Positions 1-64,000 of a stretch of DNA of 64,000 nt are shown piece by piece. The first letter of the stretch is position 1. Every line of letters begins with the position of its first letter. The notes below the pieces were generated by a model. The model was not told where the DNA came from and searched no databases. It saw only the letters and a program-made list of their open reading frames with translations. The position numbers were made by a program, and so were the translations under genes. Source of the stretch: Geobacillus subterraneus. GTDB lineage: Bacteria > Bacillota > Bacilli > Bacillales > Anoxybacillaceae. The stretch lies in NCBI RefSeq assembly GCF_001618685.1, contig NZ_CP014342.1:2046001-2110000 (forward strand), given 5' to 3'.

Positions 1-775
1 TGTCTTCCGGACGGCGGCTTCGCTCCTTGCCGCGCGTGTACGGAACGATGCAGTACGTGCAAAACTTGTCGCAGCCGTACATAATGTTGACCCATGCTTT
101 AATGTCGCCTTTGCGCACCTTCGGTAAGTTTTCGACGACATCGCCTTCTTTCGACCATACTTCGACGACCATTTCCTTCGACATGTACGCCTCATGCAAA
201 ATGTACGGCAGGCGATGGATGTTGTGCGTGCCGAAAATCATGTCGACATACTGGTATTGTTTTAAGATTTTATTGACAACCGCTTCTTCTTGCGACATAC
301 AGCCGCATACGCCAAGCAGCAAATCCGGGTTCGTCGTTTTGAGCGGCTTTAAGTAGCCGAGTTCGCCGAACACTTTGTTTTCCGCATTTTCGCGGATCGC
401 ACACGTGTTGAGCAAAATGACGTTCGCCTCTTCCGGACGGTCGGTCGGCTCATAGCCGAGCGCCATGAAAATGCCGGCCATCACTTCCGTGTCATGCTCG
501 TTCATCTGGCAGCCGTACGTGCGGATGTAAAACTTCCGCCCGCGCCCCATGCCCCGGAACTCATCCGGAATCGTAAAGTCTTTCACATACTGCACTTCTT
601 CCTTGCCGCGTTTTTTCGCCTCTTTTAAGTTGGGCGGAAGAAAGACGCTCGTGAAATATTTCTCATAGTCTTTCGTCGTTTTTGCTTTCAGCCGATCCAA
701 GTCGGATTTTCTGTCCGCTGGATGGCTGGCTGTTTGAATTTGTCCGGTTTGTTCCAAACGTTGCTTTTCGTTCAT
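1..775 (-). CDS. miaB: tRNA-2-methylthio-N6-dimethylallyladenosine synthase MiaB (N-terminal part, cut by window edge)
   Basis: Radical-SAM methylthiotransferase that converts i6A37 to ms2i6A37 in tRNAs reading UNN codons. The 258 visible residues contain the N-terminal MTTase domain with its three cluster cysteines (in [22 protein letters not shown] and VCGCMSQEE). The radical-SAM CxxxCxxC motif follows ([10 protein letters not shown]), right at the window edge. The rest of the SAM domain and the TRAM domain lie outside the window. The long N-terminal extension before the first domain is typical of Bacillus MiaB. The ATG at 775 follows GAAAGGAG at good distance. A sigma-A type promoter and a perfect palindrome lie upstream. 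Its position downstream of the kor genes matches the B. subtilis ymcB position. Confidence 0.95.
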
Positions 776-885
776 AACAATCTCCTTTCCTCGTCAAATG
801 TTTGAACGCACACAGCCAGGCGGCTTTCATTTTCGCGGCCGCCCATGTTGTCTCGGCAAATTTCTTCCATCACACACACTACCAT

Positions 886-914
886 AGTATATCGCGGGTG
901 ACAATGAAACACAA
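886..914 (-). promoter_or_regulatory. Predicted sigma-A promoter of miaB
   Basis: On the minus strand, TTGTGT (909-914) and TATACT (886-891) are separated by exactly 17 nt. This places a start about 105 nt upstream of the miaB ATG. No other good promoter was seen between the korB terminator and miaB. Confidence 0.5.
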
Positions 915-921
915 TGGTTTT

Positions 922-941
922 TGTTCCGGATGTCCGGAACA
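922..941. repeat. Perfect 9-2-9 palindrome upstream of the miaB promoter
   Basis: TGTTCCGGA (922-930) and TCCGGAACA (933-941) form a perfect inverted repeat with a 2-bp centre. It lies 7 bp upstream of the predicted -35 box of miaB and 13 bp from the korB terminator tract. The geometry resembles a dimeric regulator operator or activator site. Which protein would bind is unknown. Confidence 0.5.
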
Positions 942-953
942 TGTTATAATAGC

Positions 954-990
954 AAAAAAACACCCGATGAGGCAAGTCCCCATCGGGCGT
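954..990 (-). terminator. Rho-independent terminator after korB
   Basis: A stem of 9 bp, CACCCGATG/CATCGGGCG including one G-U pair, lies 15 nt past the korB stop. On the minus strand it is followed by seven T residues. Confidence 0.85.
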
Positions 991-1005
991 GAATCATTTC
1001 CATTT

Positions 1006-1872
1006 TTACATAAACTCCGCGACCAGTTCAGCAAATTTTTCTTTGCTTAGTTTCAAATCCGCTTCAGAAAGCGGCGTCTCGCTGTAACCGGGGACAAGCT
1101 CTTGGTACGACTTTTGCTCTTGATTTTGGTAGATGAGCCCGGTGACAAGCCCGTTATATTTCATCACCGTTTGCATCGCCATCTCCCGGTTGGATGGATC
1201 GTACCCTTCGATGTCGTCCACTTTCACCAAATGCTCTTTAAACCATTCGTACGTGTTCACTTTATTGTATGTGACGCACGGGCTAAAGACGTTGATGAGC
1301 GAAAAGCCTTTATGTTTGACGCCTTCTTCAATTAAGCTTGTCAACTCTTTTAAGTCGCTCGAGAAGCTTTGCGCGACAAACGTCGCTCCGGCGCTCAAAG
1401 CGATTTCAAGCGGCGACAACGCCGGCTCGATCGATCCTTGCGGCGTGCTTTTTGTTTTAAATCCGGCGGCGCTGCGCGGCGATGTTTGCCCTTTCGTCAG
1501 CCCGTAAATTTGGTTGTCCATGACGATGTACGTAATGTCGATGTTGCGGCGAATGGCGTGAACCGTGTGCCCCATGCCGATTGCAAATCCGTCGCCGTCG
1601 CCGCCGGCGGCGATGACCGTCAAGTCGCGGTTCGCCATTTTCACTCCTTGGGCAAGCGGCAAAGCGCGTCCGTGCGTGCCGTGAAACCCGTAAGAGTGAA
1701 TGTAGCCGGAAATGCGACCCGAACAGCCGATCCCGGAAATGACAGCCAGCTGGTGCGGTTCCAACCCGAGGTTGGCGGCTGCGCGCTGGATGGCGGCTTG
1801 AACAGAAAAGTCGCCGCAGCCCGGGCACCAGTTTGGCTTCACATCATTGCGGAAATCTTTAAAGGTGGCCAT
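1006..1872 (-). CDS. korB: 2-oxoacid:ferredoxin oxidoreductase subunit beta
   Basis: Small (288 aa), thiamine-diphosphate binding subunit of a 2-oxoacid (probably 2-oxoglutarate or pyruvate) ferredoxin oxidoreductase. It decarboxylates the oxoacid to acyl-CoA and passes electrons to ferredoxin through an iron-sulfur cluster. Cluster cysteines are visible in WCPGC (C16, C19) and GIGC (C50), with a further candidate in FSPC. The TPP-binding motif GGDGDG is at residues 90-95, with MDNQIYGLTKGQ downstream. Its start codon lies inside the end of korA (34-bp overlap), so the two are translated together; AAGGAG precedes the ATG. Substrate specificity cannot be decided from sequence alone. Confidence 0.92.
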   Translation of the reverse strand: MATFKDFRNDVKPNWCPGCGDFSVQAAIQRAAANLGLEPHQLAVISGIGCSGRISGYIHSYGFHGTHGRALPLAQGVKMANRDLTVIAAGGDGDGFAIGMGHTVHAIRRNIDITYIVMDNQIYGLTKGQTSPRSAAGFKTKSTPQGSIEPALSPLEIALSAGATFVAQSFSSDLKELTSLIEEGVKHKGFSLINVFSPCVTYNKVNTYEWFKEHLVKVDDIEGYDPSNREMAMQTVMKYNGLVTGLIYQNQEQKSYQELVPGYSETPLSEADLKLSKEKFAELVAEFM

Positions 1873-3611
1873 TGTGCTAACAACTCCTTACATTTGGTAT
1901 AAACGTCGCCTGGCAAGAATGGATTGCCGTCAAATTTCAAGACGCTTGCGATTTTATCGGCATGCCCGACGTTCATTTTCAACAAGCTCGCCAATTGCCC
2001 GGTCGCATTTTGCTCGATGACGACGACCCGTTTCGCTTTTTCAACAAGCGGCCGCATGTCGTCCACCGGGAACGGATGAAGCAGGCGGATGTGCGCGTGG
2101 TTGACTTTGACGCCGTCCTGCTCGAGGCGCTCAAGCGCTTCCTCGATCGCTCCGCGCGTTGATAAAAAGCCGACAAGCAGCAAATCCGGCTCTTCGTGGC
2201 GGATGTGCTTATGCACCGGCGTTGGGAAATGGATGTGCTCGAGCTTGCGCAGCCGCTTCTCCATTTGCGCCTGGCGGTTTGCCGCTGTTTCAGACGGACG
2301 CCCTGTTTCCGCGTGCTCGACCCCGGTGACATGGTGGATGCCGTGTTTCGTCCCTGGCAGCACCCGCGGTGAGATGCCGTCCGGCGTCACCTCATACCGT
2401 TTAAAATTGTCTTTGCCGGCAAGCGGCGGCAACTCCCCGTTCACAAGCTTGCCGCGGCGAATTTCAACACGGTCGTAGTCGAGCGGTTCGACCGTCTGTT
2501 TGCCAAGCGACAGCTGCAAATCCGACAGGAAAATGACCGGACATTGGTATTCCTCGGCTAAGTTCAACGCCTCCGCCATGTCGTAAAACGCTTCCTCGAC
2601 GGTGCTCGGCGCCATAACGATTTTCGGAATTTCCCCGTGCGTGCCGTAAATCATCGCAAGCAAGTCCGATTGTTCTTGCTTCGTCGGCAAGCCGGTGCTC
2701 GGGCCGCCCCGCTGCGTATCGACGACAACGAGCGGCGTTTCCGTCATTCCAGCTAGGCCGATCGCTTCAGCCATGAGCGACAGCCCCGGTCCGGCAGAGG
2801 CCGTAAACGCCCGGGCGCCGGCGTAGTTGGCGCCGATCGCCATCGTGCAAGCAGCGATTTCGTCCTCCGTTTGAATGACCGCACCCCCGAAGTCAGGCAA
2901 TTTTTTGATCAAATATTCCATGATTTCAGAAGCCGGGGTAATCGGATACGCGGCCATAAAGCGCGCCCCGCCGGCAAGAGCCCCTAACGCGATGGCATCG
3001 TTGCCGATCATAAACATCCGCTGTTTGCCGTCGGCTTTTGCGAGTTTCATAGGCTCAGCGCGGCCGTCAAGCTGCTTTTCCATATATTGCGCCCCGGTGC
3101 GGATCGCTTCCATGTTTTTCTCGACGACTTGTGCCCCTTTGCGGGCGAACGTGTCGGCGACAACGCTTTCGAACACGCCGGCATCTAAGCCAAGCACCGC
3201 GCTCGTCGCACCGATGGCAACCATGTTTTTCATCAGCGAGTTGCCAAGCTCCGTCGCGATATCGGTGAACGGAACAGCGTAAAGCGACACCCCTTCCCGT
3301 TCGGGAATTACCGGGTTGAATTTGGCGTCCGCAATGACGATGCCGCCGCTGCGGAGCTCGTGAAAGTTGAAATCGATCGTCTCTTGATCGAACGCGACCA
3401 AGATATCCAAATCATCCGCGACCGCCCGCACCGGTTTCGTGCTGACGCGGATTTTATTGTTCGTATGCCCCCCCTTAATGCGGGAAGAAAAATGGCGGTA
3501 CCCGTATAAATAGTACCCGAGGCGGTTCAGCGCCGCGGAGAAAATTTCCCCTGTGCTTTCAATCCCTTCCCCTTGCTGGCCGCCTACTTTCCATGACAGC
3601 TGTTCGATCAT
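1839..3611 (-). CDS. korA: 2-oxoacid:ferredoxin oxidoreductase subunit alpha (gamma-alpha fusion)
   Basis: Large (590 aa) subunit pairing with KorB. An N-terminal gamma-type domain (about residues 1-180, beginning KVGGQQGEGIESTG) is fused to the alpha pyrimidine-binding domain (PITPASEIMEY, TEDEIAACTMAIGANYAG, SAGPGLSLMAEA, then QRGGPSTGLPTKQ). A C-terminal transketolase-like domain follows. This two-subunit layout is the one found in aerobic bacteria and archaea that use KorAB-type enzymes. GGGGTG lies before the ATG at 3611. In B. subtilis the equivalent position, between spoVS and miaB, carries the threonine-degradation genes tdh-kbl instead. Confidence 0.92.
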   Translation of the reverse strand: MIEQLSWKVGGQQGEGIESTGEIFSAALNRLGYYLYGYRHFSSRIKGGHTNNKIRVSTKPVRAVADDLDILVAFDQETIDFNFHELRSGGIVIADAKFNPVIPEREGVSLYAVPFTDIATELGNSLMKNMVAIGATSAVLGLDAGVFESVVADTFARKGAQVVEKNMEAIRTGAQYMEKQLDGRAEPMKLAKADGKQRMFMIGNDAIALGALAGGARFMAAYPITPASEIMEYLIKKLPDFGGAVIQTEDEIAACTMAIGANYAGARAFTASAGPGLSLMAEAIGLAGMTETPLVVVDTQRGGPSTGLPTKQEQSDLLAMIYGTHGEIPKIVMAPSTVEEAFYDMAEALNLAEEYQCPVIFLSDLQLSLGKQTVEPLDYDRVEIRRGKLVNGELPPLAGKDNFKRYEVTPDGISPRVLPGTKHGIHHVTGVEHAETGRPSETAANRQAQMEKRLRKLEHIHFPTPVHKHIRHEEPDLLLVGFLSTRGAIEEALERLEQDGVKVNHAHIRLLHPFPVDDMRPLVEKAKRVVVIEQNATGQLASLLKMNVGHADKIASVLKFDGNPFLPGDVYTKCKELLAQWPPLKISAMM

Positions 3612-3651
3612 GTTTTACACCCCTTTATGTTCACTACAGCCTCTCGATATC

Positions 3652-3660
3652 ATTGTATCA
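3652..3660 (-). promoter_or_regulatory. Predicted extended -10 promoter of korAB
   Basis: The minus strand shows TGATACAAT about 40 nt upstream of the korA start: an extended -10 (TGn plus TACAAT) without a good -35 box. The rest of the 171-bp gap to the dipeptidase gene is AT-rich and shows no other clear signal. Confidence 0.4.
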
Positions 3661-3782
3661 CTTTTCTGACAAAGAGACTACATTTTTGGACGCCTTTCGC
3701 CTGATAATTGTATTTTGTTAACGCTGTCATCGTTCCGCCTTTTATTCTAGGCTTAATAGAACTATATATTCAATGATATTTA

Positions 3783-4706
3783 TCACTCCGGCAAATGCTC
3801 ATAAAAATTGCGGAACAAAAAGCGCTCCACTTGACTGCTGGAGTAGTGCTTGTACAATTCATTGACAAGCCGAAGGTAGTCCTTCACGGCTTCAAGGCCA
3901 GCCACCGTCTCCGTAATGCCGTCAAAGTCAGAGCCAAACCCGACGTTGTTTTCCCCTCCGAGCGCGCATACGTAATCAAGATGGCGGAGCACATCCGCGA
4001 CCGTCGCTCCCCGTTTGTCACCTGTCAAAAAATATGGCACAAAATTAATGCCAATCATTCCGTCTTTTTTGATCAGCGCCTGAATTTGCTCGTCCGTCAA
4101 ATTGCGCGGATGCGGACAGAGGCGATGGGCATTTGAATGGGAAGCGATCGGAAAACGAGCCGTCTCCATCACATCCCAAAACGCTTTTTCCGATAAATGC
4201 GACACGTCCACCCATCGTTTCGTTTCATTGAGCAGCCCGATGACTTGCCGGCCGAACGCAGTCAACCCGGCGCCACGCTTTTCCCACGCCCCGTCGGCGA
4301 CGGCGTTCGGAAAGTTCCACGTCAAGCCGACAGAAGCGACACCGAGGCGAAGGAGCGTCTTTAACTTGACAAGGTTGGCGCCAATCGCATCGCATCCTTC
4401 AAGCGTCAACATCGCGCCGATCTCCCCTTCTCTAAGGGAGGCAATGTCTTGTTTCGTCCGCACCGCCTTCACAGACGGAAACATGTCGACAATGCGGGTG
4501 AAAAACAGATCCACCATCTCAAGGGCCGCAGTGAACCGGGCCTCTTCCGGCACCGTTTCCGGCACGTAAATGGCAAAGCATTGCACTTTCACCCCAGCAT
4601 CCGCCATTCCCGAAAGCGTAACATGAAGCGATGGCCCGTCCTGAAACGACAATGACCGGTCTTGCCATAGTTTCATCAGCGCGTCACAATGAGCATCAAA
4701 AATCAT
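3783..4706 (-). CDS. Dipeptidase, peptidase family M19 (renal dipeptidase type)
   Basis: A 307-aa metallo-dipeptidase of the membrane-dipeptidase family, which hydrolyses dipeptides through a two-zinc site. The N-terminal zinc ligands are in FDAHCDAL (His6, Asp8). The bridging Glu is probably in LTLEGCDAIGA. Later motifs are SHSNAHRLCPHPRNL and GFGSDFDGI, all diagnostic for M19. No signal peptide or membrane segment is seen, so it is probably cytoplasmic. It lies downstream of the spoVS terminator and has no obvious promoter of its own, so it may depend on readthrough. Substrates (L,D- or L,L-dipeptides) cannot be told from the sequence. Confidence 0.9.
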   Translation of the reverse strand: MIFDAHCDALMKLWQDRSLSFQDGPSLHVTLSGMADAGVKVQCFAIYVPETVPEEARFTAALEMVDLFFTRIVDMFPSVKAVRTKQDIASLREGEIGAMLTLEGCDAIGANLVKLKTLLRLGVASVGLTWNFPNAVADGAWEKRGAGLTAFGRQVIGLLNETKRWVDVSHLSEKAFWDVMETARFPIASHSNAHRLCPHPRNLTDEQIQALIKKDGMIGINFVPYFLTGDKRGATVADVLRHLDYVCALGGENNVGFGSDFDGITETVAGLEAVKDYLRLVNELYKHYSSSQVERFLFRNFYEHLPE

Positions 4707-4720
4707 TCGCGTTCCCCCTT

Positions 4721-4772
4721 AAAAAGCAAAAATAACCTGCCTGCCTTCGAAATGGAAGGCGCCAACAGGTTA
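4721..4772 (-). terminator. Rho-independent terminator after spoVS
   Basis: On the minus strand a two-part stem, TAACCTG/CAGGTTA plus inner GCCTTC/GAAGGC, is followed by a T-rich tract (ATTTTTGCTTTTT). It lies between the spoVS stop and the dipeptidase start. Confidence 0.75.
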
Positions 4773-4798
4773 TATTTTACCATTTACCGGTCATCCAG

Positions 4799-5059
4799 TT
4801 AACGAGGTTCGACGATTAATTTAATCGCTGTTCGCTCTTCTCCATCAATCATAATATCCGTGAATGCCGGAATGCAAATTAAGTCCATGCCGCTTGGTGC
4901 CACAAATCCTCGTGCGATCGCTACTGCCTTAACGGCTTGGTTCAATGCACCTGCGCCGATCGCCTGAATTTCCGCCGCGCCGCGCTCGCGCAGCACCCCG
5001 GCAAGTGCACCAGCTACAGAGTTCGGATTCGATTTTGCTGAAACTTTTAATATTTCCAT
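4799..5059 (-). CDS. spoVS: Stage V sporulation protein S
   Basis: An 86-aa Alba-fold-like protein needed for progress past stage V of sporulation in B. subtilis. The sequence (MEILKVSAKSNPNSVAG, AIGAGALNQAVKA, GVLRERGAAE) is nearly identical to the B. subtilis protein as remembered. A longer reading frame starting at 5128 exists, but the ATG at 5059 follows GGGAGGAG at ideal distance and matches the family N-terminus. A strong sigma-H promoter lies upstream and a terminator follows. Confidence 0.97.
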   Translation of the reverse strand: MEILKVSAKSNPNSVAGALAGVLRERGAAEIQAIGAGALNQAVKAVAIARGFVAPSGMDLICIPAFTDIMIDGEERTAIKLIVEPR

Positions 5060-5120
5060 TTCTAGCTCCTCCCTCGTTTCCTTGGAAAATGAATTTCGAT
5101 AAAAAGTCTTCATTGTAACT

Positions 5121-5147
5121 ATATTCACTGCTTCGACAACTATTCCT
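5121..5147 (-). promoter_or_regulatory. Predicted sigma-H promoter of spoVS
   Basis: On the minus strand, AGGAATA (5141-5147) and TGAATAT (5121-5127) are separated by 13 nt. This is the element set and spacing of known sigma-H promoters such as B. subtilis spoVG. spoVS is a sigma-H gene in B. subtilis, which supports the call. Confidence 0.75.
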
Positions 5148-5188
5148 GCACAGGGGGAGCATGTTTTTAAAAATTTATAAAAAATAAA

Positions 5189-5983
5189 CTATTCAAAATA
5201 TGGATGGTCATCGTTAATCATTAAGCGCTCAATGCGAAGCGCCCGCCCACTTTTGGCGTCAACATCGACCAGCACAGCGTTCAGCTGGCTTCTTCCTTCC
5301 TTGATGCCAAAGCGAACCGGCAGCCCGGTTAAAAACTTGCGCAATACCGCCTCGCGGTCGACCCCTAAAATGCCGTCATACGGGCCGGTCATCCCCACAT
5401 CGGTAATGTACGCCGTCCCTTTCGGCAAAATGCGGTGGTCGGCCGTCTGGACGTGCGTATGCGTGCCGATGACTGCGGACACGCGGCCGTCCAAATACCA
5501 GCCCATCGCCTGTTTTTCGCTCGTCGCCTCGGCGTGAAAATCGACGATGATGACCGGCGTGCGCGCGGCGGCAGCGGCAATCAATTCATCTGCGGTTTGG
5601 AACGGGCAGTCAATCGCCGGCAAAAACGCCCGCCCCTGCAAGTTGATGACCGCCGCCTCGCCATGCTCGGTCGGCACGTAGACGATGCCTTTCCCCGGCG
5701 TGCCGGGCGGATAGTTCGCCGGGCGGATCAACGCTTTGGCCTGATCGATAAATTCAAAAATATCGCGCTTATCCCAAGCGTGATTGCCGAGTGTGACAGC
5801 GTGGACGCCTTGCGCAAGCAGTGAACGGTAAATCGCCTCGGTGATTCCTTTCCCTCCAGCGGCGTTTTCCCCGTTAATGATGACGACATCCGGCCGGTGC
5901 TTTTCCTTTAATTTCGGCAAATAATGCTCGACCATTTTTTGCCCCGGCGCACCGACGACATCGCCGATAAATAAAATTCTCAT
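5189..5983 (-). CDS. ymdB: YmdB family metallophosphoesterase (2',3'-cyclic-AMP phosphodiesterase)
   Basis: A 264-aa calcineurin-like phosphoesterase. In B. subtilis YmdB hydrolyses 2',3'-cAMP and affects the choice between motility and biofilm. Metal-binding motifs are visible: GDVVGAPG near the N-terminus, INGENAAGG, GNHAWDKR, DFHAEATSEK, and GTHTHVQTAD. The longer frame to 6022 was rejected: the family begins MRIL, and AAAGGG lies at good distance from the ATG at 5983 (an adjacent ATG at 5986 is the alternative). It sits downstream of rny, as in B. subtilis, separated by a terminator overlapping the rny stop. Confidence 0.93.
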   Translation of the reverse strand: MRILFIGDVVGAPGQKMVEHYLPKLKEKHRPDVVIINGENAAGGKGITEAIYRSLLAQGVHAVTLGNHAWDKRDIFEFIDQAKALIRPANYPPGTPGKGIVYVPTEHGEAAVINLQGRAFLPAIDCPFQTADELIAAAAARTPVIIVDFHAEATSEKQAMGWYLDGRVSAVIGTHTHVQTADHRILPKGTAYITDVGMTGPYDGILGVDREAVLRKFLTGLPVRFGIKEGRSQLNAVLVDVDAKSGRALRIERLMINDDHPYFE

Positions 5984-6062
5984 CATCAATCCCTTTCTAA
6001 CTTGAACGTATCGCCACGGCAAAGACCATCGAGCGATCGGTATACTCTCTTATTTTACGGGC

Positions 6063-6096
6063 AAAAAAATAAAGTGGCAATAGGCTGCCACTTTAT
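6063..6096 (-). terminator. Rho-independent terminator overlapping the rny stop codon
   Basis: A perfect 11-bp stem (6069-6079 with 6086-6096) is followed on the minus strand by seven T residues. The 3' end of the rny frame, including its stop, forms part of the stem. It would limit readthrough into ymdB. Confidence 0.85.
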
Positions 6097-7649
6097 TTCG
6101 CGTATTCGACCGCACGCGTTTCGCGGATGACGGTCACTTTAATATGGCCTGGATAATCGAGCTCTTCTTCGATCCGTTTGCGGATATCGCGCGCTAACCG
6201 ATGCGCTTCCAAATCGTCGATCAGATCCGGTTTAACCATGATGCGCACTTCGCGTCCAGCTTGAATGGCGTACGATTTTTCCACACCTTCGTACGATTCG
6301 GCGATTTCTTCGAGCTTCTCTAAGCGGCGGATGTAGTTTTCCAGCGTTTCGCTGCGCGCCCCCGGCCGTGCCGCCGACAAGGCGTCCGCCGCCGCGACGA
6401 GCACGGCGATGACCGACGTCGGCTCAGTGTCGCCATGATGGGAGGCGATGCTGTTAATGACGACCGGGTGTTCTTTATACTTCGTCGCCAGCTCGACGCC
6501 GATTTCCACATGGCTTCCTTCCACTTCATGATCGATCGCCTTGCCGATGTCATGAAGCAAGCCAGCCCGGCGCGCCAGCATTTCGTCTTCTCCGAGCTCG
6601 GCCGCCATCAGCCCGGCTAAAAACGCCACTTCCACGGAATGTTTTAAGACGTTTTGCCCGTAGCTCGTCCGGAACTTGAGCCGCCCTAAAATTTTGATTA
6701 AATCCGGATGCAAGCCGTGGACGCCGACTTCAAACGTCGTCTGCTCGCCGACTTCGCGGATGTGTTCATCCACTTCACGGCGCGCCTTTTCAACCATTTC
6801 TTCAATGCGCGCTGGGTGGATGCGACCGTCCTGCACGAGCTTATCTAGCGCAATGCGCGCCGTTTCGCGGCGAATCGGGTCAAATCCGGACAAAATGACC
6901 GCCTCCGGCGTATCGTCGATAATTAAATCGATGCCGGTCAGCGTCTCAAGCGTGCGAATGTTCCGTCCTTCGCGTCCGATGATTCGCCCTTTCATTTCAT
7001 CGTTTGGCAGATTGACGACAGAAACGGTCGTTTCGGCGACATGATCGGCGGCGCAACGCTGGATGGCGAGCGACAAAATCGCCTTCGCCCGCTTGTCTGC
7101 CTCCTCTTTCGCCCGCGTTTCCGCCTCTTTGACCATCATCGCAATCTCATGCGACAGCTCCTTTTCGACGCGTTCTAAAATGAGCTGGCGCGCATCGTCG
7201 CGCGTCAATCCGGAAATGCGTTCCAGTTCGGTTTGTTGCTGTTTGACGAGCGTTTCCACTTTGCTTTCCATTTGTTCAATATGCTGTTGTCTTTCGTTTA
7301 ACGCTTCTTCTTTCGCTTCGAGCAGCGCCTCGCGTTTATTGAGCGCTTCATCTTTGCGGTCGAGGTTTTCCTCCTTTTGCATCAAGCGGTTTTCTTGTTT
7401 TTGGAGCTCGCTTCTCCGGTCGCGGATGTCGCGCTCCGCCTCCGTGCGCAGTTTATGAATCTCGTCTTTCGCCTCGAGAAGCGCCTCTTTTTTCAAGGCG
7501 TCCGCCGCGCGTTTCGCCTCTTCAATCAGCTGCTCGGCAGCTGCTTTCGCCCCGCCGATTTTCGCTTCGGCAATCGATTTGCGAATAAAAAAGCCAACAA
7601 CGGCACCAATGACTAAGGCAAGCAAAGCGGAGATGATGATCGAACCCAT
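6093..7649 (-). CDS. rny: Ribonuclease Y
   Basis: A 518-aa membrane-anchored endoribonuclease that starts decay of many mRNAs and is part of the Firmicute RNA-degradation network with RNase J and PNPase, both also in this window. Architecture: an N-terminal transmembrane helix (about residues 3-22), a long Glu/Lys-rich coiled coil to about residue 200, a KH domain ([15 protein letters not shown]), an HD domain ([12 protein letters not shown], with IASHHGD) and a C-terminal region. AGAGGAGGTG precedes the ATG. A consensus sigma-A promoter lies about 215 bp upstream, giving a leader of roughly 209 nt. Confidence 0.97.
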
Positions 7650-8084
7650 CGTTTCACCTCCTCTTGCTGTACAGTTTTCTTTCGCTCTTTCTTCGCGCCA
7701 CTGTTGTCCCCAACTGTCCGGCGCACGTGGACATTCCCGTTTTCAACGCATTGGCTCGGTCGTTTTGCCTGGCGTTCCCCATGCGGCCTTCGCCGCACGA
7801 AAGCGGTTCGCCTTCTCAGGCGGGCCTGTGGCCCTGCCGTGTATATGGACAAATATACATGTTCATTGTAAAGGCGGCAACATGAATTGTCAAGATATTA
7901 CACAGGCGCGCCCGAACCGCCGCCTGTGCCGCTAAGGTGTATGGCCGGACATCGTCCCGCCTGCCCCGGGCGGAACGCAGCGAATCAGTCTCCCTTCGCT
8001 CAACGGTTCCCGATCACGGCGAAGAGCAACATGCTTCTCGACGCAAATATAGCCGCATTTGTCGTGACATCCACCGTCTTTTAA
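7650..8084. other. Intergenic region between recA and rny: rny leader plus untranscribed spacer
   Basis: This 435-bp stretch has no convincing gene. The lower part (7650 to about 7858) is the predicted untranslated leader of rny and contains small GC-rich hairpins such as GCGGCCTTCGCCGC. The upper part (7894-8084) lies between the rny promoter and the recA terminator, and I see nothing in it. In B. subtilis this gap holds pbpX; no trace of that gene is visible here. Confidence 0.6.
7865..7893 (-). promoter_or_regulatory. Consensus sigma-A promoter of rny
   Basis: On the minus strand, TTGACA (7888-7893) and TACAAT (7865-7870) are separated by exactly 17 nt. It is one of the closest matches to consensus in the window. 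Confidence 0.85.
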
Positions 8085-8119
8085 GAAAAAGGCGCCCCAG
8101 CAGTAGCTAGGACGCCTTC
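8085..8119 (-). terminator. Rho-independent terminator after recA
   Basis: A GC-rich stem (AAGGCG with CGCCTT arms, extended by TCC/GGG) is followed on the minus strand by TTTTTC, directly after the recA stop at 8126. Confidence 0.8.
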
Positions 8120-8125
8120 GTACGG

Positions 8126-8880
8126 TTACTCGTCAAGCAGCCCGAACTCGTCTTGCTGCGGTTCGCCGCCCGCCTCGCCGGCATCGATGCCGTAATGTTT
8201 GCGGATGGCGCGGGCGATCTCGTCGGCGATGTGAGGGTTTTCTTTCAAAAACTGCTTCGCGTTTTCCCGTCCTTGGCCGAGCCGTTCGTCTTTGTACGAA
8301 TACCACGAACCGCTCTTTTGCACGATGTCAAGCTCGGACGCCATATCGATAATTTCCCCTTCGCGGGAAATGCCTTCGCCGTACATAATGTCGACGTCGG
8401 CCGTTTTAAACGGCGGAGCGACTTTGTTTTTGACGACTTTGATTTTCGTTTTGTTGCCCACCATGTCATTGCCTTGTTTAATTTGCTCGGCGCGGCGCAC
8501 CTCTAAGCGGACGGAAGCGTAAAACTTAAGCGCCCGTCCCCCCGGCGTCGTTTCCGGATTGCCAAACATAACCCCAACTTTTTCGCGAATTTGGTTGATG
8601 AAGATGGCGATCGTTTTCGATTTGTTAATGGCGCCGGACAGCTTGCGGAGCGCCTGCGACATGAGGCGGGCTTGCAAGCCGACGTGGGCGTCGCCCATCT
8701 CCCCTTCAATTTCTGCTTTCGGCACGAGCGCCGCCACTGAGTCGATGACGATAATATCGACCGCACCGCTTCGTACGAGCGCTTCGGCAATTTCGAGCGC
8801 CTGCTCGCCCGTGTCGGGTTGGGAAAGCAGCAATTCATCGATGTTGACCCCTAATTTTTGTGCATAAACCGGGTCAAGCG
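8126..8880 (-). CDS. recA: Recombinase RecA, 3' exon (residues 97-347)
   Basis: Second exon of a recA gene split by a group II intron. It encodes RecA from [11 protein letters not shown] to the stop, including [12 protein letters not shown] (Walker B), the L1/L2 DNA-binding loops ([13 protein letters not shown]) and the acidic C-terminus ending FGLLDE. The exon starts with the last two bases (CG) of an Ala codon whose first base is at 11670. Exon lengths of 289 and 755 nt add to 1,044 nt, which is 347 codons plus stop, with no frame error. The continuous reading frame running to 9007 translates intron sequence at its N-terminus and is not a real protein start. Confidence 0.97.
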
Positions 8881-8939
8881 ATAGCGATAGGTAATAGTCA
8901 CCCTCGGCGTTACCCGGAGGGGCTATTTTCCCCCGCTTC

Positions 8940-8973
8940 ACACCGTGCGTGCGAGTTTCCCCGCACACGGCGT
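8940..8973 (-). ncRNA. Group II intron domain V (catalytic hairpin)
   Basis: A 34-nt hairpin about 60 nt before the intron 3' end. The outer helix pairs ACGCCGT with ACGGTGT, and a GAAA-type tip closes GTGCG-side pairs, which matches the conserved domain V shape. The catalytic triad position appears to be CGC rather than AGC; this reading depends on my manual alignment. Confidence 0.75.
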
Positions 8974-9011
8974 TCCATCGAGTACCTCGGTTACTAATCA
9001 CGCCCAAGACT

Positions 9012-10829
9012 TCACCCGTGTATATATTTCCTGAATTTCTCTAATTTCTTGATAGCACTAGCTTTTAGGTGTCTAGTGTCTGTTTGATCAATTTCTTTCT
9101 TATGGATTAGTGTATGGCATTTGTCGCAGACCGATGCAAGGTTACTTATTTTATTTATTTCATTTAGCGGAAGTTTGTTGTTTATGTGGTGTGTTCTAGT
9201 GTTGAAAGGTTGTAGTATGTCACCACATATTTTACATTTCCCTTTATCCCTGTTGAAGGCGTAACATCGGTTCATAAAGAACTCGAAGTTGTATAGCTGA
9301 CTGGATTTGACTCCTTGTATTAGGTTAAGGTATCCACTATCCAGGAGCCATTGTGTTCTAACTGTGAGTGGTTTCTTACCTGTGTTTTGGAGACGTATTC
9401 TTCTTCCTTCCGCTGTATAAGGTGTTTCCTCTTGGTTCTTTTGACTTGCTTTAATCCAAGTTGCGAATCCGATGCTCATTATGCCGAGCCATTTACCGTT
9501 TAGTTTAACCGCGGGTACTTGTTCGGTTCTGTCTGGGTATAGCGGTGCTAGGTTATAGCACTGATTGGCAGGTATCCATTGTGCTCCGTATTTCTTGATC
9601 GATTTGTAGGACGTATATTTGAGATTTTCTCTAAATTTTCTTACGTCCTTATTAATGCCAGGAGCGCTTGAGTAGTAATTGATGATGCCTCTAATTTTAC
9701 TATTTATTAGATTGATGTCAGTTGCGAGCCACTCCTGGTCAGAGGAGTATTTTAATTTTCGAAGGTCCTTTTTAATTTGTTCGACCTTCTTCTTAATTTT
9801 GTCTGTGTCTGCACTCGCGTATCCGATGTATTTTCCATCTTTACCATGAGGTAACATTTTGATTTTGAAACCCAGGAATTTCATAGGTTTCTTTTTGATG
9901 TTGGTTATGAGGGTTTTATCATCGGATAGTTCGAGTTTCAGGTTTTCCTTTAAATATTTCTTAATTCGGTATTTCCATTTCTCCGCATTTTCCCTGCTGT
10001 CAGTAAATAGTACCCAATCGTCTGCGTATCTTACATAAAACTCGGGTCTGGTTATGGTTGAGTAGTTCCTGAGTGAGTTGAATTTTGCCGTGCGAATGGT
10101 GGTTCCATTTCGCATCCTCTTTTCTTCCCACTCTCTGGTTATCCATTGATCGAGTTTATGAAGATACACATTTGCCAGTAGAGGGGAGATTATTCCACCT
10201 TGTGGTGTGCCCATTTCGTTTACTTTGGTTTCTTTCATAACTCCTGCTTTAAGCATTGCTTTGATAATCATAAGCATACGTCTGTCTCGTATACCCATAT
10301 GCCAAAGTTGCTTAATCAGGATGGTGTGATCCACATTATCAAAGAAACCTTTGATATCCCCCTCTATTACCCAGTTGTACCCTATGCGGTTACATATGAA
10401 TACGCATCTTTCGATTGCGTGTTTTGTGTCTCTGTAGGGTCTGAACCCATATGAGTGTTGAAAGAATTGTGCCTCTAGAATTGGCTCGATTGTCATCCTC
10501 ACACATTCTTGGATTATTCGGTCTGCAATTGTTGGAATGCCTAGGGGTCTCTTTTCCTTTTTCCCGGGTTTTGGGATGAATACCCTTCTGATTGGTTTAG
10601 GTTTGTATTTTTTGAAGCTTCTTTTGACGAAGTTTATTACCGCGTTGTAATTCTGTGTTAGTATGTCGTTGATGGTTTGTCCGTCTGTACCTGCTGTTTT
10701 ACTTCCTCGATTAGCTTTGATCTTATGAATCGCAGATACGATGACGACATCACTACTCGCGATTTCAGTTAACCCCTTAAATCTTGGAATATCCCCTTTT
10801 TCTAAGCATTCCTTCGTGATTGCATACAT
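9012..10829 (-). CDS. ltrA: Group II intron-encoded reverse transcriptase/maturase with HNH endonuclease domain
   Basis: A 605-aa intron-encoded protein that helps its intron RNA fold and splice, and drives retrohoming by target-primed reverse transcription. The RT fingers/palm domain carries [44 protein letters not shown] and the catalytic YADD at residues 268-271. A maturase (X) domain follows, then a C-terminal Cys-pair HNH endonuclease ([23 protein letters not shown]; about residues 535-585). Codon use is more AT-rich than the neighbours, a sign of transfer. The frame stays open 24 codons further upstream to an ATT preceded by AAAGGA (10901), so the true start may be non-ATG and the protein longer. 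Confidence 0.93.
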
Positions 10830-11669
10830 TCTGTCCTGTAGGTCGCGGAACTCTTGTTCCGTCCTCGGGCTGATTAGTTCTTGAAACGTGTTTGTGATAA
10901 TATCAAATCCTTTCTTTCAGGATTTGCATTATACACGTTGTTAGTCAGTTTCGCTCACCGAAACCCTTACGGATTTCCTCACGGCTTCCTAATCGACGTC
11001 TGGGGTTGGTAACCTAAAAGGTACTCGACTATGCCCCTTCGCTCAGCAGGCATTACCCTGCTTCATCACTACTACGGGCTGCTGCCCCATCCCTTCAGCA
11101 GTCATTTCCTACTGCTTAGTGACATCGGGGTGCGCACCCCTTATCATCCACTGGGATGGTTCACCTGTACCGCATCACCTATCCTTACATACTCCCTTAG
11201 GCTCCGCCTCTGACCCGTCAGCCGCCTTTTTGTCCGTGGTTGGAGGACTCAAGGCAAAGATCCTCTACGGGATCGATCCAGATCGAGCAAACACGAATAC
11301 TCGATCCAGGGCTGAACCTCTTTTAGGAGGTGAACACCTTCTTTATTCGGTGTTCCACGCCTTACGAGCCGTACTTCCGGCGGTTCGTTCCAACGCTTCT
11401 GCGTTCTCTAGCCATAGGAGTTTTATGGACCCCCGGCTACTTCGCTAACCACTTCACAGGTCCGCTTTTCGCCGTCCTCTCCGAGTTTCGCACAGTAATG
11501 TTGCGCACCATTACCGCACGTCGGGGTATTAGGGCAGGAATGCCAACCTTCATTCCTGTCTTGGACTCTCACCAAGCTCTCGGTGATGCAGTTAGGACTG
11601 ACTGTGTTTCAGTCCCGCTAACTTTTCGTATGGTGTTTCCACCATACTTGGGTTAGCAACAGGTCACAC
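10830..11669 (-). ncRNA. Group II intron RNA, domains I-III (non-coding 5' part)
   Basis: About 840 nt between the 5' splice site and the intron ORF with no credible gene; short frames here are chance. It should hold domain I with the exon-binding sites. A possible EBS1 for the exon end GAGCATG is the complement of AAACACG near 11289-11295, which pairs only with several G-U wobbles, so I do not assign it. Confidence 0.7.
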
Positions 11670-11958
11670 CATGCTCAGCATCGATGAAAGCTGCCTGTCC
11701 GCCCCGTTTTTGCACTTCAGCGATCGCATGAAGGGCAACGGTCGTTTTCCCGGACGATTCCGGACCGTAAATCTCGACGATTCGCCCGCGCGGATAACCG
11801 CCGACGCCCAACGCGATGTCGAGCGCCAGCGAGCCGCTCGGAACGGTCGAGATTTGCCGCTCCGCCTGCTCGCCGAGCTTCATAATAGCCCCCTTGCCAA
11901 ACTGTCGTTCAATTTGTTTTAATGCCTGCTCTAAGGCGGCTTGACGATCTTGGTTCAC
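11670..11958 (-). CDS. recA: Recombinase RecA, 5' exon (residues 1-96 plus one base)
   Basis: First exon of recA. It starts with GTG at 11958 (AAGGAGGAG nine bases upstream) and reads [19 protein letters not shown]. It includes the Walker A loop GPESSGKT (residues 65-72) and ends FIDAEH plus the first G of an Ala codon. The Glu just before the splice site is the residue aligned with the catalytic Glu96 of E. coli RecA. RecA forms filaments on single-stranded DNA, drives strand exchange and triggers LexA self-cleavage. cinA lies upstream, as in B. subtilis. Neither exon alone could make a working RecA. Confidence 0.97.
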
Positions 11959-11991
11959 TAACCTACTCCTCCTTATTCTAAAGCTACTTAT

Positions 11992-12020
11992 ACTATACCG
12001 CGTTTTGCGGCCATTGCCAA
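11992..12020 (-). promoter_or_regulatory. Sigma-A promoter of recA
   Basis: On the minus strand, TTGGCA (12015-12020) and TATAGT (11992-11997) are separated by exactly 17 nt, about 35 nt upstream of the recA GTG start. Confidence 0.85.
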
Positions 12021-12029
12021 GCAAAAAAA

Positions 12030-12043
12030 CGAACGTTTATTCG
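12030..12043 (-). promoter_or_regulatory. LexA (DinR) SOS box of recA
   Basis: On the minus strand CGAATAAACGTTCG matches the Gram-positive SOS consensus CGAACNNNNGTTCG with a single C-to-T change. It lies 9 bp upstream of the -35 box. B. subtilis recA has a similarly placed box that also starts CGAAT. LexA bound here would repress recA, and with it the intron, until DNA damage. Confidence 0.85.
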
Positions 12044-12130
12044 TTTTTTTCAATGGAGAAACTAGCAACGATTACCATGCTTATGCGGTGGAAGACAACA
12101 GTGTGCGGTGGAATAGTTTAAGGGGAAGAA

Positions 12131-12153
12131 GCGGCCGGTCAGCCGCCGGCCGC
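12131..12153 (-). terminator. Hairpin at the cinA stop, possible weak terminator
   Basis: GCGGCCGG and CCGGCCGC arms (12131-12138 and 12146-12153) enclose the cinA stop codon. The downstream tract is TTCTTCCCC, poor in T, so termination would be inefficient; it could also just shield the 3' end. Confidence 0.4.
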
Positions 12154-13383
12154 GAGCGTCTCTAACAAAAAGAAGCAACCGTATTTGGCGGTGCGGACGC
12201 GAATGTCATCGCGCGTGCCGGATAAGGTGAGGCGGTGGACGGCTGTGTCACGCCCGCGGACGGCGATGCCGACATAAACGGTGCCGGGCGGGTGGCCCTC
12301 AAGCGGGTCGGGGCCAGCGACGCCGGTAAAGCTGATGCCAACATCAGCGCCGCACATCGCACGGACGTTTTCGGCAAGCAAGCGGGCGCACGGTTCGCTC
12401 ACCGCCCCGTCCGTCTCAAGCAGCGGCTGCGGTACACCAAGCACCTGTTCTTTCACGCCGTTTGTGTAGCAGACGACGCCGCCTTGCACGACAGCCGACG
12501 CGCCCGCGATGGCTGTCAGCTGTTCGAGAAACCACCCGCCGGTCAGACTCTCAGCTGCAGCGACCGTCCATCCTCTTTCTTTTAACCGTTCGATCGTTTT
12601 CGTAAACAACGTTTCGTCGTTATATCCGTAACAATAGCGGCCGACGCGCATCAAAATGGCCGCTTCCGTTTCATCAAGCAACCGTTTCGCTTCCGCCCCG
12701 TCCCGGTGCTTCGCCGTCAGGCGGAGCGTCACTTCCCCATCGCCGGCCAGCGGGGCGATCGTCGGGTTGGACTGGGCGTCAATCAAATCGGCGAGCGCTG
12801 TTTCCAGCGCCGATTCACCGATGCCAAAAAAGCGAAGCACGCGCGATTCGATGCGCTCTGAAAGCGAAAATGCACTGCGCAAAAACGCGCGCCCGTATTT
12901 TGTAAACATCGGCCTCATTTCTTTCGGCGGCCCGGGCAGCAGCATGTATGTAATGCCATTGACTGAAAGCGCCATCCCCGGCGCCATGCCGTGCTCGTTT
13001 TTCAACACTGCCGATCCTTCCAAAACGAGCGCCTGCTTTTTGTTGTTTTCTGTCATTGGCCGGTTCGTGCGGACAAAGTACGCTTCAATCGCCCGCAACG
13101 CCTCCTCGTCAGTGACGAGCCGGCGGCCGAGCAGGCGGGCGATCGTCTCTTTCGTCAAATCGTCTTTTGTCGGGCCGAGCCCGCCGGTAAAAAGGATTAA
13201 GTCCGCCCTCGTCTGCGCTACGTTGACCGCCTGTTCAAGACGGGCAGCATTGTCGCCGACGGCGGTATGGAAATAGACGTTAATGCCAAGTTCGGCGAGC
13301 TGCTGCGACAAAAACTGGGCGTTCGTGTTGGCAATTTGTCCGAGCAGCAACTCGGAGCCGACAGCGATAATTTCCGCATTCAA
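12139..13383 (-). CDS. cinA: CinA family protein (competence/damage-inducible; NMN deamidase type)
   Basis: A 414-aa two-domain protein. The N-terminal MoCF-like domain ([17 protein letters not shown], then [15 protein letters not shown]) and a C-terminal CinA/PncC domain ([31 protein letters not shown]) are both complete. PncC-type domains deamidate nicotinamide mononucleotide; the N-terminal domain in other CinA proteins has ADP-ribose pyrophosphatase activity. In B. subtilis cinA is a competence gene co-transcribed with recA. Here a weak hairpin and the recA promoter with its SOS box lie between the two. Confidence 0.93.
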
Positions 13384-13409
13384 CGGACGTTATCCCCCTT
13401 TCTGGCCGG

Positions 13410-13988
13410 CTATTTTGAATGAGAAAAAGCATGTTTGTTTTTCACAAAGTAATCCCAGCCGGACCAAATGGTGAAAACTACCGCCACCCAAAGCGCCAAA
13501 TCGGCAAATGGGAACGGGATGAGCGAAAATGGGACATTATGCAGCAACAGGGCGGAGATCGCCACAATTTGCGTCCACGTCTTAATTTTTCCAAGCACGT
13601 TGGCGGCGACCACTTCCCCTTCGCCGGCGAGCACCAACCGCAGCCCGGTGACAGCAAATTCACGGCTGATGATGACGATCACCATCCACGCCGGAGCGAA
13701 ACCAAGCTCGACAAGCACGATCAGCGCCGCCGATACAAGCAATTTATCAGCGAGCGGATCTAAAAATTTCCCTAAATTTGTCACTAATCCGTATTTGCGG
13801 GCGTAATACCCGTCAATCCAGTCAGTCGTTGAAGCGATGATGAAAATGAGCGCGCCGATCAGATGGGCGATCGGGAGCACCGTCTTACCGATTTGGATGC
13901 TTCCCCATCCGAACGGAACAAGCATCACGATCAAGAAAAACGGGATGAGCATAATGCGCGCTATCGTAATTTTATTCGGCAAGTTCAC
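13410..13988 (-). CDS. pgsA: CDP-diacylglycerol--glycerol-3-phosphate 3-phosphatidyltransferase
   Basis: A 192-aa integral membrane enzyme that makes phosphatidylglycerophosphate, the first committed step to phosphatidylglycerol and cardiolipin. The CDP-alcohol phosphatidyltransferase signature is visible as D-G-x2-A-R-x8-G-x3-D-x3-D, from DWIDGYYARKYG through LGKFLDPLADK. About four to five hydrophobic segments follow. It starts with GTG at 13988, preceded by GGAGG at good distance. It sits 26 bp upstream of cinA, so the two are probably co-transcribed. Its partner in phospholipid synthesis, cdsA, is elsewhere in this window. Confidence 0.95.
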   Translation of the reverse strand: MNLPNKITIARIMLIPFFLIVMLVPFGWGSIQIGKTVLPIAHLIGALIFIIASTTDWIDGYYARKYGLVTNLGKFLDPLADKLLVSAALIVLVELGFAPAWMVIVIISREFAVTGLRLVLAGEGEVVAANVLGKIKTWTQIVAISALLLHNVPFSLIPFPFADLALWVAVVFTIWSGWDYFVKNKHAFSHSK

Positions 13989-14021
13989 AACGAATACCTC
14001 CGCTAGTTCAACATCGATCCG

Positions 14022-14065
14022 GACAACGAAGCGGCTTCCTTTCCGCGAAAAAGCCGCTTCTTGTC
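14022..14065 (-). terminator. Long hairpin between the rodZ-like gene and pgsA (no T-tract)
   Basis: GACAA/TTGTC and AAGCGGCTT/AAGCCGCTT pairs form a roughly 14-bp interrupted stem directly after the rodZ-like stop. No T-tract follows, so it may be an RNA processing or stability element and not a true terminator. Confidence 0.4.
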
Positions 14066-14066
14066 A

Positions 14067-14951
14067 TTATTTTTTCAGGATGAAATGCAGCTTTTGGTAC
14101 ACTTCGTCTTTCGGGGCAAACGGATAGGTAAACGGCTTACCGTTTACTTTCATGTCGACGTCGAGCGTGCGCCCGATCTTCACCCATACTTCGCTTTCGG
14201 CTGACAAGTCGAATGTTTTCGTTTGCCCTTTGGTTAAGTTGCCGCGGTAAAACGAATGGCCTTTCGTGTTGTACACTTCGATCCATGACGTCCCTTTGGA
14301 TGCCAATTCAATAGCAAAAGAACCATCATGTTTCACCTCGATGGTCGCTGTATTGCCTTGCTTTGTCGTCACGCTGAGCGCAGCGGTTGGGGAAGCCGGC
14401 TTTTCTTCCCCGGCCGCCGGCTGTTCGTTTTCCTCTTTGGCCTTCTCATCCGTTTCCTTCGCTCGTTGTTTTTCTTTCGCCTGTTCAAGCGGCGAGTTTT
14501 TCGGGCTTTCGACCTCTGCCGTCTCCGGGCTCGTCCGCGCCGGCGGCTCGCTCGCCGTGCCGCGCTGAAGCAGCACCCAAACAAGAACAGCCGCCCCGAT
14601 GACAACCGCCGCAGCGATCAGCTTCGGCAGCCAATCGAGCCATTTCGCCCCCTCGGCAGAAAGCTGCTGGCGCGTTTTCACGCGTGACAGCGGCTGCGGC
14701 ATATCATCTTGATAAGACTGCGGAATGTCTTGTTTATATTGTTCAAACAGCTCGTCCGGGTCGAGGCCGACCGCCTCGGCGTATTGCCTGATGAAGGCGC
14801 GCACATAAAAGTTGCCCGGCATGATGGCGTAATTTCCTTCCTCGATGCCGATCAAATACCGCTTCTGAATTTTCGTCATCTCTTGCAGTTCGTCCAAGCT
14901 AATTTGCTTTTCCTCCCGCGCTTCCCGCAAACGTTTTCCTAATTCCGTCAA
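14067..14951 (-). CDS. ymfM: RodZ-like helix-turn-helix membrane protein (YmfM)
   Basis: A 294-aa protein with the RodZ layout. An N-terminal Cro-type helix-turn-helix (about residues 1-70, ELGKRLREAREEKQISLDE, QKRYLIGIEEG) is followed by a transmembrane segment near residues 110-130 (LIAAAVVIGAAVLVWVLL). A charged Glu/Lys/Pro linker and a C-terminal DUF4115-type beta domain (EVYNTKGHSFYRGNLTKGQT) complete it. RodZ links the MreB cytoskeleton to the cell-wall machinery and shapes rod cells. It starts with TTG at 14951, with GGAAGG seven to eight bases upstream. It sits between ymfK and pgsA, as in B. subtilis. Confidence 0.88.
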   Translation of the reverse strand: MTELGKRLREAREEKQISLDELQEMTKIQKRYLIGIEEGNYAIMPGNFYVRAFIRQYAEAVGLDPDELFEQYKQDIPQSYQDDMPQPLSRVKTRQQLSAEGAKWLDWLPKLIAAAVVIGAAVLVWVLLQRGTASEPPARTSPETAEVESPKNSPLEQAKEKQRAKETDEKAKEENEQPAAGEEKPASPTAALSVTTKQGNTATIEVKHDGSFAIELASKGTSWIEVYNTKGHSFYRGNLTKGQTKTFDLSAESEVWVKIGRTLDVDMKVNGKPFTYPFAPKDEVYQKLHFILKK

Positions 14952-14975
14952 CGGCCAACACCTTCCATTTTTTAA

Positions 14976-15767
14976 TTAAAACCCAAATTCAGAAAAGCCG
15001 TCGCCGCCCAACAAGGACGGGCGCTCGATCGCTTCGTAGGAAATATCTTCGTCCGGCTCATGGCGCAGCTCGATAATATAATGAAAATCGTCAAGCGTAT
15101 ATTCCGTATGGCGAACAAAAATGTCCGGATGTTCCACGACTTTCGTCGCCTCAAGGCGCATCAGTTCGCGAACGAGCTGCCAGTGCTGCTCATTCGCCCG
15201 GCGCGTCGAGACGATGCCGTCAATGATGAAAATGTTGTCCTCGCTATATTCATCCTCCATCAGCTGGGTGCGGATCGTCTGTTTGATCAGCGTCGATGAT
15301 ACAAACAGCCATCGCTTATTGGCGCACACGCTGGCGGCGACGATCGACTCCGTCTTGCCGACGCGCGGCATTCCGCGAATGCCGACAAGCTTATGCCCTT
15401 TTTCTTTAAACAGTTCCGCCATAAAATCGACAAGCAGTCCGAGTTCGTCGCGGACAAAGCGGAACGTTTTTTTATCGTCGGCATCGCGCTGGATGTAACG
15501 GCCATGGCGGACGGCCAGACGGTCAAGCAGCTTCGGTTGGCGCAGCTTCGTCACCGTAATGTTGTCCATCGTCCGCAAAATCGTCGCCAGCCGCTCAATT
15601 TGCTCGTTGTTGTCGCAAAGAAGCAGCATGCCGCGGCGCGAATCCCGGACGCCGTTGATCGTCACGATGTTGATCGACAACATGCCAAGCAGCGATGCAA
15701 CGTCACCTAACAGCCCCGGGCGGTTGACATGAATTTCGTACTCTAAATACCATTCCTGCTTGCCCAT
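14976..15767 (-). CDS. ymfK: YmfK family protein (DUF3388): ACT domain plus P-loop
   Basis: A 263-aa conserved Bacillaceae protein of unknown function. The first 80 residues look like an ACT regulatory domain (YEIHVNRPGLLGDVASLL, NIVTINGV). The second half has a Walker A motif, GMPRVGKT, at residues 132-139, and a Walker-B-like NIFIIDG near residue 180. This suggests a nucleotide-binding protein sensing a small ligand. It lies in the ymfJ-ymfK-ymfM-pgsA-cinA row seen in B. subtilis. No function is claimed. Confidence 0.8.
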   Translation of the reverse strand: MGKQEWYLEYEIHVNRPGLLGDVASLLGMLSINIVTINGVRDSRRGMLLLCDNNEQIERLATILRTMDNITVTKLRQPKLLDRLAVRHGRYIQRDADDKKTFRFVRDELGLLVDFMAELFKEKGHKLVGIRGMPRVGKTESIVAASVCANKRWLFVSSTLIKQTIRTQLMEDEYSEDNIFIIDGIVSTRRANEQHWQLVRELMRLEATKVVEHPDIFVRHTEYTLDDFHYIIELRHEPDEDISYEAIERPSLLGGDGFSEFGF

Positions 15768-15860
15768 CCCGTCTCCTCCCTTGTCGGTGTCCGCACGAAC
15801 GCCTTATGCTAAGTTCATACTACTATAATCGTGAACGGAAAAGCAACCGAAAAGGGGAAA

Positions 15861-15886
15861 GAAAAAAGAGAGGGATTCCCCTCTCT
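15861..15886 (-). terminator. Rho-independent terminator after ymfJ
   Basis: A perfect 8-bp stem AGAGAGGG/CCCTCTCT with a 4-nt loop is followed by six T residues on the minus strand. Confidence 0.85.
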
Positions 15887-15894
15887 GGCGATTG

Positions 15895-16143
15895 TTATTT
15901 TTGTTGGACAAGCTTCACCATCATGTTGGCAAGAACGTGCTGTTCCTTTTCATCGGCCACTTTCCAAAGGTCGGCCAGCACCCGTTCCTCCGGATTTTTC
16001 GGATCGACGTTTCTTGCTAAGTAGTCCCCGATTTGATAGGCCACGTCCGAGATCACTTGCTGGGTCAGCCCTTGTTGTTGCGCTTGTTGGAGCCGATCGG
16101 CTAAAAAGTCTTTCCATTGTTCAAAGTTATCCAATACCGACAT
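15895..16143 (-). CDS. ymfJ: YmfJ family protein (DUF3243)
   Basis: A small 82-aa soluble protein starting MSVLDNFEQWKDFLADRL, which matches the conserved DUF3243 family of Bacillaceae. Function is unknown. Two in-frame ATGs exist; the second (16143) is chosen because AAGGAGG lies eight bases upstream of it but only two from the first (16149). It is closed by its own terminator. Confidence 0.88.
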   Translation of the reverse strand: MSVLDNFEQWKDFLADRLQQAQQQGLTQQVISDVAYQIGDYLARNVDPKNPEERVLADLWKVADEKEQHVLANMMVKLVQQK

Positions 16144-16206
16144 ATGCATTCCCTCCTTGATGAACGTTTCAAGGATAGTTTGCCTGCCCCAACAGAAAAT
16201 ATACGC

Positions 16207-16923
16207 TTAGCAATGCCAACCGCCGTTGACAGAAATGACTTGGCCGGTGATGTAGGAAGCCGCGTCGGATAAAAGAAACGCCACCGTTTTCGCCACTTCT
16301 TCAGGCGTGCCGAGCCGACCGGCCGGAATTTCGTCGGCCAGCGCTTCAAGCTCCTCGGCGCTGAACGCCCGCAGCATATCGGTAGCAATCGCCCCGGGCG
16401 CGACCGCGTTGACGCGGATGCCGCTTGGGGCGAGCTCTTTGGCGAGCGCTTTGGCGAACGCATTCTGCCCGCCTTTTGTCATCGAATACACCGCTTCACA
16501 CGATGCGCCGCAAAGCCCCCAAATCGACGAAATAAACACAATATGGCCGCGCTTTCTCGAAATCATTGGCGGCAGCAGTTTTTTCACGAGCTGCGCCGGA
16601 CTTGTCACATGGAGACGCACCATCCGTTCGATCAGTTCATCATTCATATCGGTCAGCAATCCGTAATAGCTCGCTCCACTGTTATAAATGATGGCGTCCA
16701 CCGGACGGTCGATTTGCGAAAGAAGCTCCTCGACTCCGCCAGGCATGGACAAGTCGGCTTCAAGCGGGACGACGTGCGTGTCTGCCAGCTCTTTTTGTAA
16801 CAGTTCGACCGGCGCCCGCCGCCGATAGTAATGAAGCAGCAGCCCGTAGCCGACTTTGGCCAGCTCGCGGGCGATGCTTTGCCCGATGCCGCCTGAAGCG
16901 CCGGTGATTAATGCGTAATTCAT
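16207..16923 (-). CDS. ymfI: Short-chain dehydrogenase/reductase YmfI (EF-P 5-aminopentanone reductase type)
   Basis: A 238-aa classical SDR. The Rossmann glycine motif is TGASGGIGQSIA near the N-terminus. The catalytic set is Ser in FISSIWGLCG and YSMTKGG (YxxxK), followed by VNAVAPGAIATDM and a FabG-like C-terminus (ITGQVISVNGGWH). In B. subtilis, YmfI in this position completes the 5-aminopentanol modification of elongation factor P; by sequence alone it also resembles FabG. It follows the ymfH terminator and precedes ymfJ. Confidence 0.85.
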   Translation of the reverse strand: MNYALITGASGGIGQSIARELAKVGYGLLLHYYRRRAPVELLQKELADTHVVPLEADLSMPGGVEELLSQIDRPVDAIIYNSGASYYGLLTDMNDELIERMVRLHVTSPAQLVKKLLPPMISRKRGHIVFISSIWGLCGASCEAVYSMTKGGQNAFAKALAKELAPSGIRVNAVAPGAIATDMLRAFSAEELEALADEIPAGRLGTPEEVAKTVAFLLSDAASYITGQVISVNGGWHC

Positions 16924-16950
16924 CGAACGTCCTCCCCTTCCTTTTGCCGC

Positions 16951-16978
16951 AAAAAAGCATCCTTCTCATGAAGGATGC
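16951..16978 (-). terminator. Rho-independent terminator after ymfH
   Basis: GCATCCTT/AAGGATGC stem with a short loop, followed by six T residues on the minus strand; it sits 3 bp past the ymfH stop. Confidence 0.85.
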
Positions 16979-16980
16979 CG

Positions 16981-18270
16981 TCATTGTCCTTTTGGCACAA
17001 CTTCACAAACGGCGATTTGCGAGTCGCGGAAGCACGAGTCGGCGACAGCAGCAATATCGTCAAGCGCAAGCGACGAGAGCGCCGGCAAAATGTCAAACAA
17101 ACTGGCGCCGTAAAACGCGTAGCGCGTAAACTGGTTGGCGATATATTCCGGCGAGTTGAGCGCGCGCAAAAAGGCGCCCATTTTTTTCTTTTTCACCCGC
17201 TCGAGCTCGTCTTTTTGCACTGCATCGGCTGAAAACGACCGCAGCACCTCCTGCACCTCTGCCGCAAGCCGTTCCGCATCTCTCGTGTCGCCGCCGACGA
17301 GGGCAAAGCCAAATTCGCGCTCTTCCGTATAGTCGTACATAAACGTATCGTCAATCAACCCTTCGCGGTACAGCCGTTCGTAATGCGGCGAGCTTTTGCC
17401 GAACAAGTAATCGAGCAGCACGTGAAACGCGAGCTCATGGCGAAGCTTTTGGCCGCCGGCATTCGGCACGGACGGCGCTTTAATGCCGACAAAACATTTA
17501 TTCGTCTGCACGTGCATCGGAATGACTTTTTTCTTTTCCGCCACGCCGCTTGGCTCTTCGTACACAAACCGCTTCACCTCCGGCGCTTGCGGGAACGACT
17601 TCTTCGCCTGGTTGTCGCGGATTTGCTGCATCATTTTTTGTTCATCGACCGGGCCGACAACAAACAACAGCATGTTGCTCGGGTGATAAAACGTTTCGTA
17701 ACATTCATACAGCAGTTCTTTTGTAATCTCGGCAATCGATTCGATCGTGCCGGCGATGTCGATTTTGACCGGATGGTGATGGTACATGCTTTCGATGGCG
17801 CCGAAGTAAACGCGCCAATCCGGGTTGTCGTCGTACATGCGGATTTCCTGGCCGATGATGCCTTTTTCTTTTTCGACCGTCTTGTCGGAAAAATACGGCG
17901 TTTGCACAAAATCCATCAATGTCTCCAAGTTTTTCTCGACGTTGTCGGTGCTCGAAAACAAATAGGCGGTGCGGGTAAACGTCGTAAAAGCGTTCGCCGA
18001 GGCGCCTTGTTTGCTGAACTGCTGAAACACGTCGCCATCCTCTTTTTCAAACAGCTTATGCTCCAAAAAATGGGCGATGCCATCCGGGACGCGTTTCATT
18101 TCCGATTTTCCGAGCGGGACGAACTGGTTGTCAACCGAACCGTAGTTCGTCGTAAACGTCGCATACGTTTTGTGAAACCCTTTTTTCGGCAAAATGTAGA
18201 CATCCAGGCCATTGTCCATTTTTTCATAAAACAGCGCTTCTTGCAGCGTTTCATACACCCGTTTTTCCAT
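16981..18270 (-). CDS. ymfH: M16 family metallopeptidase YmfH (active-site subunit)
   Basis: A 429-aa pitrilysin-like peptidase. The inverted zinc motif HxxEH is present as HFLEHKLFE near residue 68, with the downstream zinc-ligand Glu region (EKGIIGQEIRMYDDNP) conserved. M16 proteins commonly work as pairs of one active and one inactive subunit. Its partner ymfF overlaps it by 20 bp upstream and lacks the motif, so the two probably form a heterodimer. Substrate is unknown. Confidence 0.88.
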   Translation of the reverse strand: MEKRVYETLQEALFYEKMDNGLDVYILPKKGFHKTYATFTTNYGSVDNQFVPLGKSEMKRVPDGIAHFLEHKLFEKEDGDVFQQFSKQGASANAFTTFTRTAYLFSSTDNVEKNLETLMDFVQTPYFSDKTVEKEKGIIGQEIRMYDDNPDWRVYFGAIESMYHHHPVKIDIAGTIESIAEITKELLYECYETFYHPSNMLLFVVGPVDEQKMMQQIRDNQAKKSFPQAPEVKRFVYEEPSGVAEKKKVIPMHVQTNKCFVGIKAPSVPNAGGQKLRHELAFHVLLDYLFGKSSPHYERLYREGLIDDTFMYDYTEEREFGFALVGGDTRDAERLAAEVQEVLRSFSADAVQKDELERVKKKKMGAFLRALNSPEYIANQFTRYAFYGASLFDILPALSSLALDDIAAVADSCFRDSQIAVCEVVPKGQ

Positions 18271-19549
18271 CTTCCGTCGCCCCCTCCATTCCGGTCAGAA
18301 AGTACACCGTATCGAGCGCCACCTTTTCGGCGACGCGCACGACATCCTCGCGCATCACGCCATCCGTGCCGGCAAGCCATTCATCTAACGGGCGTTTCCG
18401 CGTTGAGACGACGTTATGGTACAGCACCTCGACAAGCCCGCGCGGCGTATCAAGCGTCTCAAGCAGCTGGTTGCGGATCACCGCTTTTGTTTGTGCCATT
18501 TCTTCATCCGTAAAATCGCCGTTTTTCATCGCCTGCATTTGTTCATCAATGATGCGGCGCGCCTTCTCGTAATTGGCCGGCTCAATGCCGGACATGACGA
18601 GCAAAAGCCCTTTATGGCTTTCAAGCCGGGATGCGGCATAATAGGCGAGGCTCGCCTTCTCGCGCACATTGATAAACAGCTTCGAATGGGAAAACCCGCC
18701 GAAAATGCCGTTAAACAGCTGCAACGCGTAATAATCGTCATCTTCGTACGTCACGTTTGTGCGGTAGCCGATGTTCAGCTTCCCTTGCTTGACATCTTGC
18801 CGCTCGATGACTTCATTCACTTCCCCACGTGCTTTTGCCGGAGCGAGCGGCGCGCGCGCCGGCTGCGGACGGTCAGGGAGAGAAAAGCGCCGCTTAACGG
18901 CAGCGAGCACGGTCTCCTCATCGACGTCGCCGATGACATACAAGTCAAGCTCATCTTCGGCTAGCGCCTGTTCGTAATAGCGGTACAGTTGTTCGGCTGT
19001 GATGGCATCTACATCCCCAAGCTCGCCGTTTGGCGAGAGGGCGTAAGGCTCGCCTTTGCACATCTCTTGCACAAGGCGCATGCTCGCATAGCGCATTTTA
19101 TCATCATATACCGCTTGAATGCGCTGGCTTAGCGCCCGCTTTTCCCGGGCGACGATGTCCTCAACAAACCGGCCGCCTTCGAGCGCCGGGCGGAACAAGA
19201 GATCAGCGAGCAGTTGAAGCGCTTTCTCTAGAAGCGGCGTTTGCTCCGGCAAAAACCGTTCGTTCGCCACATCAATGCGGACCGTCATAATATGGTCTTC
19301 ACCTTTTTTCGTTAAATCGACGTTCAGCGTCGCGCCGTACAGCTCATCCAGGTAAGTGCGCAGCGCCTTGACGCTCGGGTAATCGACCGTGCCGCTTTGC
19401 AGGACGTACGGAAGCAGCGCGCGCAGCGTCACCGTTTCCTTGGCGAGCGGCGCTTTCATTTTCCAGACGAGTGTATTCGTTTTGTATTTATCGGTCGAAA
19501 TCGTATGGACACGAACCGGTCCGACCGCCGTTACTTTTTCATCGACCAA
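18251..19549 (-). CDS. ymfF: M16 family peptidase-like protein YmfF (no zinc motif)
   Basis: A 432-aa M16-fold protein. The N-terminal half has the domain shape but no HxxEH (the equivalent place reads SGTVDYPSVKALRTYLDEL), so it should be catalytically inactive. The C-terminal half has the usual YxxQxxxxxFGG-like region (YALQLFNGIFGGFSHSKL), which often helps bind substrate in these pairs. It starts with TTG at 19549 after AAGGAGGAG. Its end overlaps the ymfH start by 20 bp, indicating coupled translation. Confidence 0.85.
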   Translation of the reverse strand: MVDEKVTAVGPVRVHTISTDKYKTNTLVWKMKAPLAKETVTLRALLPYVLQSGTVDYPSVKALRTYLDELYGATLNVDLTKKGEDHIMTVRIDVANERFLPEQTPLLEKALQLLADLLFRPALEGGRFVEDIVAREKRALSQRIQAVYDDKMRYASMRLVQEMCKGEPYALSPNGELGDVDAITAEQLYRYYEQALAEDELDLYVIGDVDEETVLAAVKRRFSLPDRPQPARAPLAPAKARGEVNEVIERQDVKQGKLNIGYRTNVTYEDDDYYALQLFNGIFGGFSHSKLFINVREKASLAYYAASRLESHKGLLLVMSGIEPANYEKARRIIDEQMQAMKNGDFTDEEMAQTKAVIRNQLLETLDTPRGLVEVLYHNVVSTRKRPLDEWLAGTDGVMREDVVRVAEKVALDTVYFLTGMEGATEDGKTGV

Positions 19550-19672
19550 TCCAACTCCTCCTTTTCCTTCGTAAAGTGGACGGTATGCTTATTGTGAGAT
19601 GTCTTATCAACAATATACCTTTTGCCAAGCGGAAAATGCAAATAAATCCATCGCCCCTCTCCGCCGGACCAA

Positions 19673-19706
19673 CAAAAAACGGCTGCCCGTTTTTGTTCGG
19701 ACAGCC
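19673..19706 (-). terminator. Rho-independent terminator after nupQ
   Basis: GGCTGCCCG (19681-19689) and CGGACAGCC (19698-19706) form a stem with one internal mismatch; the minus strand then reads GTTTTTTG. Confidence 0.8.
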
Positions 19707-19713
19707 TGTCTGC

Positions 19714-20673
19714 TTACCGTTTTCCTTTCACATATGGCGTGCCGGCCGCTTTCGGCGCTTCGGCACGGCCGATAAAGCCGGCGAGCGCTAAAATCGTGAG
19801 CACATAAGGGGCAATGAGCAAATACACTGTCGGAACGTTTTCCAAAAACGGGATTGTTTGTCCAACGATGCTTAAACTTTGCGCCAATCCGAAAAACAGC
19901 GCCGCCCCCATCGCGCCCATCGGATGCCATTTGCCAAAAATCATCGCCGCAAGCGCCATAAATCCGTGCCCGGAAATCGTTGCATGGCTGAAGTCGCGGG
20001 AGATGATCGTCGCATACACCGCACCGCCTAGGCCGCCGAGCGCTCCGCTGATCATGACGGCGATATAGCGCATTTGGGCGACGTTGATCCCCATCGTATC
20101 GGCCGCCATCGGATGTTCGCCAACAGCGCGCAGCCGAAGGCCAAACGGAGTTTTATAAATGACGTACCAAGAAACGAATGCCAAAAGAATCGCGATATAC
20201 GACGGCGCGTACGCATTGGAAAACAGCAGCGGGCCGATGACCGGAATATCGCTTAACACCGGCACGTCAATTTTGTCAAATCCGACTTGAATTTGATCTG
20301 TTTGCCCTTTGCCGTACATTTTTTTCACCAAAAACAGCGACAAGCCGAGGGCTAAAAAGTTGATCGCCACCCCGCTGACGACTTGATCGGCGCGAAACGT
20401 CACCGAAGCGACCGCATGGAGCAAAGAAAACAATGCGCCGACCACGATGGCTGCCACCAAGGCGAGCCATGGCGTCAACGGGCCGAGCTGGTCGGCAAAC
20501 GTTAGATTAAAAACAACGCCGATAAACGCACCGATGATCATCAGCCCTTCAAGCCCGATGTTGACAACGCCGGACCGTTCGCTAAACACGCCGCCAAGCG
20601 CGGTGAAAATAAGGGGAGCAGCAAAGAAAATCGCTGTCGGGATAATCGTTTGCAGTACGTCATACACGTTCAC
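19714..20673 (-). CDS. nupQ: Nucleoside ABC transporter permease NupQ
   Basis: A 319-aa multi-spanning permease of the BMP-linked (RbsC-like) ABC family, with about eight hydrophobic segments. Typical motifs are FSERSGVVNIGLEGLMIIGAF near residue 30 and RAVGEHPMAADTMGI. It starts at the base after the nupP stop, so it is tightly coupled. With NupP it forms the channel through which nucleosides, probably guanosine and others as in B. subtilis NupNOPQ, are imported. It ends the operon at a terminator. Confidence 0.9.
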   Translation of the reverse strand: MNVYDVLQTIIPTAIFFAAPLIFTALGGVFSERSGVVNIGLEGLMIIGAFIGVVFNLTFADQLGPLTPWLALVAAIVVGALFSLLHAVASVTFRADQVVSGVAINFLALGLSLFLVKKMYGKGQTDQIQVGFDKIDVPVLSDIPVIGPLLFSNAYAPSYIAILLAFVSWYVIYKTPFGLRLRAVGEHPMAADTMGINVAQMRYIAVMISGALGGLGGAVYATIISRDFSHATISGHGFMALAAMIFGKWHPMGAMGAALFFGLAQSLSIVGQTIPFLENVPTVYLLIAPYVLTILALAGFIGRAEAPKAAGTPYVKGKR

Positions 20674-21720
20674 TTACTCCGCCCCCTTTTGCCAACGAGA
20701 TAACAGCCAGCGAATCATATAGCTGGATGCGACAAAGAAAATAATAAGCGCGATAATAATATCGACGAGTTCCGTTGGCACGCCGGCGCCCGAGGGCATC
20801 TCAAGCGACCCGACTTTCAAGGCGCCGAACAGCAACGCGGAAAGCAAAATGCCAAACGCGTTGTTGCCGCCAATTAAGGCAACAGCAATGCCGTCAAACC
20901 CAAGGCCGGTAAACCCGGCTTTCGTCGAAATATTGCCGAACGTGCCGAGCCCTTCCATCGCCCCGGCCACGCCGGCAAAGGCGCCGGAGATGACCATGGC
21001 TAAAATGATGTTGGCGCGCACGTTCATGCCGGCATATTGTGAGGCATGCTGGTTGAATCCGACCGCCCGCAGCTCAAATCCTTTCGTCGTTCGTTCAAGC
21101 AAAAACCACATGACAAACGCGGCGGCAATGGCGATCAAAATGCCGTAGTGCATCGTCGAATGGTACGTGATGGACTCCAAAAATTCCGATTGGAGCGAGG
21201 CGCTTTCCTTGACCGGGTCGGACTTGAACCCTTCATCCGACAGCACGGAACGGATGATGGCGTTCGTCACGTGCAAAGCGATATAGTTCATCATAATCGT
21301 AATAATGACTTCATGCACTTTTACGTACGCCTTTAATACGCCCGGAAGCAATCCCCATAGCGCCCCGGCTAAAGCGGCGGCCAAAATGGCTAGCGGCAAA
21401 TGGATGATCTTCGGCAAGTCGAAAGATACGCCGACCCAAACGGCGGCCAGCCAGCCGACGATGAGCTGACCCTCGACCCCGATGTTAAACAAACCGGTGC
21501 GAAAGGCAAAGGCTACCGCCAGCCCCGTTAAAATGTAAGGCGTCGTCTGGCGGATCGTTTCCCCGATGTAATACGCATCTCCAAACGCCCCGTATATGAG
21601 GGAGCCAAAACCGGCGACCGGATTGTAGCCGCTTGCGAGCATGACGACCGAGCCGGCGATCATACCGAGCAAAACGGCCAACAATGGAATCAAAAACTGC
21701 TGGAGACGATTCGACCTCAT
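20674..21720 (-). CDS. nupP: Nucleoside ABC transporter permease NupP
   Basis: A 348-aa multi-spanning permease homologous to NupQ, with family motifs FRTGLFNIGVEGQLIVGWL and RAVGFNQHASQYAGMN. Its start overlaps the nupO stop by 4 bp (ATGA), a sign of translational coupling. Basic residues (MRSNRLQQ) precede the first membrane helix, fitting a cytoplasmic N-terminus. Confidence 0.9.
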   Translation of the reverse strand: MRSNRLQQFLIPLLAVLLGMIAGSVVMLASGYNPVAGFGSLIYGAFGDAYYIGETIRQTTPYILTGLAVAFAFRTGLFNIGVEGQLIVGWLAAVWVGVSFDLPKIIHLPLAILAAALAGALWGLLPGVLKAYVKVHEVIITIMMNYIALHVTNAIIRSVLSDEGFKSDPVKESASLQSEFLESITYHSTMHYGILIAIAAAFVMWFLLERTTKGFELRAVGFNQHASQYAGMNVRANIILAMVISGAFAGVAGAMEGLGTFGNISTKAGFTGLGFDGIAVALIGGNNAFGILLSALLFGALKVGSLEMPSGAGVPTELVDIIIALIIFFVASSYMIRWLLSRWQKGAE

Positions 21721-23246
21721 GACGACACACCTGCTTCCTTCCGTTTGCTTCCAGCCATCAGCAGTCCGAGTTCTTGTTCCGTCGTTTCTTTCGGATCAAC
21801 GATGGCGACAATTTTCCCTTCATAAATCACGGCGATCCGGTCGCTGACGTTCATGACCTCATCAAGCTCAAACGAAACAAGCAACACCGCTTTTCCCCGG
21901 TCGCGCTGCTCGATGAGCCGCTTATGGATGAACTCAATCGCTCCGACATCAAGCCCCCTTGTCGGCTGGGCAGCAATCAATAAGTCCGGATTGCGGTCGA
22001 CTTCGCGGCCGATGATCGCTTTTTGCTGGTTGCCGCCGGATAGCGCCCGCGCTTTCGTATATTCGTCCGGCGTGCGCACGTCAAACTCGCGGATGAGCTG
22101 ACGGGCTTTTTCATAAATCGCTTGAAAGTTTAAGATGCCCCGTTTCGAATACGGCGGCTTATAGTACGTTTGCAGCACCATGTTTTCGCCGATCGGAAAA
22201 TCAAGCACAAGCCCGTGCTTATGCCGGTCTTGTGGAATATGGCCGATGCCGGCTTCAATGATTTGGCGCGGCGGCAAGTTCGTAATCTCTTGGCCGTTTA
22301 GCCTAATCGTTCCTGATTCCGCCTTAATCAGGCCGGTTAGCGCTTCAATCAGCTCGGTTTGCCCGTTGCCGTCGACCCCGGCGATGCCGACGATCTCACC
22401 GGCGCGCACCGTCAAGTTCAAGCCGTTGACCGCCGTGACCCCTCGGGCGTCTTTGACGATTAAGTTTTCGATTTCGAGCACCGGCGTTCCCGGTTCGGCC
22501 GGCCGTTTTTCGGTCGTAAACTGCACCTCGCGGCCGACCATGAGCGCCGCCAATTCGTTCGGATTCGTTTCGGCAACGTTAAGCGTTGCGATTCCTTTGC
22601 CGCGGCGGATGACGGTGACGCGATCGCACACTTCCATAATTTCTTTGAGCTTGTGCGTAATTAAAATAATCGATTTTCCTTCGCGGACAAGCGTACGCAT
22701 AATTTCGATGAGCTCGCGGATTTCCTGCGGCGTTAAGACGGCTGTCGGTTCGTCAAAAATCAAAATGTCAGCGCCCCGATAGAGCGTCTTTAAAATTTCG
22801 ACGCGCTGCTGCATGCCGACGGAAATATCGGCGATTTTCGCTGTTGGGTCAACCGCCAGTCCATACCGCTCCGACAGTTCGCGCACTTCTTGTTCAGCTC
22901 GCTTCATGTCGATCGTTCCCGTCCGTGTCGGCTCGCTGCCTAAAATGATGTTTTCCGTCACTGTAAACGTATCGACGAGCATAAAGTGCTGGTGCACCAT
23001 CCCGATGCCAAGGTCGTTGGCGACATTCGGGTCGGTGATGCGCACCGGCTTCCCTTTGACGCGGATTTCCCCGCCATCCGGCTGGTAGAGGCCAAACAGC
23101 ACGTTCATCAGCGTCGATTTACCGGCGCCGTTTTCGCCAAGGAGGGCATGAATTTCCCCTTTTTTCACCTGCAGCGTAATGTTGTCATTGGCGACGAACG
23201 TGCCGAACACTTTGCGAATATTGAGCATTTCAATTACATATTCCAA
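21717..23246 (-). CDS. nupO: Nucleoside ABC transporter ATP-binding protein NupO (two ABC domains)
   Basis: An ATPase of about 509 aa with two fused ABC domains, as in sugar/nucleoside importers. Domain 1 has Walker A GENGAGKST; domain 2 has the degenerate GVDGNGQTE and the signature LSGGNQQKAI. Starts: a GTG at 23255 would leave no spacing from AGGGAG, so the TTG at 23246 (eight bases after AGGGAG) is preferred; it gives a protein beginning MEYVIEMLNI, like B. subtilis YufO. The gene lies after a terminator and a large structured RNA element that separate it from nupN. Confidence 0.9.
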   Translation of the reverse strand: MEYVIEMLNIRKVFGTFVANDNITLQVKKGEIHALLGENGAGKSTLMNVLFGLYQPDGGEIRVKGKPVRITDPNVANDLGIGMVHQHFMLVDTFTVTENIILGSEPTRTGTIDMKRAEQEVRELSERYGLAVDPTAKIADISVGMQQRVEILKTLYRGADILIFDEPTAVLTPQEIRELIEIMRTLVREGKSIILITHKLKEIMEVCDRVTVIRRGKGIATLNVAETNPNELAALMVGREVQFTTEKRPAEPGTPVLEIENLIVKDARGVTAVNGLNLTVRAGEIVGIAGVDGNGQTELIEALTGLIKAESGTIRLNGQEITNLPPRQIIEAGIGHIPQDRHKHGLVLDFPIGENMVLQTYYKPPYSKRGILNFQAIYEKARQLIREFDVRTPDEYTKARALSGGNQQKAIIGREVDRNPDLLIAAQPTRGLDVGAIEFIHKRLIEQRDRGKAVLLVSFELDEVMNVSDRIAVIYEGKIVAIVDPKETTEQELGLLMAGSKRKEAGVSS

Positions 23247-23272
23247 GCCATTCACTCCCTACTTCGGCAAGG

Positions 23273-23390
23273 TCAAAATCACAAAATGAGAGGCGGCAGC
23301 ATTTAGATAGATGCAACAAAAAAGCGGATCGTATCGTTGCGGAACAAATCGCTCCCTATATATAGGCCGCCCTTCATTTCGTGATTTTGA
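23273..23390 (-). ncRNA. Candidate structured RNA element between nupN and nupO (25-bp closing helix)
   Basis: Arms 23273-23297 and 23366-23390 are inverted repeats of each other at 22 of 25 positions. Read as minus-strand RNA, two of the three differences become G-U pairs, leaving one A-C mismatch; read as plus-strand RNA they would be A-C mismatches. Inside are a self-complementary CCTATATATAGG and possible small hairpins (GCAAC/GTTGC, GCAT/ATGC). It begins where the nupN terminator T-tract ends and stops 26 nt before the nupO start. Role unknown; see findings. Confidence 0.6.
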
Positions 23391-23420
23391 AAAAGGCTAG
23401 CGGCACGCACTAGCCTTTTT
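23390..23420 (-). terminator. Rho-independent terminator after nupN (internal to the nup operon)
   Basis: A perfect 11-bp stem AAAAAGGCTAG/CTAGCCTTTTT with a 9-nt loop; the T run is in the descending arm. It lies 9 nt past the nupN stop and would make nupOPQ depend on readthrough, giving excess binding protein over transporter. Confidence 0.8.
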
Positions 23421-23429
23421 CCACTTTCC

Positions 23430-24524
23430 TTATTTCACCGTTGCGGCAAATTGTTCGTATTCTTTCCGGTTCGTCGGCACTTTCACTTCACCGTTAACGA
23501 TTTTTTCCTTCCATTCGTCAACCGCCTTTAGCACATTGTCCGGGATGTTGTCTTGCGTCGGAGCAATGCCGACCCCGTTTTCTGGCAAGCCGTACTCAAT
23601 CGTTTGGCCGCCTGGGAAGTCGCCTGCTTGCGCCCGTTTGGCAACGTCATAAACGGCCACATCGACCCGTTTCACCATCGAGGTGAGCGTCACGTTGTAC
23701 GTTTTGTCGCCGATTTTCACTTCGCCTTCCGGAGCTTGGTCTTTATCAACGCCAATGACCCAAATTTCGCGGTTCGGATCTTTCTTCTTCAAATCTTTCG
23801 CTTCCGAGAAGACACCGTTTCCAGTCCCACCGGCCGCGTGATAGATAATATCAATGCCGGACGCGTACATGCTCGAGGCGATCGCTTTCCCTTTATCCGC
23901 TTGGTCGAAGGCACCGGCATATTGCACTTTGACAGTCGCTTTCGGGTTGACCGCTTTCACGCCGGCCCGGAATCCGCTTTCGAACTTCTCAATCAACGGA
24001 ATTTCCATCCCGCCGACAAAGCCAATTTTATTCGTTTTCGTCATCAATCCGGCAACAACACCGACAAGAAACGACCCTTCGTGCTCTTTAAACGTGATGC
24101 TGGCAACATTCGGCGCATCAACGACCGTATCAACAATGGCAAAATGTTTTTTCGGATTTTGCTCGGCGACTTCTTTCACCGCATCGCCCATCAAATAGCC
24201 GATGCCGTAAATCAAATCAAAATCGCTGCGCACGAGTTTGTTTAAGTTTGTCACATAGTCGGCATCGCTGGCGGACTGCAAGTAGTCATAGCCGCCGCGC
24301 CCTTTCTCAAGGCCGTTGTCTTTGCCGAACTTTTGCAGCCCTTCCCAAGCTGACTGGTTGAACGATCTGTCGTCAACGCCGCCTACGTCCGTGACCATAG
24401 CAACGCTGAACGTATCTTCCTTATTGCCCCCTGCATTGTCGCCTCCTTGGCCGCCGCAGGCAGAAAGCAGCGTACCGGCAGCGAACAAAACGGAGAGCGC
24501 CCATCCGAATCGCTTTTTCATCAT
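23430..24524 (-). CDS. nupN: BMP family nucleoside-binding lipoprotein NupN
   Basis: A 364-aa substrate-binding lipoprotein of the basic membrane protein (BMP/Med) family. It has a signal peptide of basic residues (MMKKRFGW), a hydrophobic core and a lipobox LSAC with Cys23 as the lipid site. Mature domain motifs include [19 protein letters not shown] and the late [13 protein letters not shown] proteins bind nucleosides outside the membrane and deliver them to the ABC permeases encoded by the next genes. GGGGG lies before two adjacent ATGs (24524 and 24521). It is separated from nupO by a terminator. Confidence 0.93.
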
Positions 24525-24603
24525 CCGTTACCCCCTACTTGAAAAATTTGTTCCTAATTAGTATGAAACTTCCGCTCTCTTTCTATGTACCGATTTCACC
24601 CCC

Positions 24604-25335
24604 TTAAAAACCGAATCGTTTCCGCATGACGTGGAAGCTGAACTTGTCGGAGCGGAAATAGTTCGTTGAGTAAAAAATCGGCTCATCGTTTTTATCGAAA
24701 TGCATTTGTTTGAGCACGAGCAAGGCCGTTTCCGGGTCACATTGCAAAATCGGCGACACTTTTTCGTGATAGCCGAGCGGCTCAATGCGCGCGATGGCAT
24801 AGGCAATATCGCGGTGCGCCTGATTGTGCAAGTTTTCAAACAGCGACTCATGCTCATACGAAATGCCTTTCGGCAAATATTTGCACAAAATTTTATCAAG
24901 GCAATAGACGACCGGCTCTCCATCGGCGGTGCGCACCCGCTCGATCAGCAAAATCTCATCGTCCGGGCGGCATTGAAAGCGGCGCATATCGTCTTCCGTC
25001 GGCTGCTGAATGGAGGAAGACAAAAAAATCGTCCCCGGCTTGCGCCCGGCTTGGCGGATCATGTCGGTGACGCTTGTGAGCTGCTCAATGCCGGACGTAA
25101 ACAGCGGACGGGCATTGACAAACGTTCCGACGCCATGGCGGCGGATGATGATGTTTTCCTCCTCAAGCACCCGAAGCGCCTCCCGCAGCGTCGCTCGGCT
25201 GACCCCGAGCTGCTTGGCGAGCTCAAACTCAGACGGCAACTTTTGCCGTTCTTTGTATACTCCGGTTTCAATATCGTGTTTAATCCGGTCGATGACTTGC
25301 AGGTAAAGATGGCGGCTGTCTGATTTGATTGACAT
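24604..25335 (-). CDS. ymfC: GntR/HutC family transcriptional regulator (YmfC)
   Basis: A 243-aa regulator: an N-terminal winged helix-turn-helix ([19 protein letters not shown], then [18 protein letters not shown]) and a C-terminal UTRA ligand-binding domain from about residue 80. A longer frame exists to 25392, but the ATG at 25335 follows GTGGAGG at eight bases and gives the known family start [13 protein letters not shown]. It lies between spoIIIE and the nup genes; in B. subtilis ymfC also follows spoIIIE. It probably controls the nup operon downstream, but this is inferred only from adjacency; the ligand is unknown. Confidence 0.88.
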
Positions 25336-25509
25336 GACAACGTCCTCCACGTTCTGCATTTCCCCTGAGATCAGACCTCTGACATTAGACATATAACCTT
25401 TTTGAGATTACTATATCATTTTTTACCGGTCAAATAAATAGGGTCAATCAATTTTTGTCGAAAAAAAAGAAACAGGATTGGCAACGCTTCCAATATGATA
25501 TACCGTTTG

Positions 25510-25537
25510 GCAGGCAGGTGAAATGAGCCTGCCTGCT
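25510..25537 (-). terminator. Hairpin after spoIIIE, weak terminator
   Basis: GCAGGCAGG/CCTGCCTGC arms with a 9-10 nt loop lie just past the spoIIIE stop. No T-tract follows on the minus strand, so termination efficiency is doubtful. Confidence 0.4.
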
Positions 25538-25544
25538 TCTCCGT

Positions 25545-27875
25545 TTATGACGTCTTTTTTAAATCTTCTTTTGACCAAAGCACGGCGCGCGGCTTGCTCC
25601 CCTCATACGGGCCGACGACGCCGCGTTCCTCCATGGCGTCGATGAGCCGGGCGGCGCGGTTGTAGCCGATGCGGAAGCGGCGCTGCAGCATCGAAACAGA
25701 GGCGCTTTGCATTTCGACGACAAGGCGGACCGCTTCCTCGTACAGATCATCTTCGAGTGCCGGGGAGCCCGCCTCCCCCTCTTGGACGATCATTTCCTCA
25801 TAGTATTGTGCCTGCTGCTGGCCGATGACAAACTGAACGACTTCCTCCACCTCTTGGTCGGATACAAACGCCCCTTGGACGCGCACCGGCTTTGAGGCCC
25901 CCATCGGCAAAAACAGCATGTCGCCGCGGCCGAGCAGTTTCTCCGCCCCGCCCATATCCAAAATGGTGCGCGAATCGATCTGCGATGAAACGCTAAAGGC
26001 GATGCGCGACGGGATGTTCGCCTTAATGACGCCGGTAATGACGTCGACAGACGGGCGCTGGGTGGCGATGATTAAATGGATGCCGGCGGCGCGCGCCATT
26101 TGCGCCAAGCGCGTGATCGCTTCTTCGACATCCGACGACGCCACCATCATTAAATCAGCGAGCTCGTCGATGATGACGACGATGTACGGCAGGAGCGGCT
26201 GCTGTTCCGGCACCGTTTCGTTCTGTTGGCGGATATGTTCGTTATACCCTTCAATGTTGCGCGTGCCGGTATGGGAAAACAGCTCATAGCGCCGCTCCAT
26301 TTCTTGGACGACTTTTTTCAGCGCCTGGGCTGCTTTTTTCGCATCGGTGACAACCGGTGTCAACAAATGGGGAATGCCGTTATACACGCTTAACTCGACC
26401 ATTTTCGGGTCGATCATCATCAGCTTGACTTCATGCGGCTTCGTGCGCATGAGCAGGCTGACGATCATGCCGTTAATGCAGACGCTTTTGCCGCTGCCGG
26501 TGGCGCCGGCGATCAATAAGTGCGGCATTTTGTTCAATTCAGCGGCAACGACTTCCCCGGAAATGTCGCGCCCCAGCGGGATTAAGAGCTTCGCCTCGGG
26601 CCGTGTATGCTCGACGGCCTCAAGCACTTCGCGCAGCGACACAGTGGCGATTTCTTCATTCGGCACTTCAATGCCGATCGCCGACTTGCCGGGAATCGGC
26701 GCTTCAATGCGAATGTCTTTCGCCGCCAGGGCGAGCGCCAGATCGTCGCTTAAGCTGACGATTTTGCTCACTTTCACCCCGACGTCCGGGTAGACTTCGT
26801 ATTTCGTCACCGCCGGGCCGAGATGCACTTGCGTCACTTTCGCTTTGACGCCAAAGCTTTGGAACGTTTTCTCCAACTTGCGCGCATTGGCGTAAATGTT
26901 GGCATGGTCAGCCGATTGCCCAGCCGGTTTCGGCAAGCGGAGAAGCTCAAGCGGCGGCAAATCATAGTTCGTGTTTTCATGCTCGGAAAACGCCAGCGGA
27001 GGTGCTGGTGCGTCCCCGTTCCCGTCATCGCCGCCTTCAGCCGGCGGCTGCTTCTCTTCCTCGAGTTCGGCCGTCGACCGGACGGCGGCAAAATCGGATA
27101 TGATCGGCGGTGGGGAAAGGAGCTCGTCCTCCAGTTCAGCGGCACCGGCTTCGGTCAGCTCATCTTCCAGCCGGGCGGCCGCCCGCCGCGAACGCCGGTT
27201 TCGTCCGGCATTCGTCCGTCGTTTTCGTCCTGCCAGCCATTGCTTCAAATCCCTGACAAACGCCAGCCATTCTTGGCGTATAAAGGCCGCCGCCAAGACG
27301 ACGAGTCTGCCGGCCGTTTCGCGCAGCGATTTTCCGGTCAGCACGATAAAGCCGACGACGAACAAAAGAAAACAAATCCATTTCGTCCCAAGCGCATCAA
27401 ATAGCTGGTAGCTGGCGGCAAACAACAACGCGCCGACCATCCCGCCGCCTAAATCGACAGCGGCCGCCTTGCCGTTCGCCTCGTTCCAAAACAGCGTCCA
27501 TGTTGTGCGAATGACGCTTGGGTCAAGTTCACCGCGCCGCGACATGAGTTCAAACAGCTTCCCATGGCTTAACAGCAAGAGCGCCGCCGCGATGACCGAA
27601 GCGCCGACAAACGGGCGGCTCGCCCATGACGGCCACTCCCGTTTCCACATTAGGATGAACGATAAAATGAATAAACCGCCTACTAATAGCATGTACCATT
27701 CGCCGAAAAAAAAGCGGCTGATCAGCACAAGCGTTTCTCCGACGAGCCCGAGGCGGGCCATCGCCACGACGGCAACGGCCAGCAGCCCAAGGCCGATCAG
27801 TTCAAAGCGAATCGCCTCCGTCCACGGCTGCTTCTTTGGCGGCTTTCCCTTTTTTTGTCGCTTTCGTTTCGCCAT
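25545..27875 (-). CDS. spoIIIE: DNA translocase SpoIIIE (FtsK family)
   Basis: A 776-aa septal DNA pump that moves the chromosome into the forespore during sporulation. About four N-terminal membrane segments (residues 25-190) anchor it. A charged linker rich in Glu/Pro follows (about 215-330). The motor has Walker [10 protein letters not shown] and Walker [11 protein letters not shown], with [20 protein letters not shown] after. The C-terminal winged-helix gamma domain ([16 protein letters not shown]) reads the SRS orientation sequences. Neighbours ylzJ and tepA upstream and ymfC downstream match B. subtilis exactly. An extended -10 element and a terminator lie just upstream. Confidence 0.96.
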
Positions 27876-27912
27876 AATTGCTCACTCCAGCATGAATGAA
27901 TTGGCAAGCCGG

Positions 27913-27942
27913 AAAAAAGCAGCCAACAATGGCTGCTTTTTT
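27913..27942. terminator. Rho-independent terminator between ylzJ and spoIIIE
   Basis: A perfect 13-bp stem, AAAAAAGCAGCCA/TGGCTGCTTTTTT, with a 4-nt loop and T runs on both strands. It lies 41 nt past the ylzJ stop and, on the minus strand, just after a predicted promoter. Confidence 0.85.
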
Positions 27943-27955
27943 CTGTTTCCCTATT

Positions 27956-27964
27956 ATTATATCA
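27956..27964 (-). promoter_or_regulatory. Possible extended -10 promoter upstream of spoIIIE
   Basis: The minus strand shows TGATATAAT, an extended -10 match, without a clear -35 box. A start about 7 nt downstream would place the terminator hairpin (27913-27942) near the very 5' end of the transcript. Confidence 0.35.
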
Positions 27965-27983
27965 TGAACGGCCGAACAATTCA

Positions 27984-28208
27984 TTACGATGTTGCCGCGG
28001 AAATCGGAAACCGCGCCCCGGGTGCATAGTTGGCGTTTAAAAAGTGGTACGGGTTTGTGCTTAAATTTTGCACAATTTCATATTCACCCGTTTCCGTAAT
28101 TTGGACAAGAAACGGAATGCCGTCGTAATACACCCTTTTTTGCTTTTCATAGACGGCCGCATCGACCGGGAACAGCAAGTGTTCGGGCATGATGGTATAT
28201 AAAATCAT
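27984..28208 (-). CDS. ylzJ: YlzJ-like protein
   Basis: A 74-aa protein starting [16 protein letters not shown]; conserved in Bacillaceae between tepA and spoIIIE and of unknown function. Its ATG overlaps the tepA stop by 4 bp, so it is translationally coupled to tepA. No signal peptide or motif is recognisable. Confidence 0.85.
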
Positions 28209-28942
28209 TGGATCATCTTCCCTTCGCCGCCTTTTTTCATCTCGATCAATTGCCGCAGCTTCGCCATCGCCTGCGACACGCCGCCGACTTCATCGATCAG
28301 TCCGTATCGGACGGCGTCAGGACCAACAACGTTCGTGCCGATATCACGCGTTAAATTTCCTTTTGAAAACATGAGCTCTTTAAATTTTTCTTCGCTAATC
28401 TTGGAATGCTTCGTCACAAAACGGACGACGCGCTCTTGCATTTTATCCAGATACTCAAACGTTTGCGGCACGCCGATGACAAGCCCGGTTAAACGGACCG
28501 GATGAATCGTCATCGTCGCCGTCTCGGTGATGAACGAATAGCTGCACGACACGGCGATCGGCACGCCGATCGAATGGCCGCCGCCAAGCACGACAGAAAC
28601 GGTCGGTTTCGAGAGCGAAGCGAGCATTTCCGCGATGGCGAGCCCGGCCTCGACATCGCCGCCGACCGTGTTTAAAATGACGAGCAGCCCTTCGATTTTC
28701 GGATTTTGCTCAATGGCGACGATTTGTGGAATGACATGTTCATATTTCGTCGCCTTGTTTTGCGGCGGCAGCTGAATATGGCCTTCGATTTGGCCGACGA
28801 TCGTCAAACAGTGGATGTTCGTATCCGGCTCCATTTGCGGGATGTTCGTTTGCCCAAGCTGGGTAATGGCTGCGGTCGCTTCTTCCGTTTTCGTTTCTGC
28901 TTTTTCTTCCGTCTCTTCCTGGAAGTAACGCTCCTTCTCCAT
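28205..28942 (-). CDS. tepA: Translocation-enhancing protein TepA (ClpP-class peptidase)
   Basis: A 245-aa ClpP/crotonase-fold protein. A Glu/Lys/Thr-rich N-terminal region leads into the core with [21 protein letters not shown] and [14 protein letters not shown], where the Ser is the likely nucleophile. B. subtilis TepA was linked to protein secretion and later to degradation of small acid-soluble proteins at germination; both come from memory. The ATG at 28942 is preferred over 28969: AAAGGAG is nine bases upstream. It is preceded by the rnjB terminator and overlaps ylzJ by 4 bp. Confidence 0.9.
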
Positions 28943-28990
28943 CCATTTCTTCTCCTTTCTGTTGGTCATACGTTTAGTATGGCCGAAAGG

Positions 28991-29032
28991 AAAAAGAAAA
29001 ATGCCGGCAACGGCTGACCGTTTCCAGCATTT
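28991..29032 (-). terminator. Rho-independent terminator after rnjB
   Basis: Interrupted stem AATGCCGGCAACGG with CCGTTTCCAGCATT (29000-29031) followed on the minus strand by TTTTCTTTTT. Confidence 0.75.
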
Positions 29033-29059
29033 CCCCTGTGGACTTTGAGCATGATTGCA

Positions 29060-30730
29060 TTATACTTCCATAATAATGGGCAAAATCATCGGTTTTCGCT
29101 TTGTCTTCTCAAATAAAAACTGGCTTAGCGCTTCGCGAATGTTTGCCTTTAATGACGACCATTCAAGCATGTACGACTCAAGGCAGCGCTTGATGATCGC
29201 CGCCACCATTTGTTCCGCTTCCTCAAGCAGCGTTTCGGACTCGCGCATGTACACGAAGCCGCGCGAAATGATTTCCGGGCCGGCCGCAATCGTTTTCGCT
29301 TCTTTGTTGAGCGTGACGACCGCGATCAAAATGCCGTCCTGCGACAATAGGCGCCGGTCGCGCAACACGATGTTGCCGACGTCGCCGATGCCAAGGCCGT
29401 CGATTAAAATGTTGCCGTACGGCACTTTGCCGCCAGGGCGGGCGGTGCCGCCGCGGAATTCGATCACTTCGCCTTTATCGAGCAAAAATGTCCGCTCTTC
29501 CGAGATGCCGACCGCTTTCGCCAGGCGAGCGTGCGCCTTTTGCATCCGATACTCCCCGTGCACCGGAATGAAATATTTCGGCTTCATTAAATTGAGCATC
29601 AACTTTAATTCTTCTTGGCAACCGTGCCCGGACACGTGCACTTGCCGGTCGCGGTAAATGACGTTCGCCCCGGCGCGGTACAGGGCGTCAATCGTTTTGG
29701 CGAATCCGAGCTCGTAGCCCGGCATGACGGAAGCGGCGACGATGACGGTATCCCCTTCCTTGATGTTCACTTGCTTGTTCGCCTGCCGCGCCATGCGCCA
29801 AAGCGCGCTCATCGGCTCTCCGTGCCCGCCGGTTGTCAAAATGACGAGCTCTTGATCGCCATAGCGGTCGAGGTCATGAGCGGAAATCGTCACCTTATCC
29901 GGAAGATGCAAATAGCCGAGGCGGACGGCAATGTCCATCACTTTATGCAGCGTTTTGCCGATCACCGCCACTTTGCGCCCGTATCGATGGGCAGCATAAA
30001 GCACTTGCTGGATGCGCGTAATGTTCGAGGCATAGCAGGCGACAAACACCCGCCCCTTCGCATGACCGATCACATCGGCGATCTCATGGGCGACAGCGGC
30101 ATCGGAGCCGCTGTATCCGGGGCGCTCAGCGTTCGTGCTGTCCGACAGCAAACATAGCACCCCTTGCTCGCCGATTTGCGCCATTTTCCCCAAGTCAGCG
30201 CGGTTGTTGCCGTACGGTGTTTGGTCAAATTTAAAATCGCTCGTGTACACAATCGCCCCTTGCGATGTATGCAAGCTGATGCCGACAGAATCGGGGATGC
30301 TGTGAATCGTGCGGAAAAACGTCACTTTCGCCTTGTCAAACGACAGTTCGGCGTCGGGGTGAATTTCGTTCAGGTTGGCGTTCGTGACACCTTGCTCTTT
30401 TAAAATGGCTTCCACCAAACCGAGCGTCAGCTTCGTGCCGTATACCGGCGCGGACAGCTGCTTGAGCACGTAGGCGATCGCCCCCATATGTTCCTCATGC
30501 CCGTGGGTGAGAAAGATCGCCCGGATGCGATGCTGCCGTTCAATTAAATAGGTAATATCCGGAATCACTTTGTCGATGCCAAGCATTTCATCTTCCGGAT
30601 ACATGACCCCGGCGTCGAGGACGAAAATGTCCTCGTCCAGTTCGACAACATACATGTTTTTGCCGATTTCTCCGACTCCCCCAAGGGCAAAAATACGTAT
30701 TTTCTCTACCGGCTTTATGTTTGATTTCAA
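29060..30730 (-). CDS. rnjB: Ribonuclease J2
   Basis: A 556-aa metallo-beta-lactamase/beta-CASP ribonuclease that forms a complex with RNase J1 in mRNA decay and rRNA maturation. The N-terminal half shows GGVGEIGKNMYVVE, DAGVMYPEDEMLGID and the metal motif region THGHEEHMGA; later FRTIHSIPDSVG, SDFKFDQTP and SGHGCQEELK. The canonical HxHxDH is HGHEEH here (Asp to Glu), while B. subtilis J2 as remembered has lost the last His. It starts with TTG at 30730, preceded by GGGAGG. Its own promoter lies 50 bp upstream. The second RNase J is not in this window. Confidence 0.93.
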   Translation of the reverse strand: MKSNIKPVEKIRIFALGGVGEIGKNMYVVELDEDIFVLDAGVMYPEDEMLGIDKVIPDITYLIERQHRIRAIFLTHGHEEHMGAIAYVLKQLSAPVYGTKLTLGLVEAILKEQGVTNANLNEIHPDAELSFDKAKVTFFRTIHSIPDSVGISLHTSQGAIVYTSDFKFDQTPYGNNRADLGKMAQIGEQGVLCLLSDSTNAERPGYSGSDAAVAHEIADVIGHAKGRVFVACYASNITRIQQVLYAAHRYGRKVAVIGKTLHKVMDIAVRLGYLHLPDKVTISAHDLDRYGDQELVILTTGGHGEPMSALWRMARQANKQVNIKEGDTVIVAASVMPGYELGFAKTIDALYRAGANVIYRDRQVHVSGHGCQEELKLMLNLMKPKYFIPVHGEYRMQKAHARLAKAVGISEERTFLLDKGEVIEFRGGTARPGGKVPYGNILIDGLGIGDVGNIVLRDRRLLSQDGILIAVVTLNKEAKTIAAGPEIISRGFVYMRESETLLEEAEQMVAAIIKRCLESYMLEWSSLKANIREALSQFLFEKTKRKPMILPIIMEV

Positions 30731-30781
30731 GGCTGCGTCCTCCCAATCATGATGCTAACCCGCTCAAAGTCACTTGCTTTT

Positions 30782-30811
30782 ATTATAACGAATCGGCGCT
30801 GAAAAACACAA
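30782..30811 (-). promoter_or_regulatory. Sigma-A promoter of rnjB
   Basis: On the minus strand, TTGTGT (30806-30811) and a perfect TATAAT (30782-30787) are separated by 18 nt. Confidence 0.65.
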
Positions 30812-30847
30812 GATTGTTCCTAAGCAGGGAGACGATTTTGCGGCGAA

Positions 30848-30886
30848 GAAAAAAACGCCCCAACGCGCAGACAGCAGCGTTGGGGA
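30848..30886 (-). terminator. Rho-independent terminator after dapA
   Basis: CCCCAACGC/GCGTTGGGG stem (30858-30866 with 30877-30885), followed on the minus strand by CG and seven T residues. Confidence 0.85.
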
Positions 30887-30902
30887 TGCGTCGGTGTTGA
30901 TG

Positions 30903-31778
30903 TTATGACAAAGCGCTGAGCAAACGGCTGAGTTCGTTCCGTTCTTGCTCAGTGAGCGGAACGAGCGGAAGGCGCACCGGGCCGACATCCAATCCGCGCA
31001 ATTGCAGCGCGGTTTTCACCGGCACCGGGCTTGGCGCCGCAAACAGCCCTTTCATGAGAGGCAGCCATTTCCGGTGCAGCGCCGCCGCTCCCTTGTGATC
31101 GCCCGCTTGGAAAACGCGGATCATTTGCTGCATTTCGTTGCCGATAATGTGCGAAGCGACCGAGACGACGCCGGCGCCGCCGATCGCCAATACCGGAAGC
31201 GTCAAGCTGTCATCACCGCTATACAACAAGAAATCGTCGGGGGTCCGCTCAATGATTTCCGCCATCGCCTCCAAGTTGCCGCCCGCCTCTTTGACGGCGA
31301 CGATGTTTGGAATCGCCGCAAGCCGGATGACGGTCTCAGGGGCGAGATTGACTGACGTGCGTCCCGGGACGTTATACAGCATGACCGGCAGCGGCGTGCT
31401 TTCGGCGATCGCTTTAAAATGCTGGTACAGCCCTTCCTGGTTTGGTTTGTTGTAATACGGTGCAACGAGCATGACGGCATCAACGCCCGCTTCTTCCGCC
31501 CGCTTCGTCAGCTCAATCGACGCGCGCGTATCGTTCGTTCCCGTCCCGGCAATGACCAACGCACGGCCATTGACGACAGAAACGACGTGTCGGAACAACG
31601 CGACTTTTTCCTCCGCCGTTAAAGTCGGCGATTCGCCGGTCGTGCCGGCGACAACGAGCGCATCGGTGCCATTGTCGAGCAAATAGTTGACAAGCTCCGT
31701 CGTTTTCACTAAATCAAGGTTTCCTTTCTGGTCAAACGGTGTTACCATCGCCGTTACGATGTTTCCGAACTGAACCAC
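30903..31778 (-). CDS. dapA: 4-hydroxy-tetrahydrodipicolinate synthase
   Basis: A 291-aa aldolase-fold enzyme condensing pyruvate with aspartate semialdehyde, the first step specific to DAP, lysine and spore dipicolinate. Visible are GTTGESPTLTAEEK, MLYNVPGRTSVN (catalytic Tyr) and VAVKEAGG, whose Lys forms the Schiff base. A longer frame reaches 31838, but the GTG at 31778 sits eight bases after GAGGAG and fits the family start. The gap to the dapG stop is 5 bp, so asd-dapG-dapA is one operon, ending at a terminator. Confidence 0.96.
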   Translation of the reverse strand: MVQFGNIVTAMVTPFDQKGNLDLVKTTELVNYLLDNGTDALVVAGTTGESPTLTAEEKVALFRHVVSVVNGRALVIAGTGTNDTRASIELTKRAEEAGVDAVMLVAPYYNKPNQEGLYQHFKAIAESTPLPVMLYNVPGRTSVNLAPETVIRLAAIPNIVAVKEAGGNLEAMAEIIERTPDDFLLYSGDDSLTLPVLAIGGAGVVSVASHIIGNEMQQMIRVFQAGDHKGAAALHRKWLPLMKGLFAAPSPVPVKTALQLRGLDVGPVRLPLVPLTEQERNELSRLLSALS

Positions 31779-31783
31779 TGTTT

Positions 31784-33037
31784 TCACTCCTCGTTCCAAA
31801 TCGCTTCGTATCCACCCGCCTCCGCCTCGGACAGACAAAAGGCGTCGTGCAGGGCGTTAACCGCTTTTTCCATATCGTCCTGCCTCACTAGCACCCAAAT
31901 CGTCGTATGGCTGTCAGCCGATTGCAAAATTTGAATGCCTTGCTCCGATAAAGCAGTGACAATTTTTGCCGTCACCCCCGGCACGCCGGCAATGCCGGCG
32001 CCGACAACCGACACTTTGGCGCAGCGGGGCGTCACCGCCGGCTCATAACCGACGCGGCGCAAAGCGGCAATCGCTTTTTCCGTCATGTCGCCGCTTACTG
32101 TGTAAACGACACCGTATGGCGAAATGTTGATAAAGTCGACGCTGATCCCTTCGTGGGCCATCGCTTGGAACACATCAGACTGCAGCTCATAGTGCCCCTC
32201 TTTCGCCAGCACTTTGATTTGTGTGACGTCGGCGACATACGTAATACCGGTGACGAGCCGCTCTTTCACATCGCTTCCTTTTTGACCGCGAACCGATGAA
32301 GTGACAAGCGTTCCGGGCGCATCGGAATATGTCGAACGGACGCGCAACGGCACTTTCGCTTGCATGGCGATTTCCACTGCGCGCGGATGAATGACTTTCG
32401 CTCCTTGGTACGCCATATTGCAAATTTCCGTGTAAGTGACGACTTCCAGCGGCCGGGCGCTTTCGACGATGCGCGGGTCGGCGGTCATGACGCCGTCGAC
32501 ATCGGTGAAAATATCGACCCACTCGGCGTTTAAAGCAGCACCGAGCGCCGCTGCTGATGTATCGCTTCCGCCGCGGCCAAGCGTCGTGATGTCGCCGTTT
32601 TCTGCCACCCCTTGAAAGCCGGCGACGACGATGACATCGTATTGCTCGAGCGCCTCAAGCAGCCGGTCGCAGCGCATTTCGAGAATTTTCGCATTCGTAT
32701 GGTCGCCGTTCGTGCGGAATCCGGCTTGCGCGCCAGTGAACGCCGTCGCCTTAATGCCGTGTTCGTTCAGCAAGTTGCTAAATACGACGCTTGAAATGAT
32801 TTCCCCGCACGCCATTAATAGATCTTGTTCGCGCTTTGTCACATGATGGCCGGCGCCGCCGATCAGGCTAAGAAGCGTATCGGTCGCGTATGGATCGCCA
32901 TAGCGGCCCATGGCCGAGACGACAACAACGACTTTGTAGCCGTCTTCAAGCGCCTTTTCAATATGGCGGCGCGCCAAGTTCCGCCCGCGCTCATCGCGGA
33001 CGGACGTGCCGCCGAACTTTTGGACAATGATTTTCAT
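31784..33037 (-). CDS. dapG: Aspartate kinase I (DAP-sensitive type)
   Basis: A 417-aa enzyme that phosphorylates aspartate in the DAP/lysine pathway. It has the N-terminal kinase domain (MKIIVQKFGGTSVRDERGR, LGRGGSDTSAAAL, FTDVDGVMTADPRIV) and two C-terminal ACT domains (GISVDFINISPYG, EQGIQILQSADSHTTIW) for feedback control. In B. subtilis the dapG enzyme is inhibited by meso-DAP; that is assumed here from synteny. The ATG at 33037 is preferred to 33061 because it gives the family start and follows GGGGTG. It lies between asd and dapA. Confidence 0.95.
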   Translation of the reverse strand: MKIIVQKFGGTSVRDERGRNLARRHIEKALEDGYKVVVVVSAMGRYGDPYATDTLLSLIGGAGHHVTKREQDLLMACGEIISSVVFSNLLNEHGIKATAFTGAQAGFRTNGDHTNAKILEMRCDRLLEALEQYDVIVVAGFQGVAENGDITTLGRGGSDTSAAALGAALNAEWVDIFTDVDGVMTADPRIVESARPLEVVTYTEICNMAYQGAKVIHPRAVEIAMQAKVPLRVRSTYSDAPGTLVTSSVRGQKGSDVKERLVTGITYVADVTQIKVLAKEGHYELQSDVFQAMAHEGISVDFINISPYGVVYTVSGDMTEKAIAALRRVGYEPAVTPRCAKVSVVGAGIAGVPGVTAKIVTALSEQGIQILQSADSHTTIWVLVRQDDMEKAVNALHDAFCLSEAEAGGYEAIWNEE

Positions 33038-33057
33038 GCTAACACCCCGATGCTTAT

Positions 33058-34101
33058 TCAAATCAGCCCGAGCTTCAATAAACTTTCTGCAATTTGCACC
33101 GAGTTGGAGGCTGCTCCTTTTAATAAGTTGTCAGCAACGATCCATAGATGAAAGCCGCGGCGATTGTCCAGGTCGCGGCGAATGCGGCCGACAAAGACGT
33201 CATACTTTCCGACGCAATCCGCCGGCATCGGATACAGCTGCTCGTTCGGGTCATCTTGCAAAACGACGCCCGGCGCTTCGCGAAGCACCGCCTGCAGATC
33301 GGCAGCGGTGACGCCGTCTCGTTCAATTTCGATGTACACCGATTCCGAGTGACCGCTCGCCACCGGGATGCGTACGCACGTCGCCGCGACGCTCAGCTCA
33401 GGCATATGCATAATTTTTTTCGTTTCATTAATCATTTTCATCTCTTCAAATGTAAAGCCATTGTCTTGGAACTTATCGATTTGCGGGATGGCGTTGAACG
33501 CGATTGGGTAATGTTTCCGATCCGATTTCACCGGCAAAATGTTGGCCTCAACCGGCTTGTTTTCAAGCACAGCCTTCGTCTGCGCATGCAGCTCTTCGAT
33601 AGCCTGCGCCCCAGCCCCGGAAACAGCTTGGTACGTTGAAACGATGACGCGCTCTAAACCGAACGCCTTCCGGATCGGCTCCAACGCCACGACCATTTGA
33701 ATCGTCGAGCAGTTCGGATTGGCGATAATGCCGTTGTGCCACGTCAAGTCGCTTTCATTCACTTCCGGGACGACAAGCGGCACATTTTCATCCATCCGAA
33801 ACGCGCTCGTATTGTCGATGACGATCGCTCCGCGCCGGACCGCTTCCGGCGCCAATGCCTTCGATACCGCCCCGCCGGCGCTGAACAAGGCGATGTCCAC
33901 CCCATCAAAACGCTCGGGCGCCGCCGCTTGCACCTCAATTTCCTCGCCGCGGAAACGCATTTTTTTGCCTGCCGAACGTTCCGATGATAACAGCGTTAAT
34001 GTTCCGACCGGAAAGTTCCGGTCTTCGAGCGTCCGCACCATTTGTTGCCCGACTGCCCCCGTTGCTCCGACGACAGCAACATGATATTGTTTTTGAGCCA
34101 T
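33058..34101 (-). CDS. asd: Aspartate-semialdehyde dehydrogenase
   Basis: A 347-aa NADPH-dependent enzyme that reduces aspartyl phosphate to aspartate semialdehyde, the branch point to DAP/lysine and threonine/methionine. The NADP-binding loop is VVGATGAVGQQMV; the catalytic Cys is in IIANPNCSTIQMV; a later His is in PVASGHSESVYIE. The ATG at 34101 has AAGGAG eight bases upstream; the frame extends to 34119 but without support. It is the first gene of asd-dapG-dapA and lies downstream of spoVFB. Confidence 0.96.
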   Translation of the reverse strand: MAQKQYHVAVVGATGAVGQQMVRTLEDRNFPVGTLTLLSSERSAGKKMRFRGEEIEVQAAAPERFDGVDIALFSAGGAVSKALAPEAVRRGAIVIDNTSAFRMDENVPLVVPEVNESDLTWHNGIIANPNCSTIQMVVALEPIRKAFGLERVIVSTYQAVSGAGAQAIEELHAQTKAVLENKPVEANILPVKSDRKHYPIAFNAIPQIDKFQDNGFTFEEMKMINETKKIMHMPELSVAATCVRIPVASGHSESVYIEIERDGVTAADLQAVLREAPGVVLQDDPNEQLYPMPADCVGKYDVFVGRIRRDLDNRRGFHLWIVADNLLKGAASNSVQIAESLLKLGLI

Positions 34102-34152
34102 CAACCATTCTCCTTCCACATCGTCACTCTTAGAAGTGAATTCATAGTCTTT

Positions 34153-34161
34153 ATTTTATCA
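34153..34161 (-). promoter_or_regulatory. Possible extended -10 promoter of asd
   Basis: The minus strand shows TGATAAAAT about 50 nt upstream of the asd start, in the 119-bp gap after spoVFB. No good -35 box is present. It would let the asd operon be expressed in vegetative cells independently of spoVFAB. Confidence 0.4.
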
Positions 34162-34220
34162 CATTCCGCTGTGGACGAGAGAAAATTTTTCTGCGCGGCG
34201 CCGATTTTCCGCGATGGCCT

Positions 34221-34829
34221 TTAATCATTGTAACGGAAGCGCTCGATCACGACCGGCTGCAGCTGTTTCCCCTCAAGGGCGGCGAGCACCGTATCGCGAA
34301 GAAGCGGCATGCGCGCTACCATCGAGTTCGGTTTCGCGTGTGGCGCGTCTTGGCCGAACGGAATGAAATAAATGTTTTTTGCCGCCATCAGCCGCATCAA
34401 GTTGACGCCGTTTAAACCGAGCGCATCGTTTGTCGAGATGCCGAGCACGACGGGGCGGTGGTTGCGCATCGTCGCCTTGGCGGCCATAAGCACCGGGGAA
34501 TCGGTCATGGCATTCGCCAGCTTGCTCATCGAATTGCCGGTCAGCGGGGCGATGACCATGCAATCGAGCGGAATTTTCGGCCCGAGCGGTTCGGCCTTGA
34601 CGATCGTGTCAATCACCTCGTTCCCGGTCAATTGCTCGAGTTTTTTCACCCACTCTTCCCCTTCACCAAACCGGGTGTTTGTCGTCTTCACCGTGTACGT
34701 GACGATTGGCAGCACCTCCGCCCCTTCATTGACGAGTTTTTCAATTTCCGGGAACACGGCGTCATACGTGCAGTGCGACCCGGTGAGGCCAAAGCCGATC
34801 CGTTTCCCTTTTAAGCTGTTTCCGCTCAT
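34221..34829 (-). CDS. spoVFB: Dipicolinate synthase subunit B
   Basis: A 202-aa flavoprotein-like subunit starting MSGNSLKGKRIGFGLTGSHCTYD. With SpoVFA it converts tetrahydrodipicolinate-pathway intermediate to dipicolinic acid in the mother cell; DPA is then taken up by the forespore and gives heat resistance. The motif PLTGNSMSKLANAMTDSPV is typical of the family. Its start overlaps the spoVFA stop by 4 bp. Confidence 0.95.
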   Translation of the reverse strand: MSGNSLKGKRIGFGLTGSHCTYDAVFPEIEKLVNEGAEVLPIVTYTVKTTNTRFGEGEEWVKKLEQLTGNEVIDTIVKAEPLGPKIPLDCMVIAPLTGNSMSKLANAMTDSPVLMAAKATMRNHRPVVLGISTNDALGLNGVNLMRLMAAKNIYFIPFGQDAPHAKPNSMVARMPLLRDTVLAALEGKQLQPVVIERFRYND

Positions 34830-35731
34830 CGCTTATTCTCCTCCCGTTTTTGTAAATCTTGATATAACAATTGCGCAAGGACGTTGGCGATAATTTGCCC
34901 GGCCGTTTTCGGCGCCACTACCCCCGGCAGCCCGGGCGCCAAGATCGCTTTGACTCCGCGCTTTTCGGCGTAGCGGAAGTCGGTGCCGCCCGGCTTTGAT
35001 GCCAAATCGATGATCAGCGTATGGGCCGGCATTTTGGCGATGACGCTCGCTGTCACGATCAAATGGGGCACGGTGTTAATGCAGACGTCAATATCGCGCA
35101 CTTCTTTTTCCAAATCGTTCAAATGAAACGGCACGAGCCCCATTTCTGTAATGCGCGCGAGATGCTCCGACCGGCGCGCCCCGACTTTCACTTTCGCCCC
35201 TAGGGCGGCAAACGTCCGGGCAACGGTCATGCCGACGCGTCCTAACCCGAGGACGGCAACGTGCGAGCCGTGAATCGTAAAATCGGTATGCTGAATGACC
35301 ATCATGATCGTTCCTTCGGCGGTCGGAATGGAGTTGTAAATGGCGACATCGTCGCGCTCAAACAGCTGGATATATTTGCGCCCGGTTTTTTTCATTAGTT
35401 CGTCTAAATACGAGTTGCTGATGCCGGAGTAAATGGTGCACCGTTTCGCTGTTTTTTGCACCATCTCTTCCGTAAACGGAATCGGCTCGTGGGAAAAGAC
35501 GCTGTTTACCTTTCCGTCCAACGTCGTACCGTGAACCGGCAAAATGATCGCATCCAAGTCGGCCAAATCGACTTCGTCGATCGGCAGCTTCACCGCTCCG
35601 GTAAAATGGTGGGCGAGCTGATCAAAACCGACGAGCGATAACTTCGCATCGAGTTCGACGAGTTTGCGAATGACTTCAAGCTGCCGCGCATCGCCGCCGA
35701 TAATGGCGACATGCATCCCTGTCAGCATCAT
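34826..35731 (-). CDS. spoVFA: Dipicolinate synthase subunit A
   Basis: A 301-aa NAD(P)-binding subunit of dipicolinate synthase. An N-terminal Rossmann-like domain (HVAIIGGDARQLEVIRKL) is followed by a second dinucleotide domain with VAVLGLGRVGMTVART near residue 155. Several ATGs are close (35731, 35728, 35716); GAAGGTGA lies nine bases before the first, which is retained. A probable sigma-K promoter lies upstream, fitting mother-cell expression. spoVFA-spoVFB-asd-dapG-dapA is the order known from B. subtilis. Confidence 0.95.
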   Translation of the reverse strand: MMLTGMHVAIIGGDARQLEVIRKLVELDAKLSLVGFDQLAHHFTGAVKLPIDEVDLADLDAIILPVHGTTLDGKVNSVFSHEPIPFTEEMVQKTAKRCTIYSGISNSYLDELMKKTGRKYIQLFERDDVAIYNSIPTAEGTIMMVIQHTDFTIHGSHVAVLGLGRVGMTVARTFAALGAKVKVGARRSEHLARITEMGLVPFHLNDLEKEVRDIDVCINTVPHLIVTASVIAKMPAHTLIIDLASKPGGTDFRYAEKRGVKAILAPGLPGVVAPKTAGQIIANVLAQLLYQDLQKREENKR

Positions 35732-35778
35732 GTTGTACGCTCACCTTCTTTATTGGCAAACTGCTCCGTTTCTTTTCC

Positions 35779-35807
35779 CATCTTATGTCGGGGGGAAAAT
35801 ATAGGTG
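35779..35807 (-). promoter_or_regulatory. Predicted sigma-K promoter of spoVFA
   Basis: On the minus strand, CACC (35804-35807) and CATAAGATG (35779-35787) are separated by 16 nt, close to the sigma-K pattern (AC element, then CATAnnnTA). The -10 differs from consensus at the last base. spoVFA is a sigma-K gene in B. subtilis. Confidence 0.5.
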
Positions 35808-35921
35808 AATATCCTTGGCGGGAAAAATGGGCAATATATTCCGTTTCCGGCCGGCGGCAGTCATTTTTTTCTGTTTTGTTCCTTACAATAGAAATAAAGA
35901 CGCGAAGAGGGGGAAACAAGC

Positions 35922-36164
35922 GTGAGGCTGAGCGAATTAAGCGGCAAAGAAATCGTCGATGTGAGGCGGGCGGAGCGGCTCGGGGTGCTCGGGCAAACCG
36001 ATTTGGAAATCAACGAGCAAACCGGGCAAGTTGAGGCGCTGCTCATTCCGACCGGAAAATGGTTCGGGTTTCGCAAAGACGGACAAGAAATTCGCGTGCC
36101 GTGGAAATATATCCGCAAAATCGGCGCCGATATGGTGATGATCGACGTCCCTGAAGAAGGGTGA
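35922..36164 (+). CDS. ymxH: YlmC/YmxH family sporulation protein
   Basis: An 80-aa PRC-barrel-like protein starting MRLSELSGKEIVDVRRAERLG and ending in DMVMIDVPEEG. It is the only convincing plus-strand gene in the window. It starts with GTG at 35922, with GAGGGGG upstream. It diverges from spoVFA and converges on ymxG, with a shared terminator. B. subtilis ymxH occupies the same place between ymxG and spoVFA; its function is not established. Confidence 0.88.
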   Translation: MRLSELSGKEIVDVRRAERLGVLGQTDLEINEQTGQVEALLIPTGKWFGFRKDGQEIRVPWKYIRKIGADMVMIDVPEEG

Positions 36165-36186
36165 TCGAGTAGGCTGTACAAAATGA

Positions 36187-36223
36187 AAAAGCTAACAACC
36201 TCACAAAGGTCGTTAGCTTTTTT
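36187..36223. terminator. Bidirectional terminator between ymxH and ymxG
   Basis: AAAAGCTAAC/GTTAGCTTTT stem, extended inward by ACCT/AGGT pairing, with T runs on both strands. It serves the convergent ymxH and ymxG. Confidence 0.88.
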
Positions 36224-36238
36224 ATGCGCCGGTGGCGG

Positions 36239-37486
36239 CTAGGAGCGGAGCGGCTGCGGCAGCATACCGTCGGGACTGATGAGGGCGAGGGCATAGTCTT
36301 TCTCGAAAACTGCGCGCGCCAGCTCGTTCACTTTTTCAACCGTGACACTTTCGATCTCTTCGATAATTTCATCAAGCGATCGATGGCGGCCGAGAAGAAG
36401 CTCGTTTTTGCCGTTGCGGCTCATGCGGCTGTTTGTGCTTTCGAGCCCGAGCATCAAGCTTCCTTTCATTTGCTCTTTGCTGTTGCGGAGCTCTTTTTCC
36501 GTAATGCCGTCTTCTGTCAGCTGGCGCAGCGTCCGTTGGATCGTTTCAAACAAAACGTCAAGCTGGCCGCTTCCCGTGCCGGCGTAAATGGCGAGCAGGC
36601 CGCTGTCTTGGTAGGCGGAATGGTAGGAGAAGACCGAATATGCCAATCCGCGCTGTTCGCGCACTTCTTGAAACAGCCGGCTGCTCATGCTGCCGCCTAA
36701 AATGTTGTTTAAAATAAGGAGCGGGTACGCGTCCGGATGGCCGATCGGCAGCCCCCTGAATCCGATGCATACGTGCGCTTGCTCGGTGTCTTTTTTGCGC
36801 GCGAGCTTTTGCGGCACGAACGACGGCGTTCCCGAGGAGGCCGGCTTATTGGCGGCCGTAAACGAGCCGAAATAGCGTTCAATCTCCCCGATAAACCGCT
36901 CATCAACGTTGCCGGCAACCGAAACAACGACGCGGTCCGGCGTATAATAGTCGGCCATATATTGGCGCAGCGTGTCGCCGGTAAACGTGCGCAACGTCTC
37001 TTCTGTGCCTAAAATCGGGTAGCCGAGCGGGTGGTTTGCGTAGCATGCTTTGCCGAGCAAGTCATGGACGATGTCATCCGGCGTATCTTCATACATTTTG
37101 ATTTCCTCAAGCACGACGTTGCGCTCTTTTTGCAGCTCATCCTCAACGAAAGTTGAGTGGAAAAACATATCAGCGAGCATCTCAAGCGCCAGCGGTGCAT
37201 GTTCATCGAGCACTTTCGCGTAATAGCACGTATACTCCTTGGATGTAAAAGCGTTCACTTGTCCGCCGATGCTGTCGAACGCTTCCGCAATGTCCCGGGC
37301 CGTACGTGTGGTCGTCCCTTTAAAAAACATGTGTTCTAAGAAATGGGAAATGCCATTATTTTGTTCCGTCTCATTGCGCGAGCCTGTGCCGATCCATACG
37401 CCGATGGCCACCGATCTTACGGTCGGAATTTGTTCCAGCACGATTCGCACACCGTTTTTGCACGTATATTTGTTAATCAACTCCAT
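36239..37486 (-). CDS. ymxG: M16 family metallopeptidase YmxG (MlpA)
   Basis: A 415-aa zinc peptidase of the mitochondrial-processing-peptidase type. The inverted zinc motif is HFLEHMFFKG near residue 48, with the third ligand region EIKMYEDTPDD. The C-terminal M16 domain has GLAYSVFSYHSAY. It starts at 37486 within the end of ylxY (14-bp overlap), giving coupling. B. subtilis mlpA was tied to control of protease expression; substrates are unknown. Confidence 0.92.
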   Translation of the reverse strand: MELINKYTCKNGVRIVLEQIPTVRSVAIGVWIGTGSRNETEQNNGISHFLEHMFFKGTTTRTARDIAEAFDSIGGQVNAFTSKEYTCYYAKVLDEHAPLALEMLADMFFHSTFVEDELQKERNVVLEEIKMYEDTPDDIVHDLLGKACYANHPLGYPILGTEETLRTFTGDTLRQYMADYYTPDRVVVSVAGNVDERFIGEIERYFGSFTAANKPASSGTPSFVPQKLARKKDTEQAHVCIGFRGLPIGHPDAYPLLILNNILGGSMSSRLFQEVREQRGLAYSVFSYHSAYQDSGLLAIYAGTGSGQLDVLFETIQRTLRQLTEDGITEKELRNSKEQMKGSLMLGLESTNSRMSRNGKNELLLGRHRSLDEIIEEIESVTVEKVNELARAVFEKDYALALISPDGMLPQPLRS

Positions 37487-38456
37487 GTTCCTCCTGTTTT
37501 TTTGCCAGTCTTTTCTCGTCGAATAAGGCCGTTAAGCTGCCGATGGCGTAGCCTTGGCGCTTAATCGAAACGATCAGCTCATCAAGCGCGGCCGCCGTCG
37601 GCATCGTTGGATGCATTAAAATCATGGCGCCGGGATGGACTTTCGATGTTACCCGTTTCACTATAACAGATGGCGACGGTTTTTGCCAATCAATTGTATC
37701 GACACTCCATAGAATCGTCTTCATGCCAAGATCAGCGGCAATTTCGACGACCTCGTCGCGATAGCTGCCGCTTGGCGGGGCGAACCACTTGCATTTGACC
37801 GCGGTCGCCGCTTTGATCACTTCGTTCGTTTTCTCGAGCTCGCGGCGGATGTTGTCGCTGCTGAGCGTTTTTAAATCCGGATGGCTGTAGGAATGGTTGC
37901 CGATTTCATGGCCGGCGTCTGCTATCATTTTTGCCATCTCCGGGTGATTTTTTACCCATCGCCCTTCCAAAAAGAACGTCGCCTTGACATCATGCTTTTT
38001 CAACGTCTCGAGCATATCAGGGATATATTCTTCCCCCCAGGCGACATTGATCAAAAACGAGACCATCGGCTTGTCGGGATGGCCGCGGTAAATCGGCGCC
38101 GGCGGCAAATCGTCCAAATGGATGCGCGGCGGCACTTGGCGGAACACGAGTTTCTGCTCATCGAACGTCCCTGTTTTTTTCATGTTTTTATAGGAAGCGT
38201 CAATATCGACCGCGAGCCCGTTATAGCCGGGCGTCGCCTTCCATACTTTATCAATAACCGCATCTTGAGCGGGAATTTCGTATTGCTTTGCCTGTTTGGC
38301 GATCGTTTCGTACAACTTGTCACGTTCCTTCACAGCCGTCGTTTCCGCGGGGCGCCAGCTCTCGATGTAGTCGCCGACCGGCGGCCAATGAACCACCACC
38401 CAAGCGATGAGGAACATGACCGCTAACGCCATATAGCGAGCATAACCGTTGTTCAC
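37473..38456 (-). CDS. ylxY: Polysaccharide deacetylase family protein YlxY
   Basis: A 327-aa protein with an N-terminal membrane anchor or signal (YMALAVMFLIAWVVVHW) and a NodB-type domain from about residue 130. Motif 2 is HSYSHPDL and later motifs APPSGSYRDE and ILMHP are clear. Motif 1, normally TFDDG with the catalytic Asp pair, reads INVAWGEE, so the Asp residues are missing. It may be a non-classical or inactive deacetylase. Sits between pnp and ymxG, as in B. subtilis, where it is a sporulation-associated gene. Confidence 0.88.
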   Translation of the reverse strand: MNNGYARYMALAVMFLIAWVVVHWPPVGDYIESWRPAETTAVKERDKLYETIAKQAKQYEIPAQDAVIDKVWKATPGYNGLAVDIDASYKNMKKTGTFDEQKLVFRQVPPRIHLDDLPPAPIYRGHPDKPMVSFLINVAWGEEYIPDMLETLKKHDVKATFFLEGRWVKNHPEMAKMIADAGHEIGNHSYSHPDLKTLSSDNIRRELEKTNEVIKAATAVKCKWFAPPSGSYRDEVVEIAADLGMKTILWSVDTIDWQKPSPSVIVKRVTSKVHPGAMILMHPTMPTAAALDELIVSIKRQGYAIGSLTALFDEKRLAKKQEEHGVD

Positions 38457-38518
38457 CCTTGTCCCCCTCCTTTTTTACTACTACAAATATGTAGCAGAGG
38501 GACACGTTAGAACATAAC

Positions 38519-38550
38519 AAAAGAGCCTTAAGAAACAAATTCCTAAGGCT
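38519..38550 (-). terminator. Rho-independent terminator overlapping the pnp stop
   Basis: AGCCTTA/TAAGGCT stem with the pnp stop codon in one arm; the minus strand then reads CTTTTG. A modest T-tract makes it moderate in strength. Confidence 0.6.
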
Positions 38551-40711
38551 TCATGCGTTGGCGCTCTGGCCGTCTTCCTCGTTTTTCCCGCGCCTCTTTC
38601 GGCGGATCCTCGGCGCCGCGCTGCTCGCGCAACACCGCTTTGCGCGACAAGTTGACGCGCCCTTGCTTATCGATCTCCGTCACTTTCACTAAAATTTCAT
38701 CGCCGATCGAGACGACGTCCTCGACCTTGCCAACCCGTTCTTCAGCGAGCTCGGAAATGTGGACGAGCCCGTCTTTGCCGTTAAACAGCTCAACGAACGC
38801 GCCGAATTTTTCGATCCGTTTCACCTTGCCTAAATACACTTGTCCCACTTCAACTTCGCGGACGATATCTTCGATAATTTGCTTCGCTTTTTGGTTGGCT
38901 GCCTCATCTACAGACGAGATGAAAATCGTGCCGTCTTGTTCGATATCGATTTTTACGCCGGTTTCATCGATGATTTTGTTGATTTGTTTGCCGCTCGGCC
39001 CGATGACTTCACGGATTTTATCTGGATTGATGTGCATGATCAAAATTTTTGGCGCATATTTCGACAGCTCTTTACGCGGCTCGCTCAACGTCTGCATCAT
39101 ATGGTCTAAAATTTCCATCCGTCCTTTGCGTGCCTGCTGCAGCGCTTCTTCCAAAATATCGCGCGTCAGTCCTTTAATTTTAATGTCCATTTGCAGCGCC
39201 GTGACGCCTTTTCTCGTGCCGGCGACCTTAAAGTCCATATCGCCAAGGTGATCCTCAATGCCTTGAATATCTGTTAAAATTGTATAATGATCCTCATTTT
39301 TCACAAGCCCCATGGCAATGCCGGCAACTGGCGCTTTAATCGGCACCCCGGCGTCCATCATCGCCAGCGTGCTCGCGCAAATGCTCGCTTGCGACGTCGA
39401 ACCGTTCGATTCGAGCACTTCGGAAACAAGGCGGATCGTATACGGAAACTCGCGCTCCGACGGCACGACCGGCTCTAACGCCCGCTCGCCGAGCGCCCCG
39501 TGCCCGATTTCACGCCGCCCCGGCCCGCGCATCGGCCCCGTTTCACCGACAGAAAACGGCGGGAAGTTGTAATGGTGCATGAACCGTTTCGATTCTTCGA
39601 GATCGAGCCCGTCTAAAATTTGCACATCGCCGAGCGCTCCGAGTGTGCAGACGCTTAACACTTGTGTTTGCCCGCGCGTAAACAGACCGGAACCGTGCGT
39701 GCGCGGCAAGACGCCAACCGCTGACGACAGCGGACGAATTTCATCCACTTTGCGCCCGTCGGGACGAATTTTCTCAACCGTAATTAAGCGGCGCACTTCC
39801 TCTTTGACGAGCTTATGCAAAATTTCCTGCACTTGCTTCAGCTTCTCTTCATCGGCTTCTTCCGCTTCATATTTCGCGATCACGCCGGCTTTCACGTCCT
39901 CAATCGCGGCATCGCGCGCCAGTTTCTCCGGCACTTGCACCGCCTTTTTAATATCGGCTTCCGCAAGCTGGCGGATTTCCGCTTCCAGTTGCGGGTCTGG
40001 CTCGTATAGGACGATTTCCATTTTTTCTTTGCCGACTTGGGCGGCGATTTCCTCTTGGAAAGCGATGAGCCGTTTCACTTCCTCATGGCCGAACATGATC
40101 GCTTCCAGCATTACTTCTTCCGGCACTTCGTCCGCGCCGGCTTCAACCATGTTGATCGCGTCTTTCGTGCCTGCCACAACGAGGTGCAGATCGCTTTTTT
40201 CCATTTGTTCGACCGTCGGGTTGATGACAAACTGGCCGTCAACGCGGCCGACGATGACACCGGCGATCGGCCCTTCAAACGGAATGTCGGAAATGGTCAG
40301 CGCCACTGACGAGCCGATTAACGCCGCCACTTCCGGCGAGCAGTCTTGATCGACGCTCATTACCATCGACACGACTTGCACTTCGTTGCGGAATCCTTCA
40401 GCAAACAGCGGCCGAATCGGACGGTCGATGAGCCGGCTCGCCAAAACCGCTTTCTCGCTCGGACGGCCTTCGCGCTTAATAAACCCGCCCGGAATTTTCC
40501 CGACGGCGTACAACCGCTCCTCATAGTTGACGGTCAGCGGGAAAAAGTCGACGTTTTTCGCTTCCCGCGATGCGGTGGCCGTACTCAGCACAACGGTATC
40601 GCCGTAGCGGACGAGCGCCGCGCCGTTCGCCTGTTTCGCCAACTCGCCGGTCTCGATGACGAGCGGACGCCCGGCCACATCGATGGAAAACACGCGTTTC
40701 TCTTGTTCCAT
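38543..40711 (-). CDS. pnp: Polyribonucleotide nucleotidyltransferase (PNPase)
   Basis: A 722-aa phosphorolytic 3'-5' exoribonuclease, main turnover enzyme in Bacillus. Two RNase PH domains flank an alpha-helical domain; the second has [19 protein letters not shown] and the catalytic [20 protein letters not shown] region. A KH domain ([19 protein letters not shown]) and a C-terminal S1 domain ([19 protein letters not shown]) follow. The short basic tail is normal. It lies downstream of rpsO, as in most bacteria. Confidence 0.97.
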
Positions 40712-40822
40712 ATAGACGAGTACTCCTCTCTATGTATAAAAATATGGATGCCGCTGATGATTAGTATAGACGAATTGGCGCCATTGTATCAGCTGTGGCG
40801 CAAACTGCGCCTATAAACTAGC

Positions 40823-40850
40823 AAAAAAGCGGGAATGCTCCCGCTTTTTT
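40823..40850. terminator. Rho-independent terminator at the rpsO stop
   Basis: Perfect hairpin AAAAAAGCGGGA/TCCCGCTTTTTT with a 4-nt loop; the rpsO stop codon is inside the arm. It would limit readthrough into pnp, leaving a fraction for co-transcription. T runs on both strands. Confidence 0.88.
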
Positions 40851-41118
40851 ATCGACGTAATCCAAGTTTCCCAATCAATTCACGGTAGCGCGCCACGTCT
40901 TTCTTGCGCAAGTAAGCCAATAAGTTGCGGCGTTTCCCGACCATTTTCAGCAGGCCGCGCCGTGAATGGTGGTCTTTTTTATGAACGCGCAAATGCTCGT
41001 TCAAGTTGTTGATTTGTTCCGTCAGGATCGCAATTTGCACTTCCGGAGAACCGGTGTCGTTCTCATGGACTTTAAATTGCTCGATAATTTCACGTTTGCG
41101 CTCTTGCGTCAATGCCAT
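40849..41118 (-). CDS. rpsO: 30S ribosomal protein S15
   Basis: An 89-aa primary-binding protein of the 16S rRNA central domain. It starts [19 protein letters not shown] and contains [21 protein letters not shown] and [21 protein letters not shown], the conserved rRNA contacts. GGGAGGTG precedes the ATG. The mRNA leader is a known target of S15 autoregulation in G. stearothermophilus. A good promoter lies within the end of ribF. Confidence 0.98.
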
Positions 41119-41200
41119 TCTCGTTCACCTCCCTGACTTGAAATCCCCGGTTGCCGAGCGGGCGTCGGTGACTCGCCTGGCCAAGCAACGGTTCGCATAC
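41119..41200 (-). promoter_or_regulatory. rpsO leader: ribosomal protein S15 translational operator
   Basis: The roughly 80-nt leader between the predicted start and rpsO contains pairs GTTGC/GCAAC enclosing GGCG/CGCC, with the Shine-Dalgarno site at its 3' side. S15 of B./G. stearothermophilus is known to bind its own mRNA leader at a three-way-junction type structure and repress translation. That this exact sequence folds the same way is inferred. Confidence 0.65.
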
Positions 41201-41205
41201 ATTGA

Positions 41206-42186
41206 TTAGAATACCTCTTTTTCCGGCAAAATGCAAGTCTTTTCGTCTAAGCGGCGGAAATACTGCTCCGCTTCTTCTTTGTCGCGGGCGATTTGCGCCG
41301 TCAACTCAGCGACGCCCGCAAACTTCCGCTCGCCCCGCAGGCGGCGGTGCCACTCAATCGCCACCGTTTCCCCGTAAATGTCGCGCGCAAACCCAAATAG
41401 ATGCACTTCGACGCTCGGCAGCCCTTCACGCGTCTCATGGAACGTCGGTTTGTAGCCGATATTGGCCACCCCCTCATATACTTGCCCGCCGATCGTCGCC
41501 TTGACGGCATAAACGCCGATTGCCGGCAATAAATAATCGCCGTTTAAGGCGATGTTCGCCGTTGGAAACCCGATCGTCCGACCGCGCCGTTCCCCGGCGA
41601 CGACCGTCCCTTCGATGTCATAAAAGCGGCCAAGCAGGCGGGGAAGCTGTTCGACCGCCCCTTGTTCAATGAGCTGCCGCACGCGTGTGGAGCTTACTTT
41701 CTCGCCGTCGACCGTCAGCTTCGGAATGACCGTCTGTCCAAAGCGGCCGCGCGCATGAAGCGGCATCGTCTCCATCGTTCCTTTTCCGAACCGCCCATAG
41801 GTGAAATCAAAGCCGGCAACAATATGTTTCACATGGAATCCGTCCAAATATTGGTCGACAAACTGTTCCGGCAACAGCCCGGCGAACGCCGGCGTAAATT
41901 CGACGATATATAGCCGATCCACCCCGAGCGCCGCGATCAGCTGCTCTTTTTTGCCAAGCGGGGTGATCAAGCGAAGCTCCGGCTGTTTGCCAAGCACAAC
42001 GGACGGATGGGGGTGAAACGTCATCACCGCACTTTCATACCCGCGTTGTTTGGCCACCTCGACTGCCGTAGCGATCACCTTCTGATGACCGAGATGAATG
42101 CCGTCGAAATACCCGAGCGCCATCACCGTCGGGGGAAGCGTCTGGCGTTCGAAGTGGTGTGGATGCGAAATAAATACTGTTTTCAT
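41206..42186 (-). CDS. ribF: Bifunctional riboflavin kinase / FAD synthetase
   Basis: A 326-aa enzyme making FMN then FAD from riboflavin. The N-terminal nucleotidyltransferase domain has MALGYFDGIHLGHQKVI near residue 25 and GFDFTYGRFGKG; the C-terminal kinase domain has GRTIGFPTANIALNGDYLLP and GVANIGYKPTF. It lies between truB and rpsO, as in B. subtilis (ribC). The rpsO promoter lies in its last 30 codons. Confidence 0.96.
   Translation of the reverse strand: MKTVFISHPHHFERQTLPPTVMALGYFDGIHLGHQKVIATAVEVAKQRGYESAVMTFHPHPSVVLGKQPELRLITPLGKKEQLIAALGVDRLYIVEFTPAFAGLLPEQFVDQYLDGFHVKHIVAGFDFTYGRFGKGTMETMPLHARGRFGQTVIPKLTVDGEKVSSTRVRQLIEQGAVEQLPRLLGRFYDIEGTVVAGERRGRTIGFPTANIALNGDYLLPAIGVYAVKATIGGQVYEGVANIGYKPTFHETREGLPSVEVHLFGFARDIYGETVAIEWHRRLRGERKFAGVAELTAQIARDKEEAEQYFRRLDEKTCILPEKEVF
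41208..41236 (-). promoter_or_regulatory. Sigma-A promoter of rpsO (inside ribF 3' end)
   Basis: On the minus strand, TTGCAT (41231-41236) and TATTCT (41208-41213) are separated by 17 nt; the -10 overlaps the ribF stop region. Confidence 0.65.
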
Positions 42187-42227
42187 ATCAATGATCCACC
42201 TTCTTCATTTCCGCATGTCACCCGGCG

Positions 42228-43136
42228 TCAACGAAACACTTTCAGCGGCTTCATCACACCGGGGCGCGCCGGATGCTTCACGTACAGGGCCAGCGCCTCC
42301 CGCTCGGGCGTCACGAGCACAACCGGCCCGTCAAGCTCCTGCAAAAAGGCGGGGAGACGGAGCAGCGCCCCGTTTTTTACTTTCTCTGCTACTTTATCAT
42401 TGATTTCGTATTTCGGCAAATGAAAAAGCGCTTGCTCGATCGAAATGAGCAAGGCATCGGCCGTCCCATCGGCCGCCCGGCGCTCGACCTCTTCAAGCGT
42501 TACGCAGTCGGCCAGCTGAAACGGCCCGGACGCTGTACGGATGAGATCGGACATATGAGCCGGGTAGCCGAGCCGTTCACCGATGGTGACGGCGAGCGTA
42601 CGGACGTACGTGCCCTTGCTGCACGTGACGCGAAAGCGAAACGACACCGTTGCCCCGGCGAACCGCTCGCGTTCATCAAGCAGCTCAAGCTCGTAAATGG
42701 TTACACGCCGCGTCGGACGTTCAACTTCGAGGCCGGCGCGCGCATATTCATACAGTTTTTTTCCATTCACTTTCACCGCCGAGTACATCGGCGGCGTTTG
42801 TTCGATGTCCCCGGTAAGGCTGCGAAATACCGCTTCGATCTCCGCCCGCGCAATCGTCCGATCCACCGGCCGGGCGGCGATGATGTCGCCATCGGCGTCT
42901 TCAGTCGTCGTCGCTGCGCCGAGCGTCACTTCTCCTTCATACGTTTTTGTCGCTCCGGTTAAAAATTCAGCGATGCGCGTCGCCTTGCCGAGACAAATCG
43001 GCAGCACGCCGGACACGTTCGGATCGAGCGTGCCCGTATGGCCGACCTTTTTTATGCCCAGCAGGCGGCGCACTTTCGCCACGCAATCGTGCGACGTCAT
43101 TCCCTTCGGTTTATTGAGCAGCAATACCCCGTCCAT
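42228..43136 (-). CDS. truB: tRNA pseudouridine(55) synthase TruB
   Basis: A 302-aa enzyme making the universal pseudouridine 55 in the T-loop of tRNAs. The catalytic Asp lies in KVGHTGTLDPNVSGVL near residue 38, and GVLLLNKPKGMTSHDCV starts the protein. A later CSKGTYVRTLAVTIGERLG is the family RNA-binding motif. A C-terminal domain of the PUA-like type completes it. It follows rbfA, as in other Firmicutes. Confidence 0.97.
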   Translation of the reverse strand: MDGVLLLNKPKGMTSHDCVAKVRRLLGIKKVGHTGTLDPNVSGVLPICLGKATRIAEFLTGATKTYEGEVTLGAATTTEDADGDIIAARPVDRTIARAEIEAVFRSLTGDIEQTPPMYSAVKVNGKKLYEYARAGLEVERPTRRVTIYELELLDERERFAGATVSFRFRVTCSKGTYVRTLAVTIGERLGYPAHMSDLIRTASGPFQLADCVTLEEVERRAADGTADALLISIEQALFHLPKYEINDKVAEKVKNGALLRLPAFLQELDGPVVLVTPEREALALYVKHPARPGVMKPLKVFR

Positions 43137-43189
43137 CGGCGCCCCCTTCCCGTGTCATACTCACTAATGGAAATGGATAGACGATTCGT

Positions 43190-43576
43190 CTATCCATTGT
43201 TCGGTTCATCGTTCGCCTCTTCCGGTCCGCGGCCGTCCTCGTCGGAAATTTGCCGGATCAGTCGTTCGATGCGGCTGCCGTATTCGATGGTTTCATCGAT
43301 TTCGAACAAAATCTCCGGCGTTTTGCGCAGGCGGATGCGCTGGCCGATTTCCGAACGAATAAACCCTTTGGCTTTCTCGAGCGCCTTCAGCGTGTTTTCC
43401 CGCTGCTCGTCGTCGCCGAAGACGCTAATGTACACTTTTGCCTGCTGCAAGTCGCCGGTGACGCGCACATCGGTTACAGTGACAAAGCCGATGCGCGGGT
43501 CTTTCAGCTTGCGGCCGATAATGTCGCTCAATTCTTTTTTCATTTGCTCGCCAACGCGAGTTGCCCGTATGTTCAT
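43190..43576 (-). CDS. rbfA: Ribosome-binding factor A
   Basis: A 128-aa KH-fold protein that helps 16S rRNA 5'-end maturation and cold adaptation. It begins [16 protein letters not shown] and has [21 protein letters not shown] and [21 protein letters not shown], with an acidic tail. ATG at 43576 is preferred over a GTG at 43579 from spacing to GAGGTGA. Confidence 0.96.
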
Positions 43577-43591
43577 CACCCATCACCTCGA

Positions 43592-43870
43592 TTACAACCA
43601 CTCAAATGATGTCGCCGCCCGCTCCAATTCGGGAAACGAGTCGATCAAGGCCAGCGCCCGCTCGAGCTCCCGTTCGGCCGCCGACCGGCTTGACGCAATG
43701 GCAACAAGGCCGATTTTCGCCCGCTGCCATGCGTCTTGATGATCAAGCTCGGCCACAGAAACGTTGTATTTTTGTCGGATTCTTGTCATCACCCGCTGAA
43801 GGACAGCCCGCTTGTCTTTTAACGACCGGGCGTTGTAGATGATGCATTCGCATGAAGCGAAGCCGATCAT
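43592..43870 (-). CDS. ylxP: YlxP family protein (DUF503)
   Basis: A 92-aa conserved small protein between infB and rbfA, starting [21 protein letters not shown]. Its start overlaps the infB stop by 4 bp. The ferredoxin-like DUF503 fold is known but its role in B. subtilis and relatives is not. Position in an rRNA/translation operon hints at a link to ribosome assembly. Confidence 0.92.
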
Positions 43871-46080
43871 GTCCGGGCCACTTCCTGCATGACGTACGCC
43901 TCGATGACGTCTCCTTCTTTAATATCGTTGAAGTTTTTGATGGTCACGCCGCACTCGTATCCTTGCGCCACTTCGCGCACATCGTCTTTATACCGTTTGA
44001 GCGAGTCGATTTCGCCTTCGTACACGACGATGCCTTGACGGATCAGGCGCACTTTGCTGTCGCGGGTGATTTTGCCGTCGGTGACGTAACACCCGGCGAT
44101 CGTGCCGACTTTCGACACTTTGAACGTTTGCCGCACTTCCGCCTGGCCGATCACTTTTTCTTCGTATTCCGGATCGAGCATCCCTTTCATCGCCGCTTCA
44201 ATTTCTTCGATGACGTTGTAAATGATGCGGTGGAGGCGGATGTCGACGTTTTCCGATTCGGCCGCGCGCTTCGCGTTGGCGTCCGGACGGACGTTAAAGC
44301 CGATGACGATGGCGTTGGAGGTCGTTGCCAATAAAATATCCGACTCGGTGATGGCGCCGACCGCCGCATGGATGATTTTTACGCGCACGCCTTCGACATC
44401 GATTTTTTGCAAAGCGGCGACAAGCGCTTCGACCGATCCTTGGACGTCGGCTTTGACGATCAAGTTCAGCTCTTTCATTTCACCTTGTTTAATTTGCTCA
44501 AACAAATCGTCCAAGCTGACGCGCGTTTTCACGCTCCGCTGCTCCTGCAGCTGCCGCTGCGCCCGCGCTTCTCCAATTTGCCGCGCTTTCTTCTCATCTT
44601 CAAACACCATAAAGCGGTCGCCGGCTTGCGGCACATCGTGCAGCCCGGTAATTTCGACCGGCATTGACGGGCCGGCTTCTTTGACGCGCCGCCCGCTGTC
44701 GTTGACCATCGCCCGCACGCGCCCGTACGTCGTGCCGACGACGATCGGGTCGCCGATTTTCAGCGTGCCGGCTTGGACGAGCAGCGTCGCTACCGGGCCT
44801 CGCCCTTTGTCAAGCTTCGCTTCGATCACCGTACCGATGGCGCGTCGGTTCGGGTTCGCTTTTAATTCTTCCATTTCGCTGACAAGCAAAATCATTTCCA
44901 ACAGCTGATCAATGCCGTCTTTCGTTTTCGCCGACAGCTTGCAGAAAATCGTATCGCCGCCCCATTCTTCCGGAACGAGGTTGTACTCCATCAACTCTTG
45001 CATGACGCGATCCGGGTTGGCTTCCGGTTTATCCATTTTGTTAATGGCGACGATAATCGGCACGTTCGCCGCTTTGGCGTGGTTGATCGCCTCGACCGTC
45101 TGCGGCATGACCCCGTCATCGGCAGCGACAACAAGAATGACGATATCCGTCACTTGCGCGCCGCGCGCCCGCATCGTCGTAAACGCTTCATGCCCCGGTG
45201 TATCAAGGAACGTAATTTTTTTGCCGTTGACCGTTACTTGATAAGCGCCGATATGCTGGGTAATGCCGCCGGCCTCCTGCTCGGTTACTTTCGAGTGGCG
45301 GATCGCATCAAGAAGCGTCGTTTTCCCGTGGTCAACGTGCCCCATAATCGTGACGACCGGCGGCCGTTCGGTTAAGTCTTCGGGCGCATCGACAATTTCG
45401 ATCGTTTCAAAATTCGTTTCATCGATCGTCACTTTTTCTTCGACTTCAACGCCGTAATCAGAGCAGATGAGCTCGATCGCATCCTTGTCTAAATCTTGGT
45501 TAATCGTCGCCATCACGCCGAGCATAAACAGCTTTTTAATGATTTCCGACGGCTCGCGGCCAAGTTTTTTCGCCAGCTCGGCCACTGTGAGCGAACCTTC
45601 GAACGTAATTTTTTTCGGCAGCTCTTTTTCTTTTTTCACTGGCTGCGGCGCCTGCTTCGCGGCCGAGGCGGCTTGTTTTTTTCCTTTCGCCGGCCCTTTT
45701 CCTTTTTTCTTCGCCGCTTGGAACAGCTTCTTTTCCTGCTGCTGCGCTTCTGTTTTTTTCGTTTCCTTTCCTTTCACCGCTCCCTTCTTCTTCGCTGGCT
45801 TCGCCGTTTCTTTCGTTTCACCAAAAATTTCCTCATCGGCAAAATCGGCGGCTTTCGCCGGCGTCGGGCGCTTCGGCTTTTCCGTTTTCTTTTCCGCTTT
45901 TTTCTCCTCTTTTTTCCCGGCGTTCGGGCGGTACTGATGGTCGAGCTTTTCGACGACATCAGCCTCGAGCATGGCCATATGGTTGTTTACTTCAATGTTC
46001 ATTTCTTTCAATTTATGGATAACGTCCTTGCTTGGCACGTTCTGTTTTTTCGCGTATTCGTACACACGCATTTTTGACAT
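43867..46080 (-). CDS. infB: Translation initiation factor IF-2
   Basis: A 737-aa GTPase that places fMet-tRNA in the 30S/70S initiation complex. N-terminal residues [20 protein letters not shown] give the IF2_N domain, followed by a Lys/Ala/Pro-rich linker (about 70-180) and a second IF2_N copy. The G domain has [24 protein letters not shown] and NKMDK. A C-terminal domain ends in [21 protein letters not shown] longer frame to 46227 was rejected: ATG 46080 follows GGGGGTGA and is the family start. Confidence 0.97.
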
Positions 46081-46099
46081 ACATTCACCCCCATAAAAA

Positions 46100-46402
46100 T
46101 CAGTCGAGCATCGTTTGCAATTGGCGCGCGAACCCTTCGTCGGTGACAGCGACGACGACGCGGGCGTCTTTGCCGATCGCGCCGCCGAGCGTATACCGGT
46201 CCGGCACTTTGCAAAGCGGGACGCCATAAAACGTACATTTATCGGTCACTTTTTTTTCCGTATTGGCCGATGCGTCTTCCGAGAGCAAAACGAGCCGCGC
46301 CTTGCCCCGCTGCACTTCCTTCACAACAAGCCCCTCGCCGGAAACGACTTTTCCGGCTCGCTGCGCCAACCCTAACAGCGATGCCCAGCGGCTACTTCTC
46401 AT
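46100..46402 (-). CDS. ylxQ: L7Ae-type ribosomal protein YlxQ
   Basis: A 100-aa L7Ae/L30e-fold protein that binds kink-turn RNA. It starts [20 protein letters not shown] and has [18 protein letters not shown]. Its ATG is inside the last codons of ylxR (11-bp overlap), so translation is coupled. A longer in-frame start to 46456 would run into ylxR and was rejected. Confidence 0.93.
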
Positions 46403-46682
46403 ATCCTGCCTGTTTCTCCTTTTCCGCCAAAGCGAGCAGCTCCTCATACAGCGCATCGGCGATCTCAGCTTTTAAATGGCGGGCCAAAATGTTTTTCTTT
46501 TTCGCCTGCAAAATACATTCCGGATCGAGGGTAATATACGCGCCGCGCCCCGCCTTTTTGCCGGTCGGGTCAATCGATACGTCCCCTTCTTTCGAACGGA
46601 CGATGCGCACCATTTCCCGTTTCGGCTTCATTTCTCCAGTGACGACGCATTTGCGCAACGGAATTTTCTTTTGCGCTGCCAT
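46392..46682 (-). CDS. ylxR: YlxR family protein (RNase P modulator RnpM)
   Basis: A 96-aa small basic protein starting [21 protein letters not shown] with [13 protein letters not shown]. YlxR/RnpM has been shown to modulate RNase P in B. subtilis, from memory. The second ATG (46682) is chosen: GAGGGGG is eight bases upstream but only two from the first ATG (46688). In the nusA-ylxR-ylxQ-infB order. Confidence 0.92.
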
Positions 46683-46694
46683 CTTCATTCCCCC

Positions 46695-47846
46695 TCACTC
46701 GATTTCCGCCGTTGTATCAAATGGCTGGCCGCTCTCATCACTATTTTCATTATCGGCCGTCACGTCGCCGAAATCAAGCGAAGTGGATGGCGCATGCGGG
46801 TCGATGCCCATTTCCCGCGCTTCCGATTCGCTTTTAATATCGATTTTCCAGCCGGTCAATTTTGCGGCCAGCCGGGCGTTTTGCCCGCGCTTGCCGATGG
46901 CGAGCGACAGCTGGTAGTCCGGGACGATGACGGTCGTCGCCTTTTGTTCTTCATTCACGATGACGCGCAGCACTTTCGCTGGGCTTAGCGCGCTGGCGAC
47001 AAACTCGACCGGGTCGGCCGACCAGCGGACGATATCAATTTTTTCCCCGTTCAGCTCATCGACGATCGCCTGCACGCGCTGCCCCTTTGGCCCGACGCAA
47101 GCGCCAACCGGATCGACTTCCGGATTGTCGGAATGAACGGAAATTTTTGAGCGGTCGCCGGCTTCACGGGCGATCGATTTAATTTCAACCGTGCCGTCGT
47201 AAATTTCCGGCACTTCAAGCTCAAACAGCCGCTTCAGCAAGCCCGGATGAGTGCGGGAGACGAAAATTTGCGGCCCTTTCGTCGTTTTTTCCACTTTTGT
47301 AATGTAGACTTTCAGCCGATCGTGCGGTTTGTACGTTTCGTTCGGCATTTGCTCGTTCGCCGGCAGGAGCGCTTCCGCTTTGCCGAGGCTGACATAGACA
47401 AAGCGCGGGTCAATGCGCTGGACGATGCCGGTCATAATGTCCTCTTCACGGTCGACGAATTCGGCGTAAATGATGCTCCGCTCCGCTTCGCGCACGCGCT
47501 GGGTAACGACTTGTTTCGCCGTCTGCGCGGCGATGCGGCCGAAATCGCGCGGCGTCACTTCGAGTTCGACGACGTCGCCGATTTGGTAGTTCGGGTTGAG
47601 CCGTTGCGCCTCCTCAAGCGAAATTTCAAGGCGCGGGTCGGTTACCTCTTCAACGACATCTTTGCGGGCAAGCACCCGGATCGTTCCCGTGTCCATATTT
47701 AAATCGACGCGCACGTTTTGCGCCTGTCCGAAGTTGCGTTTATACGCTGAAACGAGCGCCGCTTCAATCGCTTCCATGACGACTTCTTTGCTGATGCCTT
47801 TTTCCCGCATCAGATCGGCTAACGCCTCAAGCAACTGCGTGTTCAT
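46695..47846 (-). CDS. nusA: Transcription termination/antitermination factor NusA
   Basis: A 383-aa RNA-polymerase-binding factor affecting pausing and intrinsic termination. The N-terminal domain (about 1-125) is followed by an S1 domain (VDREEDIMTGIVQRIDPRFVYVSLG) and two KH domains (CVGPKGQRVQAIVDELNGEKI, then IGKRGQNARLAAKLTGWKI). Ends with an acidic tail. GGGGG precedes the ATG. Its size fits the short Firmicute form lacking C-terminal acidic repeats. Confidence 0.97.
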   Translation of the reverse strand: MNTQLLEALADLMREKGISKEVVMEAIEAALVSAYKRNFGQAQNVRVDLNMDTGTIRVLARKDVVEEVTDPRLEISLEEAQRLNPNYQIGDVVELEVTPRDFGRIAAQTAKQVVTQRVREAERSIIYAEFVDREEDIMTGIVQRIDPRFVYVSLGKAEALLPANEQMPNETYKPHDRLKVYITKVEKTTKGPQIFVSRTHPGLLKRLFELEVPEIYDGTVEIKSIAREAGDRSKISVHSDNPEVDPVGACVGPKGQRVQAIVDELNGEKIDIVRWSADPVEFVASALSPAKVLRVIVNEEQKATTVIVPDYQLSLAIGKRGQNARLAAKLTGWKIDIKSESEAREMGIDPHAPSTSLDFGDVTADNENSDESGQPFDTTAEIE

Positions 47847-47870
47847 GAAACGAAAATCCCCCTTTTATCA

Positions 47871-48344
47871 TTAGAAGAAAATGACGGCTAGTCTTGCGCT
47901 CGCCACTTTTTCATACGGAATGGCGACCGTTTTTTGCCGTCCGCGGTCTTTGACCGACAGCGTGACGGTCGTTCCGTCAAAGGCGGTTAATTCGCCTTCA
48001 AACTGCTTTTCTCCTGCAATGGGCTCGTACGTTTTGATATATACATTTTTCCCAATCGCTTTGACAAAATCTTTTTCATTTTTTAACGGCCGCTCCGCCC
48101 CCGGCGACGAGACTTCTAAAAAATAGTTGTGCGGAATCGGATCAGCCTCATCGAGCTTTTCGCTCAGCTTTTCACTGACGACGCCGCATTGTTCAATATC
48201 GACCCCTTCGTCTGAATCAATAAAAACGCGTAAAAACCAGTTTTTTCCCTCTTTCACATATTCAATGTCTACTAATTCCAATTCCATCTCGTTCAAAATC
48301 GGCGTGACAAGCTGTTCGACCGTTTCTGTCACTTTTTTGCTCAT
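47871..48344 (-). CDS. rimP: Ribosome maturation factor RimP
   Basis: A 157-aa 30S assembly factor needed for S12/S5/S19 incorporation. It starts [12 protein letters not shown] and has [19 protein letters not shown] and [11 protein letters not shown]. The longer frame to 48440 starts earlier but is not supported; AAGGAGG is just upstream of ATG 48344. It opens the rimP-nusA-ylxR-ylxQ-infB operon, with a promoter 150 bp upstream. Confidence 0.95.
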
Positions 48345-48444
48345 CGTTTTCCTCCTTACCGAGCAAACCTGCATGTATGGCATAATGAGAAAATCCCCTG
48401 CACAGGGCGGGGAATGAACGAAAGACGGATGCCAATTCAAGACG

Positions 48445-48468
48445 AAAGAGTGGGTTTCCCCACTCTTT
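48445..48468 (-). repeat. Perfect hairpin in the rimP-nusA leader
   Basis: A perfect 10-bp inverted repeat AAAGAGTGGG/CCCACTCTTT with a short loop, between the rimP promoter and gene. On the minus strand it is followed by CGTCTTG, no T-tract, so it is not a classical terminator; it could stop polC readthrough weakly or act as a leader element. Confidence 0.5.
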
Positions 48469-48499
48469 GCTTGCCATTATCTTTGCCAATTCCACTAAA

Positions 48500-48528
48500 A
48501 CTATAACACATTGGAAAATATATTGCAA
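48500..48528 (-). promoter_or_regulatory. Sigma-A promoter of the rimP-nusA-infB operon
   Basis: On the minus strand, TTGCAA (48523-48528) and TATAGT (48500-48505) are exactly 17 nt apart, just after the polC stop. Confidence 0.8.
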
Positions 48529-48542
48529 CGAAAAACCGTCTG

Positions 48543-51500
48543 TCAGAACAGAGACAGCTGGTTGTGATCCGGAAGCGAGTCGAGGCAGCCGCGGCTTTCG
48601 AGATATTCAAGAAGCGTTTTCGACACTTTGCCGCGCTGCTGCAAATCCTCTTTCGACAAAAACTCCCCTTCTTCACGGGCGCGTACGATGTTTTGCGCGA
48701 CGTTCGTCCCGAGACCCGGAATGGCGTTAAACGGCGGAATGAGCGAACGGCCGTCAATGACAAACTCGGTCGCCTGCGAGCGATACAAGTCAATATTTTT
48801 AAAGGAAAAGCCGCGCTCGCACATTTCCAGCGCCACCTCAAGCACGGTAAGCAAACTTTTCTCTTTCGCTGTAGCCTGGATGCCTTTGGCGTTAATTTCT
48901 TCAATCCGCCTGCGGATGGCGGCCGAGCCTTTGATCATGGCGTCAAGGTCGAAATCTTCCGCCCGCACCGTGAAGTAGGACGCGTAATACAAGAGCGGAT
49001 GGTGCACTTTAAAATAGGCGATGCGCACCGCCATTAACACGTAGGCGGCGGCATGCGCTTTCGGGAACATGTATTTGATTTTTTTGCACGAATCGATGTA
49101 CCACTCCGGCACGTCATGCTTGCGCATTTCCGCTTCAAATTCCGGCGTCAAGCCTTTCCCTTTGCGCACCGATTCCATAATTTTAAACGCCAACGACGGC
49201 TCGAGCCCGCGGTAAATGAGATATACCATAATGTCGTCGCGGCAGCCGATCACTTCCGACAGCGTGCACGTCCCGCTCTGAATGAGCTCTTGCGCATTGC
49301 CGAGCCACACATCCGTGCCGTGCGACAACCCGGAAATTTGCACGAGCTCAGAAAACGTTTTTGGTTTTGTTTCTTCCAACATTTGCCGGACGAAGCGCGT
49401 GCCAAACTCTGGAATGCCGATCGTGCCGACGTTGCACATAATTTGCTCCGGTGTGACGCCAAGCGGCTCGGTGCTGCTGAAAATGCCCATCACATCCGGA
49501 TCATCGGTCGGAATGGTCTTCGGATCAATGCCGCTTAAGTCTTGCAGCATGCGGATGACGGTCGGATCGTCGTGCCCAAGAATATCAAGCTTCAGCAAAT
49601 TATCGTGAATCGAGTGGAAGTCAAAATGGGTCGTCCGCCACTCCGATGACGTATCATCAGCCGGATATTGAATCGGCGTAAAGTCGTAAATTTCCATGTA
49701 ATCCGGAACGACGATAATGCCGCCCGGGTGCTGACCGGTCGTCCGTTTCACCCCGGTGCAGCCGGATGCAAGTCGGTCGATTTCCGCACCGCGCAACTCT
49801 AGGTTATGGTCGCTCGCATAACCTTTGACAAACCCGTACGCCGTTTTATCGGCAACCGTGCCGATCGTGCCGGCGCGGTAGACGTTGTCTTCGCCAAACA
49901 GCACTTTCGTATAGTTATGGGCGCGCGGCTGGTATTCCCCCGAGAAGTTCAAGTCGATATCCGGCACTTTATCGCCTTTAAAGCCGAGGAACGTCTCAAA
50001 CGGGATGTCGTGCCCGTCTTTTTTGTATTTCGCCCCGCATTGCGGGCAGTTTTTATCCGGCAAGTCAAAGCCTGAGCCGACCGAGCCGTCATTAAAAAAC
50101 TCGGAATGTTTGCAGTTCGGGCAGACGTAATGCGGCGGCAGCGGGTTCACTTCGGTAATTTCGGTCATCGTCGCGACAAACGACGAGCCGACCGACCCGC
50201 GCGATCCGACGAGATAGCCGTCATCAAGCGATTTTTTCACCAGTTTATGGGAAATTAAATAAATGACGGCAAAGCCGTGGCCGATGATGCTTTTCAGCTC
50301 TTTTTCGAGCCGCTCTTCGACGAGCTTCGGCAATGGATCACCATAAATTTCCTTCGCCCGCCGATAGCTCATTTCCCGGATTTCCTCTTCCGCTCCCTCA
50401 ATGCGCGGCGTATACAGTTCGTCTTTGATCGGTTTGATGTCGCCGATTAACGAGGCGATTTTTTGCGTGTTGTCGACGACGATTTCTTTCGCTTTTTCCG
50501 TCCCTAAAAACGAGAAACAGTCAAGCATTTCATCCGTCGTGCGGAAATAGACATCCGGCAGCTCGTGCCGGTTGAGCGGGTTCGCTCCGCCTTGCGAGTG
50601 GATTAAAATTTTCCGGTAAATTTTATCTTCCGGGTTCAAGTAATGAACGTTGCCGGTGGCGACGACCGGGATGTTCAGCTTCTCGCCGAGGGCGACGATG
50701 CTGCGAATCATGTCTTTAATCATTTCCTCATCTTTGACATAATCCATTTCGATCAGCGGCTTATACACCTCGGGCGGATGCACCTCGAGAAAATCGTAAA
50801 AGCGGGCGATCTCTTCCACTTCCTCGGGCGCCTTTTGGATCAAGTTATCAAACAGCTCCCCTTTGTCGCAGCCCGAACCGACAAGCAAACCGTCGCGGTG
50901 CTTCACAAGCACGGAGCGCGGAATGCGCGGCATGCGGTGGAAATACTCAACGTGCGACAAGGAAACGAGCTTAAACAAATTTTTCAGCCCCGTCTCGTTT
51001 TGCGCCAACAGCGTCACGTGAAACGGGCGCGACAGCCGATATGATGCTTCGCTATGCGTGCGGCTGTTCAACTCATCGTGATACAAAATGCCCCGCTCTT
51101 CCGCTTCTTTTAACAGCCGCATAAGCAAATGACCGGTCGCCTCGGCGTCATAAATGGCGCGATGGTGCTGTGTCAATTCAATGTCAAACTTTTTGCAAAG
51201 CGTGTTGAGACGGTGGTTTTTCAAATCTGGATATAAAAAGCGGGCGAGTTCAAGCGTATCGATGACCGGATTGATGACTTTGCCAAGCCCCATCTTCGTA
51301 AGCCCTGCATTTAAAAAACCGATGTCAAAGCTGGCGTTATGGGCGGCAAGCGTCGAATCGCCGGCCCACTCGATAAAACGGCGGAGCACGTCTTCGACAT
51401 CCGGGGCGTCTTTCACCATCTCATCGGTAATGCCGGTCAGTTCCATCGTCGTCACCGACAACGGATGGTGCGGATTGGCAAACGACATAAACCGGTCGAT

Positions 51501-52847
51501 GATTTCACCGTCTTTCACTTTCACCGCTGCCAGCTCGATGATCGTGTTGTATACAGCTGACAATCCCGTCGTTTCGACGTCAAAGACGACATACGTCTCA
51601 TCGGAAAGCCGGCGGTGCGCCTCATTGTAGGCGATCGGCACCCCGTCGTCAACGACGTTCGCCTCCATGCCATACAACACTTTCACACCGTGTTTTTTCG
51701 CCGCACTGTATGCTTCCGGAAACGATTGAACAACGGCATGGTCGGTGACGGCAATCGCCGGGTGGCCCCATTTTTTCGCCTGCTCAATGAGCTTTGCCAC
51801 GGAAGTGACGGCATCCATTTGGCTCATCGGCGTGTGCAAATGGAGCTCAACCCGTTTTTCCCCTTCCGGCGCCGTATCGCGCCGCTCGTTCGCCGCCACT
51901 TCGTTTAAGTCGTTGGCGATGATGACTAAATCGCGGACGAACGTATCGTTTTGCACGCTGCCGCGCACTTTCACCCACATGCCTTTTTTCACGCCGGCCA
52001 TCAGCGCGGCGTCTTCTTTGTCGCGCGAGAACATTTTGACTAAAATGGAGTTCGTGTAATCCGTAATTTTTGCCGTCAGCAGTGTACGGCCGCTTTTCAG
52101 TTCGCTCACTTCAGCATCAAACACATACCCTTGCACGACGACGCGCCGCTCTTCCTCGACGATCGTCTCGAGCGGGCGCACCGCCTCCTCGTCGCGGATC
52201 GGGTAGCCGATGACCAGCGGGCCGGACGGAGAAACCGCTGCCGCTTTTTCCTCCTCCTTCGCCAAATCCGTCAGCACAGCGAGCGCCCGTTCTTCATCTT
52301 CTTGCTGTTTTTGCGCCAAAAACTGCTCCATTTCTTGTTCAGCCGGCCGAATGCCGACTTCGAGATGAAGGAGAGGAAACCCGAACGAAGCGTATACATC
52401 GGCGATTTTTTTGGCGAATCGCCGCTTGACCGCCAACGCTTCCGCCTCATGGCGGGCGGTGACAACGAGCTTGTTTCCTTTCACCGCCGGCGTCTGCCGG
52501 TTGAGCAAATCGACGAGCGGCGATACGCCTTCTTGCAGCTGTTCGAGGCAAAGCGGCCAATACGCCTGCACATCTGTTTCGGTCACATGCGGCGCTTCCA
52601 CATGCACGGTATGCCGGACGGCAGCGATATGGCGGAATGCCGCCGCCAGCCGATCCGTAAACGGCTTGTACACGTCAATGGGCAACACGTTTGCAAATTG
52701 GAAATGAAAGTGCCAACTTTTTTCCTCTTTATCAATCACGACTTTGCGAATGGCCGCCTCACGGAAATACGGCATCCACTCATCCGACGTCATCTTCAGC
52801 TGCTCGAGCAATACGAGGAACCGCTCTTTTTGTTCTTTCGTAACCAT
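48543..52847 (-). CDS. polC: DNA polymerase III PolC-type (alpha subunit)
   Basis: A 1,434-aa replicative polymerase of low-GC Gram-positives. An N-terminal domain and OB fold precede a PHP domain ([13 protein letters not shown]) that is interrupted by the 3'-5' exonuclease ([20 protein letters not shown] near residue 420, matching ExoI-III). The zinc-finger [12 protein letters not shown] with CPQCGAKY and the palm DIDLNFSG follow, then fingers and tail. Size agrees with the 1,437-aa B. subtilis protein. ATG 52847 follows GAGAGGAG; an in-frame longer start to 52904 is unsupported. Confidence 0.97.
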
Positions 52848-52906
52848 GACTTCTCCTCTCAACGAAATCGTTTCTCTTTTCCTATCATACCATACAAACG
52901 GCAACA

Positions 52907-52946
52907 GCGCCGGCGAAAAAAGAAACGGGTTCTCTTTCGCCGGCGC
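52907..52946 (-). terminator. Large GC-rich hairpin between proS and polC
   Basis: Perfect 12-bp arms GCGCCGGCGAAA/TTTCGCCGGCGC close a 16-nt loop just past the proS stop. The T run lies inside the 3' part of the loop and arm and no T-tract follows, so it may be an atypical terminator or processing site. Confidence 0.5.
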
Positions 52947-52953
52947 CGTTCGT

Positions 52954-54684
<1,731 letters not shown>

Positions 54685-54687
54685 TCA

Positions 54688-55941
54688 TTATAGGAAAAAT
54701 TTTTGAATGTCGTTCCATGTCACAACAAGCATGAGCAGCATGAGCAAGGCGAAGCCGATAAAATGGACCATTCCTTCTTTTTGCCGGTCGACCGGCTTGC
54801 CGCGCACCGCTTCAATGGCGAAAAAGAGGAGCCTTCCACCGTCTAGCGCCGGCAATGGCAACAAGTTGACAATCCCAAGGTTGATGCTCAAAATCGCTCC
54901 CCATTTCATCAAGTAGTAAATGCCGGACTCAGCGACCTTGCCGGTCGATACGGCGATGCCGACCGGCCCGGACAACATATCAAGCTGAAACTGGCCGGTA
55001 ATCAATTGGCCGAGTCCGACTAAAATTTGCCGCGTCCAATAGTACGTCTCCACAAGCCCTTGTTTCACTGAACCGAACACCGATTTTTCCATCGGCTGGT
55101 ACACCCCGATTAAGCCGATCGTCTCCCCTTGGATCGTTTTCTCTTCCGGGGTGACCGTCACATTCATTTCTTTCCCGTTCCGCTCAATTTGAAACTGAAG
55201 CGGTTCGTTCGGATGGGCGCGAATCGTATTGACAATTTCCGCCCATGTTTCCATCCGTTCGCCGTTGATCGCGATCACTTCGTCCCCTTGCTTCAAGCCT
55301 GCCGCACGCGCCGCCCCTTCCGGCGTCAGCTCGCCGATGATCGGCTTGTCGACCGGATAGCCTTGCAAGAGGCCGATCAAAATAAAAACGACAAGAGCCA
55401 GGATAAAGTTGGCGAGCGGTCCGGCCAAAATCGTCATCGTCCGTTGCCCGAGCGTTTTCGAAGCAAACTGGCGATGGTACGGGGCGATTTGAATTTCTTG
55501 GCGGTCGGCGACGAAAAACGCCGGCTCTTTGATGGCAAAACGCTCAAGCCGCTCCCCGTCGGTATAGCCAGTCACATACATCCCATGCTCCAAATCGGCG
55601 TCTTCCACCTCAATCACCCGGGCGTTCGGGTAATCGTCCTTATGATTGATGACGATTTTCTCTACCTGCCCTTCGCCATCAAGCAGCAAGCCGACGACTT
55701 GCCCGCGCTTCAGTTCAATCATTTCCGGATCTTCGCCGGCCATGCGCACGAAGCCTCCAAGCGGGAGAAGCCGAATCGTATATACCGTTTCGTTTTTCTT
55801 AAACGAAAACACTTTCGGCCCGAAACCGATGGCGAACTCGCGGCAAAGAATGCCGGCCCGCTTCGCTAACAGCAAATGGCCGAGCTCGTGAAAAAACACG
55901 AGGGCGCCAAAGACGACAATAAACGAAATGATCGTTTCCAA
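54688..55941 (-). CDS. rasP: Site-2 intramembrane protease RasP (RseP)
   Basis: A membrane zinc protease of about 417 aa that cuts anti-sigma factors (RsiW) and signal-peptide remnants. The zinc site HELGH lies in FFHELGHLLLAKR in the first membrane helix; NLLPLPALDGGRL carries the third ligand Asp. A PDZ domain lies between (about 185-270). The GTG at 55953 has no room for a Shine-Dalgarno site; the TTG at 55941 is eight bases after AAAGGTGG and gives an N-terminus of family length, so it is preferred. It follows dxr. Confidence 0.93.
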   Translation of the reverse strand: METIISFIVVFGALVFFHELGHLLLAKRAGILCREFAIGFGPKVFSFKKNETVYTIRLLPLGGFVRMAGEDPEMIELKRGQVVGLLLDGEGQVEKIVINHKDDYPNARVIEVEDADLEHGMYVTGYTDGERLERFAIKEPAFFVADRQEIQIAPYHRQFASKTLGQRTMTILAGPLANFILALVVFILIGLLQGYPVDKPIIGELTPEGAARAAGLKQGDEVIAINGERMETWAEIVNTIRAHPNEPLQFQIERNGKEMNVTVTPEEKTIQGETIGLIGVYQPMEKSVFGSVKQGLVETYYWTRQILVGLGQLITGQFQLDMLSGPVGIAVSTGKVAESGIYYLMKWGAILSINLGIVNLLPLPALDGGRLLFFAIEAVRGKPVDRQKEGMVHFIGFALLMLLMLVVTWNDIQKFFL

Positions 55942-55955
55942 CGTTTCAACCACCT

Positions 55956-57113
55956 TTACGATAGTAGTGAGCGAACATAAGCGCGCGTGTCCGCGTCGAT
56001 TTCGCGAATCTCCTCAAGCTGCGGATCGCTCACCGGACGATGGCGCTCAAGAGCGCGCTCGATCCACTCCTCGATCGCTAAAAACGGAATGCGGCCGGCC
56101 AAAAAGGCAGCCACCGCCTCCTCGTTGGCCGCATTTAAGACCGCCGGCAGCGAGCCGCCGCGTTTCCCAGCTTCATAGGCGAGCCGCAGACAACGGTAGC
56201 GGTCAAAATCAACCGGCGCGAAATGGAGCGCCCCTAGCGCCGCCAAATTTAGCGGTTTCGCGACAGAAAGCGGCAGCCGCTCCGGATACGTCAACGCATA
56301 TTGGATCGGAACGCGCATATCCGGCGTGCCAAGCTGAGCGAGGACGCTTGTATCGCGAAACTCGACGAGCGAATGGATGACGCTTTCTCGGTGCAGCACG
56401 ACCTCGATCCGCTCATACGGCAGCCGAAACAGCCAATGGGCTTCAATCACTTCAAATCCTTTGTTCATCATCGTCGCCGAATCGATCGTAATTTTCGCTC
56501 CCATCGACCAGTTCGGATGACAAAGCGCCTCTTCAACCGTCACATGGGCAAGCTCCTCGCGCGTCCTGTCGCGGAAGCTGCCGCCGGACGCTGTAAGAAT
56601 GAGCCTCTCGACGTGCTCGTGCTTCTCCCCTTGCAAACATTGAAAAATGGCGGAATGTTCACTGTCGACCGGCAGCAGCGGCACACCGTGCTTCTCTGCC
56701 GCCGCCGTGACGAGATGCCCGGCGACAACAAGCGTCTCTTTATTGGCGAGGGCGATCGTTTTTCCCGCCTCGATCGCTTTTAACGTCGGCACAAGCCCGA
56801 CGCTGCCGACGATAGCGGTGACGACGATATCCGCTTGCGGGAATACAGCTGCTTCAATCAGCCCTTCCTCCCCGTACACGATCGTTGTCCGCCCGCCGTA
56901 TTCGCTGCAAAGCGTCTCATAGGCGCCGCGGTCGGCGATCGCGACGAGGCGGGGAGAAAATTCAACGATCAGCTGCCGGGCCGCTTCCATATTTCTCCCG
57001 ACCGATGCCGCGGCTAAGCGGAATTTGTCCGGATGGGCGCGGATCACATCGAGCGTTTGCGTGCCGATCGATCCGCTTGCCCCTAATATACTAATATATT
57101 TCAACGTTTTCAC
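55956..57113 (-). CDS. dxr: 1-deoxy-D-xylulose 5-phosphate reductoisomerase
   Basis: A 385-aa NADPH enzyme of the MEP pathway to isoprenoids, making 2-C-methyl-erythritol 4-phosphate. Motifs: [18 protein letters not shown] (NADPH), [22 protein letters not shown] (metal/active site) and [19 protein letters not shown]. The pathway end product feeds UppS encoded nearby, which fits the cdsA-dxr-uppS clustering. Confidence 0.97.
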
Positions 57114-57124
57114 TCCTCACCCGC

Positions 57125-57919
57125 TTATCGTACCGCTTCGATAAATATGTATAAGAGCGGCAGCACAAACAGCAAACTGTCAAATCGATCCAAAATGCCG
57201 CCGTGCCCCGGCAAAATCGCTCCCGAATCTTTCACGCCGTAATGGCGTTTGAAAGCCGATTCGACTAAGTCGCCAAGCTGGCCGAATATCGAAAGCAAGA
57301 GCGCGATCCCCACCGCTGCGCCGAGGCTGTCGAACGGATCGGCCGCCCACTCGTAGACAGCGGCAACGACAACGGCGGAACCGATGCCGCCGATGGCGCC
57401 TTCGATTGTTTTCTTCGGGCTGATTTCCGGCCATAGCTTGCGCCGGCCGAACGCGCGGCCGAAAAAATACGCCCCGATGTCGGTCGCCCAAATGACAAAC
57501 AGCGCATAAATCAAGTACAGCAAACCGGCTAAACGGATGGCGCCGAAGCAGAAAAACCCGACGCCGACATAAAGGACCGCCAACACGATAAACGCCGCCT
57601 CATCGAACGTCAGCGCATTTTTCGTCACGACGGTGCCGACAAGCAACAAAAAGGCGAGGGCGGCAAGCACGCCGAACTTAACGGCCCCGGACGACAGCCA
57701 CTCGCTGCCGTAGCGGGCGGGAACGAGCAGCAGCCAAAGGGCCGCAAAACCGGCGCCCCCGGCGAATGACAGCGGAGACATCCCTTTCATCCGCAACAGT
57801 TCAAACAACCCGACCGTGGCCAATATATATGTTACTATTATAAACGGAAATCCGCCAAAAATAACAATCGGCAAAAAGAGCGCCGCCGCTATGACTCCGG
57901 TAATGATTCGCTGCTTCAT
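57125..57919 (-). CDS. cdsA: Phosphatidate cytidylyltransferase
   Basis: A 264-aa integral membrane enzyme making CDP-diacylglycerol, precursor of all phospholipids (used by PgsA in this window). About eight hydrophobic segments; the C-terminal signature KDSGAILPGHGGILDRFDS is complete. Start ATG 57919 overlaps the uppS stop (ATGA); a long in-frame extension to 58048 lies inside uppS and is rejected. GGAGGAG lies 10 bases upstream. Confidence 0.95.
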   Translation of the reverse strand: MKQRIITGVIAAALFLPIVIFGGFPFIIVTYILATVGLFELLRMKGMSPLSFAGGAGFAALWLLLVPARYGSEWLSSGAVKFGVLAALAFLLLVGTVVTKNALTFDEAAFIVLAVLYVGVGFFCFGAIRLAGLLYLIYALFVIWATDIGAYFFGRAFGRRKLWPEISPKKTIEGAIGGIGSAVVVAAVYEWAADPFDSLGAAVGIALLLSIFGQLGDLVESAFKRHYGVKDSGAILPGHGGILDRFDSLLFVLPLLYIFIEAVR

Positions 57920-58689
57920 CGTGCTGACACTCCTCCAAATCGGCGGTCGCGCCGCTGGTAAGCGGCAATCGCCTGCAAGAAATGTTGTTCTGTAAAGTCC
58001 GGCCATAATACGTCGGTAAACCAAAACTCCGTATACGCCAACTGCCAAAGCATAAAATTGCTTAAACGAATTTCCCCGCTCGTGCGGATGAGCAAATCCG
58101 GGTCATCGAGCCCGTCCGTCATTAAATAAGAGGAAATGAGCGGCTCGGTGATGTCCTCCGGCGCAAGCGCCCCGCGTTGGACGTCTTTGGCAATTTGCTG
58201 GACAGCCGCGGTAATTTCCGCCCGGCTCCCATAATTGAGCGCAAAGTTTAAAATGAGGCCGGTGTTGCCGCTCGTTTCGTGAATGGCCCTCCCGACCGCT
58301 TGGCGCGTATGATCCGGAAGTTCGTCTGTACGGCCGATCACTTGCACTTTCACATTCTCCGCGACAAGCTCGGGAAGGAATGTCGTCAAAAACTGCTCCG
58401 GCAGTTTCATTAAATAATCGACTTCGCTTTTCGGACGTTTCCAATTTTCCGTTGAAAACGCGTAAAGCGACAAAACGCGCACCCCGAGCTCGTTGGCGAA
58501 GCGGGTGATTTTGCGCACGACTTGCATCCCTTCATAATGGCCGGCCACCCTCGGCAAAGCCCGCTTTTTCGCCCACCTTCCGTTTCCATCCATGATGATG
58601 GCGACATGGTTCGGAATCGGATACCTGAGCACATCCTCTTTCGTCAACGGGGCGCCTTCCTCTTTATTTTTCCGCATTTTATTGAACAT
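57916..58689 (-). CDS. uppS: Undecaprenyl diphosphate synthase (isoprenyl transferase)
   Basis: A 257-aa cis-prenyltransferase making the C55 lipid carrier for peptidoglycan. Motif HVAIIMDGNGRWAKKR near residue 30 holds the catalytic Asp; later RTSGEIRLSNFMLWQLAY and ELYF-like FTDVLWPDF are characteristic. GGAGG precedes ATG 58689. Overlaps cdsA by 4 bp. It lies 82 bp after frr, separated by a terminator. Confidence 0.96.
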   Translation of the reverse strand: MFNKMRKNKEEGAPLTKEDVLRYPIPNHVAIIMDGNGRWAKKRALPRVAGHYEGMQVVRKITRFANELGVRVLSLYAFSTENWKRPKSEVDYLMKLPEQFLTTFLPELVAENVKVQVIGRTDELPDHTRQAVGRAIHETSGNTGLILNFALNYGSRAEITAAVQQIAKDVQRGALAPEDITEPLISSYLMTDGLDDPDLLIRTSGEIRLSNFMLWQLAYTEFWFTDVLWPDFTEQHFLQAIAAYQRRDRRFGGVSAR

Positions 58690-58729
58690 ACGTGTCCTCC
58701 GCGAACGTGTTTTGCCTTTCCATTATAGC

Positions 58730-58759
58730 AAAAAAACCCTCCATCAACATAGAGGGTTT
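58730..58759 (-). terminator. Rho-independent terminator after frr
   Basis: AAACCCTC/GAGGGTTT stem, 10-nt loop, then T residues on the minus strand. Confidence 0.85.
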
Positions 58760-58771
58760 GCATCGTTTTTC

Positions 58772-59329
58772 CTATACTTCCATCACTTCTTTTTCTTTTT
58801 CTTTTGTGATGGTATCAATTTTGGCGATATGGTCGTCAGTCAGCTTTTGCACTTCGTCGGTATAGCCGCGCAGCTCATCTTCCGTAATCTCGCCGTTTTT
58901 CTCGAGTTTTTTCAGCTCGTCGTTCGCGTCGCGGCGGATGTTGCGCACCGCCACTTTCGCCTCTTCCGAATATTTTTTGACGAGCTTCACCAGTTCGCGG
59001 CGCCGTTCTTCAGTAAGCGGCGGAATGACCAAGCGGATGACCGACCCGTCATTGGACGGCGTCAATCCTAAGTCCGACGCTAAAATCGCTTTTTCCATTT
59101 CTTTAATGACGGATTTGTCGTACGGCTGAATGACAAGCATGCGCGCTTCCGGCACGCTGATCGTAGCGAGCTGGTTGATCGGCGTGGCGACACCGTAATA
59201 GTCGACAGTGACTTTCTCAAGCAGCCCGGCGTTCGCCCGCCCGGCGCGCACGGTCGCCAGCTCGCGGCTGAACGCTTGCACAGCTTTGTCCATTTTTTCT
59301 TTCGCCTGTTGAATCACTTGCTTTGCCAT
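58772..59329 (-). CDS. frr: Ribosome recycling factor
   Basis: A 185-aa three-helix-bundle factor that splits post-termination ribosomes with EF-G. It shows [22 protein letters not shown] and [19 protein letters not shown], and ends [13 protein letters not shown]-like. It starts 3 bp past the pyrH stop (59332); the two genes are co-transcribed, a common bacterial order. Confidence 0.97.
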
Positions 59330-59331
59330 CG

Positions 59332-61007
<1,676 letters not shown>

Positions 61008-61112
61008 GAAAAGATCCTCCTTCTCTTTATCGCGTATATGTATCGATGTCGGCAGCGGGTGCCTGTTTTGCCCTTATTCGTTAGTATAGCCAAAAGTTGC
61101 TGATTTCTGTCT

Positions 61113-61153
61113 CAAAAAAAGGTGATAAAAGGCTTTCCCTCTTATCACCTTTC
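61113..61153 (-). terminator. Rho-independent terminator between rpsB and tsf
   Basis: AAAGGTGATAA/TTATCACCTTT stem (61118-61128 with 61142-61152), then seven T residues on the minus strand. Allows rpsB to be made in excess of tsf. Confidence 0.88.
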
Positions 61154-61163
61154 TTGAGCGCCA

Positions 61164-61871
61164 TTACTCCGCTGCGACGGCCGCCTCTTCGCCTTGTTTT
61201 GCCTCAAGTACGGCATCGGCGATTTTCGACGTCAACAGCTTGACGGCGCGGATAGCGTCATCGTTCGCTGGGATGACGTAGTCGATTTCATCCGGATCAC
61301 AGTTCGTGTCGACGATGCCGATGATCGGGATGTTCAACTTGCGCGCTTCCGCCACTGCGATCCGCTCTTTGCGCGGGTCGATGACGAACAGCGCATCCGG
61401 CAGCTCTTTCATGTCTTTAATGCCGCCTAAAAATTTCTCGAGCCGCTCTTTTTCCTTTTTCAAGCCGATGACTTCTTTTTTCGGAAGTACGTCAAATACG
61501 CCATCTTCTTCCATTTTTTCAATTTCGCGCAGCCGTTTGATCCGTTTTTGGATCGTTGCGAAGTTCGTCAGCGTACCGCCAAGCCAACGTTGGTTGACAT
61601 AAAACATGCCGCAGCGTTCCGCTTCCTCTTTGACCGATTCTTGCGCTTGTTTTTTCGTGCCGACGAACAAAATTTTGCCGCCGTTCGCTGCCAATTCGCG
61701 CACAAAGTTATATGCTTCCTCGACTTTTTTCACCGTTTTTTGCAAGTCGATAATATAAATGCCGTTGCGCTCCGTGAAAATGTATTTTTTCATTTTTGGA
61801 TTCCAACGGCGCGTCTGATGTCCGAAGTGGACGCCAGCCTCAAGCAGCTGTTTCATCGAAATCACTGACAT
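61164..61871 (-). CDS. rpsB: 30S ribosomal protein S2
   Basis: A 235-aa 30S protein joining late in assembly. It begins [19 protein letters not shown] and has [23 protein letters not shown] and [27 protein letters not shown] precedes ATG 61871. A structured leader (61909-61969) and a promoter lie upstream, between it and the flagellar operon end. Confidence 0.98.
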
Positions 61872-61908
61872 GTATGCTCCTCCTGTTTCCTTGTGGTTTT
61901 TGCTCCTC

Positions 61909-61983
61909 CGCCTGTTTCATCTTTCAGCAAGACTGGCCATGCCAGCACCGTTGCTGAAATCATCAGGCGTGTGTATTCACACC
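61909..61983 (-). promoter_or_regulatory. Structured leader of rpsB, candidate S2 autoregulatory RNA
   Basis: On the minus strand three nested helices stack: CGCCTG/CAGGCG (outer), a perfect 9-bp TTTCAGCAA/TTGCTGAAA, and CTGGC/GCCAG at the tip, separated by small internal loops. A further GTGTG/CACAC hairpin lies 5' of it. The outer helix ends next to GGAGG at 61903-61907. The arrangement is typical of r-protein autoregulatory leaders; binding of S2 is inference. Confidence 0.6.
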
Positions 61984-61990
61984 ATGTAAA

Positions 61991-62020
61991 AATATATCAT
62001 AACCGCCGGCGGTAAATCAA
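61991..62020 (-). promoter_or_regulatory. Predicted sigma-A promoter of rpsB
   Basis: On the minus strand, TTGATT (62015-62020) and TATATT (61991-61996) are 18 nt apart, giving a leader of about 110 nt. It overlaps the 3' end region of the swrB-like gene. Confidence 0.55.
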
Positions 62021-62024
62021 GCTG

Positions 62025-62621
62025 TTATTCGTCTATTTCGTCCGCTTTTCGGTCAAATTTCAACAGCAGCTCCACTTCCGTTTTTCCTTTTTGCAGCTTT
62101 TTGGCAATTTCCTCGACCGTTGCCCCTTCGGCATACAGGCGGCGGGCGGCGTCGGCAACGCTAGCGGATGGCAAAAGGTCAAGCACATCTTCGATCACTT
62201 CGATGTCCGGGAAATAATCATGCGCCGCGTCGGGGCCATTCTGTCCCGTTTTTTCGCTTTCCTTCGTTTTTCCTTCCGCCGTGCTTTCATGGCTTTCCGC
62301 GGGCGACATCGAACCGCTGTCGCCGCTGATCGCGCCCGGTGCAAATGCGGTTGGTTTCGGCTCTGTCGGCCGTTTGGCAGGCCCGGCGGTCATTTTCGTC
62401 CGAAGCAGCGCATCAAGCTCGCCGAAAAAACGCTCGTTTTCCTCTTTCCAGAGGGCGAGATGAGCCGCCATCGCCTCTTCGAGCTCTTCAGCCCGCCTTG
62501 CCGCGCGCTGTTCCGTCTCTCTAAGCCTTGACAGGCGCATGTAAAGCAAAATGATGAGCAAAAACGAAAATGCATGCAGCAGCAAACTGATGGTTAGCCA
62601 AAATGCTCCCATGATGTTCAC
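62025..62621 (-). CDS. swrB: SwrB/YlxL-like membrane protein (DUF6115)
   Basis: A 198-aa protein with one N-terminal membrane helix (about residues 6-28, LTISLLLHAFSFLLIILLYM), a coiled-coil segment rich in Glu/Arg (about 30-75), a Ser/Glu linker and a C-terminal HTH-like part (VADAARRLYAEGATVEEIAKKLQKGKTEVELL shortened here to RLYAEGATVEEIAKKL). The place between sigD and rpsB and the layout match B. subtilis SwrB, which activates flagellar export assembly. GTG 62621 overlaps the previous stop by 1 nt; an ATG at 62612 is the alternative start. Confidence 0.75.
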   Translation of the reverse strand: MNIMGAFWLTISLLLHAFSFLLIILLYMRLSRLRETEQRAARRAEELEEAMAAHLALWKEENERFFGELDALLRTKMTAGPAKRPTEPKPTAFAPGAISGDSGSMSPAESHESTAEGKTKESEKTGQNGPDAAHDYFPDIEVIEDVLDLLPSASVADAARRLYAEGATVEEIAKKLQKGKTEVELLLKFDRKADEIDE

Positions 62622-62866
62622 TATCCTTTAATGTCGATCGTTTTTCCTTTATAAGGATGGCTTCCAAACCGCGACGCCTCCCACCGTGCGCGCTCGCCTG
62701 TCCGCTTGTCCGTCACTTGGCGGCGCGCCCGCTCCGCCCGCTTTTCGCCGGCCGCCGCCATTTGCGCCTGCACGGCATAAGGGTGGTGCTGCGCGGCGGC
62801 ATACATGCTTCCCGCTTCGGGCGCTTTAGGTATTACGCTTTGCAGCGCTGGCAGCTGAATATCCAC
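62621..62866 (-). CDS. Uncharacterised 81-aa basic protein in the flagellar operon
   Basis: I do not recognise this family. The protein is rich in Ala, Arg and Lys (AAAGEKRAERARRQVTDKR) with no signal peptide or hydrophobic segment. It starts 22 bp after sigD and its stop overlaps the next start by one base, so it belongs to the operon. Its C-terminus GSHPYKGKTIDIKG is distinctive. Adjacent to sigD and swrB it may have a motility-related role, but no function is claimed. Confidence 0.7.
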   Translation of the reverse strand: MDIQLPALQSVIPKAPEAGSMYAAAQHHPYAVQAQMAAAGEKRAERARRQVTDKRTGERARWEASRFGSHPYKGKTIDIKG

Positions 62867-62887
62867 CTTCCCACTCCCTTTCCCCTT

Positions 62888-63643
62888 TCACCGCTCCTCA
62901 TCAAAAAAGCGGCGCAGTTTCCACAGCGCTTTGGCGTGAATTTGCGAAATTCTTGATGTGGACAGCTGCAAGAGGCTCCCAATTTCCGTAAACGTCAGTT
63001 CTTCTTTGTAAAACAAGCTGATGACAAGCTGCTCTTTTTCATTCAATTGCTCAATCCCCGCGGCCAGCTTTTCGATCATCTCTTGCTTGAGCACTTGTTC
63101 TTCCGGGAGGGCAACGCGGTCGTCGCGGATCGCGAGCGGCTCGTCATCCTCTTCACCAGCTGTCTGTCCAAGTGAAAGCCAATTGGAAAAAAACGTTTCA
63201 TTAACCGCCGCCTGCACTTCCTCTTCCGTCATGCCGAGCTCGGCGGCGATTTCTTTCGCTGTCACCGACCGCATGTACCGCTGTTCGAGCCGCTCGGCCG
63301 CCTCTTCAATTTTTTTGGCTTTGTCGCGCACGCTGCGCGGCAGCCAATCTTCTTTGCGCAAACCATCGAGGATGGCGCCGCGGATGCGAAACGATGCATA
63401 TGTGTCAAACTTCAAATCGCGCGATGGGTCAAACTTTTCAAGCGCATCGTACAAGCCGACGAGTCCGTAACTGACCAACTCTTCCCTTGGCACGGAGCTT
63501 GGCAGCGTGGCGGAAATCCGCTGCACATGGTAAGAAACGAGCGGCATATAGCGCTCTACAAGCTCCCCGGCCGCATGCCGATCGCGGCCGTTGACCCAGT
63601 CGTCCCAATATTTCCGCTCTTTTCCTTTTAGCGCGCTCCCCAT
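62888..63643 (-). CDS. sigD: RNA polymerase sigma factor SigD (FliA type)
   Basis: A 251-aa alternative sigma factor for late flagellar, chemotaxis and autolysin genes. Region 2 holds LVSYGLVGLYDALEKFDPS and KFDTYASFRIRGAILDGLR; region 3 SVRDKAKKIEEAAERLEQR; region 4 EKEQLVISLFYKEELTFTEI and LLQLSTSRISQIHAKALW. It sits in the cheD-sigD order of the fla/che operon. Its activity would normally be restrained by the anti-sigma FlgM, not in this window. Confidence 0.96.
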   Translation of the reverse strand: MGSALKGKERKYWDDWVNGRDRHAAGELVERYMPLVSYHVQRISATLPSSVPREELVSYGLVGLYDALEKFDPSRDLKFDTYASFRIRGAILDGLRKEDWLPRSVRDKAKKIEEAAERLEQRYMRSVTAKEIAAELGMTEEEVQAAVNETFFSNWLSLGQTAGEEDDEPLAIRDDRVALPEEQVLKQEMIEKLAAGIEQLNEKEQLVISLFYKEELTFTEIGSLLQLSTSRISQIHAKALWKLRRFFDEER

Positions 63644-63673
63644 CGTTCTCCCCCTCGCCTTGCGGAAACGACA

Positions 63674-64000
<327 letters not shown>

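Follow-up and report, generated by a model that had tools for sequence, protein, structure and literature searches.

The closest described counterparts of the element considered here are the SRPS stem-loops of the cip-cel operon. According to PMC10311766, a small upstream hairpin and the A-T bottom of the large stem-loop in IR4 place the cut upstream, and the downstream transcript is abundant; most cip-cel cuts, according to the same paper, fall downstream of the stem-loop, and most other stem-loops of this operon and genome go with the upstream transcript. In C. cellulolyticum, 27 of 33 processing-site stem-loops go with 3' ends (PMC4423207), and a reference on subtilis (PMC9931155) is cited beside the cip-cel precedents. 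Among the open-access texts consulted on nupNOPQ/yufN-yufO, RNase Y/III stem-loops, Rend-seq, and nucleosides and repeats in Geobacillus, no description of the hairpin reported below was found.

Within a 64,000-nt stretch of the Geobacillus subterraneus genome (hereafter the window), the spacer between nupN- and nupO-like genes carries what sequence comparison identifies as a conserved intercistronic RNA hairpin present in the nupN-nupO transcripts of Bacillus relatives; it reaches up to ~25 bp, and its loop is usually short (Table 1). The names nupN, nupO, nupP and nupQ follow the first-pass annotation and gene order and are putative, as is the substrate; all NCBIfam matches listed for the five encoded proteins were below cut-off (for the ATPase, the best 25 of 190; for the regulator, the best 25 of 28). 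A NupR motif is given in a figure of PMC9430930. For nupO, the ORF list placed the start at GTG 23255, and the conserved start region of relatives suggests TTG 23246. A hairpin resembling the small CCUUGC/GUAGGG hairpin upstream of nupO was also folded in L031, L032, L034, L036, and L044. Some genomes of the order (e.g., G062, G105, and G138) have two nupN-like genes ~2.5 kb apart.

Table 1. Features of the nup locus, with positions counted from the first nucleotide of the window
Feature	Position	Strand	Basis
GntR-type regulator gene upstream of nupN	24604..25392	-	sub-cut-off GntR models; NupR-like by position only
nupN-like lipoprotein/substrate-binding gene, upstream of hairpin	23430..24524	-	NCBIfam ABC_BMP_B6, 82.6 bits, cut-off of 400 not reached
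Terminator-like hairpin of nupN (T1), directly adjoining the conserved hairpin	23389..23421, arms 23389-23400/23410-23421	-	inverted repeat and fold; putative terminator function
5' arm of hairpin	23366..23390	-	fold and inverted repeat; homologous arm in relatives
Loop insert, very probably what internal deletion has left of a dispersed Geobacillus MITE-like repeat	23298..23365	-	loop lengths in relatives and alignment to repeat
3' arm of hairpin	23273..23297	-	fold and inverted repeat; homologous arm in relatives
Small hairpin CCUUGC/GUAGGG overlapping the nupO Shine-Dalgarno	23257..23272	-	predicted folds
nupO-like ABC ATPase gene, downstream of hairpin	21717..23246	-	NCBIfam ABC_ATP_B6, 491.3 of 670, sub-cut-off
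nupP-like permease gene	20674..21720	-	sub-cut-off NCBIfam
nupQ-like permease gene	19714..20673	-	sub-cut-off NCBIfam

The two arms of the hairpin are 25 nt each, 88% complementary as DNA and 68 nt apart. In the minus-strand (sense) RNA, 24 of the 25 positions pair (22 Watson-Crick, 2 G-U) and the last is an A-C mismatch, in agreement with the near-perfect inverted repeat described by the first-pass annotation, whose distance of 93 bp is right from start to start but not as the spacing between the arms. The same annotation had read selection on the sense RNA from a strand asymmetry in pairing, which in this single sequence is trivial (24 versus 23 of 25 pairs on the plus strand, because the sense A-C mismatch turns into G-U on the other strand) and too weak an argument, but a G-U bias does hold over many species, as detailed below. 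The element adjoins the terminator-like hairpin of nupN, and 26 nt separate its end from the TTG start of nupO, both as previously claimed. Folding of the minus strand from 23240 to 23420 yielded -72.1 kcal/mol with a z-score of -6.39 (0 of 200 shuffles equally low), a value that does not refer to the conserved hairpin alone since the folded stretch takes in the nupN terminator-like hairpin. When the arm pattern was searched with up to three mismatches, the matches in the window were the two arms only (0.00 expected), and the whole genome returned the same two sites only.

A covariance model built for the hairpin (R1) found the site in 36 of 41 genomes of the family at E <= 0.01, and the five misses were the three genomes with loop inserts (G000, this genome; G005; G008) and the two whose left arm is interrupted by an insert (G006 and G013). 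The context was checked for 34 of these 36 genomes and was nupN-nupO in all of them. In a sample of 299 genomes of the order, 61 had a match at E <= 0.001, 59 of which lay between nupN and nupO and spanned 15 families; in the stretch around the remaining two matches (G092 and G120; E 6.8e-4 and 7.6e-4), neither nup gene was present. Likewise, the hairpin lay between nupN and nupO in all 83 loci checked, with L213, L214, and L216, which lack nup genes nearby, left out. Since the arms occupied one site in their own genome and the model one site per relative genome, save for a second weak match in G032 (L216, E 0.005), the element is not a scattered transposon-like repeat, the outcome that would have spoken against the first-pass annotation. 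These counts indicate that the hairpin is single-copy and specific to the nupN-nupO junction. The genome and locus sets overlap (e.g., G008 is L030, and L043 and L153 are the same stretch).

The genome search with R1 scored few candidates per genome under strict filters and therefore missed diverged copies. The nupN gene was present in 214 of the 299 genomes, and the region downstream of it was searched again without filters in 40 sampled genomes that had no model match at the nup locus (39 without any match, and G120 with its match elsewhere). A sense-strand match at E <= 0.01, with E calculated for 57,590 bases, was obtained in 12 of the 40; among the other 28, L242 matched on the other strand only, and the remainder were unmatched at this threshold or too diverged. 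In public genomes, 71 nupN loci were collected, 67 of which had nupO within 1200 nt and served as the spacer set. The hairpin, nearly always with a short loop, was found in 60 of the 67 spacers by patterns that, like the structure used for covariation, were written after sight of the sequences. The seven uncounted spacers comprised one with a loop insert (L030), one with an interrupted arm (L033), and five (L091, L092, L094, L097, and L098) in which the hairpin was not found and no insertion explains its absence. Taken across the order, the matches indicate that the hairpin is widespread. Its upper stem differs by clade, namely GGCGGC/GCCGCC in Geobacillus, GUUACA/UGUAAC in Anoxybacillus, and GUAGAA/UUCUAC in Neobacillus, and the stem is retained while the loop ranges from 3-4 nt to 196 nt.

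Several further observations were made on these spacers. Spacers of the Rossellomorea and Neobacillus types (e.g., L048, L051, and L053; L073, L076, and L083) have a small GC hairpin and a U-run past the hairpin, then GGTCTGACCTC, then nupO. An apical CCGG(C/A)CC is common to L184, L186, L187, L192, L194, L195, L199, L201, L203, and L206, and in L194, judged by eye, it could form pairs with GGCUGG, the 5' arm of T1. When the spacer remainder past the first hairpin was compared with shuffles, z <= -2 was obtained in 27 of the 36 testable spacers among the 40 sampled genomes, 59 of 67 public-genome spacers, and 77 of 85 model-hit spacers; the test is rough, as the first hairpin was removed by a crude rule, and it is no main argument here.

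Covariation was evaluated on an alignment of 51 distinct sequences (A1), from which L079 and L090 (long loops), duplicates, L030 with its insert, and L033 with its interrupted arm were left out. Across the 25 pairs, 90.0% of cells were paired, a share that is favoured because the structure was drawn after seeing the sequences. Both sides had changed in 17 of the 25 pairs, a number reached by 7 of 500 shuffles, and the 198 doubly changed cells were reached by none of 500. The covariation score was 0.452 versus 0.080-0.136 in slid controls (0 of 500 shuffles), and RNAalifold, run unaided on the same alignment, recovered 17 pairs, 13 of them with double changes. Furthermore, G-U combinations outnumbered A-C ones (106 versus 28 cells). 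The same trend appeared in 45 rows from outside the family (72 versus 10 of 854 cells) and, after removal of six rows contained in A1, in the remaining 39 (57 versus 10 of 740 cells), although it was the covariance model, with its own preference for G-U over A-C, that selected and aligned these rows, and single cells do not represent independent events. In a DNA palindrome, G-U and A-C should be about equally frequent, so the excess supports selection on the sense RNA. The stem core AAnUGAA/UUCAnUU was near-invariant, and the stem outside it changes freely. Collectively, the alignments indicate that the hairpin is maintained as a paired structure with the bias expected of a sense transcript. 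The arms and compensatory changes that the first-pass annotation proposed to look for in related nupN-nupO spacers are thus present, and its suggestion of selection on the sense RNA is upheld by the covariation and G-U excess over many species.

The 68-nt interior has a different history. A DNA search with the site gave matches in all 14 genomes of the genus (own one included), split into pieces in 12 of them. The distance between intact arms was 9-10 nt in nine of the 14 genomes, 68 nt in this genome and G005, and 196 nt in G. thermodenitrificans DSM 465 (G008), and the left arm was split by an insert of ~400 nt in G006 and in G. zalihae (G013, L033). The latter insert (L220 and L221) contains palindromic stretches (CCCCCACTTCGC...), is perhaps IS-derived, and represents a natural disruption of the stem. 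The arms of the three loop-insert genomes are identical save one base (C-G to U-G), and the nupN and nupO trees group these genomes as a clade (support 0.837 and 0.642) with the insert-free G004 as sister, which fits one insertion. The hairpin is older than the insertion because it is present in insert-free relatives.

The insert of G. thermodenitrificans belongs to a dispersed repeat with matches in 12 of the 14 genomes, at up to 26 per genome; three were found in this genome (G000:C1:29291, 1026703, and 1794904), and only the query itself in G. thermodenitrificans. Loci L101-L125 carry the repeat, and in eight of these 25 a pattern search recovered copies 242-245 bp long whose ends are the inverted repeats CTATATAGATGC/GCATCTATATAG, one copy having a variant end. 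The repeat is thus ~244 bp long, with 12-bp terminal repeats and internal palindromes, and its size, ends, and copy number suggest a MITE, although no target duplication was recognised. Alignment of the 68-nt loop to the repeat scored 42 at the end of one copy and 31-32 at the next ones, versus a maximum of 28 in 500 letter shuffles. Matches of the loop elsewhere in its own genome were weak (nine besides itself, E 0.068 to 2.86), and two of them (E 0.126 and 0.82) adjoin repeat copies, but the best (E 0.068) does not. Given the alignment scores against shuffles and the own-genome matches beside repeat copies, the interior is very probably a decayed repeat remnant outside any conserved fold. 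In this strain, a MITE-like repeat very probably entered the loop and later shrunk to 68 nt while the stem was kept.

These results bear on the proposal that the whole 118 nt might form a ligand-binding element, which is not supported: most genomes of the genus (nine of 14) hold only 9-10 nt between the arms, and the interior here appears to be a decayed dispersed repeat. The intact arms around loop inserts in three clade genomes likewise argue against a ligand domain. A riboswitch was rejected as the leading reading because the interior is a probable repeat remnant and the loops, which vary in length and sequence, show no conserved ligand-binding core. Consistent with the earlier statement that no known riboswitch is recognisable, Rfam gave no match to the hairpin at gathering score; the only matches that reached it anywhere in the window were two group II intron domains, both at other sites. 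Those two domains (8881-8975 and 11422-11570, minus strand; RF00029 and RF02004) may belong to one intron. At nine relatives' loci, searched up to E 10, Rfam returned 14 matches, all below gathering score, a few of which overlap the spacer (e.g., L038 4062-4130, 28.4 of 45 bits). In summary, the first-pass annotation recognised the RNA nature of the element correctly but counted a repeat remnant as belonging to the structure. The comparison instead identifies a real, conserved, locus-specific RNA structure of an ordinary kind, old and widespread rather than a 118-nt local element.

Regarding function, we consider it somewhat more probable than the opposite that the hairpin is an intercistronic processing/stability element setting the level of nupOPQ mRNA relative to nupN. 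RNA polymerase would read partly through the nupN terminator, and an endoribonuclease (RNase Y or RNase III) would cleave the resulting transcript next to the paired hairpins. Left at the 5' end of the nupOPQ mRNA, the long stem and its A-U bottom would then shield that mRNA from 5'-3' decay by RNase J. As a result, one promoter could deliver binding protein and transporter in different amounts. The binding protein is encoded by the first gene of the operon and is usually needed in excess. Stabilisation of the mRNA after processing, one of the roles originally suggested, appears to be the best reading. As in SRPS-type elements, the stem-loop lies in an intergenic region of one operon and is conserved in orthologous operons, and its paired structure is under selection in the sense RNA. 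Moreover, the stem was kept despite a large loop insert, as would be expected if the helix rather than the loop has the role. The majority modes of cip-cel and C. cellulolyticum stem-loops, the terminator-like hairpin of nupN itself, and the 4-6 U in which several hairpins end speak against this processing/stability reading, as do the five hairpin-free spacers of 67 and the 28 unmatched genomes of the 40 sampled. The near-invariant core also goes beyond the requirements of a simple protective stem and would allow for recognition by some factor.

The main rival, which we regard as unlikely, is that the hairpin is another intrinsic terminator, a weak one that stands in tandem with that of nupN, and so sets the transcription reaching nupOPQ. 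An intrinsic terminator has a GC-rich stem base followed by a U-run, on a stem usually shorter than this hairpin. By eye, the base of the long stem here is A-U, with an A-tract/U-tract containing 4-6 U within it; the hairpin directly follows the terminator-like hairpin of nupN, several of its homologs end in 4-6 U, and some clades (Rossellomorea and Neobacillus) add a small hairpin and U-run downstream. However, the base beside the U-run is rich in A-U, Geobacillus stems have no U-run after them, and the stem exceeds the usual terminator length. A terminator scan of four loci did not call the hairpin, but it left T1 of the window uncalled as well and so does not discriminate. It is quite improbable that the hairpin instead forms the 3' end left after processing of nupN read-through RNA, or that it gives rise to a small RNA. 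Protection of 3' ends is the commoner mode among processing-site stem-loops (PMC4423207), but nupN already has a 3' hairpin of its own, and in L043 an insertion parts that hairpin from the conserved one, which stays ~30 nt from nupO.

A regulated element, dependent on a protein, antitermination, or a ligand and tied to nucleoside supply, is improbable as well. Locus specificity, the near-invariant stem core, and the apical CCGG(C/A)CC shared by several copies would agree with it, but the loop is unconserved across clades and tolerates a large insert, the stem outside the core changes freely, and no conserved unpaired ligand pocket was seen in the aligned relatives. One form of such control, offered here as a long shot, is an RNA element devoted to the control of nucleoside uptake in Bacillus relatives, in which a factor would read the AAnUGAA/UUCAnUU core and decide between cutting and stabilising nupN-nupO read-through according to nucleoside or growth state; if so, binding protein and transporter would be controlled separately from one promoter. 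An inverted repeat with a conserved core might also be taken for a palindromic DNA operator or for a dispersed repeat, a reading that is scarcely credible given arm spacings from a few nt to 196 nt, more G-U than A-C, and one copy per genome. The operator is disfavoured by the spacing variation and the G-U bias, and the dispersed repeat was rejected for the arms (one site per genome, save the second weak G032 match) but accepted for the loop insert.

The persistence of the hairpin in 15 families suggests that RNA-level control under long selection may set how much binding protein is made relative to transporter, and the relatives offer natural loop-insertion and arm-disruption variants. The locus also serves as a warning that a mobile-element remnant in a hairpin loop can mimic a large structured RNA.

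Compared with known systems, the hairpin shares with riboswitches the position of a structured RNA before a transporter gene, but it has no conserved unpaired core, bears a loop insert in three genomes, and gives no Rfam match at gathering score. Like MITE/REP elements it is a long-armed inverted repeat, with a loop insert that is probably MITE-derived, whereas the hairpin itself is single-copy. With intrinsic terminators it shares a hairpin with an A-tract/U-tract base, but its base is A-U rich, its stem is long, and it follows another terminator-like hairpin. The greatest resemblance is to the SRPS stem-loops of cip-cel in Ruminiclostridium cellulolyticum, especially IR4, which are also intercistronic stem-loops within one operon. 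According to PMC10311766, IR4 combines a small upstream hairpin with a large stem-loop having an A-T bottom, which resembles the arrangement here; the operon and organisms differ, the stem core is near-invariant at the nup locus, and processing at the nup hairpin is a prediction.
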